DNA of 39,604 nt from a virus. The notes under the pieces were generated by a model. The model was not told where the DNA came from. It made no database searches and saw only the letters and a program-made list of their open reading frames with translations. Position 1 is the first letter of the stretch. Every line of letters starts with the position of its first letter. Of the stretch, positions 1 to 39,604 are shown in pieces. Both the position numbers and the translations under genes were made by a program. Location: positions 1 through 39,604 of the IMG/VR virus record IMGVR_UViG_3300020180_000049, one strand, 5' to 3'.

Positions 1-62
1 GCCCCCAATAGGCCGTCCCCGTTTCCAGTTTTCTTCTGGCAAGTCTGGGTGGGCAGAAATAT

Positions 63-216
63 TTATGCCGAGCACGCCGGCAACCCCACCCCCGGTTATG
101 TGAAGCCACAGCCCGTTATGTCCCCGGACCGGGCCTTATGTCAGGACAAGGCCGCATTATGCCCGGACTGGGCCTTATGTTGAGCACCCTCACCATTTAA
201 CATGTTACTGATTATG
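63..216 (+). repeat. Helically phased TTATG(T/C) repeat cluster
   Basis: Seven TTATG motifs lie at 63-67, 96-100, 116-120, 136-140, 157-161, 175-179 and 212-216. Most are followed by T or C and several are preceded by GC-rich context such as GGGCC. Spacing of about 20 bases places the central copies on the same face of the helix. Direct repeats with two-turn spacing are typical of sites for a cooperatively binding protein (iteron or activator arrays). The function is inferred only. Confidence 0.5.
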
Positions 217-242
217 CGAACTAGCGGATAGTGTAACAGCAC

Positions 243-294
243 TAGGCCAGGGGCATAGGCCAGGGGGGACTGTCCCCGTCCGGTCCGGGACCGG
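243..294. repeat. Direct repeat pair and 15-base palindrome
   Basis: TAGGCCAGGGG occurs at 243-253 and again at 256-266, a 13-base period. Immediately downstream, CCGGTCC at 280-286 and GGACCGG at 288-294 form a perfect inverted repeat around a single G. This lies just after the TTATG cluster and before the C-rich tract. It could be an operator or part of an origin; nothing in the sequence decides. Confidence 0.45.
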
Positions 295-568
295 GCCCCG
301 TCCATACATGGGGAGCGCCTATGTCAAACCGGGAACCCTGGGCCGCTACCCTGCCCCCATGCCCCCATGCCCTCTCCCGGCCGCTACCCCAGGTCCTCGG
401 TCCCCCAGGCCTCGGGCCGCGGTCCCCTCCCTGTCGGCCGTCCTTACACTCGGTCCCCGGTCCGACGCCCTGCCGTCCTGCCTCCTGTCCCTGCTCCAAC
501 CCCATGACAATTCACGTCATCTTGTGACAACCTGGGATAGTCCATGTGACACAGATTGTCAGGTTTCC

Positions 569-599
569 TTACAGTCCGTCCTGTCCCCGCCAATAGAAT
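569..599 (+). promoter_or_regulatory. Possible early sigma-70-type promoter
   Basis: A -35-like TTACAG at 569-574 is followed, after a long 19-base spacer, by TAGAAT at 594-599 (five of six to consensus). It lies 80 bases before the first gene. The same TTACAG box occurs with an ideal 17-base spacer at 3722-3750. The spacer makes this weak; no better rightward promoter was found in the left region. Confidence 0.3.
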
Positions 600-678
600 C
601 AATGAGTTACGTATTGGCACGGTACCTGCATACTCTTACGCGAGACCCCCATCGAATTACCCCCGGAGCCCTCCTGAC

Positions 679-1800
679 ATGAACAACCTTTACCCCGTGA
701 CCTCTACCAACCGCCCAGCCGTTCGCCGGCTCCTCCGCGCCCTCGGCATGGGCGGCGTGTCCCTGCTGTCCTTGAGCGAGTTGTCCGAAGCCCTGGCGCG
801 CCATGTGTCCACTGGCGAACTGTCCTTGGAATCCGCATCGGCCGCGCTGGTGTCGCGTGGCGATCAGAAGGAAGACTCTGACGATGCCCCTGTCCGGGCC
901 GACCGTGCGCCTGTCCAGACGCAGGATGCCGCCCTTCAGGCTCTCCGGACCTTGCTGGTGAACCCGGGCATCGATGCGGATGCGGTCCGGTCCATCGTTT
1001 ACGATGAGATTGCAAAGCTTGATCTGGCGCGGCCCGTCGTGGTCATTCAACCCGGCAAGTCCTCGGTGGATCTGCCAGGGCTTCAGCACCCGATTTTTGA
1101 CCGTGTCCTTCAGGCCGCATCTGCCAACGTGCAACTGTTTATCATCGGCCCGGCCGGGTGCGGAAAGACGCACCTCTGTGATAGCGTCGCCCAGGCGCTG
1201 TCCCTGCCGTTCCACATGAATGGATCACTGGTGAGTAGCTTTGAGGTCCTGGGATACCGGGACGCCACGGGGAACGTAACCAGAACTGCCTTCCGCAATG
1301 CCTTCGAGAATGGTGGGCTGTACCTTGCCGACGAAATAGACGCATGGGACGCACGGGCCCTGCTCGCTCTGAATGCTGCGCTGTCCAATGGATACGCCGC
1401 GTTCCCGGACGGCATGGTTGCGCGTCACGCAGACTTCCGGATGATTGCTTGCGGTAACACTTGGGGTACCGGAGCAACGCCCGAGTACGTCGGCCGCACC
1501 CGGCTTGATGCCGCGACTCTTAATAGGTTCGTCCGGATGACCATGACCTACGATGAGAAGCTGGAGCGGTCAATGGTCCCTGGCGAGTACGGAGCGTGGG
1601 TTGATACCGTGCAGCGGGCCCGTGCTATCGTCCTTGAACTGGGCATCAAGGTTGTCATCAGTCCCCGGCAGACAACCCAAGGCGCGGCCCTCCTCGCTGC
1701 CGGCTGGCCCAAGGCCGACGTTTTAGATGCGGTCCTCCTGGCTGGCATGGACGAAGCCACGCGGGGGAAGGTCATGGCCAAACTGGCGAGCCGGTCATGA
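679..1800 (+). CDS. CobS/MoxR-like AAA+ ATPase
   Basis: A 373-residue AAA+ ATPase. Walker A GPAGCGKT lies at residues 157-164, Walker B LADEID at 216-221, followed by a sensor-1-like strand ending in CGNTWG and an arginine-rich segment (GRTRLD). This arrangement is that of the MoxR/CobS group, whose members remodel partner proteins together with a von Willebrand A or CobT-like subunit. The first 110 residues are a less conserved adaptor-like region. The ATG at 679 is preceded by GGAG at 665-668; the frame is open upstream to a TTG at 556 but that part has no motif. It overlaps the next gene by ATGA, so the two are probably made as a pair. Its role in the phage (host takeover or virion maturation) is unknown. 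Confidence 0.88.
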   Translation: MNNLYPVTSTNRPAVRRLLRALGMGGVSLLSLSELSEALARHVSTGELSLESASAALVSRGDQKEDSDDAPVRADRAPVQTQDAALQALRTLLVNPGIDADAVRSIVYDEIAKLDLARPVVVIQPGKSSVDLPGLQHPIFDRVLQAASANVQLFIIGPAGCGKTHLCDSVAQALSLPFHMNGSLVSSFEVLGYRDATGNVTRTAFRNAFENGGLYLADEIDAWDARALLALNAALSNGYAAFPDGMVARHADFRMIACGNTWGTGATPEYVGRTRLDAATLNRFVRMTMTYDEKLERSMVPGEYGAWVDTVQRARAIVLELGIKVVISPRQTTQGAALLAAGWPKADVLDAVLLAGMDEATRGKVMAKLASRS

Positions 1801-2612
1801 ACCCGGCCGGTATGTTCAAGGACGTAGTCCGGTCCTCTTACCAGCAGGTCCTAGACCGGGCCGAGGGCCGCAAGAGCGCAGGGCTTTGGGATAACGTATC
1901 CATCGCGAGCCCGCGGGCGGATTGGACCGGGTTTGTCAATCTGGACGAAGCCCTCGACCTTTGCCGGACCGGCTGGGCGGAGGGCGCTGCGAAGATGTCC
2001 GCAATCGAAAGTCTTGCGTCCGGGATTGCGCTAGCTCCGGTCCCGAGTCTCGCAATAGCGGGACATTTCCCCGTGGTCCCCGAGTTCCTGGCAGGCAACC
2101 CGGAATGCATGATCGACCTTGCGGGTGCCACCGAACCGCGCAGGCTGACGGTAGTCATGACGCTATCAACCCCGTGCACCACGAGCGGCTCGTGGATGCG
2201 GGACACTTACGCTCCGGCAGTTGCTGCCACGCTCCGCGGGCTTCAGGTTGCGGGCATCTCGGTCGCTGTGGTGGGCATTGACGGAGGAGGAGGAGAAACC
2301 GACAAGGTTGCCCATGTCATCGATGTCTGTCGGCACGGGGATGCGCTCGACCTCGACAGGCGCGCGATGGTCGCGCACCCGGCTTTCCTTCGGCGCGTCA
2401 TGTTCGCGAATCGGGAGACGATGCCAGGATGGAAGAGCAAGGCTACCGGGAACTACGGCCGGCCGCTGACACTGGATGATGGAATGATGGATGTCCTCCT
2501 ACCGGGGGAGCGCGCGGTCATGCTCCCGGGCCCAGCGGCCCTGAATAACGCATCGGCGGCCGACTGCGTTGCGGCAATGGTCCGGTCATGCATGGCCATA
2601 CTGGAGGCCTGA
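1797..2612 (+). CDS. Partner protein of the AAA+ ATPase, CobT/VWA-like
   Basis: A 271-residue protein whose start overlaps the ATPase stop (ATGA), which argues for a functional pair. The centre has alternating hydrophobic strands (LTVVMTLS near residue 120, then ISVAVVGIDGGGG near 155) resembling a Rossmann-like von Willebrand A fold, the usual partner of MoxR/CobS ATPases. I do not see an intact DxSxS metal site; the first strand reads LSTPCTTSGS instead. The C-terminal part (AVMLPGPAALNNASAADCVAAM) could close such a fold. The VWA assignment therefore rests on context and strand pattern rather than motifs. It ends the first early operon, followed by a 189-base gap with a promoter. Confidence 0.6.
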   Translation: MNPAGMFKDVVRSSYQQVLDRAEGRKSAGLWDNVSIASPRADWTGFVNLDEALDLCRTGWAEGAAKMSAIESLASGIALAPVPSLAIAGHFPVVPEFLAGNPECMIDLAGATEPRRLTVVMTLSTPCTTSGSWMRDTYAPAVAATLRGLQVAGISVAVVGIDGGGGETDKVAHVIDVCRHGDALDLDRRAMVAHPAFLRRVMFANRETMPGWKSKATGNYGRPLTLDDGMMDVLLPGERAVMLPGPAALNNASAADCVAAMVRSCMAILEA

Positions 2613-2620
2613 CGGGGATT

Positions 2621-2633
2621 GTCACAGTGTGAC
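2621..2633. promoter_or_regulatory. Palindromic operator-like site GTCACA-N-TGTGAC
   Basis: GTCACA and TGTGAC form a perfect inverted repeat around one base, eight bases after the stop of the preceding gene and about 100 bases before the promoter at 2719. Further TGTGAC half-sites lie at about 513-518, 545-550 and 3707-3712, each in or near an intergenic stretch. It might bind a host or phage regulator; CRP half-sites have the core TGTGA, but the spacing here is not the CRP spacing. Confidence 0.35.
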
Positions 2634-2718
2634 GCGACGGGGCGCAACCTGCCCCTGAGCGTCTCTGTCCCGTTATGAAAAAAATGGTAAACCATTGATT
2701 GCCCGATGAATTTAGACG

Positions 2719-2747
2719 TTGATTTCCTGGCATGGAAGCTGCATTAT
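2719..2747 (+). promoter_or_regulatory. Possible sigma-70-type promoter
   Basis: TTGATT at 2719-2724 and CATTAT at 2742-2747 are separated by 17 bases, each matching consensus at four of six positions. The stretch from 2680 to 2750 is clearly richer in A and T than its surroundings, as expected for a promoter in a GC-rich genome. It lies 54 bases upstream of the start at 2802. Confidence 0.45.
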
Positions 2748-2801
2748 CCTATGTGAGCCGGCCGCGCAATGTGGCCAGACGCAGACAAAAAGGACGACAC
2801 C

Positions 2802-3026
2802 ATGAGCACCACAACGATTATGCCGAAAGTCTCTGAGAAAAATTTCGCCGCCCCGTATCGCGAGTCGGCCGCGGCCCTGGCGAGTCATGAACTTTTCCGG
2901 ACCGCCGAGTACGTGCGAGCCGGACGGGAGGCGCGCGCGGAGGGCCGCTGGCTTGCCATCGCGATGAGCGCGGCAGTGGGCGGATTCGTCGGGATTGCTC
3001 TTGCGCTGACGGGGATTATCTCGTGA
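2802..3026 (+). CDS. Small protein with C-terminal membrane segment
   Basis: A 74-residue protein. Residues 1-48 are hydrophilic and charged; residues 50-74 form one hydrophobic stretch rich in alanine, glycine, valine and leucine that ends at the C-terminus (...GIALALTGIIS), so a tail-anchored inner membrane protein is likely. The start ATG has AAGGACG seven bases upstream. The sequence AGGACGACACCATG here recurs exactly at the gene at 3790, so the two share a translation initiation cassette. The next gene begins with GTGA overlap. No family recognised; probably an early host-interaction protein. Confidence 0.7.
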   Translation: MSTTTIMPKVSEKNFAAPYRESAAALASHELFRTAEYVRAGREARAEGRWLAIAMSAAVGGFVGIALALTGIIS

Positions 3027-3313
3027 GCGTCCTCCAGAGCCTGCGGGCATTCGCACGCTACAGGACGCACGCGTGCTATCGGTGGGCGGCGGTCATGGGC
3101 GACGGGGCCCTCCTGTGCGAGCCGTGCACGATTGCGAATTACCGGCAGGTATTCCGGAACACGCGGGACGGAATGACCGGCCGGCCGGACAACCGAGACT
3201 GGCAATGCATCGGCCTGACAAATTCGGGGGAGCACGAGGGCCCGGCCGAGTCGTGCGCGCATTGCGATCGCGTGCTGTTTGAATCGACGGAAGATGGGCA
3301 CGACGAAGCTTGA
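3023..3313 (+). CDS. Small protein with paired cysteine motifs (zinc-ribbon-like)
   Basis: A 96-residue protein starting with GTG that overlaps the previous stop (GTGA). Two CxxC pairs (CEPC near residue 32 and CAHC near residue 78) could hold one zinc ion as a split zinc ribbon, with further cysteines at HACYR and WQCIG. Such zinc-ribbon proteins are common in phage early regions, where they often bind nucleic acid or host proteins; that role is not shown here. It is followed by a 66-base gap containing TTGACA at 3310-3315 without a clear -10 box. Confidence 0.65.
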   Translation: MSVLQSLRAFARYRTHACYRWAAVMGDGALLCEPCTIANYRQVFRNTRDGMTGRPDNRDWQCIGLTNSGEHEGPAESCAHCDRVLFESTEDGHDEA

Positions 3314-3379
3314 CATAAGCGCGGGAGTGTGATGGACTTCACGGGTTGACCTCTTTATCACACGCAGGACGAACGCACC

Positions 3380-3712
3380 ATGACTCTGAACGCACGCACA
3401 GTAATGCTCCCCGGCACAACGGTACGAATTCCCGCAGAAGCCCTGCGCGAGTTTGCCGCCCATATATCCCGCGGAGGTGTCATCGAACTCCCCCCAGAAA
3501 CCCGGGCCCTGCCCAAGACTTTGCACACGGCCACGGTACTTGCGCGCGTTGCGCTGGCGCTTCGGAGCACGGGCCGATCAGACACAGCGTCCGACCTCGT
3601 GCGGCTCGCGATGGTCGCTGTCGGGCACAATCCGGACGACCTGCGCGCGGACGATCCAATCTACGCGCAGGCTCTGTCCGTAACAGGCCGCAATCTGCGG
3701 CTCAAATTGTGA
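3380..3712 (+). CDS. Hypothetical early protein
   Basis: A 110-residue protein of unknown family. It opens with a strand-rich segment (MLPGTTVRIPAEALREF), then GGVIELPPETRALP, then a helical alanine and leucine-rich part containing HTATVLARVALALR. No cysteine pairs, signal or membrane segment. The ATG follows an AGGACGA ribosome site similar to those at 2802 and 3790. It stands alone between two intergenic stretches, so it may have its own transcript start. Confidence 0.65.
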   Translation: MTLNARTVMLPGTTVRIPAEALREFAAHISRGGVIELPPETRALPKTLHTATVLARVALALRSTGRSDTASDLVRLAMVAVGHNPDDLRADDPIYAQALSVTGRNLRLKL

Positions 3713-3721
3713 CGCAGTCGA

Positions 3722-3750
3722 TTACAGAAACACGGGCCCGGGCCGATAAT
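3722..3750 (+). promoter_or_regulatory. Sigma-70-type promoter
   Basis: TTACAG at 3722-3727 and GATAAT at 3745-3750 are separated by an ideal 17 bases; the -10 matches five of six. The start codon of the next gene lies 39 bases downstream with an A-rich leader. This is the best rightward promoter I can see, and would feed the long run of coupled genes from 3790 onward. Confidence 0.6.
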
Positions 3751-3789
3751 CGGACTAGGCTACAAACACAACGAAACGAGGACGACACC

Positions 3790-4050
3790 ATGATTTCACG
3801 AGGTATTGGATTCGCACTAATTGCCGCAACGATTACCGGATGCGCGACCATCGCGCCAGCCGCGGTCGCGGACTACTACGCCGACATGCAAGAACAGGCG
3901 GACGAAGCCCGGGCCCATCGCGAGGCCTTGGTCGAGTTTTGCAGCTATGACGCGAACGCATGCGATGGTGGGATGCCGCGCCCAGGCACGCTCCCGGTAT
4001 ACTCCGAGTCGTGCGGATATCTTCCGCCCTTGCTGGGGGATGACTGCTAG
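3790..4050 (+). CDS. Putative phage lipoprotein
   Basis: An 86-residue protein with an N-terminal signal: basic start (MISRG), hydrophobic core (IGFALIAATI) and a lipobox-like TGC at about residues 16-18. After lipid attachment at Cys18 the remaining 68 residues would face the periplasm; they contain a charged helix (DMQEQADEARAHREALVEF) and four cysteines that could form disulfides. Small early lipoproteins in phages sometimes block superinfection; this is only a possibility here. The start is preceded by GAGGACGACACC, the same initiation cassette as at 2802. It ends on TAG overlapping a GTG start. Confidence 0.65.
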   Translation: MISRGIGFALIAATITGCATIAPAAVADYYADMQEQADEARAHREALVEFCSYDANACDGGMPRPGTLPVYSESCGYLPPLLGDDC

Positions 4051-4175
4051 TGGGCCCGCTGACGTGGTTGTTTGACCTCCTATTCACGCGGGGAGCGTGG
4101 GCGCATCGGTCGCCCAAGTATGCCGCGCAATGGAAGGTCCAGCGACAGGGCCGCGGTATATCCCGCAAAGTTTGA
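4050..4175 (+). CDS. Micro-protein, 41 residues
   Basis: A GTG at 4050 shares one base with the TAG of the lipoprotein gene and opens a 41-codon frame ending at 4173-4175. The product starts MGPLTWLFDLLFTRGAW, an amphipathic or membrane-associating helix, followed by a basic tail (KYAAQWKVQRQGRG). GGGGGA lies about ten bases upstream. It fills what would otherwise be a 145-base gap in a tightly packed operon. The same TAG/GTG junction occurs at 13883. No family known. Confidence 0.5.
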   Translation: MGPLTWLFDLLFTRGAWAHRSPKYAAQWKVQRQGRGISRKV

Positions 4176-4195
4176 CCAATAGGAAACACAGCATA

Positions 4196-4369
4196 ATGAA
4201 CGCCCGAGAATTCTTTCGTGTTACCGCGGGGAACCTGACCCGCATTCATGCCACGAGACCGGCCGCGGACCGGCTCGCTGCGGCCCTGGGGGCCCGCGGC
4301 CTCCGGGCCCGCGTGACTCCTGTCAGGCTCCCGGCTGACCCTCTTACCGCTCTCCTGGGGGCAACATGA
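4196..4369 (+). CDS. Small basic protein, 57 residues
   Basis: A short arginine-rich protein with many alanines and leucines (AADRLAAALGARGLRARV). The ATG at 4196 is preceded by AGGAAA ten bases upstream, and the stop overlaps the next start (ATGA). The upstream extension of this frame overlaps the micro-protein at 4050 and looks non-coding. No recognised family; helical and possibly nucleic acid or protein binding. Confidence 0.55.
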   Translation: MNAREFFRVTAGNLTRIHATRPAADRLAAALGARGLRARVTPVRLPADPLTALLGAT

Positions 4370-4758
4370 ACAGCGACACAGCGGCAATGCTGGCCAGGGT
4401 AACACGTGCCGGTTTCACGAATCAGGATGCCGAGGACCTGCGTAGGATTTCCATGACACTGCATCGGTGGGCCGAACTTGAATGCGGGGACGGTATCGGA
4501 TGCATCGAACGCAGGGAATCGGACGGCCGGCCGTTCTATCACCATAGCTATACCGGCCGCATGAGTTCGACGCCCGACCGGGAGCGCGGAGCCCTGGCGC
4601 GGCTGGCGACCATAATGGCGCGATATCCGGACTGGATGTCCTACCACCAGACAGATCCACGCGGAGCGGCTCTTTACTTGATACCGCGGACCTCGATCCT
4701 GCCCGAGGAGGACGTGTCTGCGCTGTACTCCTCACGCGGTATAGCTGTGTACAAATGA
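4366..4758 (+). CDS. Conserved phage hypothetical protein
   Basis: A 130-residue soluble protein. The segment ISMTLHRWAELECGDGIG, a later DRERGALARLATIMARYPD, and TDPRGAALYLIP are features I recognise from a hypothetical protein widely seen in phages of GC-rich proteobacteria; its function is unknown. Starts with ATGA overlap and ends with ATGA overlap, so it sits in the middle of a coupled operon. No metal site or membrane segment seen. Confidence 0.75.
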   Translation: MNSDTAAMLARVTRAGFTNQDAEDLRRISMTLHRWAELECGDGIGCIERRESDGRPFYHHSYTGRMSSTPDRERGALARLATIMARYPDWMSYHQTDPRGAALYLIPRTSILPEEDVSALYSSRGIAVYK

Positions 4759-4964
4759 CCACTGGAAGCCCCGTCCCGCCCTTTGTGGGCGCTACGTATA
4801 GGTGGCCCCCCCCGAGTTCGGCCCGTGTTACGTATCGGCCGGACTGGGATGCGGTCCGGCCCTTTCTGTCCTACATGGCAGGCACGCCAAGACGGCATCA
4901 CAAGACTCTGAACTCGGCGGCCCGCTACCTGGGGAGCGGCCCCATTGGTGGGGCTTGGGCATAA
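4755..4964 (+). CDS. Hypothetical protein, 69 residues
   Basis: A proline-rich N-terminus (MTTGSPVPPFVGATYRWPPP) is followed by WDAVRPFLSYM and a basic stretch PRRHHK. The start overlaps the previous stop by ATGA, which is the main evidence that it is a gene. No family recognised. Confidence 0.5.
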   Translation: MTTGSPVPPFVGATYRWPPPSSARVTYRPDWDAVRPFLSYMAGTPRRHHKTLNSAARYLGSGPIGGAWA

Positions 4965-4982
4965 CCAAAAGGAAACGAAAAC

Positions 4983-5387
4983 ATGAATACGGACAATCTG
5001 TCAAATGGCGAGTTTTTGCAAATCTATTCCCGAGTCGCTGAATCAGATCCGGCGCAAGTACTTCGAGACTTCGAACAGCGGCTGGAGGGTGCGGAGGACC
5101 TGCTAGAGGACTACGCTGTGGCAATGGCAAAGGCCGAACTGGACGTGTCAGATCCAGACTCTATTGCGGTCATGGCCGAGGGTTGCGCAGCGTATCGGGG
5201 AGAGGTCGAGGACTGTGCTGTGGTCCTGGGGGCCCGTATTGTGTCGCTGGCGCGAGCCCTGTCCCGGTCCGCGGCCCTGTCCACGGAGCCCGCGGTAATC
5301 GTCGCCCTGGGCGAGATGGGCGGAGCCCTCCGGGAGCTAGAGGACCTCTTGCACGACCTCCGGTCGGCCCCCTGGCTGGGCCGATGA
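4983..5387 (+). CDS. Acidic helical hypothetical protein
   Basis: A 134-residue acidic protein, almost entirely helical in appearance, with a long run of leucine, alanine and glutamate (FEQRLEGAEDLLEDYAVAM, then RALSRSAALS and LRELEDLLHDLRS). AGGAAACG lies nine bases upstream of the ATG. Its acidity and helicity suit a protein-binding or DNA-mimic role, which is speculation. The stop overlaps the next start (ATGA). Confidence 0.65.
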   Translation: MNTDNLSNGEFLQIYSRVAESDPAQVLRDFEQRLEGAEDLLEDYAVAMAKAELDVSDPDSIAVMAEGCAAYRGEVEDCAVVLGARIVSLARALSRSAALSTEPAVIVALGEMGGALRELEDLLHDLRSAPWLGR

Positions 5388-5599
5388 CCGGGAAGATTCC
5401 GGCCCGGCTCGCTGCGGCCCGGGACAGGCCGCGCCTCGGAGCCTATGGGCCCCTGCGGATACCGGAGATTCGCACCCCCAAGGAAGCCCGGGCTAGGATA
5501 ACAAAGCGGGGGAGCCTATGGCTATTGACAGAGCTTCGACGGGAGATTAGCCTATCGGCAACTCCCGGGGTTCTCAGCCGTAGCGATGAGGGAGCCTAA
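5384..5599 (+). CDS. Small basic hypothetical protein
   Basis: A 71-residue basic protein (MTGKIPARLAAARDRPRL..., then IRTPKEARARITKRGSLW). The ATGA overlap with the acidic gene before it supports the start. No family known. The pairing of a very acidic and a very basic small protein in one coupled unit is notable but unexplained. Confidence 0.55.
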   Translation: MTGKIPARLAAARDRPRLGAYGPLRIPEIRTPKEARARITKRGSLWLLTELRREISLSATPGVLSRSDEGA

Positions 5600-5600
5600 T

Positions 5601-5693
5601 ATGTCATCGTCGGCTCCTGGAACTCAGGATCATGAGGCCTATCTCACCACTGCATTATGTCAGTGGGGGGTAGGGGGGTTTGTTGGAATCTAG
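5601..5693 (+). CDS. Possible 30-residue micro-gene
   Basis: An ATG at 5601 directly after the previous stop, with GAGGGAG six to seven bases upstream, opens 30 codons ending at TAG 5691-5693. The product (MSSSAPGTQDHEAYLTT... ending in a glycine-rich GVGGFVGI) has no family. The ribosome site is good, but the frame is so short that chance cannot be excluded. Confidence 0.25.
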   Translation: MSSSAPGTQDHEAYLTTALCQWGVGGFVGI

Positions 5694-5719
5694 GATCATC
5701 CCCTCTAAAGGGACGATCC
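5693..5719. repeat. Inverted repeat (hairpin or operator)
   Basis: GGATCATCCC at 5693-5702 and GGGACGATCC at 5710-5719 form a ten-base inverted repeat with one mismatch around a seven-base centre (CTCTAAA). It lies in the 160-base gap between operon blocks, some 45 bases before the next gene. There is no T-run after it, so it is more likely an operator or an mRNA leader hairpin than a terminator. Confidence 0.45.
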
Positions 5720-5762
5720 CCTGGGCCGGAATAGGCCTATACACTGCACGAGGTGAAACGAC

Positions 5763-5933
5763 ATGACGACTCAGACGCGCAGATCCACCGATCACGAGAT
5801 CGAGCAGGGGGGCTATGGCCTAGCCTACATGGGCTGCTTGGTGGCCTCCTGGCTTTTGATAGCTTCCCTGGCCTTGGTTGTGGGCTTCTTTGCCCGCCTT
5901 GGGTTCAACATCGCGGGGGCATTGCTGTCATGA
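5763..5933 (+). CDS. Small single-span membrane protein, 56 residues
   Basis: A 56-codon frame starting ATG at 5763 with GAGGTGA seven bases upstream and ending in TGA that overlaps the next ATG (ATGA at 5930-5933). The first 17 residues are polar (MTTQTRRSTDHEIEQGG); residues about 20-44 form one hydrophobic helix (CLVASWLLIASLALVVGFFA). It is thus a probable inner membrane protein. Perfect ribosome site plus coupled stop make it very likely real despite its length. Role unknown; position in the early operon suggests host interaction. Confidence 0.7.
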   Translation: MTTQTRRSTDHEIEQGGYGLAYMGCLVASWLLIASLALVVGFFARLGFNIAGALLS

Positions 5934-6229
5934 ACGGCAAGACTGACTACAAGTGGTGCAGGGACTTCCCGATGGAAGCCGCGGACCTTGTTGATAGCCT
6001 ATGCAGGGAGCTAGACGCCGTCCAGGACCACGAAGATAACCTCGCCGCTTATCAGTTGACTCTCTTGGCGCGGATTGATCGCCTAGAGGAAGCCGTTTAC
6101 CCGCTTGCCAAAGTGCCCCTGTGGTTGGGCGGCCTAGAGCACAAGGAAGTGTCCTATCCGTTGATAACCTGGGACACCCACGCGCTGACGGTCGGGGATG
6201 TGTTCCGTGCCCGTGAGGCCCTGAAATGA
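5930..6229 (+). CDS. Hypothetical early protein, 99 residues
   Basis: Start ATG overlaps the membrane gene stop (ATGA), and the stop overlaps the next gene in the same way. The middle is a long helix (MEAADLVDSLCRELDAVQDHEDNLAAYQLTLLARIDRLEEAV) with heptad-like leucines; the end carries WLGGLEHKEVSYPL. The frame extends upstream but that part is an alternate frame of the membrane gene. No family recognised. Confidence 0.6.
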   Translation: MNGKTDYKWCRDFPMEAADLVDSLCRELDAVQDHEDNLAAYQLTLLARIDRLEEAVYPLAKVPLWLGGLEHKEVSYPLITWDTHALTVGDVFRAREALK

Positions 6230-6459
6230 CCTCCCCAGGACTGAAGGCCTACCACGAACGGGCCCGGCTCGCACGACACACCCAGGCCCGGGATGCCATC
6301 GCCCGAGGGGCGAACCCGGAGACCTACGGTCGCATCGTGAGGCCATCGCCTAGTGAGGCCCCTGCGGGAGCGGTGTGGGACGATTACGCAGCCCTTGACC
6401 TGCGGAACACGGCCTATGTAGACTGGAAGGATATTGACGAGGCAGGAATCTATGAATGA
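6226..6459 (+). CDS. Hypothetical protein, 77 residues
   Basis: A 77-residue soluble protein coupled on both sides: ATGA at its start, and its last codons overlap the start of the coiled-coil gene at 6452. N-terminal half basic (KAYHERARLARHTQARDAIARG), C-terminal half acidic (WKDIDEAGIYE). No recognisable family. Confidence 0.55.
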   Translation: MTSPGLKAYHERARLARHTQARDAIARGANPETYGRIVRPSPSEAPAGAVWDDYAALDLRNTAYVDWKDIDEAGIYE

Positions 6460-7498
6460 TAGAACCGTCGGATACTACCCCTCCGAGTCTTGCGATACCT
6501 GCTGGGAGAAGGGGGCTTATGACTTCATGGGGGACCTGATATGCGACAGATGCATCCGGGAGGCGGAGTCATCCGCAGTCGAAGGGCAGCCCCAGCCGTA
6601 CGATAACGAGTCCCTGCGGACAGAACTCGCCACCCTGCGGTCCGAGCATGGGCGGCTGCGGTCCATCGCAAAGAGCGCGGCGTCGTGTCATGTCGCATTG
6701 GAAGAAGATAACGAGACCCTGCGGGCCGAGAACGAGCGGCTGACGAATTATTTAAAAGGTACCCTCCCGTTAACAGAGGAGAACGAGCATCTGCGAGCGG
6801 CGCTGCGGACTGAAACCGCAGACCACTCCCGCACTCAGCAACTACTTGCGAACCGGGTCGGCAAGGAGAACGCCGCCCTGCGGGCCGCGCAAGACGCCCG
6901 GTCGCAGGACGACGGCAAGTTGGAGCGCGCTATCGAAGCCCTGCGCGCCGAGAACACCCAGATTCGCGAACAACTGCCGGGCTGGATCGAGCGTGAGGAC
7001 GCCCTGAGCGCCGAGGTCGAGCGGCTGCGGGCAGCTCTGACGCTAGTGCGGGACACGCAAGGCGGGCGTTACGGGTGGCCGTGGGATCACGTCGAGGCGC
7101 ACGTCAACGCGGCGCTGGGTCTTGTGCGTCCGATTCCAAGCGCGGGAGGCTGTGCGATGAACGACGTAACTAGACTGCTCGAAGCCGCCCGCGCGCGGAT
7201 TACTGACCCAGCGCATTGGACGCAGGGCGTTCTAGCGCGCGATGCCAATGGGATAAATTGCGCGTTCCTGTCAAGCGGCGATCCGGTTTGCTGGTGCGCG
7301 CTCGGGTCGCTCAATATGAGCGCCGAGACGCTGCATGCAAACCAACGGACCTATCAATCGGCAAACTGCGAAATGGTGGCTGCCGCTCAACGGATGCACG
7401 AAAGAACTATTTCGACCGTGAACGACAAATGCGGCCACGAAGCCACGCTGCGGATGTTCGACGACGCGATAAAGCACTCGAAGATGGGTGAGGCATGA
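6452..7498 (+). CDS. Zinc-ribbon, coiled-coil and DUF6197-like fusion protein
   Basis: A 348-residue protein with three parts. Residues 10-40 hold two CxxC pairs (CDTC, CDRC), a zinc ribbon. Residues 45-205 are a long coiled coil with repeated LRxEN/ALRAEN heptads. Residues 236-348 (from MNDVTRLLEAARARITD) resemble the DUF6197 family, which has a WTQGxxARD motif and a CWCALGSL core. The DUF6197 part has its own in-frame ATG at 7157 with GGGAGG eight bases before it, so it may also be made as a separate 113-residue protein. AGGAATCT precedes the ATG at 6452. Function of all parts unknown. Confidence 0.7.
   Translation: MNDRTVGYYPSESCDTCWEKGAYDFMGDLICDRCIREAESSAVEGQPQPYDNESLRTELATLRSEHGRLRSIAKSAASCHVALEEDNETLRAENERLTNYLKGTLPLTEENEHLRAALRTETADHSRTQQLLANRVGKENAALRAAQDARSQDDGKLERAIEALRAENTQIREQLPGWIEREDALSAEVERLRAALTLVRDTQGGRYGWPWDHVEAHVNAALGLVRPIPSAGGCAMNDVTRLLEAARARITDPAHWTQGVLARDANGINCAFLSSGDPVCWCALGSLNMSAETLHANQRTYQSANCEMVAAAQRMHERTISTVNDKCGHEATLRMFDDAIKHSKMGEA
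7157..7498 (+). CDS. Possible internally started DUF6197-like protein
   Basis: In-frame internal start inside the fusion gene: GGGAGG at 7144-7149 and ATG at 7157. The product (113 residues) would be exactly the DUF6197-like module: MNDVTRLLEAARAR, then WTQGVLARDANG, CWCALGSL and a C-terminal FDDAIKH. Proteins of this family are usually stand-alone and about this length in phages and actinobacteria. Whether it is made separately is inferred from the ribosome site only. Confidence 0.45.
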   Translation: MNDVTRLLEAARARITDPAHWTQGVLARDANGINCAFLSSGDPVCWCALGSLNMSAETLHANQRTYQSANCEMVAAAQRMHERTISTVNDKCGHEATLRMFDDAIKHSKMGEA

Positions 7499-7698
7499 TC
7501 AAAAAAAGACTAATCAACGAAAACGCCGCCCTACGCACCAAAAGCGAGCGGCTGGTATTGAGGGTCGCCGCATTGGAGCGCGCGTTGCGGCGCTCTGCTT
7601 CTCGTGTAGCAATCAGTGAGGCGCCGGTGCCTGGCGAAAAAGGCGCGTCAATTCTTCGCGAAGCGGACTTCTTGGTACCACGACAGGGAGGTGTGTGA
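7495..7698 (+). CDS. Small coiled-coil protein
   Basis: A 67-residue protein whose first 40 residues are a coiled coil (ENAALRTKSERLVLRVAALERAL), like a short version of its large upstream neighbour. Coupled by ATGA to the gene before and by TGATG to the gene after. Possibly a partner or duplicated fragment of the coiled-coil protein at 6452. Confidence 0.55.
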   Translation: MIKKRLINENAALRTKSERLVLRVAALERALRRSASRVAISEAPVPGEKGASILREADFLVPRQGGV

Positions 7699-7976
7699 TG
7701 CCAATCGAAGATGACGCCCATCGCCGCGTGCGCGGATTGCTGGAGAGCAACAAAGCATTGCGCGGCGCAATATTGGCCCGGGGCGCCGAGATCGAGCGGC
7801 TGGTGAAGGACCGGGACGAGCACGCACGTATCTCCTGGGCACGGGGGGCGCAGATAGACACACTGACTAGTGCTCTCATTAAGATCGCCCGGGCTGACGG
7901 GGAGTTTGCGGCAGACGAACTGGAGCGGCAGGCCTCCGACGTGCTGCACAAAGTCGGCACGGGGGCCGCATCATGA
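7698..7976 (+). CDS. Small coiled-coil protein
   Basis: A 92-residue helical protein (LLESNKALRGAILARGAEIERLVKDRDEHARI...), with the same NKALRG/IERL coiled-coil character as the two preceding genes. The ATG at 7698 is better placed than the GTG at 7695 relative to GGAGG at 7687-7691. It overlaps the primase start by ATGA, so it is expressed with the replication genes. Confidence 0.6.
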   Translation: MPIEDDAHRRVRGLLESNKALRGAILARGAEIERLVKDRDEHARISWARGAQIDTLTSALIKIARADGEFAADELERQASDVLHKVGTGAAS

Positions 7977-8740
7977 CTAGCATCCTGGAGATGGTCTTGG
8001 GGGACATGGTCGGGGTGAATTGCACCCATACGTGCCCGAAGTGCCTGGAAAAGTCCCTGTCCACGCTACGCCGGCCCGATGGCATGGTCCTGTACCAGTG
8101 TTGGCGGGCTACGTGCGCCATATCGGGCGTCAAGGGGGGAGGTGCCCGCGGTCCTGGTCCCAAGGCCCCGGCCTTCGAGCCGAACCCGTACCCGTATCCC
8201 ACGGCAGCGGTCAAGGGGGCCTACTACCGGGTACGGGATGACGGGGAAGGGCGGGGGGTGTGGTCCGAGACGGTCTGGGAGTGCATCGCCTTCGACGGGG
8301 CTTTACTAGGCAACGTCTCCCGCCGGGTCTACGAAAACCCAGCCCAGAAGAAGTTGGTCCGGACCTGGAGAGAACTCAACCGGCCCTTCTACTGCGTGCC
8401 CCGGCCCCTGTCGTGTTCCCGCCGCGGGGTGTGGTTGGTCGAGGACACGGCCTCCGCCGTGCGGCTCGGCGAGAATCACTGCGCCGCGGTGTCCCTGCTC
8501 GGGACCACTCCCTCCGAGGACTTTCTACGCGACGAACTGGACTTCGCCATGCGGCGATACGAAAAGACCCGCATTGTCATCGCCCTGGACCCCGGGGCAG
8601 AGGCCGCCGCCGCGAGGCTCCGGGACCGTCTCCGGGCTCGTGCGGACTATGAAGTGCTGGTGATTCCCATCGAGATGGACATCAAGGACATGACCGAGTC
8701 CCGTCTGGAGGCGCTTGTGGACTTCTATAACCCGTGTTAG
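7973..8740 (+). CDS. DnaG-type DNA primase with zinc ribbon and TOPRIM fold
   Basis: A 255-residue protein. An N-terminal zinc ribbon uses cysteines at about 21, 24, 43 and 48, the template-recognition module of phage primases. The C-terminal half is a TOPRIM fold: strand plus glutamate in VWLVEDTASAV (Glu157), then IVIALDPGAEAA (Asp206) and a late KDMTE. It makes RNA primers for lagging-strand synthesis. In T7 the equivalent is the N-terminal half of gp4; here it is a separate gene directly upstream of the helicase, 28 bases apart. ATGA overlap fixes the start. Confidence 0.82.
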   Translation: MTSILEMVLGDMVGVNCTHTCPKCLEKSLSTLRRPDGMVLYQCWRATCAISGVKGGGARGPGPKAPAFEPNPYPYPTAAVKGAYYRVRDDGEGRGVWSETVWECIAFDGALLGNVSRRVYENPAQKKLVRTWRELNRPFYCVPRPLSCSRRGVWLVEDTASAVRLGENHCAAVSLLGTTPSEDFLRDELDFAMRRYEKTRIVIALDPGAEAAAARLRDRLRARADYEVLVIPIEMDIKDMTESRLEALVDFYNPC

Positions 8741-8768
8741 TCTGTAGCCCCCCCGAGAGGAGTAGAGG

Positions 8769-9965
8769 ATGACCCCATACCGGACCCTGCTGGCCGTGTC
8801 GATGCGAGACCGGGAGTCCTTCGAGATGATCCGTGCCTCCGGGGAGGCCGATCATTTCCAGGACATGCTCGCGCCAGTCTGGGTTGGCGTCCTGGCTTTC
8901 TATGAACGGGATGCCGGGGTGCGCTCCTGTGACCCGGCCCTGCTGATTGCCGAGGTGCGCCGCACCCAGCGTAACCCCAAGCACGCGGATGCGGTCGAGC
9001 AGATCATCAAGGACCTCGCCGAGGCCGATGTCTCGGCCCCGAATGCCCGGGCATACCTGGAGGCCGCGGCCCGGGAGCGGGTGGGGGACAGCCTCTCCGC
9101 ATCCCTGGCTATCCGCCGCCCATCCCATGAGATCCTGGGGTTGATCCAGGAGTACATGGAACTCGATAGCAGATATGCCCCCCAGGACGAAGCACAGCCC
9201 GACTGGGCGGCCCTGATTGCGCGCCGCACCGACCCCGGCCAGCGGCTCGCCCTGACCCCCAAGGAGCTAAACGACTGGGTGGGCGGGGGCTTGCTGCCGG
9301 GGCATAACGTGACCCTGTTCGGCCGGCCGGAGTCGGGCAAGTCAGCCCTGGCAATCTCGATGGCCTGCGGGTTCGCGCGCCGGGGGCACAGGGTGCTCTA
9401 CGTCGGGAACGAGGACCCTATCGAGGATATTGCCCTGCGGGCCATCAAGAACCTGACCGGGATATTGGACCCGTCCGGGAACCCGGCCGCGGCGGCCCTC
9501 GAAGCCGTCGCCAGGGGGCTTAATAACCTCGTGTTCCGGGAGCTATCCCCAGGGTCTCTGGGGGAAGCGGAGCGCCTCGTGCGCATCCACAAGCCGGAGG
9601 TCCTGATCGTGGACCAGTTGCGGAACCTGACCGGGGGGAAGCTGGCCGACAACTTCACCCAGCTGCTCGATAGATCCGCCCAGGGTATCCGGGCCATCGG
9701 CAAGAAGTACAAGCTCGTGACCATCGCCGTGACCCAGGCCGGGGACTCAGCCCGGGGCAAGCCGGTCCTGAACGACGGGGACATTGACTCATCGAACACG
9801 GGCATCCCGGGGGCCGCAGATGTCCTGATCGGGGTGGGGGTGACTGAGCACCTGGAGGCCGCCGGCCAGAGGATGCTTTCCATCTGCAAGAACAAACCGA
9901 CCGGCCGACATGGTTTCTTTCCTGTCCAACTACACGCGGCCCTGTCCCGCGTCAGGAGCAAGTGA
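8769..9965 (+). CDS. Replicative DNA helicase, RecA/DnaB-type
   Basis: A 398-residue helicase. The N-terminal 130 residues are helical (primase-interaction type region). The RecA-like ATPase core has Walker A GRPESGKS at 185-192, a following NEDP segment, Walker B VLIVDQL at 278-284, and TIAVTQAGD as the motif 3 glutamine. The core is the same as the helicase half of T7 gp4 and of DnaB. GAGAGGAGTAGAGG precedes the ATG. Placed between primase and polymerase, it is the replisome motor. Confidence 0.88.
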   Translation: MTPYRTLLAVSMRDRESFEMIRASGEADHFQDMLAPVWVGVLAFYERDAGVRSCDPALLIAEVRRTQRNPKHADAVEQIIKDLAEADVSAPNARAYLEAAARERVGDSLSASLAIRRPSHEILGLIQEYMELDSRYAPQDEAQPDWAALIARRTDPGQRLALTPKELNDWVGGGLLPGHNVTLFGRPESGKSALAISMACGFARRGHRVLYVGNEDPIEDIALRAIKNLTGILDPSGNPAAAALEAVARGLNNLVFRELSPGSLGEAERLVRIHKPEVLIVDQLRNLTGGKLADNFTQLLDRSAQGIRAIGKKYKLVTIAVTQAGDSARGKPVLNDGDIDSSNTGIPGAADVLIGVGVTEHLEAAGQRMLSICKNKPTGRHGFFPVQLHAALSRVRSK

Positions 9966-10360
9966 TGAATTTGCAAGAGGCTTTCGATACCTCCGCGGCG
10001 CATTTGCTGCGCCAGAACGCGCGATCCGTCTACGATCAGGAGGATTCCCGCTCAGTCTGCTACTACCGGACCCCGTCCGGGCGCAAGTGCGCCATTGGCG
10101 CGCTGATCCCGGATGTGCTGTACCGCAGGTCGTTCGAGAACAAGCACGTCCGGGAAATCATGACGATGTCCCCCGAGGTCGCCGCTCACATTATGACCGG
10201 GGCCCGGGGCAAGGACATGATGCTGGTCCTCCTGGAGGATCTTCGCCGGCTCCATGACGGCAGCTTGCCCGATCTTTGGCGCACCGGCCTGCTGAGTATC
10301 GCCGCCACGTACGGCCTGAATGTCTCCGTCCTCGATAACACCAAACGAGAGGTTGCCTGA
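9965..10360 (+). CDS. Conserved phage hypothetical protein
   Basis: A 131-residue protein with the pattern MNLQEAFDTSAAHLLRQ, then SVCYYRTPSGRKCAIGALIPD and a C-terminal DLRRLHDGSLPDLW. Short proteins with this CAIGALIPDxxY core are common in phages and have no assigned role. The ATG at 9965 has AGGAG eight bases upstream and forms TGATG with the helicase stop; the GTG at 9962 is too close. The stop forms TGATG with the next start. Confidence 0.7.
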   Translation: MNLQEAFDTSAAHLLRQNARSVYDQEDSRSVCYYRTPSGRKCAIGALIPDVLYRRSFENKHVREIMTMSPEVAAHIMTGARGKDMMLVLLEDLRRLHDGSLPDLWRTGLLSIAATYGLNVSVLDNTKREVA

Positions 10361-10554
10361 TGTACCTGTCCTACGCTGACGCCCTGAAGGGTGTGGTCGA
10401 TCCCGATGCCGTTGAGCCCCTCGTGGGCATGATCCAGCAAGTGAAGACCTGGGGGGATTTCCAGACCAAGTTCCTCCCCGCCTCGGTGGTGGTGAACCTT
10501 ATCGACGAGATCAAACGGCTCAAGGAGATCGAGCCCGCAGGGTCGGATGAGTAA
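10360..10554 (+). CDS. Hypothetical protein between helicase and polymerase, 64 residues
   Basis: A 64-residue acidic protein (MYLSYADALKGVVDPDAVEPLVGM..., ending LKEIEPAGSDE). It overlaps the preceding gene by one base and the polymerase start by eight bases, so the three are coupled. No family recognised; location suggests a replisome accessory. Confidence 0.55.
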   Translation: MYLSYADALKGVVDPDAVEPLVGMIQQVKTWGDFQTKFLPASVVVNLIDEIKRLKEIEPAGSDE

Positions 10555-12439
10555 CACCGGCCCAGGGCTCCCTTGGTACTTGCGGGACCCGGGGGCCCAC
10601 CACTTTTCCAGCGGGCAGGTACTGACGCTGGACTTGGAGACAACGAACGTGGAGTACGGGGACTCCCGGCTCCCGGCCAACCGCATCGTGCTCGGAACCC
10701 TGAAGCACGGTGCGGGACCGTCCCGGACCTACATGGGACAGGAGGATGTATTACAGGCGCTGGCTTGTATCGACGAGCCTACTATCCTTGTGGCGCACAA
10801 CGCCAAGTTCGAGCTAGGATGGATGCTGCGGCTGGGCCTGGATATCTCCCACTTCTTGCCGTGGGACACGATGATCGCTGAGTACGTGATCGCGGGCAAC
10901 CGCCGTGTTCCCCTGGACCTGGGGTCCGTGTCCACGAGACGGGGGTTTCGAGGCAAGGACCCCGTCGTGGATCTCCTGATCGAGGGGGGCGTCTGCCCAT
11001 CAATAATACCCGAGCACTGGCTCCGTGCCCGGTGCGAGCGGGACGTACAGACCACGCACCAAGTTTACCGCGCTCAGAACGTGGAACTCCTGGGCACCAA
11101 GCTCCTGAACGTCCTTTTTACCCGGTGCATTGTTACCCCAGTCCTGGCGGCCATCGAACGCGAAGGGATGACGCTGGACAAGGGCCGGGTGTACAAGGAG
11201 TACGATAGAGTTGTGCGGGCTCGGGGGGAGGTCGAGCAGAAGCTGGTACAACTCACTGGGGGGGTCAATACCCGGTCCACCAAACAATTGGGCGAGTACC
11301 TTTACGGCAAACTCGGGTTCGCCGAACTCCGTGACCGGATGGGCCGGCCGCGGCGGACCAAAGCGAGCAAGGCCCACCCGGAGGGGCAGCGACTCACGGA
11401 TGCCGACACGCTGGAGGCTCTTGTAGCCACCAACCCAGCGCAGAAGCAGTTCAAGAAGCTGCGGAGTGAATTCTCTAAACTTGACGCGGCTCTCAGCAAG
11501 AGCCTCAGATTCTTTAACGGCGTGTGCGAGGAGCATGATGGTACCTTTTATGGCAACTTCAATCAGTGTGTCACACAGACCCACCGCCTCTCAAGTTCGG
11601 GCCGGCGCATCACGCTCCGGGACAAGCACGAGTGCGGCGCGCAATTTCAGAACCTTCCACGGGAATACAAACGGCTATTCCGCCACCGGGATCAGGACAC
11701 TGTATTGGTGGAGCCGGATGGATCTCAATTGGAATTCCGCGTGGCGGCGTTTCTTGGGCAGGACAAGGTCGCGTGCGCGGACATCGTCGCAGAGGCAGAT
11801 ATCCACCGATTTACTGCTTCAGTCCTTCACCGATGCCCGGAGGATCAGGTCACAAAGGCCCAGCGCACCAACGCCAAGGCCTCCACGTTCAAGCCGCTCT
11901 ACGGCGGCATGTCGGGCACGGCCAGGGAAGTAGCGTACTACGAATCCTTCCGGGAGAAGTACAAGGCCATCTATGACACCCAGATGGAATGGGTTCATAA
12001 GGCCATGAAAACCCAGCAACTGGAAACCCCCTGGGGACTGGTGTTCTACTACCCCGGGACGGAAATGACCCGCTCGGGGTACATCACGAATACCCCTAAC
12101 ATCTTCAACTACTCGATCCAGAGTCTGGCCACGGCGGACATTATCCCAGTGTCCCTCGTGTACACATACTGGGCCATGAGGGCGGAGGGAATCCGGGGCA
12201 GGATCTTCAATACGATCCATGACTCCCTGATCGCGGAGATCCATCGGAATGATGTTGACAAGTTCCGAAAGGTTGTATTAAGCTGCTTTCTGGCCCGCAC
12301 GTATGAGTTCTTGTCCCGGGTATATGGGATAGAGATGAACGTCCCGCTTGGGGTGGGGTTCACGGTGGGCAGCCACTGGGGCGAGGGCGAGGAGGAGAAA
12401 CACTCCGCACCCTATAAGACGATTCTTTCAGATTCTTAA
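10547..12439 (+). CDS. Family A DNA polymerase with 3'-5' exonuclease
   Basis: A 630-residue replicative polymerase of the T7 gp5 / Pol I type. Exonuclease motifs: Asp29-x-Glu31 in LDLETT, AHNAKFELGW (note Glu where Asp is usual), and CERDVQ. Polymerase motif A DGSQLEFR at 391-398, motif B RTNAKASTFKPLYGG at 440-454, motif C HDS at 558-560. The residue matching Pol I Phe762 is Phe448. Length fits small phage polymerases. The stop TAA lies inside the TAAGGAGG ribosome site of the SSB gene. It should copy the genome with the primase and helicase upstream. Confidence 0.95.
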   Translation: MSNTGPGLPWYLRDPGAHHFSSGQVLTLDLETTNVEYGDSRLPANRIVLGTLKHGAGPSRTYMGQEDVLQALACIDEPTILVAHNAKFELGWMLRLGLDISHFLPWDTMIAEYVIAGNRRVPLDLGSVSTRRGFRGKDPVVDLLIEGGVCPSIIPEHWLRARCERDVQTTHQVYRAQNVELLGTKLLNVLFTRCIVTPVLAAIEREGMTLDKGRVYKEYDRVVRARGEVEQKLVQLTGGVNTRSTKQLGEYLYGKLGFAELRDRMGRPRRTKASKAHPEGQRLTDADTLEALVATNPAQKQFKKLRSEFSKLDAALSKSLRFFNGVCEEHDGTFYGNFNQCVTQTHRLSSSGRRITLRDKHECGAQFQNLPREYKRLFRHRDQDTVLVEPDGSQLEFRVAAFLGQDKVACADIVAEADIHRFTASVLHRCPEDQVTKAQRTNAKASTFKPLYGGMSGTAREVAYYESFREKYKAIYDTQMEWVHKAMKTQQLETPWGLVFYYPGTEMTRSGYITNTPNIFNYSIQSLATADIIPVSLVYTYWAMRAEGIRGRIFNTIHDSLIAEIHRNDVDKFRKVVLSCFLARTYEFLSRVYGIEMNVPLGVGFTVGSHWGEGEEEKHSAPYKTILSDS

Positions 12440-12449
12440 GGAGGACGGC

Positions 12450-13013
12450 ATGGCGAAGGTTCAAGGTCAAGTGTTCCGGATCTACGAGAAGGAATTCCGG
12501 GGCAAGAAGTCGATCTCGGTCAAGTTGGAGGACAACCCGATTTTCTATCGGTTCGGGGACAGGCGCCACGCGGGCATCCTGGAGCCGGGTAACGTGGTCG
12601 AGTTCGAGGCGGGGGACACGAACGAGGACGGCAAGAGCGCGCACGCGAACGGCACCCCCGTGCAGGTCAAGGGCCAGAAGTCGGGCGGCGCATCGGCCCC
12701 GTCCGGCGGTGGCGGCGGTGGCGGGGCCCGCGAGGTGTCGATCCATTACCAGTCCGCTCGCAAGGACGCGCTGGAGTTCTTGCAGCTCGCCCATGTGGTC
12801 GGTGCGTTGAAGCTGCCGGCCACCGAGGCGAAGCGGCTCGGCGTCCTGGAGGCGGCTCTGGACAAGTACACGGCCATCTTCTTCGAGGACACCGGCATCC
12901 TGGGTGCGGTCACCCGGGCGAACGAGGAGCCGGCCGAGGCGGACGAGGATAGCCCCGTCCCGAAGGTCAAGGTGAAGAAGGCGGCCGAGGTCACTGAGGA
13001 GGATGACGAATGA
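12450..13013 (+). CDS. Single-stranded DNA-binding protein, T7 gp2.5-like
   Basis: A 187-residue protein beginning MAKVQGQVFRIYEKEF, an OB-fold-like start, followed by a glycine-rich linker (residues about 72-92, with seven glycines in a row) and a helical part. The last residues are very acidic (EVTEEDDE), the hallmark of SSB proteins that dock on polymerase and helicase with their tail. A full TAAGGAGG ribosome site precedes the ATG, so high expression is expected. Directly after the polymerase, as expected for a gp2.5 counterpart. ATGA overlap with the next gene. Confidence 0.72.
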   Translation: MAKVQGQVFRIYEKEFRGKKSISVKLEDNPIFYRFGDRRHAGILEPGNVVEFEAGDTNEDGKSAHANGTPVQVKGQKSGGASAPSGGGGGGGAREVSIHYQSARKDALEFLQLAHVVGALKLPATEAKRLGVLEAALDKYTAIFFEDTGILGAVTRANEEPAEADEDSPVPKVKVKKAAEVTEEDDE

Positions 13014-13225
13014 TTTGCACCAAGAAGTCGGGGAATGTCCAGATGATCCTCACCATGACCGAGGAGGAGGCCGAGGAACTGTCCGGCCTCCTGGCGATGG
13101 CGTCCTGGGACGAGTTGTCGTGGGCCTACCCTCTCTACGAGGCGCTCGGCACCGCGACCGACACCATGTTCTCCTGGAATGAGGATGAGCAGGTGCTGAC
13201 GCCCACGCAGCCGGACGAGATCTAA
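13010..13225 (+). CDS. Small acidic hypothetical protein
   Basis: A 71-residue acidic protein (MTEEEAEELSGLLAMASWDELSW...). The ATGA overlap with the SSB stop favours the start at 13010, although a later in-frame ATG exists at about residue 12. No family known; possibly a regulator of the replication proteins. Confidence 0.6.
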   Translation: MICTKKSGNVQMILTMTEEEAEELSGLLAMASWDELSWAYPLYEALGTATDTMFSWNEDEQVLTPTQPDEI

Positions 13226-13230
13226 AGCAA

Positions 13231-13641
13231 GTGGAATCTATCACGCAGCACGGGACACCTCTTGCGGTGGGTGGGGACCGTCGGGAACAGCGCCGGGTAC
13301 TGGTGTGTGGGGGGAGGGACTTTTCCTCGGGCAGCATCCTAGGGGATATCCTGGACGAGGCGCATGCATACTGGCCATTCCGTTGCGTGATACACGGGGG
13401 AGCGAGGGGGGCAGACGTTCTGGCAGGCGTCTGGGCAGCGATGGCGGGGATCACGACCGTGGTGGTCCCCGCCCTCTGGGACTTCTACGGCAAGCCCGCG
13501 GGGGTCCGCCGCAACCGGGAAATGCTGCGGCTCCTGTCCCCGGACTTGGTCATCGCATTCCCCGGCGGACCCGGCACAGACAACATGAAGGAACAGTCCC
13601 AGAAATGGGGGTTCCCCGTAATGGAGGTCAAGGTTTCATGA
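13231..13641 (+). CDS. SLOG-family protein (DUF2493/YspA-like)
   Basis: A 136-residue Rossmann-like protein. RVLVCGGRDFSS, then VIHGGARGADVLAGVWA, then GKPAGVRRNREML and LVIAFPGGPGT match the DUF2493 branch of the SLOG superfamily, whose members are thought to bind nucleotides or nucleotide-derived ligands. The start is GTG at 13231 without a strong ribosome site; a GTG at 13266 is an alternative that loses only the non-conserved N-terminus. Lies between SSB and nuclease genes. Role in phages unknown; ligand sensing or counter-defence are possibilities. Confidence 0.78.
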   Translation: MESITQHGTPLAVGGDRREQRRVLVCGGRDFSSGSILGDILDEAHAYWPFRCVIHGGARGADVLAGVWAAMAGITTVVVPALWDFYGKPAGVRRNREMLRLLSPDLVIAFPGGPGTDNMKEQSQKWGFPVMEVKVS

Positions 13642-13883
13642 GGACCATCAAATGGCAGCGGGCGACCAGGAAGGCCCGCAAGGTCGAATTGGACGGCATC
13701 AAGTATCATATCCAGAGGAGCATTGCCTTGGGCCATGTTATGGAGTCCTTGGCTCTGTCCCAACTCCATGACAAGCTAGTGGCTCTCGTGGACGACCCCA
13801 GGTTCGGCGCGGAGGTCAAGCAGATCCGCTTCGACGCCCTGCTGATCCGGTACGGATACGAGTCCCCGCTGAGATACACCTAG
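13638..13883 (+). CDS. Hypothetical basic protein, 81 residues
   Basis: A basic helical protein (MRTIKWQRATRKARKVELDG..., then QLHDKLVALVDDPRFGAEV). The ATG at 13638 overlaps the SLOG stop; the open frame upstream of it is the shadow of that gene. The stop TAG overlaps a GTG start. No family recognised. Confidence 0.6.
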   Translation: MRTIKWQRATRKARKVELDGIKYHIQRSIALGHVMESLALSQLHDKLVALVDDPRFGAEVKQIRFDALLIRYGYESPLRYT

Positions 13884-13963
13884 TGAACTTCGCTGCACAA
13901 ACTCTGGCGGTGGCAGGGTGGTTCCTTTGGGCCCGCTCTTGGTTCGAGGCCCTGCTGTCATGA
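13883..13963 (+). CDS. Membrane micro-peptide, 26 residues
   Basis: A GTG at 13883 shares a base with the preceding TAG and opens 26 codons whose TGA overlaps the flap exonuclease ATG (ATGA at 13960-13963). The product reads MNFAAQTLAVAGWFLWARSW followed by FEALLS, a single hydrophobic helix. The coupling on both ends, with exactly the same TAG/GTG junction seen at 4050, is the main argument. It could be a real membrane peptide or simply a reinitiation relay that carries ribosomes to the nuclease gene. Confidence 0.45.
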   Translation: MNFAAQTLAVAGWFLWARSWFEALLS

Positions 13964-15144
13964 GGGTGCTCGTGGATGCCGACGTGATGGCGTATGCGGG
14001 GGGCTTTGCTACCCAGAAAACCATCTACGATGTGATGGCCGTCCTCCCCGATGGGGAGGTGCATCACTTGATGACCCCGCTTCAGGACGAGATCACGGCG
14101 TGGATCATGATCTTGCCCCGGGGGACGGAGATTGACATTACCCCGGTAGTGGAGGCGGAGCCGCTCGTCAATGCCCTCGCCCTCTGCAAGCGGACCCTGC
14201 TCGGGATCGAGTCGGCCTTCGACGCGGCCGGGCACGAATTCAAGCACCTGGAATTGTTCCTGACCGGGAAGGGGAACTACAGGGACAGTATCGCCACCAT
14301 CAAGGGCTACAAGGCGAACCGGGTCGGCAAGGAGAAGCCCGTCCACTACAAGGCCATCCGCCGGTACATGGTGGAGCGGTGGGACGCCGTGACGGTCGAG
14401 GGCTACGAGGCCGACGATGCCGTGGCGATGGAGGCCCATATCCTGGGCTATGACCCTGCCCGGGTATGTATCGTCAGCATGGACAAGGACCTCCGGACGG
14501 TCCCGGGACTGCTCTACAATTTCAAGCGCAAGAAGTTCTACACGATCACGGAGAACGAGGCGCTGTGCAACTTCTACCTACAGGCCCTGACAGGGGACGT
14601 GGTGGACAACATTGGGGGGTGCTTCAAGTGCGGGGAAAAAGGCGCGTCGGAGATCGTCCGGCTGGGGATGTCGGAGGAGGAAATGTACCAAGCCGTCCTC
14701 GCCGAGTACGAGGCCAGCGTAAAGCGGAAGGGGTGCCCATACGTCGGGCTCGGGGCCGCCGCCGCCCTGCTGGAGAACTGCCGGTTGCTGCACATGATGC
14801 GGTGGAAGGGGCAAAGGTGGTCCCCGGCTTCCGTTCGGGATATGAACGACAGATCAGTTATGAACTTGCCCGCCGAGGCGTCCCTTGGGCTTATGAACCT
14901 GAAAAGTTCTGGTTTCACGTCAGAGAGTCTGGCCGCCGATGCTGCGATTGCCGCTCTAAAGTTGTCGAGCGACGGTCCTCCTACATTCCTGACTTCCAAG
15001 TACGCCGCGGCGTCTCCGCCCGCGAGTGGTACATCGAGGCCAAAGGCAAGCTCACGGCGGCCAACCGCAAGCGGCTCGAAGCCTTCAAAGCCGAGCACCC
15101 CACCGTCCTTGTCCGGATCATCTTCCAGCGGGACAACTGGCTGA
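13960..15144 (+). CDS. 5'-3' flap exonuclease, T7 gp6-like, with unusual C-terminal tail
   Basis: A 394-residue frame. Residues 1-287 are a flap-endonuclease/5'-3' exonuclease: MRVLVDADVMAY with Asp6 and Asp8, the GYKANR arch segment, EGYEADDA at 147-154 and MDKD at 174-177, then a GD..DNI helix-hairpin-helix. It removes RNA primers and makes recombination ends. T7 gp6 is about 300 residues. Here the frame runs on for about 107 residues of serine, proline and threonine-rich sequence that lies entirely over the endonuclease I gene in another frame. ATG fixed by ATGA overlap. Either true overprinting or a base missing near 14820-14845 in the sequence. Confidence 0.85.
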   Translation: MRVLVDADVMAYAGGFATQKTIYDVMAVLPDGEVHHLMTPLQDEITAWIMILPRGTEIDITPVVEAEPLVNALALCKRTLLGIESAFDAAGHEFKHLELFLTGKGNYRDSIATIKGYKANRVGKEKPVHYKAIRRYMVERWDAVTVEGYEADDAVAMEAHILGYDPARVCIVSMDKDLRTVPGLLYNFKRKKFYTITENEALCNFYLQALTGDVVDNIGGCFKCGEKGASEIVRLGMSEEEMYQAVLAEYEASVKRKGCPYVGLGAAAALLENCRLLHMMRWKGQRWSPASVRDMNDRSVMNLPAEASLGLMNLKSSGFTSESLAADAAIAALKLSSDGPPTFLTSKYAAASPPASGTSRPKASSRRPTASGSKPSKPSTPPSLSGSSSSGTTG

Positions 15145-15239
15145 CGCCCAAGAAGCGGGCACGGTACACCGATTGGGCCAAGGGGGCCGGGTTCGCGTGT
15201 GCTGTTGGGACCAAGTTACCCGAGGAGTGGTTCAAATGA
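14802..15239 (+). CDS. Endonuclease I, Holliday junction resolvase (T7 gp3-like)
   Basis: A 145-residue nuclease very similar in plan to T7 endonuclease I (149 residues). FRSGYERQIS at residues 10-19 matches the T7 FRSG-LED start with a catalytic glutamate (Glu15); YIPDF gives Asp64 and YIEAKGK gives Glu79 and Lys81, the PD-(D/E)XK active site. The end reads KLPEEWFK, like the T7 C-terminus. It cuts branched DNA before packaging and degrades host DNA. The GTG at 14802 is the only start that leaves the full domain; no strong ribosome site is seen. The first 343 bases also encode the exonuclease tail in another frame. ATGA overlap follows. Confidence 0.88.
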   Translation: MEGAKVVPGFRSGYERQISYELARRGVPWAYEPEKFWFHVRESGRRCCDCRSKVVERRSSYIPDFQVRRGVSAREWYIEAKGKLTAANRKRLEAFKAEHPTVLVRIIFQRDNWLTPKKRARYTDWAKGAGFACAVGTKLPEEWFK

Positions 15240-15454
15240 CGCAATACGAGACTGACCTCGCCCTGGAGAACGCCCTGTTGCAGCGGAAGCTGGGTCTCCT
15301 TGAGGACGAGAACTGTCAGTTGAAGGACGACCTCCGGAGTAACGACACGGCAGTGTCGTACTGGCGGGATCTCGCCGGGGAACACGAGGCCATTATCGCG
15401 AAGGTGCGGAAGGTGGTCGTGGGCATCGACGACCTGCTCAATTACTACCCGTGA
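15236..15454 (+). CDS. Small coiled-coil protein
   Basis: A 72-residue protein, mostly one coiled coil (LALENALLQRKLGLLEDENCQLKDDLRS), coupled by ATGA to the endonuclease I stop. It resembles the short coiled-coil proteins at 7495 and 7698 in style. Followed by a 43-base AT-richer gap with GAGGAGA for the next gene. Function unknown. Confidence 0.6.
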   Translation: MTQYETDLALENALLQRKLGLLEDENCQLKDDLRSNDTAVSYWRDLAGEHEAIIAKVRKVVVGIDDLLNYYP

Positions 15455-15497
15455 TGGGCGCTGTTCATAAAAGATAGGTCCTGAGGAGATAGTTCAC

Positions 15498-16046
15498 ATG
15501 GCATTTCAGGGAATGTTGATCGGTCTGACGGGGGCTGCGGGGGCGGGCAAAGACACGGTCGGCCGCTACCTGCACCGCGACTATTTTTTCCGCCAGATTG
15601 CTCTGGCTAGCCCTATCAAAGGGGCCATTGATGCGATCCTGGGCCGCCCCGGCAGCTGGGATAACCGGGAATGGAAAGAGCGCCCGCTCCTTGCCCTGGG
15701 TGGCAAGTCCCCGCGGTACGCGGCCCAGACCCTCGGCACCGAGTGGGGCCGCACCCTGATGGGCCCGACGTTCTGGATCGACCTTGTGGAGGACCAGATC
15801 CGGCCCGCCCTGCGGGGCGGCCATGACGTGGTGGTAACTGATGTCCGGTTTCCCCAGGAAGCGGACATGATCCACCGGAATGGTGGAGCTATGTGGGAAA
15901 TCATACGTCCGGGCATTACGCCGGTCGAGGCCCACTCCAGCGAGGCGGGGCTGCCCCGCGGGTTCGTGGACATTCAGGTACAGAACACGGCGGACTTCGG
16001 GTCTCTATGGACCGTGGTCGATGTTCTAATGGAGCGCGCGCGATGA
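15498..16046 (+). CDS. Deoxynucleoside monophosphate kinase-like protein
   Basis: A 182-residue P-loop kinase. GAAGAGKDT at residues 12-20 is the nucleotide-binding loop; KSPRYAAQTLGTEWGR and VVVTDVRFPQEADMI are typical of the phage dNMP kinase family (T4 gp1 type), which phosphorylates dNMPs, including those salvaged from host DNA, toward dNTPs. With endonuclease I and the exonuclease upstream it closes a host-DNA recycling route. Well-placed GAGGAGATAG ribosome site. Overlaps the next gene by ATGA. Confidence 0.85.
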   Translation: MAFQGMLIGLTGAAGAGKDTVGRYLHRDYFFRQIALASPIKGAIDAILGRPGSWDNREWKERPLLALGGKSPRYAAQTLGTEWGRTLMGPTFWIDLVEDQIRPALRGGHDVVVTDVRFPQEADMIHRNGGAMWEIIRPGITPVEAHSSEAGLPRGFVDIQVQNTADFGSLWTVVDVLMERAR

Positions 16047-16216
16047 TAAGGAACCGTGAGATAGCGTACCTGTTGGAGACTCTACGTTCCTGCAAGGTGG
16101 AGATCGAGGCCGTCGAGGACGAGTTCGAGGAGTACGTCTGCTCTGGTCACCTAGTGGACCAGATCGAGGAGGGCATCGCCATGTTGCAGTCCGCAGTAGA
16201 GGTGGGAGTCAAGTGA
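16043..16216 (+). CDS. Small acidic helical protein, 57 residues
   Basis: A short helical protein (EIAYLLETLRSCKVEIEAVEDEFEEYV...). Both ends are coupled: ATGA at the start and GTGA at the stop. No family. Confidence 0.55.
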   Translation: MIRNREIAYLLETLRSCKVEIEAVEDEFEEYVCSGHLVDQIEEGIAMLQSAVEVGVK

Positions 16217-16578
16217 GCACGACACCGATGGAAGATGACCGTGACCGATGGAGACGGCGCGCCGAGTTGGCCGAGGGTACCATCGAGACTGATCCCTTGG
16301 CGGCCCTGACGCGGATTCTCCTCAAGAAGGTCGAGGAGATGGAGAAGGCCGTCGCCGACAGCGAGTACGCCAGGAACATGCTGCGGGAATGGGAGCCCGC
16401 GGTGCTGGCGGCCATGCTTGAACTGCGCCTGCAACTCACGTCCGGGGCCGGGGTAGTCGGTCTGGGGACGGACTGCGTACAGAACTTGTTTGGGTTGTAT
16501 AACGAGCGGGTGGACCACGGCGAACTCATGACCCACGTCGCGGCCCCCGTGCGGTTCCAGGTCCCGTGGGCCGTATGA
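16213..16578 (+). CDS. Hypothetical protein, 121 residues
   Basis: A GTG at 16213 overlaps the previous stop and has GGTGGGAG six bases upstream; a later ATG at 16228 is possible. The middle is helical (LAALTRILLKKVEEMEKAVADSEYARNML), the C-terminus is richer in valine and glycine. Overlaps the phosphoesterase start by ATGA. No family recognised. Confidence 0.6.
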   Translation: MSTTPMEDDRDRWRRRAELAEGTIETDPLAALTRILLKKVEEMEKAVADSEYARNMLREWEPAVLAAMLELRLQLTSGAGVVGLGTDCVQNLFGLYNERVDHGELMTHVAAPVRFQVPWAV

Positions 16579-17348
16579 GCGGTCCCATAGACCATGCCGT
16601 TATCCCGGATGTCCAGGCCAAGCCGGGGACACCGACCCAGCATCTGTCCTGGGCGGGGCGCTACCTCGCCGAGCGCAAGCCCAATGTGGTCATCCAGATC
16701 GGGGACTTCTGGGACATGCCATCCCTGTCCTCGTATGACCGCGGCAAGGCCGCCTCCGAGGGCCGCCGGTACAAGGCCGACGTGGAGGCCGGTAACGAGT
16801 CGATGGAGGTCCTGATGGCCCCCATGCGGAAAGAGGCCCGCTGGTTCCGCAAGACCCGCTTCATCCAGACCCAGGGGAACCACGAGCACCGTATCGACCG
16901 GGCCGCGGACGATGCAGCGTTCCTGGAGGGGACCGTGTCCAGGACAGACCTCAACACCCGCGGATGGGAGGTGTACCCGTTCCTCGAAGTGGTCGAGGTG
17001 GACGGGGTGTCCTACTCACACTTCTTCCCCCGCTCGGCCAAGGGGCAGATCTCCCAGAGCCGCTCTGGGGCCCCGTCAGCGGCGGCCCAGGTCATCCGCA
17101 ACGGAGGCTCGGCCACGGCCGGCCATACTCAGGGCATCGACATTTCCCCGGTGGTCCTGGGGGGCCGGATGCAATGGGGCCTGATCGCCGGCAGCTTCTA
17201 CTTGCACGATGAGGGGTACCTGACCCCCCAAGGCAGGACGCACTGGAAGGGGCTGGTCATCAAGCACGATGTCCACAAGGGGGACTACTGCCCGATGCTG
17301 GTGGACATGCGCTACCTCAAGAGGAAGTACGGATGCATTACAAAGTAA
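16575..17348 (+). CDS. Calcineurin-like metallophosphoesterase
   Basis: A 257-residue metallophosphoesterase. Metal-binding motifs in order: DVQ at 12-14 (the usual DxH has Gln instead of His), GDFWD at 43-47, GNHEH at 101-105, and AGHTQ further on, all of the calcineurin/Mre11-like superfamily. The substrate cannot be read; phage members act on nucleotides, 2',3'-cyclic phosphates or phosphoproteins. The ATG at 16575 forms ATGA with the previous stop; the GTG at 16566 upstream is unnecessary. Overlaps the next gene by 16 bases. Confidence 0.83.
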   Translation: MSGPIDHAVIPDVQAKPGTPTQHLSWAGRYLAERKPNVVIQIGDFWDMPSLSSYDRGKAASEGRRYKADVEAGNESMEVLMAPMRKEARWFRKTRFIQTQGNHEHRIDRAADDAAFLEGTVSRTDLNTRGWEVYPFLEVVEVDGVSYSHFFPRSAKGQISQSRSGAPSAAAQVIRNGGSATAGHTQGIDISPVVLGGRMQWGLIAGSFYLHDEGYLTPQGRTHWKGLVIKHDVHKGDYCPMLVDMRYLKRKYGCITK

Positions 17349-17647
17349 CAGCCCGATTATTGGCTCTCTTGTCCGCCTTGGTGGTGACTCTCCTGACCGC
17401 GGTGGTGACCTGTGCCGCGGATAAGGAGGAGCCGGCCACGGTTGTATCGGCCGTCGTTACCCGTGTCTGCGGAACCGTGTACGGCATCACGTTCACCGTT
17501 CTGGTTGACGGTAAGCTGTCCGTCATAGTGGTGGGCAAGGAGAACGACCCCGGCAAGGAACTCCTTGACGCGATGATGAAGCAAGCAGGCACCTTAGTAG
17601 GCAACTTCGACGTTATTGATCCTAAATATTGTGGGAGCAGAATCTAA
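17333..17647 (+). CDS. Exported or membrane-anchored small protein
   Basis: A 104-residue protein with a typical N-terminal export signal: MHYKVTARLL then a hydrophobic core ALLSALVVTLLTAVV and TCAADKEE, where cleavage after AA is plausible. The rest is a compact strand-rich domain (VVSAVVTRVCGTVYGITFTVLV...) with two cysteines. It starts inside the end of the phosphoesterase gene. Periplasmic location is inferred; function unknown. Confidence 0.65.
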   Translation: MHYKVTARLLALLSALVVTLLTAVVTCAADKEEPATVVSAVVTRVCGTVYGITFTVLVDGKLSVIVVGKENDPGKELLDAMMKQAGTLVGNFDVIDPKYCGSRI

Positions 17648-17648
17648 C

Positions 17649-18176
17649 ATGAGCAAGCCGATTCCGGAATACCTAGTCGAGATGTCCCAGACCGAGGCGG
17701 GCCGCAAGGCGCTGAGGGAGGAGATGGTGGCCGTCAAGGAAGCCATGCTGTGCTTGGAGGAGCTTCTTTACCAGCGGAGTGCCGAGGCCGATATCGAGGC
17801 CGCTCTCGTGGTCCCCGCGGGACCGCCGGCCCCGGTCCTGGCCGTGAAGGACGCCCCGGCTCTCGTGGAGGCCGGTCCGTCGTCGCCGCCCCTCCCCACC
17901 GCGACTATCTTGCCGTTCCGCGACAAGAGCGCCCCGAAGAAGGCCGCGCAGGCTGACGGCGGCATGACGGCGGCCGCTGTCATTGACTCCCTTCAGGGGT
18001 CGAAGGCCCGCATCGACGGTATCTTCACGGTTTACTTCACCACGGACGGTGGAACTGGTGTAGGCTTCTCGGCCGGCCTGAGTTCGGCCCGCCTTGCGAT
18101 AGTGGCCCAGTTGGCGATGGCGCTGTCCGTCTCAGCCGGATCCCGGGCTATTCACGGGGCAGGGAGCGTAGCATGA
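17649..18176 (+). CDS. Hypothetical protein with proline-alanine linker
   Basis: A 175-residue protein in three parts: a helical head (EYLVEMSQTEAGRKALREEM...), a proline and alanine-rich linker around residues 60-95, and a C-terminal part (SKARIDGIFTVYFTTDGGTGV) with helical end LAIVAQLAMAL. The ATG at 17649 follows a TAACATG junction one base after the previous stop. No family known. Confidence 0.6.
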   Translation: MSKPIPEYLVEMSQTEAGRKALREEMVAVKEAMLCLEELLYQRSAEADIEAALVVPAGPPAPVLAVKDAPALVEAGPSSPPLPTATILPFRDKSAPKKAAQADGGMTAAAVIDSLQGSKARIDGIFTVYFTTDGGTGVGFSAGLSSARLAIVAQLAMALSVSAGSRAIHGAGSVA

Positions 18177-18415
18177 ACCACACGACGCCGCAGCTCAGGT
18201 TTAACGAGCAGGATCAGCTGCTGTTCGACATGCGGGCAGAGGAGTTGAAGTACGAACTGGAGCGGGACGAGCAGCGCCGCGAGGAGCTACTTCGGGTAGC
18301 CACGGCAATACTGGTCACCGACATCAACTGCATGTCCTACCACGCCGCGGTCTCGCTGGCAGCTGGCCTCATTGACGCGGTCGAGGCCTTCATGGATACG
18401 GAGGTCCCAGAATAG
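18173..18415 (+). CDS. Last rightward gene, helical 80-residue protein
   Basis: An acidic, helical protein (LLFDMRAEELKYELERDEQRREELLRVATAIL). ATGA overlap with the previous gene. Its stop TAG at 18413 lies five bases before the terminator hairpins, so it closes the rightward transcription unit. Confidence 0.6.
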   Translation: MNHTTPQLRFNEQDQLLFDMRAEELKYELERDEQRREELLRVATAILVTDINCMSYHAAVSLAAGLIDAVEAFMDTEVPE

Positions 18416-18419
18416 AAAA

Positions 18420-18437
18420 GGGGCCCCGTAGGGCCCC
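18420..18437 (-). terminator. Terminator for the leftward unit
   Basis: GGGGCCC at 18420-18426 and GGGCCCC at 18431-18437 form a perfect seven-base stem around a four-base loop. On the - strand it is followed by TTTTC, which makes it an intrinsic terminator for the late genes coming from the right. On the + strand there is no T-run after it. Confidence 0.7.
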
Positions 18438-18469
18438 GTCTCAGGTTCTTGTTGATGGTGTCGAACTTT

Positions 18470-18496
18470 GGCCCGGGTAACCCCCGGGCCTTTTTT
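18470..18496 (+). terminator. Terminator for the rightward unit
   Basis: GGCCCGGG at 18470-18477 and CCCGGGCC at 18483-18490 form a perfect eight-base stem with a five-base loop, followed directly by six T at 18491-18496. A textbook intrinsic terminator for + strand transcripts, placed just beyond the last early gene. Confidence 0.92.
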
Positions 18497-18896
18497 ATGT
18501 GTCCGACTGGGTCCGCCTCCACCATCTGATTCCGTATGTGGCCAAGAACACAGACATGGCCCCTATTTGATACCAAACGGGCGTAGCGTCGATGGCGCTA
18601 AATCCTTCCTTCACCCAGGGGGCCGTATGCGGAATGAAGCAAAGAATGAACGGGGTCATGAACATGACGAGGACGGCCTCATCCTTCCACCCGCCGCTAT
18701 GCGCCTTGAGGGACTCGATCTCCCAGGTAGCGTCGGCCGTCATGCCTGCCGAGATAAGCTCCATCTGCCGCTGGTGCACGGCGGCGGTAATCTCCCGCTT
18801 CTGCTTGCCTTCCTCCGCCTTCAACTCCATGCGCCGCTGGAAGTAGCCGACCACGGGGGCCGCCGCACCACCAAGGATTTTTTGTAATATGTTCAC
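18495..18896 (-). CDS. 3TM-type holin (gene-transfer-agent holin-like)
   Basis: A 133-residue membrane protein. An N-terminal amphipathic or short hydrophobic segment (ILGGAAAPVVGYF) precedes a charged region, then W-E-I-E-S-L and GGWKDE lead into two strong membrane segments (AVLVMFMTPFILCFIPH and WYQIGAMSVFLATYGIRWW). The order SGWKDE-helix-EGFSAIDATPVWY is that of the GTA_holin_3TM family, which permeabilises the inner membrane at lysis. GTG start with GGGGAG five bases upstream. Last gene of the late unit, next to the endolysin. Confidence 0.75.
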   Translation of the reverse strand: MNILQKILGGAAAPVVGYFQRRMELKAEEGKQKREITAAVHQRQMELISAGMTADATWEIESLKAHSGGWKDEAVLVMFMTPFILCFIPHTAPWVKEGFSAIDATPVWYQIGAMSVFLATYGIRWWRRTQSDT

Positions 18897-18935
18897 AGAA
18901 CTCCCCGATTATTTGGAAGATGTTTCAAAAGAGGC

Positions 18936-19421
18936 TCAGGTCCAGGCCGCCCTCTCCCGCTTGGACCGCCTGATGCGGGCGCGGAAGCGGGAGCGGAACT
19001 GCGACGGGGTCTTTACCCGGGACCACGAGAGTCCCTTGGCCCTGGCCGATGCCTCCAACGCGGCGCGCGGAGCCACCCCCGCGGCCGAGAGCAGGTCCAT
19101 GTAGACCGCCAGCCACTGGGGCCCATGCGCCGGTAGATCATGCCCTAGCAGGTAGTCGGTGATCGCGTGGGCCGCCTCGTGCAGGGCGATGGCCGTGTTC
19201 CAATGCCGGGGCCGCAAGAGGATTCGGTGCGTCTCCGGATCGTAGAAGCTAGTGCCCTTGTTCAGCCGGCACCCCGTGGTGACTGGGGGCGGGATACGGT
19301 AGCGGGCGCAGGCCCAGCGGACCCACTTGCGGGGACCGGCCACGGACGGGAACATTTGTGTTACCCACGTCCTCCACTGTCCCTCCCAAGAGTACGTCCG
19401 CCGCTGCTGCGGATCAGGCAC
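18936..19421 (-). CDS. HExxH zinc metallopeptidase-like protein
   Basis: A 161-residue protein if started at the GTG at 19421, which overlaps the endolysin stop by eight bases. HEAAH at residues 81-85 is a zincin HExxH site and a third ligand is likely His99 in AHGPQW, an arrangement seen in phage and mobile-element metallopeptidase-like proteins. The C-terminus is strikingly basic (SRFRARIRRSKRERAAW). The frame is open far upstream over the endolysin gene, but that portion is clearly a shadow. Its place between endolysin and holin suggests a role in lysis or in cutting a host protein late in infection; neither is shown. Confidence 0.7.
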   Translation of the reverse strand: MPDPQQRRTYSWEGQWRTWVTQMFPSVAGPRKWVRWACARYRIPPPVTTGCRLNKGTSFYDPETHRILLRPRHWNTAIALHEAAHAITDYLLGHDLPAHGPQWLAVYMDLLSAAGVAPRAALEASARAKGLSWSRVKTPSQFRSRFRARIRRSKRERAAWT

Positions 19422-19758
19422 GACCGCCCCACGCAAGGCTGTAATGATTGCCGTCAGGACGCTTGAACCGCCCGCCCCAGCGGCACTCCGTGTCCAGCTT
19501 CTCCCACCATTCCCCGATGGGCTTGTGGTCCTCCGTGGTCTGGAGGAATACCCCGTCCTTGAACAGGTTGAGGTCAATGGCGAGCCGGTCCATGTGTAGG
19601 GACGTGGAGATGCCCCGGCCCTTCGCCTCGTTGAGGGCGGCCTGCTCGGGCGTTCGCCACGCTTCGCCGAGCGTACACTCGAAGCCCTGGGCATAGACTT
19701 GGTCGAGCAGCCGGGCGACTAGCCTACTGAACTTCCTCTGTTGCTTGGACAAAGTCAT
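19414..19758 (-). CDS. Endolysin, M15-family L-alanyl-D-glutamate peptidase type
   Basis: A 114-residue peptidase. Zinc ligands expected for family M15 are present: His55 and Asp62 in SLHMDRLAIDL, and His105 in GNHYSLAWGG; the WRTPEQAALNEAKGRG segment and ECRWGG are also typical. It cuts peptide cross-links of the cell wall at lysis. The ATG at 19758 with GAGGAAG upstream is chosen; the frame extends further only as a shadow of the neighbour. No signal peptide, so it depends on the holin. Confidence 0.9.
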   Translation of the reverse strand: MTLSKQQRKFSRLVARLLDQVYAQGFECTLGEAWRTPEQAALNEAKGRGISTSLHMDRLAIDLNLFKDGVFLQTTEDHKPIGEWWEKLDTECRWGGRFKRPDGNHYSLAWGGRA

Positions 19759-21829
19759 CGGTTTCTTCCTCGTTATTTTTATTGACGTACTGGGCGAGAA
19801 GCCGGGTGCCGATCTCGGTGGCCGCCCGGGCATTGCCCCGGTAGGCCTCCCGGTTCATGGCCTGAAGCTGGCGGTAGCCGCTCTCGCTGAATAGGGCCCG
19901 CTCCAGGGAGCCCTGCCGCTCCAGGCGAGCCACGATGGACACCACGAACGGGAGGGCGCGGGAGGCAATCGCCATCTGGGCCCGGACCGGCTCGATGCCC
20001 CGCTCCCCGGCCTGCCCCGCCTTGGGGCCCGCGTTGAGGATGGTCCGGGCGAAGGCGATGCGGGCCTCGATCCTGACCCGCTCGGGCTTGGTCCAGAACA
20101 TAGCCCCGACCGGGGTAGCTCCGTCCCGCATCTCCGACAGGAACCTCTCCGGGGAGACATCCGACATCTTGGCCGCGTCGGCCGGGTTGACCATCGCCTT
20201 GAGGACCTGATTCAGCTTCACCTGCTTCATCTCCTCGATGACCCCCGGGTGGGAGCGGCGGAGGATCGAGAGGGTCTGGATCTGCTCGTTCTGGGGCTTG
20301 CGCATCAGGGTGTCCAAGGCCTCGATGGCATCCTTCGGGGGCTTGTTCGGGTTCCCCAGGATCACGCCAAGGCTGGAGTTCTGGAGGTACTTGCGCTCCC
20401 TGGCCGCCGCTGTGTAGGCGGCCTTGGCCTGATCCATGAGGCCCCAGGCCGGGGTGGCGGTCATGCCGGCCACCTGTGCGTCGGCATCAATCGAGTTGGC
20501 GAGCCGCTGGGCAAACCGCTTCTCCGCGGTAGCGGCCTTCCACGACTCGGACCCCGGCGGGGCTGCGTCGATCTTGTTCTGGGCCGACGAGCGCATCCGC
20601 CCCGCGGCCTGTCGCACGGCCAGGGTCTGCTCCAGGGACCAGGGCGGCGCGGGGGCCAGCATCACCCCACCCGGGATGAACGCGACCGGGACATCATCGG
20701 TCATGGCCTGCATGTCCTTGACCACCCCCTTGAACTTGGGGTTCAGGTTGGACACCAGAGACGCGATGTTCGAGCCGGTCTCCCCCTCCATCCGCAGCAT
20801 CGCGTCCTTCATGTTCGAGAAGTCGGACATCTGGACGTTCGGGGTCTGGGCTGCCGCAGCAAGAGCCCGCGACGTGGTCGCGTCCCAGTCCCGGGACATG
20901 CCGCGCTGGACCCGGGTGTACTCTGCCGTGAAGGAATCCGTAACGTCCGTGGCGACCCGGGTGGCGTTCGGGTCCCCCGTTACCATGTCCCGTACCGAGC
21001 GGCGCAGCTGGTTCAGCTTCTTGTTCACGAAGTCCGTGGCCCGGGCCCCGCCCACGAGGCGGGAGGTCTCCACGATCTGAGGATCTCCGGTAGCCATTGC
21101 GGGATTGAGGCCAAAACTCGCCACCGTGGGGTCGGCCGCCATCTTCGCGAGGTTCGATCCCCCGGCCGCCGTAGCCCCCTTCTCGACCCGCTCCCGTAGC
21201 CAGTTGGCCGCCAGGGGCACCGCAGAGAGTGCGGGGGCAACGGCCCCACCGATGGCCGCACCGCCGCCCAGAAGGAATGCGGCCTCCGCGGGAGTACGGG
21301 TATCCTTGTCGAAGCTCGTGGCCGCGCCCAGGGCACCCAGCTTCGCGCCCTGCTTGGCGGTGCCGAGAAGGGTCTGGGCCCCCTTTGCTCCCCGAGCGAG
21401 AGGAATCATCTGGGAGGCCGCTTCGCCTGCCTTGGCGACGGTCGATCCCACCGGGGAGTCCGTGCCGAATACCTTCTGCTCGGCTGCGTTGTAGGCGTCC
21501 GAGAAGGTCTTGCCGGCCGTGCCGGGGGTGTAGGGCAGCGCGTCCACGCCGGCCATAGCCGTCTGTCCCAGACCGGCGACCATGCGCAGAGGACCGGCGG
21601 GGGCGGCTCGAACGGCCTGCCCCACTTCCCGGATGGGGGCCGTAGGGTCCCCGGCCAGCACGCCGTCGTCCTGGATACCGAGCGGGATGTTCCGCCTGGG
21701 CGGGGCCTGGGCAGGGACATCGGCCAGCCCCGCCTCGTACTCCGCTATGGTGGCCTCGGCCTGGGCATCGTCCTCCGCGTCGAGGTCGAAGCTCTCCCCG
21801 TTCGGGGCCGTGTACTTGTAGGTCGGCAT
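19724..21829 (-). CDS. Large internal virion-type protein, 701 residues
   Basis: A 701-residue protein beginning MPTYKYTAPNGESFDLDAED, a short strand-rich head, then proline-rich linkers and a glycine and alanine-rich region (about residues 130-200), followed by a long helical body. No lysozyme or transglycosylase motif is visible. Together with the next two genes it forms a set of three large proteins between tail genes and lysis genes, the place of the T7 internal core/ejection proteins gp14-gp16. ATG at 21829 makes TGATG with the preceding stop; the TTG at 21832 is unlikely. Confidence 0.72.
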   Translation of the reverse strand: MPTYKYTAPNGESFDLDAEDDAQAEATIAEYEAGLADVPAQAPPRRNIPLGIQDDGVLAGDPTAPIREVGQAVRAAPAGPLRMVAGLGQTAMAGVDALPYTPGTAGKTFSDAYNAAEQKVFGTDSPVGSTVAKAGEAASQMIPLARGAKGAQTLLGTAKQGAKLGALGAATSFDKDTRTPAEAAFLLGGGAAIGGAVAPALSAVPLAANWLRERVEKGATAAGGSNLAKMAADPTVASFGLNPAMATGDPQIVETSRLVGGARATDFVNKKLNQLRRSVRDMVTGDPNATRVATDVTDSFTAEYTRVQRGMSRDWDATTSRALAAAAQTPNVQMSDFSNMKDAMLRMEGETGSNIASLVSNLNPKFKGVVKDMQAMTDDVPVAFIPGGVMLAPAPPWSLEQTLAVRQAAGRMRSSAQNKIDAAPPGSESWKAATAEKRFAQRLANSIDADAQVAGMTATPAWGLMDQAKAAYTAAARERKYLQNSSLGVILGNPNKPPKDAIEALDTLMRKPQNEQIQTLSILRRSHPGVIEEMKQVKLNQVLKAMVNPADAAKMSDVSPERFLSEMRDGATPVGAMFWTKPERVRIEARIAFARTILNAGPKAGQAGERGIEPVRAQMAIASRALPFVVSIVARLERQGSLERALFSESGYRQLQAMNREAYRGNARAATEIGTRLLAQYVNKNNEEETDDFVQATEEVQ

Positions 21830-23097
21830 CAATTACTCCGTCGCAGGACGCCGCCAGCCTTGGTGCGGATCGAGCCGTCCGGCTGGGCACCCGCGGCGGG
21901 GGCCTTCACGGCCTTGTACCGCCCGTACTTGTCCCGGGCAGCCTCGAAGGCGGGGGCTACCCCCTGCATTTCCGCGTAGGGCGAATCCTTGAGTTCCCGC
22001 TCCAGGGACTGGGAGGCCCGGTCCGCCACGTCCTCCAGGACCCGGATGCGGGCCCTGGTACCACCTTTGCCCGAGACGATCTCGATGGCCTTGTCCACGT
22101 CCTGGTTGGACAGGCGGCCGCCCGGATCTCGCAGACGAGCAAGGGCGAACGCCACGTCAAGAGTGGCGGACTGGAGCCGCGCGTCGGTGACGTTCAGCTT
22201 CTCCAACCGGCTCACCGCGGTGCCGCCCTCGCGCAGCTCGTCGATGTTGACAGTGAACCGGCCTTCCTTGTCCTTCCACCGATCATCAACCATGATCGCG
22301 CGCCGCGCGCCCTCGGCCAGACCCTGCACCTGCGAGGCCAGCGCACCGGGCCAAAGGGCCCCGGTCGGGTTCGACATGACCAGTTCCTTGATGGTTGCGA
22401 ACAGCTCAAACGAATCGGCCGCAGCCAGCCCCTTGTTCCGCAGGGCGTCCCGCTGCTTCAGCTCGTACACCGCAAAATCCTCGGCGGTCATGCCGTCCTT
22501 GCCCACCTTGCCCCCCTTGCCGGCGGCCCGAATGTTCGGGTCCGTGCGGTTCGCGAGATTAGCCCTGGCGATGTTCTCCGTGGCGGCAGTGTTCTGGTTG
22601 TTGCCCTGTGCCAGACGCAGACGGTCCTCGGAGGCCGCCTCACCCGCGAGCAGCCCAGTCTCCGCGACGGTCTTATTCCCCTCGGCGGTGGCCTGATACT
22701 CCTGGGCCTGCAACTTGGCCCGCTCGGCCCGCTGCTTGCGGATCGCCTGTAGGGGCTCCATCAGGGCATTGGCCGCCTCGAAGTTCCCGATGGTCGAGAA
22801 CGTGGACACGGCGTCCGTCAGGACCATCTCCTGGGCCTGATCGGGGGAGGCCCCCTGCTTCATGTAGGTCTCGTACTTCTTCGAGGCCCCGGTCATGGCC
22901 TCCTGGTTGGCCTGGGCCTTCTGATCCTCCAGGGTCACACCGAATCCCATCTTGCGTAGGGCCTCTGCCCCCTGGAACCCGGAGCGCGCAGCGCCGCGGA
23001 CGAACGGGGACTCGCCCTTGTTGTCCTCCTCGATCTGGGCTTCTCGGCGACCCCGAAGGGTGTCCGTGGTCAGTAGACTCTGGAACGGATTTGCCAT
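21829..23097 (-). CDS. Internal virion-type protein, 422 residues
   Basis: A 422-residue, mostly helical and charged protein (MANPFQSLLTTDTLRGRREAQ..., with coiled-coil stretches such as QAIRKQRAERAKLQAQEYQA). No enzymatic motif. Its position in the trio of large virion proteins suggests an ejection or core component like T7 gp15. Start ATG at 23097 lies five bases after the preceding stop; stop overlaps the next start. Confidence 0.68.
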   Translation of the reverse strand: MANPFQSLLTTDTLRGRREAQIEEDNKGESPFVRGAARSGFQGAEALRKMGFGVTLEDQKAQANQEAMTGASKKYETYMKQGASPDQAQEMVLTDAVSTFSTIGNFEAANALMEPLQAIRKQRAERAKLQAQEYQATAEGNKTVAETGLLAGEAASEDRLRLAQGNNQNTAATENIARANLANRTDPNIRAAGKGGKVGKDGMTAEDFAVYELKQRDALRNKGLAAADSFELFATIKELVMSNPTGALWPGALASQVQGLAEGARRAIMVDDRWKDKEGRFTVNIDELREGGTAVSRLEKLNVTDARLQSATLDVAFALARLRDPGGRLSNQDVDKAIEIVSGKGGTRARIRVLEDVADRASQSLERELKDSPYAEMQGVAPAFEAARDKYGRYKAVKAPAAGAQPDGSIRTKAGGVLRRSN

Positions 23098-23102
23098 CAG
23101 AA

Positions 23103-24917
23103 TTACATCCCTAGTCCGGCGAACGGGTTATTGGGGTCGATGCCCAGAGAGGCCCAGTCCGGCGCATTGGGGTCCACCGGGGGAGCCAGCGTCGCCGGGG
23201 CCTGCCCCGCATAGACGGGCCGCCCCGATACGATGCGGAAGTTCTGGTCGCCCTTGACCTGGGCGTTCGAGATAGGCTGGCCGTTCATGAAGGAGTTCAC
23301 GATATCGGTCATCATGAAGTCCTGCACCGCCCGGGCCTGCCGGTCCTGCGGACCCGGTCCCATCGAGTCGAGCCACGGCTGGACCACCGAAGTCACGATC
23401 TGCTCCGGCGTAGCTCCGGCAGGTACCGCTCCCGACGCTACCCCAGCGTTGATCTTCTGAGTAAGATCATACATGAAGTCCTCGTTGCCCGTGCGGCCAT
23501 AGGTAGCCTGACCCGGGAATTCATTCTTGTTGGTCCGATAGAAGTTGATGAACCCCTGGGCCAATTCGACCGGGTCGGACTGGCCGATCTGCCGGCCGGA
23601 GTCGATCCCCGCCCAGTAGTTGGACAGGGCCTTGTCCCCGAATTCCTTCGTGTTTACCAGCGAAGCCCCGATGGCCGCGACGCCCGCGGCGGCCAGACCG
23701 ATGGGGCCCAGGGCCGCCAGACCAGAGAGGCCTGCCAGCGCACCGGCCGAGGCCGCACCGACCCCCGCGCCCAGCGCCGCCATGCCCTCATTGCCCGTGC
23801 GAATGCCCTCGTAGGCCCCGGCAGCGCCGGCCGCGACCCCAAGGCCGGCACCGATGGTGCCCAGCGTACCGAGGCCCCCAGAGGCCGCTGGCGCGCTCAG
23901 GGCGGCCGTCGTGCTGGCGGAAGGTACCGAGCCCGCCATAATGCTGGCGTTCATGGCTGCCGCACTCGGCCCCATTGCAAGCACCTGGGCGTTGGTCAGC
24001 GCAGCGAGGCCCGCACCCGCCGCGGGGGCGGCCCCCGCAAGGGCACCGGCCACGGACGACGGGGCCGGGGTACCGGCGAGGATAGAGGACCGTAATGCAT
24101 CGGCACCGGGGAGGCCGGCCGCCCCGGCCGGATTGACCCCGCCCAGGCCGGCACCGGCCCCGGGTCCGCCGCCACCGAGGAGGTTGCGCAGAGACTCTAT
24201 GGCCCCGGCCTGTCCAGGACCGCCCTGTAGGATGCCACTTAGGAGAGGACCCAGGCCCTGTACGAGTGCGTTGTTGCGGTCCGCATTGGACCCGACCGCC
24301 CCGGCGAGAAGCTGGGCATTCGGGACACCGACCGCCCCGGCCGAGATACTGCCGAGGGCGGAGGTCCGCTGGGTGTCCAGCTGCTGCTGTGCCTGCCCCG
24401 AGCCGACGGTCTGCATCGCCGACTGGAACCTGTCCAACTGGCGGGTACGCGCCCAGTCTGCCGCGGTCATCTGGCGCTTGAGGCGGGCATCCTGGAGGGA
24501 GTTGCCGAGGGCCTCCTGCTGGATCGCCCCGCCCGTGCCCCCAAGCTGGCCCTTCGAGAACAAGGAGTCGAGGGTCGAGTTGACCTGACGCTGCTCACCG
24601 GGCTGGGCCTGCTGCTCCAGGAGGCCGAGACGGCCCTGGTACTCCCCGTCCGTGTTATTGATGCCGCCGAGGGCTCCTACAAGTTCGGAGGACGCCCCGC
24701 CAAAGGCCCCGGGGGCGTTGCCGTTGATGTTGAACTGGCGGGAGCCGGGGGTGTACTGGGTCGTCCCAATCCCGGTGCTCATGTTGACCGGCTCGGTGCG
24801 GGTCTGGTTGGCCGCCGAGGTCAGGCCGTTGGTGGTCTGGTTCTGGCCCCAGACATTGATGCCCGTGTTGACGAGCGACGGGAAGGCACCTGCGAAGATG
24901 TCAGAGATAGAGGCCAT
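23103..24917 (-). CDS. Internal virion-type protein with long Ala/Gly-rich hydrophobic centre
   Basis: A 604-residue protein. The first 200 residues are glutamine and asparagine-rich and partly helical; residues about 225-420 are an extreme alanine and glycine-rich stretch (AAPAAGAGLAAL, GAGLGVAAGAAGAYEGI, LAALGPIGLAAAGVAAIGASL) that could insert in membranes; the C-terminal 180 residues are an ordinary soluble domain. Phage ejection proteins that build a channel across the cell envelope show such regions. Functional assignment is by position and composition. Confidence 0.68.
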   Translation of the reverse strand: MASISDIFAGAFPSLVNTGINVWGQNQTTNGLTSAANQTRTEPVNMSTGIGTTQYTPGSRQFNINGNAPGAFGGASSELVGALGGINNTDGEYQGRLGLLEQQAQPGEQRQVNSTLDSLFSKGQLGGTGGAIQQEALGNSLQDARLKRQMTAADWARTRQLDRFQSAMQTVGSGQAQQQLDTQRTSALGSISAGAVGVPNAQLLAGAVGSNADRNNALVQGLGPLLSGILQGGPGQAGAIESLRNLLGGGGPGAGAGLGGVNPAGAAGLPGADALRSSILAGTPAPSSVAGALAGAAPAAGAGLAALTNAQVLAMGPSAAAMNASIMAGSVPSASTTAALSAPAASGGLGTLGTIGAGLGVAAGAAGAYEGIRTGNEGMAALGAGVGAASAGALAGLSGLAALGPIGLAAAGVAAIGASLVNTKEFGDKALSNYWAGIDSGRQIGQSDPVELAQGFINFYRTNKNEFPGQATYGRTGNEDFMYDLTQKINAGVASGAVPAGATPEQIVTSVVQPWLDSMGPGPQDRQARAVQDFMMTDIVNSFMNGQPISNAQVKGDQNFRIVSGRPVYAGQAPATLAPPVDPNAPDWASLGIDPNNPFAGLGM

Positions 24918-24920
24918 AAG

Positions 24921-25097
24921 TTACTTGCTCTTGAACGTGTTCTGCCAAAAGGGGCTGGTGCCCCCGAAGCCGCCCCCGCGGCGCATGACGGTGGACCCGG
25001 CCGCCTCCGGTCCGCGGGTCCCAGGCCGGGAGGCCGACGGGGACCGGGAGGAGCCCCTGATCTCGCGGAGTTCCGCCAAGGTGCGGGCTACCCTCAC
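24921..25097 (-). CDS. Small basic virion-region protein, 58 residues
   Basis: A GTG at 25097 overlapping the previous TGA (GTGA) opens 58 codons that end TAA at 24921-24923, three bases before the next ATG. The product has a helical start (MRVARTLAELREIRG), a serine and proline-rich basic middle, and a glycine-rich RRGGGFGG followed by an aromatic end (SPFWQNTFKSK). The gene fills the only gap between two coupled structural genes. Similar short glycine/aromatic-tailed proteins occur beside phage tail genes, but I cannot name the family. Confidence 0.7.
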   Translation of the reverse strand: MRVARTLAELREIRGSSRSPSASRPGTRGPEAAGSTVMRRGGGFGGTSPFWQNTFKSK

Positions 25098-25381
25098 CCG
25101 GCGCTCCCGAACAGCTTGGTCTTGATGGTGTCCCCGAAGATGGCCCAGGCCGCGATCACCGCGGTCCCGATGATGGTCAGGAGGCCCCAGGCCCCCTGGT
25201 ACCGCTGATACTGCCGCTCCAGGTCGAGGATGCGTTCGTGGTGCTTGGTCTCCAGCCCCTCGATCATCTCCTTGATCCCGGCCACCGCCAGAAGTACCGC
25301 CGTGTCGTTGGTCTGCCGCTGGGCATCCAGCACCGCTACCCGGGCCTCTATCTGCGCGAGGCGAACGTCATGGTTCGTCAT
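25094..25381 (-). CDS. Coiled-coil protein with C-terminal membrane helix
   Basis: A 95-residue protein: residues 1-60 form a coiled coil (RLAQIEARVAVLDAQ, then EMIEGLETKHHERILDLERQ), residues 65-85 a single membrane helix (WGLLTIIGTAVIAAWAIF), then a short basic tail. This plan is shared by XhlA-like hemolysins, some holin partners and i-spanins, so a lysis accessory is possible; a virion-assembly role is the alternative. ATG at 25381 overlaps the previous stop; the long upstream frame is a shadow. Confidence 0.62.
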   Translation of the reverse strand: MTNHDVRLAQIEARVAVLDAQRQTNDTAVLLAVAGIKEMIEGLETKHHERILDLERQYQRYQGAWGLLTIIGTAVIAAWAIFGDTIKTKLFGSAG

Positions 25382-26616
25382 GCGGCTACCCACGCAAGGC
25401 TGGTAGTAAGGCCGGCCACGCCGTGCTGGGACGGGATGATGTACAGGTTTCCGCCGACCCTGAGCACGTCGGCCCAAGGCATGACGCCGGTCTGGCCGGA
25501 CCCCGGGGCCAAGGAACCGAACGTGGTGGCATCGGCGAAGGCAGCGACGGGCGGCGTGAAGGCGGACGTGTACCGGACCACCCCCTTGAACACGACCACC
25601 TCGTCCATGTTGCCGGGGAACCATGTGCTCTGGGCCGCGCTCGTGTGGTCCGCGCCGATAGAAAGACGGCCCGCCGCGGCGGGGCTCGTCCGGGTGCCCC
25701 TTACTCGTCCGGAGGTGTCCTTGATCCCGTTGAGGTAGATGTTGATGTTGGTCCCGTCATCCACCACGGCGACGTGGTTCCATGCGTTCAGGTTGGCGGG
25801 GCTGGCCAGCGGGCTGGTGGGGTCGCCGCTAGCCCACCCGCCGAAGGACTGGCAGGTAACGGTCCCGTCGGACAAGTACTGTATGCGGAACCCCGCGCCC
25901 GCGGCCCCTTCCCACCACGCCGCCAAGAGCACGTAGAACGTGGGGGTGCCGTCAGGGACATCCAGGGGATAGAACCATAACTCCGTGGTGCTGGTGGCAC
26001 CGTCCGAGAGATCCAGCGGACCGCCGATGGCCTGGGTGCAGGCCAGTGAGGCCGTGCTGCCGCCGTTCATCGCGAAGCACCGGGCCCCGAACTTGGACGA
26101 GACGGAGGTGGTCAGGGACACACCGAAGCTATCAATCAGGCCGTACGCACCGGAGTCCTTGAACTTGCCCACGAACGTCCCGTCGTTCTCGTCCGCGTGC
26201 AGTAGGAGGCTAACCTGGGTGTCCCGTAACCCGGTCAGGTAGATGCCAACCCCGGCCTCGGCCTTGATCGCCGGGCTAGACCCCGCGGCCACCATGATCG
26301 GCAAGCACTGGCCATTGCTCAGGTTGGCCGTCTGGTCGAGGGTGTTCGAGCCGGTCGGATTGGTCGCAAACAGGATCGGACGATCCCCGAAGGTGAGGAG
26401 GCTCGGGATGTTCGCCGCGGAGTACCCGATGCCGAACAGGCCGCCGACCAGTGTCCCGAGAGTCGTGGTGGTCAGGATCGTCTGCCCCTGCGGAGCCGCC
26501 TGCTTCGCCCCGAGGGCCACCTGGATGGCGACGAACTCCGCGTCCCACTCGGCCCCGGTGACCTTGTTCGCCACTGTCTTGGCGGCAAAGTTCGTGATCT
26601 TGACGTAGTTGGGCAT
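25378..26616 (-). CDS. Tail fibre-like protein with LamG/concanavalin-type lectin domain
   Basis: A 412-residue protein. The first 45 residues (MPNYVKITNFAAKTV..., VTGAEWDAEF) match the start of the upstream gene product, a shared attachment module. From about residue 150, SLLLHADENDGTFVGKFKDSG to MDEVVVFKGVVRYTSAF shows the strands and spacing of a laminin-G/concanavalin-A jelly roll (e.g. TELWFYPLD, AWNHVAVVDDG, INIYLNGI), which binds sugars. It is the best candidate for a receptor-binding protein. Start overlaps the previous stop by TGATG. Confidence 0.78.
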   Translation of the reverse strand: MPNYVKITNFAAKTVANKVTGAEWDAEFVAIQVALGAKQAAPQGQTILTTTTLGTLVGGLFGIGYSAANIPSLLTFGDRPILFATNPTGSNTLDQTANLSNGQCLPIMVAAGSSPAIKAEAGVGIYLTGLRDTQVSLLLHADENDGTFVGKFKDSGAYGLIDSFGVSLTTSVSSKFGARCFAMNGGSTASLACTQAIGGPLDLSDGATSTTELWFYPLDVPDGTPTFYVLLAAWWEGAAGAGFRIQYLSDGTVTCQSFGGWASGDPTSPLASPANLNAWNHVAVVDDGTNINIYLNGIKDTSGRVRGTRTSPAAAGRLSIGADHTSAAQSTWFPGNMDEVVVFKGVVRYTSAFTPPVAAFADATTFGSLAPGSGQTGVMPWADVLRVGGNLYIIPSQHGVAGLTTSLAWVAA

Positions 26617-27146
26617 CAGGCTTGCGCGTAGTCGTTGTAGAAGTGGACGATGTAGAGCCGGCTCGCGTCCGCGTTGGCCCGGGCTCGGAGAACGGACACC
26701 GTGCCGCTGACGGTGTTCGGTTGCACCGCCACTGCGCTGGGCTTGAACCACCCGGTGCCGTAGGTGATGGCCCGGGCGGCCCCGGACGTGGTGATGATGA
26801 TGAAGATCTCCTGGCCGGCCCGCAGGTTGGTGGGGTAGGCGAGGGTCCGGTTGCCGGCGATGGTCCAGGTAAAGACGTTGCCGAGGTCCGCATCGAGCGT
26901 GGTCGTGGCCGCATCGGTTAGGGCCACCACGGCCTGTCCCCAGCCTTTGGCGATGGACTGGGCGGTGGCGGGCGCGCTCACGAGCGCGGTGCCGCCCCCG
27001 ACGGGGCCCTCGGCCTTCTCGGCTATGACGGCGGCGATGTTGTTGAACTCGGTGTCGATCTCCGCCCCGGACACGATCTTCTCCGGGTCACCGGAGGGCA
27101 GGAAGTCCTTGCCCCGGAAATCCGTGCTCTTGATGTAGTTGGGCAT
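26616..27146 (-). CDS. Tail protein sharing the MPNY attachment module
   Basis: A 176-residue protein starting MPNYIKSTDFRGKDF with VSGAEIDTEFNNIAAVI, clearly related to the N-terminus of the following lectin-domain gene. The remainder is a beta-rich domain (FTWTIAGNRTLAYPTNLRAG and TSGAARAITYGTGWF) like repeats seen in phage tail fibres. Probably occupies the same site on the tail as its neighbour or forms the base on which it sits. TGATG overlaps on both sides. Confidence 0.65.
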   Translation of the reverse strand: MPNYIKSTDFRGKDFLPSGDPEKIVSGAEIDTEFNNIAAVIAEKAEGPVGGGTALVSAPATAQSIAKGWGQAVVALTDAATTTLDADLGNVFTWTIAGNRTLAYPTNLRAGQEIFIIITTSGAARAITYGTGWFKPSAVAVQPNTVSGTVSVLRARANADASRLYIVHFYNDYAQA

Positions 27147-28681
27147 CAGAGCAACCCGACCGATTGCAGGTAAAGGGTTATGCTGTTAAGAGCATACGGT
27201 GCGCCGTTGATATCCATCTCCACCCCGATGGACACGTACTGCCCCGAGCCCCACCCGGGGATTCGGTCAATGCGCTGGGCGACGACGCCGCCGAACTCTG
27301 CCGTGTCATAGTCCCCGATCCCGAACTCGCTGGTCGCGTCCACGTCATAGGTCAGGAGGTAGTTGAAGAAGTCCGAACGCCAATCCCAGTACCATTTGAC
27401 GGTGGCCGTCTGGGCCGCCGGGGAGAAGGCCGTCAGGTAGATGGCCTTGAGTTCCTTCCTCAGTACGTTGGCCTCCGGGCCGAGGTCGAGAAAGCCCGAG
27501 CGGAAGGCGAAGCGGTACGTGGCTGCGTCGTCCAGGTAGCCGCTGTACTTGCCCACCTTGCCCGCCCAACCGAACAGAACATCCCCGTTGACTCGGCGAG
27601 CGATGGCGCTCGGGATGAACCCCGACCAGTCAAAGATGCGGAAGGTGCCGTCCGGGAGGACTGCCCGGGTGTCCACGCAGAACGTGCGGCTGGAGTCGGG
27701 GCTGGAGATCAGATAGAACCCGTTCTCGGGGGAGGATACCGACTTCATCTTGACGCCGGACGCGGCCCCGGAGAGCAGGATGGCGTTGACGAAGTCGCGG
27801 GAGTTGGCCGTGAGATCGTTGAGCGGGGTCTGCTTCTCCTGGATGGTCCGGGACATGGACCGGATGCCGTTCTGGCTCAGGAAGATTATGTCCCCCTCGC
27901 CGAGCGGCTGGACACTGTCCCGGGCCGCGCACCCGATGCCCTCGATGGTGTCCCCGACGTACATGGTCGTGGGGTCCAGGCCGCGGTCCGACCCGGAGCC
28001 GTCGGTGAGCAGGAAGATATGCCGCCGGCCGAACACTACGAGCGTCGAACCGAAGGCGGCCAGGGCTACGCCGGTATCGGTGCCCTTGGTCCAGAGGTAG
28101 TTGAGATCCTGCGACCCGCCGCCGTCCCCGGTGGACCATTTGGTTTCGTCGAGCAGCGCGCACCACTTTAGGGTCTTACCGTCCGCGGAGACCGTCCAGA
28201 TACGGCCAAAGGCCGCGAGGACTGCCGTAGGCTGGACCGGGACTACACCACTGGCGGCGACAATTGCAGCGAAGTTGCCGCTGGTCTTGACCGACAACGG
28301 GTGGCCGGCCTGGGCCCCGATCACTTTGTCGTTGTAGTTGACGAACTGCCAATGCCCCCCACTGACCGCGAGGGAACCCTCGACCGAGGCCCACGAGGCC
28401 CCGTTGTCCGTGGACTCGAAGATGTCGGCCACGGTCCCGGCGATCAAAGACGTAGTCCCGTTCGACTTCACGTACTCGTGCAGGGACAGGATGGCCGGGG
28501 TACCGGAGATGGCGGAGGTCGTCTGATTGACGTACCCCTTGCGGGAGGCAATGCGGCCCGCGCCGTCGATCACGGCATTGCGGGCATCCACGGCCCACTC
28601 GGGACCGAGAGGGACCTGTCCCTTCTGCTTGTTAAGGCCAAGGAACCCGGGGGCGGGAAAGCTGACGGGACTCAGGGCCAT
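27146..28681 (-). CDS. Tail tube / nozzle-type protein
   Basis: A 511-residue, beta-rich protein with the start FPAPGFLGLNKQKGQVPLGPEWAVDARN, a pattern I know from tail proteins of small podovirus-like phages. Repeated short strands (FESTDNGASWASVEGS, LVVFGRRHIFLLTDGSG) suggest a beta-propeller-like body, as in T7 gp12, the tail nozzle. It follows the tube protein gene at 28685 by three bases. Assigned from position and fold pattern. Confidence 0.65.
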   Translation of the reverse strand: MALSPVSFPAPGFLGLNKQKGQVPLGPEWAVDARNAVIDGAGRIASRKGYVNQTTSAISGTPAILSLHEYVKSNGTTSLIAGTVADIFESTDNGASWASVEGSLAVSGGHWQFVNYNDKVIGAQAGHPLSVKTSGNFAAIVAASGVVPVQPTAVLAAFGRIWTVSADGKTLKWCALLDETKWSTGDGGGSQDLNYLWTKGTDTGVALAAFGSTLVVFGRRHIFLLTDGSGSDRGLDPTTMYVGDTIEGIGCAARDSVQPLGEGDIIFLSQNGIRSMSRTIQEKQTPLNDLTANSRDFVNAILLSGAASGVKMKSVSSPENGFYLISSPDSSRTFCVDTRAVLPDGTFRIFDWSGFIPSAIARRVNGDVLFGWAGKVGKYSGYLDDAATYRFAFRSGFLDLGPEANVLRKELKAIYLTAFSPAAQTATVKWYWDWRSDFFNYLLTYDVDATSEFGIGDYDTAEFGGVVAQRIDRIPGWGSGQYVSIGVEMDINGAPYALNSITLYLQSVGLL

Positions 28682-28684
28682 CCG

Positions 28685-29371
28685 TCAGGCCTCGTAGAAC
28701 GTCAATTCGGCATCGTCGGCCTCGCGGGAGATGGCCTCCGCGAGGGCAATCTTGGCCCGGGACTCGTACCGCTCCGTCGCTGCGCCGGCCCCCTCGCCCC
28801 GCTCGGAGGAGGCGTAGGCCAGGGCCAGCCGCCACACCGGGTCCTCGGGGATAGCCAGGACCGTGACATCGGTGGCAAGGGCGGCCTGGGGGATGTACCA
28901 AGTCATCTGGATCGAGTAGACGCCATCCGGTCTCGGGTAGATCGAGGCGGTGTAGCCCGTCGCGGACTTGGTCAGGGAGAAACGGCTCGGCGCGGTGTTC
29001 GTGGCGTTGTCGTCCGCGATCTCCTGCCGATGCCCTTCCCGAGCAACCTCTATAAGACGGTCCCCCTTGTAGGACCCCGTCAGGTTGAAGGCCTGGGGGA
29101 GATCCGACATCGGGGCGTACATAAGCTGGGACCGCTCGTTGGTCGCGGTGGAGGCCACCCCGCCCGTGCCGATGTTGTAGTCCTGCTGGTTCGCGACCGT
29201 CGGGAAGGTGATGTTGATCCGGCGGGCCTTCCACTTCCAGGCCCGCTCCACGTCCTCCTTGGCCTCGTTCACGATGTCCCCGACAAGCAGCGAATAGTTG
29301 GCCGTGATGGCCGTTATCGACCGCTCCCGGAGTCGGCGCAGAACCTTGTTAACGAGTTCGAGGTAGGTCAT
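28685..29371 (-). CDS. Tail tubular protein A-like adaptor
   Basis: A 228-residue protein beginning MTYLELVNKVLRRLRERSI, followed by LVGDIVNEAKEDVERAWKWKARR, a beta core, and a helical end (ERYESRAKIALAEAISREADD). This helix-strand-helix order with a VNxxLRRLRE start is typical of the podovirus adaptor that joins portal and tail (T7 gp11 type). Start ATG at 29371. Confidence 0.72.
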   Translation of the reverse strand: MTYLELVNKVLRRLRERSITAITANYSLLVGDIVNEAKEDVERAWKWKARRINITFPTVANQQDYNIGTGGVASTATNERSQLMYAPMSDLPQAFNLTGSYKGDRLIEVAREGHRQEIADDNATNTAPSRFSLTKSATGYTASIYPRPDGVYSIQMTWYIPQAALATDVTVLAIPEDPVWRLALAYASSERGEGAGAATERYESRAKIALAEAISREADDAELTFYEA

Positions 29372-29379
29372 GTATGGTC

Positions 29380-29559
29380 CTAGATGGGGTATCCGGCTTG
29401 GCCGGTCCCGCTGTCGGTGAGGAACTCCGTAGACGGCCGTACGGTCATATCGAGGGTGACGTTGGCGTTGTTGAGCAGAAGGGATCCGCTACCAAACAAC
29501 TCCGCGATGGCAGTCGGGGGTGTGGCGGCGTCAAGGACAAAGGCGGGCAGCCATGCCAT
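29380..29559 (-). CDS. Small structural-region protein, 59 residues
   Basis: An ATG at 29559, three bases after the stop of the upstream gene, opens 59 codons ending TAG at 29380-29382, eight bases before the adaptor ATG. The product (MAWLPAFVLDAATPPTAIAE..., then GSLLLNNANVTLDMTVRPST) is beta-rich. It would otherwise leave a 190-base hole in a region where genes touch. No family recognised; virion protein by context. Confidence 0.65.
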   Translation of the reverse strand: MAWLPAFVLDAATPPTAIAELFGSGSLLLNNANVTLDMTVRPSTEFLTDSGTGQAGYPI

Positions 29560-29562
29560 GAG

Positions 29563-30450
29563 TCACTCCCAGAGAATCGCGAGGCCCATATTAGCGGCGA
29601 CGCTGGACTGCGCTGGCGTACCTATTTGCCGCTGGGCCTGGAGGAACGTCCTGGCAGAGGTCCCCACCATCGCCACGCTCAGGGTGTTCCCGAGGGTGAG
29701 TTCGGAGTCAAAAATGCCGCACATGACGGCCACCGGCTGTACGCGGGGGAACGATCCCCACGCAGTGTAGGCTTGGAGGTCGGTTCCGACTGCGCTGGTG
29801 GCATTGTACCCCGGCACAAAAACCATGTTAGCGCCGCCAGTGGTGCCCACCGTCTGTGCAGAGGCCGTGGCCGCGAAGCGGAGGCAATGCGTAAGGCAGT
29901 TGGTGGCCCCGTAAAAGAGCACGATGGCACCCGTGGCGTCGGCGACTCCCGTGGTGCCGCAAGTGCGGGCAATCGCAAAGCCCGCGAGGGCAGACACTGC
30001 GCCGATTGCGCCCGCCTTGTGGATCAGGCCACAAAATCCCTCGGCCGTGGCGGCGTAGGATTGGTACGCGGTTACGGCACTGAGGGGGGCACCCGTGGAC
30101 GTAGTTATCGTATTGGCCGTCTTGGCGGTGCCCGTGATGGTGCCCGCGCCGTCGGTCCCGGTACCCACCTCAAGGCGTAGGCGGGGACGGCTAGTGACTG
30201 AGCCAGATCCGTATCCAAGACGCAAAAAGATGGGGGCGGTGGCCTGCTGCACGTCGTCAAAGCGCCAGATTTCGTACCCGGCGTCCGTGTTGATCGCAGC
30301 GCGCGTCACCGTCGTCCAGTCAATCTGCCCGGTGTCCGCGGTACGAACGAGGCCGGTGGCGGCCAGCTTCGTCCTGAGTTCATCCCCCCATACGCGGAAC
30401 GCGGCATCGGTGGCCTGCGAGATCACGGTAGACCAGGATTGAGTAGTCAA
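29563..30450 (-). CDS. Putative virion or tail-associated protein
   Basis: A 295-residue protein rich in threonine, alanine and glycine with many short strands. It begins MTTQSWSTVISQATDAAFR and contains RFDDVQQATAPIFLRLGYGSG and repeated cysteines (FCGLI, ARTCGTTG, TNCLTHCLRF). The TTG at 30450 with AGGAAG seven bases upstream is the only usable start. No family recognised; beta-rich structure suits a tail-surface protein. Confidence 0.58.
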   Translation of the reverse strand: MTTQSWSTVISQATDAAFRVWGDELRTKLAATGLVRTADTGQIDWTTVTRAAINTDAGYEIWRFDDVQQATAPIFLRLGYGSGSVTSRPRLRLEVGTGTDGAGTITGTAKTANTITTSTGAPLSAVTAYQSYAATAEGFCGLIHKAGAIGAVSALAGFAIARTCGTTGVADATGAIVLFYGATNCLTHCLRFAATASAQTVGTTGGANMVFVPGYNATSAVGTDLQAYTAWGSFPRVQPVAVMCGIFDSELTLGNTLSVAMVGTSARTFLQAQRQIGTPAQSSVAANMGLAILWE

Positions 30451-30462
30451 GAATGGGCTTCC

Positions 30463-30963
30463 TTACGTCGGCAGGAGGGTGAGGACGACGTTCACCCACT
30501 TGAGACCTGAGACGGACACTAGGTTGAAGTGGAGGATGTCGCCGGCCGCAATGGCCGTGGTCCATCCCGTCAGAGTGGTGTCGCGGGCGCGGTTGGCCGC
30601 GGTGAGGGTGGGTCTGGCCGAGGCACATATAGTGTCTGCGCCGGTCGGCGGATAGTTCGCGTAGGAGTCCTTCCAGATATCCACGACGCAAGAGCCGGCG
30701 GCGTTGGCGGTGGTGGTGGCTGCGGTGATGGTGCAGGCAACCGGGATGAGGACAGAGACATCATTGATGGGCAGGGCGAGGGCGGACGAGGAGACGAAAG
30801 ACGCTCCCCGAACGAACGCGGAGACGGAGGCGGCGGCGTTCTGCCACTTCCCCGTACCGGAGTTGTAGGCGAGTACCTGCCCGTTGCTCGGGCCGGAAAC
30901 AGAAAAGTCCGTCAGATCCGCTAGAACGTGCTGGTGCTTGATAAGGGCAAAGCGACGCTGCAT
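30463..30963 (-). CDS. Tail fibre-like protein
   Basis: A 166-residue protein with HQHVLADLTDFSVSGPSNGQ followed by VLAYNSGTGKWQN near the N-terminus. The motif H-x-H...D-L-x-D...GQVLxYNxxTGKW is common in phage tail fibres and neck appendages. The rest is beta-rich with serine, threonine and alanine. It is the first gene after the capsid gene and a hairpin terminator. Confidence 0.65.
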   Translation of the reverse strand: MQRRFALIKHQHVLADLTDFSVSGPSNGQVLAYNSGTGKWQNAAASVSAFVRGASFVSSSALALPINDVSVLIPVACTITAATTTANAAGSCVVDIWKDSYANYPPTGADTICASARPTLTAANRARDTTLTGWTTAIAAGDILHFNLVSVSGLKWVNVVLTLLPT

Positions 30964-30998
30964 GGCGGTCCTGACGGACTCCTTGTGGTTGTAGAAAC

Positions 30999-31031
30999 GG
31001 AGAAAGAGCCCCGGGAGCTATCCCCCGGGGC
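30999..31031 (-). terminator. Hairpin terminator after the capsid gene
   Basis: GCCCCGGG at 31008-31015 and CCCGGGGC at 31024-31031 form a perfect eight-base stem with an eight-base loop. Read on the - strand it is followed by a pyrimidine-rich TCTTTCTCCG. It begins ten bases after the capsid stop. The T-run is imperfect, so it may stop only part of transcription and set capsid mRNA above tail mRNA, or stabilise the 3' end of capsid mRNA. Confidence 0.7.
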
Positions 31032-31040
31032 CCCGGCTCA

Positions 31041-31973
31041 TCAGAGCGACGGCACCATGATCGCGCGGCAGGCTTCCGTGCGGAGGGTGGCCGTGCCGTA
31101 CAGCTGGTCAGAAGTCACCAGGGTACCCAGGGCCTCCTGCTTGTACTGCGCCTGGGTCCGCACAGCCATCTGCTGGGCCAGAACCATCGCCTGCTTGTGG
31201 AAGAACAGCACCGGACGATAGTTCGTCGAGGCATCCGCCGACGCCACCGAGGCGAGGTTGCTCGTCACGTACACCGGGGTGCCGTAGACATCGCCAACGA
31301 GGCCGTTGCGGATGGTGTTGGCCGCACCCACTTCGCCCGTGAATGCCTGCTCCGTGAAGCGCGTGATGCCCATGAGGCGGCGCTTCTCGACCGGCGGGAT
31401 GACGAGGTAACGGTCGCGCATCGGCACGTCGTTGTCATCGAACGTCTGGATGACCCGGCGGAGGCCCGCATCGGTCAGCGCCGTGCCGTTGCCCGTGGTG
31501 GCAGTCAGGTAGGCCGTCGAGCCGTCCGAACCGATAACAGCGCCGGTGTACGCGGTGCCCGCGTTCCACGTGGCCGCAAGGTTGCGGATGTCGATGTCCT
31601 GCTGGAGAGCCAGGGCCTCGCCCGCATCGTCGGTGTAGAACCGGCGAACCGACGGCATGGCCTGGACTTCCAGGATGTCCTCGATCACGAACGAGTACTC
31701 GAAGTGCCGGTTGAGGGTCACCAGAACCTCAGTCGCGGTCGAGGTCACCAACGTGACGGAGGCGTTCGCCGCCTTGGCCGAGGCCGCGCCGCGGACCGGA
31801 CGCGGGAGATGGATGACATCGCCCTTCTTGCCCTTGTGGTTGATCTGGGAGACAAGCTGGGCAAGGACCTTGTTCTTCTTGTAGGCGGCAATCACGTCGT
31901 CGGACCAGACTTCTGGGATGAAGGTGGCACCGTCCGTAACGTCAATGCTATTGGCAAAACTCAATGCGGTCAT
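31041..31973 (-). CDS. Major capsid protein
   Basis: A 310-residue protein, beginning MTALSFANSIDVTDGATFIPEVWSDDVIAAYKKN, followed by HLPRPVRGAASAK and a long helix pair (YSFVIEDILEVQAMPSVRRFY), then IPPVEKRRLMGITRF and a C-terminal TLRTEACRAIM. These are features of HK97-fold coat proteins. It sits directly after the scaffold gene and before a terminator, as expected for the most abundant virion protein. AGGAAAC precedes the ATG. Confidence 0.85.
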   Translation of the reverse strand: MTALSFANSIDVTDGATFIPEVWSDDVIAAYKKNKVLAQLVSQINHKGKKGDVIHLPRPVRGAASAKAANASVTLVTSTATEVLVTLNRHFEYSFVIEDILEVQAMPSVRRFYTDDAGEALALQQDIDIRNLAATWNAGTAYTGAVIGSDGSTAYLTATTGNGTALTDAGLRRVIQTFDDNDVPMRDRYLVIPPVEKRRLMGITRFTEQAFTGEVGAANTIRNGLVGDVYGTPVYVTSNLASVASADASTNYRPVLFFHKQAMVLAQQMAVRTQAQYKQEALGTLVTSDQLYGTATLRTEACRAIMVPSL

Positions 31974-32005
31974 GGGGGTCGTTTCCTATAAGGGGTGTGG
32001 TAGTG

Positions 32006-32800
32006 TCAGCGCACCCGCTTCTCTGCATACGCCAGCATGATTTCGTCATTGCGGCGGTCAAACTCATCGGGATTGTCGATACGGAGACGAATCAGTTCCT
32101 CGCGCCTGAGGATCGGCTTGCCCCCACTGCCGGCGGAGCTACCGCCTGCGGGAGTAGAGCCGCCCGACTTGGCGAAGCCCACCGTCTTTGCGGACGGGGC
32201 CTTTACCGGGTCGGGGCTAGACTGGTTCGGGGCGGCGACGTTCTTGGTGTCCTCGTAGAGGCCAAAGAGTTCGTCGGCGGCCGTGAAGTCGTTCCGCGCC
32301 GCCTTGGTCGCGAGACCCTGGCGGTACTGAGACTTCGTGACCCATGTCCGGAACTCTGGGGATGCTATGACCCCCTCGTATCCGGGATGGCGCTGCTCGA
32401 AGCCACGTAGCTCCAGATCAGCTTCCAGTCGTGCCGTAGCCTTTCTAAGGTCCGCCGTGGCGGCCTCAGATGCGCGATTTACAGCCTCCGTGATCGTCTC
32501 CTCCGGGGAGTCAAGCAGATCAGTGGATGTAATCGGTTTCCTGGCAGGTTGATTGGCCTTCATTTCCTCTTTGCGGATACCGAGCAACTCGTCCGCCAGC
32601 CGGCGAGTCGTCCCGATTTCATTGCGAGCCCGTCCCAGTTCCGATTCAAGGCTCTGGTACGCATCTGCAATGTCCTTCGCGGACTTGCCCTTGAACTTGT
32701 CCGGTAGACCGTCGTCCAGAGGCGGGTTGCCGGGGGCGATGGTCTGACTGGAGTCCTGGGGTTCCACGATAGAGGTCTCAGGGTCAACGATAATGCTCAC
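32006..32800 (-). CDS. Capsid scaffold protein
   Basis: A 264-residue, highly charged and helical protein lacking cysteine. The middle has a coiled coil (LESELGRARNEIGTTRRLADELLGIRKEE and ASEAATADLRKATARLEADLELRGFEQRHPG), then a flexible serine, proline and glycine linker, and a basic helical C-terminus (ILRREELIRLRIDNPDEFDRRNDEIML), which in scaffolds contacts the coat protein. Just upstream of the capsid gene. GTG start at 32800 with GAGGGAGAAAG before it. Confidence 0.8.
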   Translation of the reverse strand: MSIIVDPETSIVEPQDSSQTIAPGNPPLDDGLPDKFKGKSAKDIADAYQSLESELGRARNEIGTTRRLADELLGIRKEEMKANQPARKPITSTDLLDSPEETITEAVNRASEAATADLRKATARLEADLELRGFEQRHPGYEGVIASPEFRTWVTKSQYRQGLATKAARNDFTAADELFGLYEDTKNVAAPNQSSPDPVKAPSAKTVGFAKSGGSTPAGGSSAGSGGKPILRREELIRLRIDNPDEFDRRNDEIMLAYAEKRVR

Positions 32801-32874
32801 GCTACTTTCTCCCTCAAAGGCCGCCCCGATATTGGGGTTAAGGCCGGTACACTGCCGTCGGGTCGCGGGTTGGA

Positions 32875-33135
32875 TTACTCGCCGTGATCGCGAGCCGTCC
32901 TATCTTCGATTTTCCGCCGTTGGGCTCGCTTCCGGGTCCACTTGTCCCCCATCGTCGGCCAGGACAGAGAGTCCAGACCTAGAGAGGGGTCAATGCGGGT
33001 CCCGGTAACGAGCCGCTTCGTGTCAGAGGACCCGCAGATGGTGCAGATTGCCGGCGCTGGGCCGTCTGCCTCTACGAGATCCTCAAATTCTTGTGTGCAT
33101 GCACCGCACTGGAAGTCAAACATCCGCAGGGACAT
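32875..33135 (-). CDS. FmdB-type zinc-ribbon protein
   Basis: An 86-residue protein. MFDFQCGACTQEFEDLVEADGP followed by ICTICGSSDTKRLV is the FmdB-like zinc ribbon with two CxxC knuckles. The C-terminus is basic (KWTRKRAQRRKIEDR). Such proteins are common in phage structural clusters between portal and scaffold genes, with no proven role. ATG at 33135 forms TGATG with the preceding stop. Confidence 0.78.
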   Translation of the reverse strand: MSLRMFDFQCGACTQEFEDLVEADGPAPAICTICGSSDTKRLVTGTRIDPSLGLDSLSWPTMGDKWTRKRAQRRKIEDRTARDHGE

Positions 33136-33395
33136 CAGACTTCCTCGCCGGTCATTTCGTCGGCCGTGGCCGCTGCCGAGGCGGCCTCGATGACATTGGC
33201 GTAGTTCAGGATGGACGAGACCCCCTGGACCACTCCCCGCAGGAAGTAGAACTCCTCGGGCGTCTTGCACGAGAGGAAGGCATTGGCCTTGAACTCGTCG
33301 ATGCGCGCCTGGGTGTCCCGGACCAAGGTGGCCCAGCCCGGGCTCGCCAGCATGTCCTTGGCGGCCTCAATCTCTGCTTTTTCTGCTTCCGTCAT
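33135..33395 (-). CDS. Small helical protein next to portal
   Basis: An 86-residue helical protein (MTEAEKAEIEAAKDMLASPGW..., then FYFLRGVVQGVSSILNYANVI). The start has the CTGGGGAGG ribosome site also used at 36715 and 38946. Short helical proteins with an LRGxxQGL-like segment often lie after phage portal genes; function unknown. Confidence 0.65.
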   Translation of the reverse strand: MTEAEKAEIEAAKDMLASPGWATLVRDTQARIDEFKANAFLSCKTPEEFYFLRGVVQGVSSILNYANVIEAASAAATADEMTGEEV

Positions 33396-33416
33396 GATCC
33401 CCTCCCCAGGGTCGTG

Positions 33417-35426
33417 TTACGAATTCTGTAGTCTGTTCGCTTCCTGCTGGACCTGCTGGAGGTCGATCTGGGCCTGGATGGCCTTGATCGCCGTGTCCAT
33501 AGCCCGCATCTTCGTGGCGGCCCAGCTGATCTTGTTCTGCTCCTCGAAGGCGGCCACTTCCCGCAGGTTGATGGCTTTGTCCATCGCGTCGTTCTGTAGC
33601 TCGTCGTCGATGAATTCCGCTTCGATGTCCGTTTTCTTGGCGCGGGCCTTGGCGAACTCGGCATCTGCCATAGCCTTCTGGGCCTTGGCCTCCAACTCGG
33701 CCACCGTGGCCTCTATGCCCCGCTTCTCCATCGCCTTCTGCTCCGCAGCGGCCGCCGCGGCCTCCGGGTTCTCGGGCGGGTTGATGAACTCATCCACCGC
33801 CTGAAGGATCGCCCCCTTGTGGGGGGAGGAGGAATTGTCGAAGATGGCCTTGAGGATCGCGTAGAAAGGCTTCGACTCCTGCGGCACGAGGCCCAGGACC
33901 TGGGTCATCTGCTGCTGTTCGAACTCCCGGGCCATGATCCCGAGGGTGCCCTTGATGGAAACCTCGTAGTCCTGGGGGAACTCGGTGGGCTCGAACTGTA
34001 CGTACCGCCAGTAGATCTTCTGCACCAGCGGACGCATGAAGCCCCGCTCGATGTTCTGCATGGCGCGCCGCGCGCGCTTGAGGAAGGCGGCCCCATTGAG
34101 GGCCGTGTTGGTGGCCCCCGACGTGGTGGGCGAGTAGGCCGAGGCCGGGTCCATCGCGCCCGTGGCGGTGCCCACGTTGCGCTCGAAGTCATTGGCAACC
34201 TCGAACAGGGCCGGGTTGAGGTTGCCGTAGGTGAACGGCTGGAGGACCTCAGACGGGGAACCGGAGGTCGGCCAGAACTTGCCGGGCCATACGCCCAGGT
34301 TCAGGCCCCGCGGGAGGCGGGTAACGTCACCGGCCATCATCGGGTGGGCCACGAGACCCAGGGCGTCCTGGCGGGCGCGCACGGTGCCGTCAAGTCCCTT
34401 CTGCGAGTGGTATGCCTTCTCGGGCACGCCGCGGCCCCAGAAGTACCCGGGGATGGTGTCGTGCTGGTAGGCGATGATGGAGCGGTCCTCCATCCAGAAG
34501 GGGCTCCGCTTTGCCTCGATCACGATGCTGTCGTTCGCGATGGTGACGATGGCCTCAACCATTTCGTCCTCATCCGGGTCCAGGCCCTCGGTGAGCTTGG
34601 CATGCTCCTCCTCGGTCATGTCCTTGGCGTACCGCAGGAGCAGGGAAGCCGGGACTAGCCCGTGCCACTCAAGGATTCTGACCCCGTCCTGCACCGGGAG
34701 GGCGAAATTGGCCTCGACCGAGCGCAGGTTCGGGTCCGACGTGTAGGCCCCGACCGGGGTCTTGAAATACTTGCCATCCCGCTGCTTCTGCTTGATGGTG
34801 TGCAGGGGCAACTCCGTCTCGTGCCCGCAGCCGAGCATTTCCTCGATGTCGTCCGTGGACGGGTCCGGGATGAACTCGTAGGGCTCCAGGGGGATCACTT
34901 CGACGTGAACCTGGACAACTTCCCGGACTTCCGGCCCGGCGTCTCCCTTGACGATCTTCTTGGCCTTCTTCTCGAAGGTGTTGACCTTGCCGATGCCCGT
35001 GCCATAGACGGTGCCGAGAAGGATGGCCTTGGCGACCGCGGACGGGACCTTGTCCCGCTCCATGCGCTCGCGAAGGCGGTCCCGGGACCGGATGGCCTCG
35101 TCCCGCTCCTTGGGGTCCTGGGCCTCCTCCAGATCCTCGCCCAACTCGAACCACTGCTCGCGCCCGAACATGGCCTCCTCGATCTCGGCCACCGTGGTCT
35201 CGACCGCCTGCATGGTGGCCGGGGACATCAACTGCGACCGCTCGCTCTTGCGCTGGCGGTCCGTCGGGTCATACTTCATCCGCCAGATGCGGTAATACTC
35301 GTTCCACTTGTCCTTGTGGTTCGTGTCCCGGTGCTGCCGCCAGGGCACGATGCGGGCCATGATCCAACCGACCAGACCCCCGGTGTCCGAGGCAGGCGTG
35401 TTATTTTCCGGGAGTTGCGGGAGCAT
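33417..35426 (-). CDS. Portal protein (head-tail connector)
   Basis: A 669-residue podovirus-type portal. The N-terminus KWNEYYRIWRMKYDPTDRQ, SERSQLMSPATMQAVETTVAE, and EIEEAMFGREQWFEL are typical; the middle has EVIPLEPYEFIPDPSTDDI and DTIPGYFWGRGVPEK, and the C-terminus is a long charged coiled coil (EAAAAAAEQKAMEKRGIEAT...) forming the barrel. Longer than T7 gp8 (536 residues) because of this tail. Located between terminase and scaffold as usual. The ATG at 35426 has a weak ribosome site. Confidence 0.9.
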   Translation of the reverse strand: MLPQLPENNTPASDTGGLVGWIMARIVPWRQHRDTNHKDKWNEYYRIWRMKYDPTDRQRKSERSQLMSPATMQAVETTVAEIEEAMFGREQWFELGEDLEEAQDPKERDEAIRSRDRLRERMERDKVPSAVAKAILLGTVYGTGIGKVNTFEKKAKKIVKGDAGPEVREVVQVHVEVIPLEPYEFIPDPSTDDIEEMLGCGHETELPLHTIKQKQRDGKYFKTPVGAYTSDPNLRSVEANFALPVQDGVRILEWHGLVPASLLLRYAKDMTEEEHAKLTEGLDPDEDEMVEAIVTIANDSIVIEAKRSPFWMEDRSIIAYQHDTIPGYFWGRGVPEKAYHSQKGLDGTVRARQDALGLVAHPMMAGDVTRLPRGLNLGVWPGKFWPTSGSPSEVLQPFTYGNLNPALFEVANDFERNVGTATGAMDPASAYSPTTSGATNTALNGAAFLKRARRAMQNIERGFMRPLVQKIYWRYVQFEPTEFPQDYEVSIKGTLGIMAREFEQQQMTQVLGLVPQESKPFYAILKAIFDNSSSPHKGAILQAVDEFINPPENPEAAAAAAEQKAMEKRGIEATVAELEAKAQKAMADAEFAKARAKKTDIEAEFIDDELQNDAMDKAINLREVAAFEEQNKISWAATKMRAMDTAIKAIQAQIDLQQVQQEANRLQNS

Positions 35427-35434
35427 GGGCGGTG

Positions 35435-36715
35435 TCAGTATCCTGCTATGGGATCTAGGAGTTCGATGCCCTGTTGGCCCGAGAACTCGTCCATGTACAC
35501 GGTGGTCGCCATCTGGTCCACGTAGGACAGGGCGTCCAAGAGGTCGTCGTGAGTGCGGGAATCAGGAAAGTCCAAGGCCTGCTCCACGAGCTTGTCGTAG
35601 TAGGGGCCCGGGCTAAACAAGAGCTTTCCCTTTTCTCCGCGGCCCTGGAGGGACCACTGAATCCGGTCCAGCTTCCGCTGGTTGCCGTGGCTCAGGGGGA
35701 CAATATCGAGCCAGCGGCTGTACTGGCGCATGAGATCGGTCAGGTAAGGCATGACCGCATCGAAGGCCATGCCCTTCTCGATGCCGACCCGCATGGTCTG
35801 TACGCTCTTGGCCGCGGAGAAGATCCGGAGAGCCGTCTCCCTGACTTCCCATCGGCCGTGGATGATCTCCTTGGTCCACCACCCGTCCGGGGTCACTTTG
35901 GTGACCGCGATGGCGCTTTCGTCGCGCCGGGCGTAGTCCTTGGAGCGCGCGGATGCCTTGGAGAATCCCGCGAGGTCCGCCGTTATGACCCAGGAGCCCT
36001 CCGCGGGCTCGTGGGGCCAAATGATGAAATGCTCGTCCTTGAACACCGTGCCCGAGTTGGACACGAAGGACGCTTTTAGCTCCTGTGCCACCAGCTGGGC
36101 CGACATCGTCCGGGACATCGAGGCAATCTCGGACTCGGCGATAAACGGGTTGGCCGAGGAGGAGAACGTGAACGCGGCGTACTCGCCGGTCGTGTCCTCC
36201 ATCGCCGTCAGATAGAGCAGGTAGAAGTGGTTCTTGCCCTTCGGGGTTCCGATGAACAGCGCCCCACCCTGGCAGATCGAAAGGGCGGGCCGGCAGACCT
36301 CGTCGAACACTTCCCCGCCCATGTCCTTGTACTCGTCAAGGATGGCGAAGGACCATGTGAATCCACGCAGCGAGTCCGGGTTATCCGCGCCCAGGAGGCG
36401 CAGCCGGCGGCCGTTCGGGAACACGATAAGGCCCGTATTCTCGTAGATCAGGCACCCCAGGCCCTCCACCGCAGCCTTGAGCCGGGGCCAGACGACCTTC
36501 TTGCCCTGCTCAAACGTCGGGTAGATGTACGCGACTTCGTGGGCCGTGGTGAGCGGCACGCCGCCCCAGGACACGTCCCGCAGGGTCTCGGTGATCGCCA
36601 TAGCGACGGCGAGGTGCGTCTTGCCGCTCTGGCGGCCCGCCGGGACCACTTTGAAGCGGGCCGGCGAGTTGTAGACCTCCGCCTGCTTGGGGTGGAGGGA
36701 GAACGTCAGTTCCAT
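35435..36715 (-). CDS. Large terminase subunit (TerL)
   Basis: A 426-residue packaging motor. N-terminal ATPase: Walker A GRQSGKT at 27-33, Walker B FAILDEY with Asp127 and Glu128. C-terminal RNase H-like nuclease: VITADLAGF (first Asp), GIEKGMAFD (Glu) and THDDLLDALSY (last acidic cluster). It pumps DNA into the head through the portal and cuts the genome to length. Eight bases separate its stop from the portal ATG. The start has CTGGGGAGG, partly inside a potential hairpin. Confidence 0.93.
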   Translation of the reverse strand: MELTFSLHPKQAEVYNSPARFKVVPAGRQSGKTHLAVAMAITETLRDVSWGGVPLTTAHEVAYIYPTFEQGKKVVWPRLKAAVEGLGCLIYENTGLIVFPNGRRLRLLGADNPDSLRGFTWSFAILDEYKDMGGEVFDEVCRPALSICQGGALFIGTPKGKNHFYLLYLTAMEDTTGEYAAFTFSSSANPFIAESEIASMSRTMSAQLVAQELKASFVSNSGTVFKDEHFIIWPHEPAEGSWVITADLAGFSKASARSKDYARRDESAIAVTKVTPDGWWTKEIIHGRWEVRETALRIFSAAKSVQTMRVGIEKGMAFDAVMPYLTDLMRQYSRWLDIVPLSHGNQRKLDRIQWSLQGRGEKGKLLFSPGPYYDKLVEQALDFPDSRTHDDLLDALSYVDQMATTVYMDEFSGQQGIELLDPIAGY

Positions 36716-36745
36716 TCACCCCTCCCCAGGGGACCCCGAGGGGCC

Positions 36746-37078
36746 TTAGACGATGTCGTACTGGGGCGCGAGACGCAGGACCACGATTGCCAGCTTCTGG
36801 GTTGCCAGATTGACCGCACCGGCCGTGTTGTTCAGGAGCGTGACCTCGACCACATTGGCCGCCGTGACGTGGCCCACGAGGACGGCATCCACCGTGTCAA
36901 TGCCCGCGCCCACCATGACCATGTCACCCAGGGCGGCACCCGGGACGGCCAGCGCGCCCGAACCGGCGAAGGTGCCCGAGCCCGTGGCTGCGTTGGCGAA
37001 ATCGACGTTGAACGAGCCCGCACCCACAACCTCAAAGAGGTCCTGGAACTGGAGACGACCTGCGACTTGGATAGCCAT
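36746..37078 (-). CDS. Small capsid-region protein
   Basis: A 110-residue beta-rich protein. The run AALGDMVMVGAGIDTVDAVL and HVTAANVVEVTLLNNTAGAV resembles short virion proteins often next to terminase genes in podoviruses and marine phages; capsid decoration or head fibre is a guess. ATG at 37078, three bases after the previous stop. Confidence 0.62.
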   Translation of the reverse strand: MAIQVAGRLQFQDLFEVVGAGSFNVDFANAATGSGTFAGSGALAVPGAALGDMVMVGAGIDTVDAVLVGHVTAANVVEVTLLNNTAGAVNLATQKLAIVVLRLAPQYDIV

Positions 37079-37081
37079 GAA

Positions 37082-37192
37082 TCAGCCCACCCGAGAGAAC
37101 AGCTTGCCGAGAGCGCCCGCAACCACCGAATAGATGGCCGGGGAGAAGTAGCCGAGGGCGAAGGCCGCCACGAAGCCGATAATCAATTCCAT
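37082..37192 (-). CDS. Micro membrane protein, 36 residues
   Basis: ATG at 37192 with AAGGAAA seven bases upstream; 36 codons to TGA at 37082-37084. The product is one hydrophobic helix (MELIIGFVAAFALGYFSPAI followed by YSVVAGALGKLF). It sits in the ten-gene coupled head of the late operon. The longer open frame upstream is the shadow of the next two genes. Function unknown; might act at lysis or at the envelope during assembly. Confidence 0.65.
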   Translation of the reverse strand: MELIIGFVAAFALGYFSPAIYSVVAGALGKLFSRVG

Positions 37193-37202
37193 ACGTATTT
37201 CC

Positions 37203-37421
37203 TTAATAACCGTTATTTGAATCAGTGGTCTGGCGGGTGTGGATGCCCTGTGCGGCGTCGATCCTCGCGTCAAGGCGCTGCTGGCGGTTCTGGCCGCCGC
37301 GGCCGACAGGAAGCATCTCGTCCTTCCGGTCATCGCCCGGAGTGGCCTTGGCCGCCATCGCGTCCTTGATGGACTGGATGAGGCCCTTGGAACTGGATCT
37401 CGGGACCTTCTTGTCAGACAT
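37203..37421 (-). CDS. Small basic protein, 72 residues
   Basis: A polar, basic protein (MSDKKVPRSSSKGLIQSIKD..., GDDRKDEMLPVGRGGQNRQQR). Its start overlaps the end of the 55-residue gene before it by eight bases. No membrane segment, no cysteine. Function unknown; small virion-associated or assembly protein by position. Confidence 0.6.
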   Translation of the reverse strand: MSDKKVPRSSSKGLIQSIKDAMAAKATPGDDRKDEMLPVGRGGQNRQQRLDARIDAAQGIHTRQTTDSNNGY

Positions 37422-37581
37422 TGCGCTTGCCCGGGCCTTCGTTCTTCGTCACCGGGGCCGAGGGGCTCTGGATCGGCTGGGGCGGGGTCATGGAGCACTT
37501 CAGGTACTCAAGACCACTCGACTTCGCGGTGAGGGTTGCGACCTGATTCGGAACGCTGTCCGTGCACTGCTTGGAATTCAT
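37414..37581 (-). CDS. Small protein, 55 residues
   Basis: ATG at 37581 with AGGACA six bases upstream and 55 codons to TGA at 37414-37416, overlapping the next start. The product (MNSKQCTDSVPNQVATLTAK..., then LEYLKCSMTPPQPIQSPSAP) has two cysteines and a proline-rich C-terminus. It fills the gap between two coupled genes. No family. Confidence 0.6.
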   Translation of the reverse strand: MNSKQCTDSVPNQVATLTAKSSGLEYLKCSMTPPQPIQSPSAPVTKNEGPGKRNV

Positions 37582-37590
37582 GGTTCTGTC

Positions 37591-38052
37591 CTACTCGGTT
37601 GGGGTGGCGTCGATGATCTGGGTGGGGCGGCCTGCCGTCACCGTTTTGGCGGCTCCGGTGAGGTTCTGGATGATGATCTTGATGTCCTTGCCCGATTCCC
37701 CCTCGTCCGGGGCGTCCTTCGGGGTCGTCAGGACCTTGTCCACGAGGAGGGAGAGCATCTTCTCGTTCCCCTCCAAAGCCATTTCGATGGCCTTCTGGAG
37801 CAATTTCCGGGCCTGCGGGGCCATATCCGACCGCAGCTGCTCCTCGACGAGGAGGCGGGCCAGGGTGATGCGATTTCGGGCCCCTTTCGGCCGTCCGTTC
37901 GGGTTTCCCGAGGCCCCGACGGGGAAAGTACCGTCCGGGTTCCGCCCCGAGACCACCGGGAGGGTGGATTCGGGGGCCTCTAGCGGCCCCTCAACCAGTT
38001 CAGGAGATTCCTGAGGGCGCTTGCGGCCCTTGTCCTTACCCCGCGTAGCCAA
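37591..38052 (-). CDS. DUF5681-type protein, candidate small terminase
   Basis: A 153-residue basic protein. SGRNPDGTFPVGASGNPNGR followed by PKGARNR is the signature of DUF5681 proteins, which often accompany terminase genes. A helical middle (LARLLVEEQLRSDMAPQARKLLQKAIEMAL) and a flexible C-terminus follow. As no other small terminase is visible and TerL is close, it is the likely DNA-recognition subunit; this is inference from position. TTG start at 38052 preceded by GGGGTGA. Confidence 0.62.
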   Translation of the reverse strand: MATRGKDKGRKRPQESPELVEGPLEAPESTLPVVSGRNPDGTFPVGASGNPNGRPKGARNRITLARLLVEEQLRSDMAPQARKLLQKAIEMALEGNEKMLSLLVDKVLTTPKDAPDEGESGKDIKIIIQNLTGAAKTVTAGRPTQIIDATPTE

Positions 38053-38056
38053 GCAA

Positions 38057-38374
38057 TCACCCCACGCGGAGATTCTGCGGGGGGAGTGGAGGCGCTCCGA
38101 TGGTGACGGCCAACGGGTTCGTCCAGTCGGACCGCTCGCCGCCCACCGCCAGGGTGGCCATGCGGATGTAGCTCGTGCCGAACCCCACGCCGAGATCCTT
38201 GAGCGGGAGACCGTACTCGCCGTTCACGCTCCAGGTAGCGGGGATGGCCACAAGCGTCTTGCCCGTGGGGCCAGTGATCTCCGCCTCAAACCCGGCGTAC
38301 TGGGCCGCCGTAAAAGGCGAGCCATCCACGTTCGTCTGCGGGTTCGTCCAGAAAAGGGCAGTCGGGTTCGCCAT
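38057..38374 (-). CDS. Fibronectin-III-like virion protein
   Basis: A 105-residue beta-rich protein (MANPTALFWTNPQTNVDGSP, AEITGPTGKTLVAIPATWSV, SYIRMATLAVGGERSDWTNPL, GAPPLPPQNLRVG). The strand spacing and the ending SDWTNPLAV...PPQNL suit a fibronectin type III or Ig-like domain, common on phage surfaces. GGGAGGA ribosome site. First gene after the terminator hairpin at 38393-38422. Confidence 0.65.
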   Translation of the reverse strand: MANPTALFWTNPQTNVDGSPFTAAQYAGFEAEITGPTGKTLVAIPATWSVNGEYGLPLKDLGVGFGTSYIRMATLAVGGERSDWTNPLAVTIGAPPLPPQNLRVG

Positions 38375-38392
38375 CAGTCCTCCCAGAAAGAG

Positions 38393-38422
38393 AAAAACGG
38401 CCCCGAGGGAGCCCCGGGGCCG
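38393..38422 (-). terminator. Intrinsic terminator inside the late unit
   Basis: CGGCCCCG at 38398-38405 and CGGGGCCG at 38415-38422 form a perfect eight-base stem with a nine-base loop; read leftward it is followed by five T (38397-38393) and a TCTCTTTC tail. It lies between the first late gene (38575-38946) and the rest of the structural genes, so it should reduce or regulate read-through. Confidence 0.8.
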
Positions 38423-38445
38423 GGGGGTTCAGGGCCAGGAGGGGG

Positions 38446-38513
38446 AGGACACCCACCCCGCACCCCCAAACGCAAAGTGGGGGCTTTGCAAAGCGGACTC
38501 CCGTAGGTGTCCT
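38446..38513. repeat. Structured 68-base element with alternative stems
   Basis: AGGACACC at 38446-38453 and GGTGTCCT at 38506-38513 form an outer eight-base stem. Inside, GCAAAG/CTTTGC (38472-38477/38484-38489) competes with CCCCCA/TGGGGG (38463-38468/38478-38483), and GCTTTGCAAAGC at 38483-38494 is itself a palindrome. It precedes the terminator at 38393 in the leftward transcript. tRNA-like in size but lacks T-loop and anticodon-arm features. Confidence 0.5.
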
Positions 38514-38574
38514 TATTGCCCCTCTTTTAACCGTTCGGCTCAATAGAGCCTCCCGGTGTGTCCTCCAATCGAAG

Positions 38575-38946
38575 CTAGACCGAAACCTTGGCCTTCTTGG
38601 CCGGCTTGACTACCGAATCAAGAACCACCGTCTCCGGCTCTAGAACAGCGGGCGTGCCGGGCGGCGCGGGCCGAGGTGCGTCCCGGACAGCCACCCAGGC
38701 GACCCATGCATCGTGCACGGACGACTCCACCCGGGCCTGCCATTCGAGGGCCGACTCGCGGAAACCGCGCTCGGGGATGGTGTACTCAAAGAACGGCACC
38801 GGGTTCATGTGAAACCGGGCCCGGAGCACGCGCAGGTCACCCTCGCTCTCGATGGTAACTTCGTGATGCTTGGTCAAACGATCCCGCAGGAGAGCCATGA
38901 CATGGCCGTTCTGCTGGGCATACTCGAAGAAAGTAAAACGGCCCAT
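38575..38946 (-). CDS. First late gene, hypothetical protein, 123 residues
   Basis: A 123-residue soluble protein: MGRFTFFEYAQQNGHVMALL..., a strand-rich middle (VTIESEGDLRVLRARFHMNPVPFFEYTIPE), a helix with tryptophans (ESSVHDAWVAWVAVR) and a proline-rich, lysine-ended C-terminus. CTGGGGAGG precedes the ATG. It is the first gene after the strong promoter at 38984-39012. No family recognised. Confidence 0.65.
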   Translation of the reverse strand: MGRFTFFEYAQQNGHVMALLRDRLTKHHEVTIESEGDLRVLRARFHMNPVPFFEYTIPERGFRESALEWQARVESSVHDAWVAWVAVRDAPRPAPPGTPAVLEPETVVLDSVVKPAKKAKVSV

Positions 38947-38962
38947 CTAGTCCTCCCCAGGA

Positions 38963-38976
38963 CAGGTTATTACCTG
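38963..38976. promoter_or_regulatory. Operator-like palindrome at the start of late transcription
   Basis: CAGGT at 38963-38967 and ACCTG at 38972-38976 form an inverted repeat around TATT. It lies immediately downstream of the -10 box of the promoter at 38984-39012, about where transcription should begin, so a protein bound here would block initiation. Confidence 0.4.
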
Positions 38977-38983
38977 AACATCA

Positions 38984-39012
38984 ATTCTAATACGAACCCA
39001 TAGATATGTCAA
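38984..39012 (-). promoter_or_regulatory. Strong sigma-70-type late promoter
   Basis: On the - strand, TTGACA at 39012-39007 and TAGAAT at 38989-38984 are 17 bases apart: six of six and five of six matches. The stretch is markedly AT-rich against the GC-rich background. It reads into the gene at 38946 and so into the whole structural operon. Confidence 0.82.
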
Positions 39013-39181
39013 GTTGCTTGAGGGCCCGGGCCTCCTGGAGATCCTCCAGCCCGCGCCGGTTCCGGGCGAAGTGGTCGAGCAACGGCTGGGGATGCTGACG
39101 GGGAGGACCGATCTTTGCTCTACGGGTAGCAGCTTCCTGGGCCAGGACAGCATAATGGGCCCGAAGGTTATCGGTGGGCAT
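38987..39181 (-). CDS. Possible small gene in the late leader, 64 residues
   Basis: An ATG at 39181 opens 64 codons (MPTDNLRAHYAVLAQEAATR..., ending KQLDISMGSY). The composition is that of a normal helical protein rather than a shadow frame. However, no good ribosome site precedes the ATG and the last codons overlap the promoter at 38984-39012. It would be read only from the upstream promoter at 39404-39432. Confidence 0.45.
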   Translation of the reverse strand: MPTDNLRAHYAVLAQEAATRRAKIGPPRQHPQPLLDHFARNRRGLEDLQEARALKQLDISMGSY

Positions 39182-39216
39182 GGATGTACCGCAGGAAAAT
39201 TGATTGATGGGGTAAG

Positions 39217-39310
39217 GCGAGGGGCTCTAGCCCCGAGCCGGGGAGCATCGGTCGCCATCGGCTCCCTGCCCCGGCTCTCTATCGCCCCTCGCTTCCCAAA
39301 AAAGCGAGGG
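39217..39310 (-). promoter_or_regulatory. Late mRNA leader with mutually exclusive stems
   Basis: Three segments share one sequence: GCGAGGGGC at 39217-39225, CCCTCGCTT at 39286-39294 (with GCCCCTCGC at 39284-39292) and AAGCGAGGG at 39302-39310. The middle one can pair with either neighbour (nine bases each way) but not both. Inside the long-range loop, AGCCGGGG/CCCCGGCT at 39236-39243/39269-39276 forms another eight-base stem. The layout resembles attenuator or switch leaders. Confidence 0.5.
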
Positions 39311-39403
39311 AATCTATCGGCCCCCCACCCGGCTCGTTACCGACCCGGGAGCCCCCCAGTCCCTGGTGGGCCCGTTCAAGACAAAGTGTGAGCGTGAGTT
39401 AAT

Positions 39404-39432
39404 ATTCTCTTACAGTACGGGAAACCTGTCAA
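39404..39432 (-). promoter_or_regulatory. Sigma-70-type promoter upstream of the late leader
   Basis: On the - strand, TTGACA at 39432-39427 (perfect) and GAGAAT at 39409-39404 (four of six) are 17 bases apart. It would start a transcript that passes through the structured leader at 39310-39217 and the small frame at 39181. Confidence 0.65.
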
Positions 39433-39604
39433 GCGATATCTATCACCCGTCTCACCTAGTGAACCATAACCATCCCCGGGAACAGTATCCCTACCGATGT
39501 TACCCCCGTATAGCTCCGTTCCAGTAAACTCGCTATACATCACCCCCCGCCCCCTCCATCATAACCGGCCCCCCGGAATTTACTTTTTTGGTAATTGAAA
39601 CAGC

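Follow-up and report, generated by a model that had tools for sequence, protein, structure and literature searches.

A phage gene pair coding for a MoxR-type ATPase and a predicted VWA-like partner with a degenerate MIDAS

Introduction

Pairs of a MoxR-type AAA+ ATPase and a VWA-type partner are already known, and few targets of these machines have been described. In NorQD, a finger of NorD enters the pore of NorQ and meets its helix-2 inserts, and the MIDAS is required for the target but dispensable for NorQ binding (PMC13036017, PMC9976466); the helix-2 insert (H2i) motif of NorQ, GRxLL/IxxxxT, contacts NorD (PMC13036017). Viral CobST pairs are likewise on record, CobT being described as MIDAS-bearing, and a hijacking of CobN has been proposed for them (PMC8651126).

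Both phage protein families considered here have also been catalogued before. The ATPase family, phrog_249, carries the database name ‘porphyrin biosynthesis’, and discussions of viral CobS treat it as a cobalamin gene, an assignment that is poorly supported for the DUF7192-paired form; DUF7192 and phrog_1909, to which the partner belongs, are both labelled ‘unknown function’, and we found no paper mentioning DUF7192. Here, we describe such a pair in an IMG/VR virus record of 39,604 bases, analysed over its whole length and referred to as the window. To what was known, the analysis adds the recognition of DUF7192 as a predicted VWA-type partner with a putative finger and a degenerate MIDAS, shows how strictly it is linked to the ATPase and provides evidence that speaks against the porphyrin label.

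Results

Locus and genome setting

In the window, the pair precedes all other coding units and lies ~680 bases from the contig end. A previous sequence-only reading had described an AAA+ ATPase with the motifs GPAGCGKT (residues 157–164) and LADEID (residues 216–221), the stop of which overlaps the start of a 271-residue partner, and the open reading frames bear this out (Table 1); several relatives share the 4-base overlap. Further downstream, the plus strand carries genes for a helicase, DNA polymerase, exonuclease, dNMP kinase and metallophosphoesterase, and the minus strand those for the capsid, portal, terminase and lysis amidase. The same reading had taken the pair for the first early genes. 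The gene order is consistent with this view, in that the pair leads the replication strand and lies opposite the structural genes, but a promoter and terminator scan upstream of the ATPase gene gave no excess over shuffles, and our literature search for MoxR proteins in connection with phage early transcription returned nothing.

Table 1. Features of the ATPase–DUF7192 locus in the window
Feature	Position	Strand	Remarks
MoxR-type AAA+ ATPase, 373 aa, phrog_249, CbbQ/NorQ/CobS class	679..1800, stop included	+	ATG start
DUF7192 partner, 271 aa, predicted VWA-like fold, degenerate MIDAS	1797..2612, stop included	+	ATG start
ATGA stop/start overlap coupling the ATPase and partner genes	1797..1800	+	
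Helix-2 insert of the ATPase, residues 188–202, predicted short beta hairpin	1240..1284	+	AF2 secondary structure, conservation
Putative finger-equivalent segment of the partner, residues 87–108, IAGHFPVVPEFLAGNPECMIDL	2055..2120	+	Conservation; aligns with NorD/CobT finger region
Degenerate MIDAS position of the partner, residues 122–126, TLSTP replacing DxSxS	2160..2174	+	

Upstream of the pair, the non-coding stretch at 97–190 contains repeated TTATGT blocks and a 32-base repeat, the two copies of which (110–141 and 149–180) are 78% identical. In Sinorhizobium phage phiM5, for which terminal repeats are annotated, the start of the ATPase gene lies ~530 bases into the repeat, and the gene is directed towards the interior of the genome and followed by DUF7192. 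Megablast against GenBank returned no near-identical phages.

The ATPase

The ATPase matches Pfam AAA_5 (E 1.1e-7) and phrog_249 (E 6e-51), far above chance, and 423 phage records match it in turn; as a query against bacterial genome contigs, it found no relatives. All catalytic residues, namely Walker A K163, Walker B D218-E219, sensor 1 N260, the Arg finger R283 and sensor 2 R330, are invariant in 52 of 52 dereplicated relatives. Its proposed assignment to the MoxR/CobS type is upheld by both structure and profile comparisons: the AF2 model (pLDDT 88.9) finds CbbQ2 and NorQ as its best Foldseek matches (E 1.5e-13 and weaker), and the PDB matches of the ATPase profile are led by Midasin, followed by CobS, CbbQ and NorQ. 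The CobS model TIGR01650 matches 50 of 69 ATPase relatives (best E 2.5e-13), the window ATPase itself giving no match at E 1e-3.

In the AF2 model, the helix-2 region consists of a helix (188–191), paired strands near 193–201 and a second helix (204–211), with G192, D195, G198 and Y200 conserved. The predicted short hairpin occupies the place of the helix-2 insert, the beta hairpin of the MoxR class. The NorQ-specific H2i motif is absent from the phage ATPase, and the family shows GxxDAxGxY in its place.

Family and predicted fold of the partner

The partner matches Pfam DUF7192 (PF23822) with E 3.9e-16 (59.6 bits against a curated cut-off of 27 bits) and phrog_1909 with E 2.4e-16. A single-protein query found no close relatives, and an alignment query was required to recover them. 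The AF2 model (pLDDT 86.7, pTM 0.84), predicted from an alignment of 72 diverse members whose identity to the window protein is only ~20%, shows the order strand–helix–strand–strand–helix. The sequence-only reading had suggested a VWA/CobT-like protein, and the predicted fold, compared with VWA/CobT structures, did not prove unrelated to them. Against 350,542 PDB chains, ranks 1–4 of the Foldseek list are NorD VWA domains solved in NorQ rings (E 0.0065–0.13, prob 0.63–0.95), followed by other VWA domains; the global TM-scores to the NorD domains are low (~0.26) and the structural similarity is, therefore, partial. Among BFVD structures, the neighbours past other DUF7192 proteins are nearly all phage CobT/VWA proteins (first E 1.3e-4, prob 1.0), including those of Gordonia phages and haloviruses.

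Profile comparison also points to a VWA relationship. Against a set of six NorD and five plasmid CobT-like VWA sequences, hhalign gave DUF7192 a score of 35.4 (E 2.3e-4, probability 44%), as compared with 13.1±2.3 (maximum 20.2) for 60 column shuffles and 12.7 for the ATPase profile against the same set; the separate sets gave weaker results (E 0.0045 for NorD alone, 0.012 for the CobT-like sequences alone). The confident stretch of the alignment extends from the finger through strand 1 and helix 1 to strand 2. Given the TM-score of 0.26 and the hhalign probability of only 44%, the VWA assignment of DUF7192 is a remote one. None of the 72 members passes the Pfam VWA families, a single CobT_C match (E 0.14) being taken as noise, and a sequence search of the PDB with DUF7192 returned only noise.

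Two further peculiarities of the family were observed. In L001 and related rhizobial phage loci, DUF5710 is present as an additional domain at the N terminus of the DUF7192 proteins and might be an exchangeable part that recognizes the target; 12 of the 72 members match it (best E 5.5e-5). A single metagenomic phage contig (L056, 2326–3519) has DUF7192 spread over two reading frames, either by a real break or by an assembly error.

A conserved putative finger segment and a degenerate MIDAS

Conservation within the family peaks at partner residues 87–108, a stretch that aligns with the pore-entering finger of NorD, but is shorter. Of its columns, G89 and M105 are kept in all 56 DUF7192 members, P102 in 55 and G100 in 54. 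Ahead of D-x-S-x-S, NorD displays the motif G..LDLD......G...R.. and the plasmid VWA proteins G..LD......G..R.F; the DUF7192 counterpart is G..VDVGR.L.GEPECM ahead of [NED]-x-x-x-S. The window partner departs from its family in having VVPE in the finger, where the others have D-V-G-R, and Tyr at R138.

The partner had been noted to lack an intact DxSxS, which proved correct: the aligned residues are T122-L-S124-T-P126. Because D-x-[ST]-x-[ST] is kept in only 3 of 56 members, and the MIDAS is degenerate in the other 53, the loss applies to the DUF7192 family as a whole. Past strand 2, the alignment posteriors are too low to place either the MIDAS Thr or the second Asp; the invariant R199, considered as a substitute for the MIDAS threonine, was dropped on account of these low posteriors. 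Metal insertion into a target, an activity that the sequence-only reading had mentioned for MoxR/CobS ATPases, is disfavoured by the family-wide degeneration of the MIDAS and by the lack of CobN in 12 pair-bearing phage records. Finger conservation together with MIDAS loss is the pattern that would be expected, by analogy with NorQD, if coupling to the ATPase were retained and the gripping of the target altered.

Linkage and distribution

When IMG/VR was scanned with the DUF7192 alignment alone, the ATPase was found directly upstream on the same strand in 44 of 44 loci; conversely, DUF7192 was located downstream in 27 of 29 loci retrieved with the ATPase alone, and in the two exceptions (L054 and L072) the sequence ends 250–320 bases past the ATPase. 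No other gene family is universal across 53 non-redundant pair loci and, accordingly, no third partner is evident. The pair is present in Staphylococcus Kayvirus, Listeria phages P100 and LP-037, Lactobacillus phage 3-521, Acinetobacter phage Bestia and crAss phage cr114_1, as well as in Rhizobium phages and cluster-L mycobacteriophages. DUF7192 had no match in a control set of 14 genomes from bacteria and archaea. In a Rhizobium etli plasmid (L087, 4938–5791), the ATPase gene is present as a broken copy that extends over several frames, probably a phage remnant.

Natural loss in mycobacteriophages

Mycobacteriophages MiniMac (L097) and MiniLon (L098) are 98.7%–99.8% identical over the compared right end, apart from a 5.7-kb deletion in MiniMac. 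The deletion, which corresponds to positions 2986–8737 of L098 and has ~21 bases common to both edges, takes out the ATPase, the adjacent DUF7192 gene and roughly a dozen small genes, and leaves in place a second DUF7192 copy further away. As MiniMac, which was isolated on M. smegmatis, naturally lacks the pair, the latter can be dispensed with under laboratory conditions. In phage Nicholas, too, the ATPase is missing and a single DUF7192 gene remains. Two DUF7192 paralogues, one adjoining the ATPase and the other 3–4 kb downstream, are found in cluster-L mycobacteriophages (L002, L029, L041, L043, L044 and L045), and it is the distant paralogue that persists in mycobacteriophages that lost the ATPase.

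Discussion

Taken together, these observations suggest that the pair is probably a compact, NorQD/CobST-like protein-remodelling machine with a MIDAS-less VWA-type adaptor, an accessory module most likely directed at a host factor. The ATPase would form a ring, presumably a hexamer, in a putative 6:1 assembly with the adaptor. DUF7192 would sit in this ring with its conserved finger segment in the pore, where, by analogy with NorQD, it may be contacted by the helix-2 inserts. ATP hydrolysis would then move the adaptor, so that a bound target protein is twisted or strained. With its degenerate MIDAS, the partner probably does not grip the target through a metal at that site and might hold it instead through another surface or through its ~80 N-terminal residues. 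The module is accessory and non-essential, with a host factor as its most likely target during infection. Action on a host complex is plausible: for a portable accessory module of two genes with no fixed phage partner, a host-side target is the easiest explanation.

A remodeller internal to the phage, whose role would lie in DNA recombination and replication or in the assembly of virions and not on the host side, is the strongest competitor, if still an unlikely one. Related MoxR–DUF3150–VWA cassettes on conjugative plasmids adjoin genes for SSB, RecT/Bet and lambda exonuclease, which leaves a role in DNA metabolism open, and the window pair itself lies upstream of replication genes; however, neither the lack of a conserved third gene over the 53 loci nor the natural deletion in MiniMac and the absence of the pair from Nicholas is readily reconciled with such a function. 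Somewhat harder to sustain is a phage-borne conflict or superinfection-exclusion module of the IetAS-like or MoxR–vWA ternary type, aimed at other phages. The accessory distribution of the pair and weak matches to IetA/IteA and bpMoxR models speak for it, but the matches to IetA cover just short P-loop stretches and lie far below the cut-offs, PADLOC has no match for the partner and neither an effector domain nor a protease is attached, all of which makes this reading quite improbable. Membership in IetAS proper, with full-length IetA and IetS, was rejected on the same P-loop and partner results.

That the two proteins are viral cobaltochelatase subunits which work with host CobN and raise cobalamin synthesis for the phage can, despite the name of phrog_249, the similarity of the ATPase profile to CobS and the viral CobT proteins among the structural neighbours of the partner, be regarded as very improbable in view of the degenerate MIDAS of the partner family, the missing TIGR01650 match of the window ATPase, the absence of CobN (0 of 12 pair-bearing phage records) and the occurrence of the pair in Staphylococcus and Listeria phages. 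Staphylococcus hosts are not known to synthesize cobalamin, and Listeria hosts use an anaerobic cobalamin pathway without CobNST. Membership in CobNST was rejected for want of CobN in these 12 records.

Returning to the host-directed remodelling machine, a bolder version may be formulated, although we lean against it as it stands: DUF7192 would found a class of VWA-type adaptors specific to phages and independent of metal, in which the finger is under strong constraint and the metal-adhesion site lost, and which, together with a CobS/NorQ-like ring, would constitute a portable, non-essential remodeller for host takeover or counter-defence across unrelated Caudoviricetes. Recognizing DUF7192 as a VWA-type protein without a MIDAS provides a testable function for two widespread families, and MiniMac and MiniLon form a ready-made comparison pair that offers a direct route to a MoxR/VWA target.

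Comparison with known systems

The pairs of phrog_249 and phrog_1909/DUF7192 in Staphylococcus, Listeria, Mycobacterium and Rhizobium phages comprise the same families in the same order, and the window pair is a member of this group. The MOBH plasmid cassettes encode a related ATPase (profile E 2.4e-32) and a VWA protein with the finger motif described above, but differ in the extra DUF3150 gene, the intact DxSxS, the length of the VWA protein and the linkage to bet, exo and SSB genes. In the cassettes of plasmids L086, L093, L094 and L095, this neighbourhood of SSB, RecT/Bet and lambda-exonuclease genes is seen in most cases; in L095, the annotation shows no ATPase between the exonuclease and DUF3150.

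The viral CobS/CobT pairs of haloviruses and cyanophages (PMC8651126) resemble the phage pair in being two-gene viral combinations of a MoxR ATPase and a VWA-type partner, and the structures most similar to DUF7192 in BFVD, other family members aside, are those of viral CobT/VWA proteins. These proteins are, however, mostly larger (about 430–860 aa), whereas DUF7192 is compact and has no VWA Pfam match. NorQ/NorD (PMC13036017, PMC9976466) shares with the phage pair the juxtaposition of a MoxR ATPase and a VWA-type partner, a place among the best structural neighbours of both phage proteins and a conserved segment, putatively equivalent to the finger, ahead of VWA strand 1. By contrast, the phage partner is far shorter than NorD (271 versus ~640 aa) and lacks the DxSxS MIDAS, the sequence of the helix-2 insert is different, there is no NorBC target and the system is phage-borne. 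Because the MIDAS is not that of CobT or NorD, DUF7192 should not be filed as either, but it resembles them in the testable features, apart from the MIDAS and the insert motif specific to NorQ.
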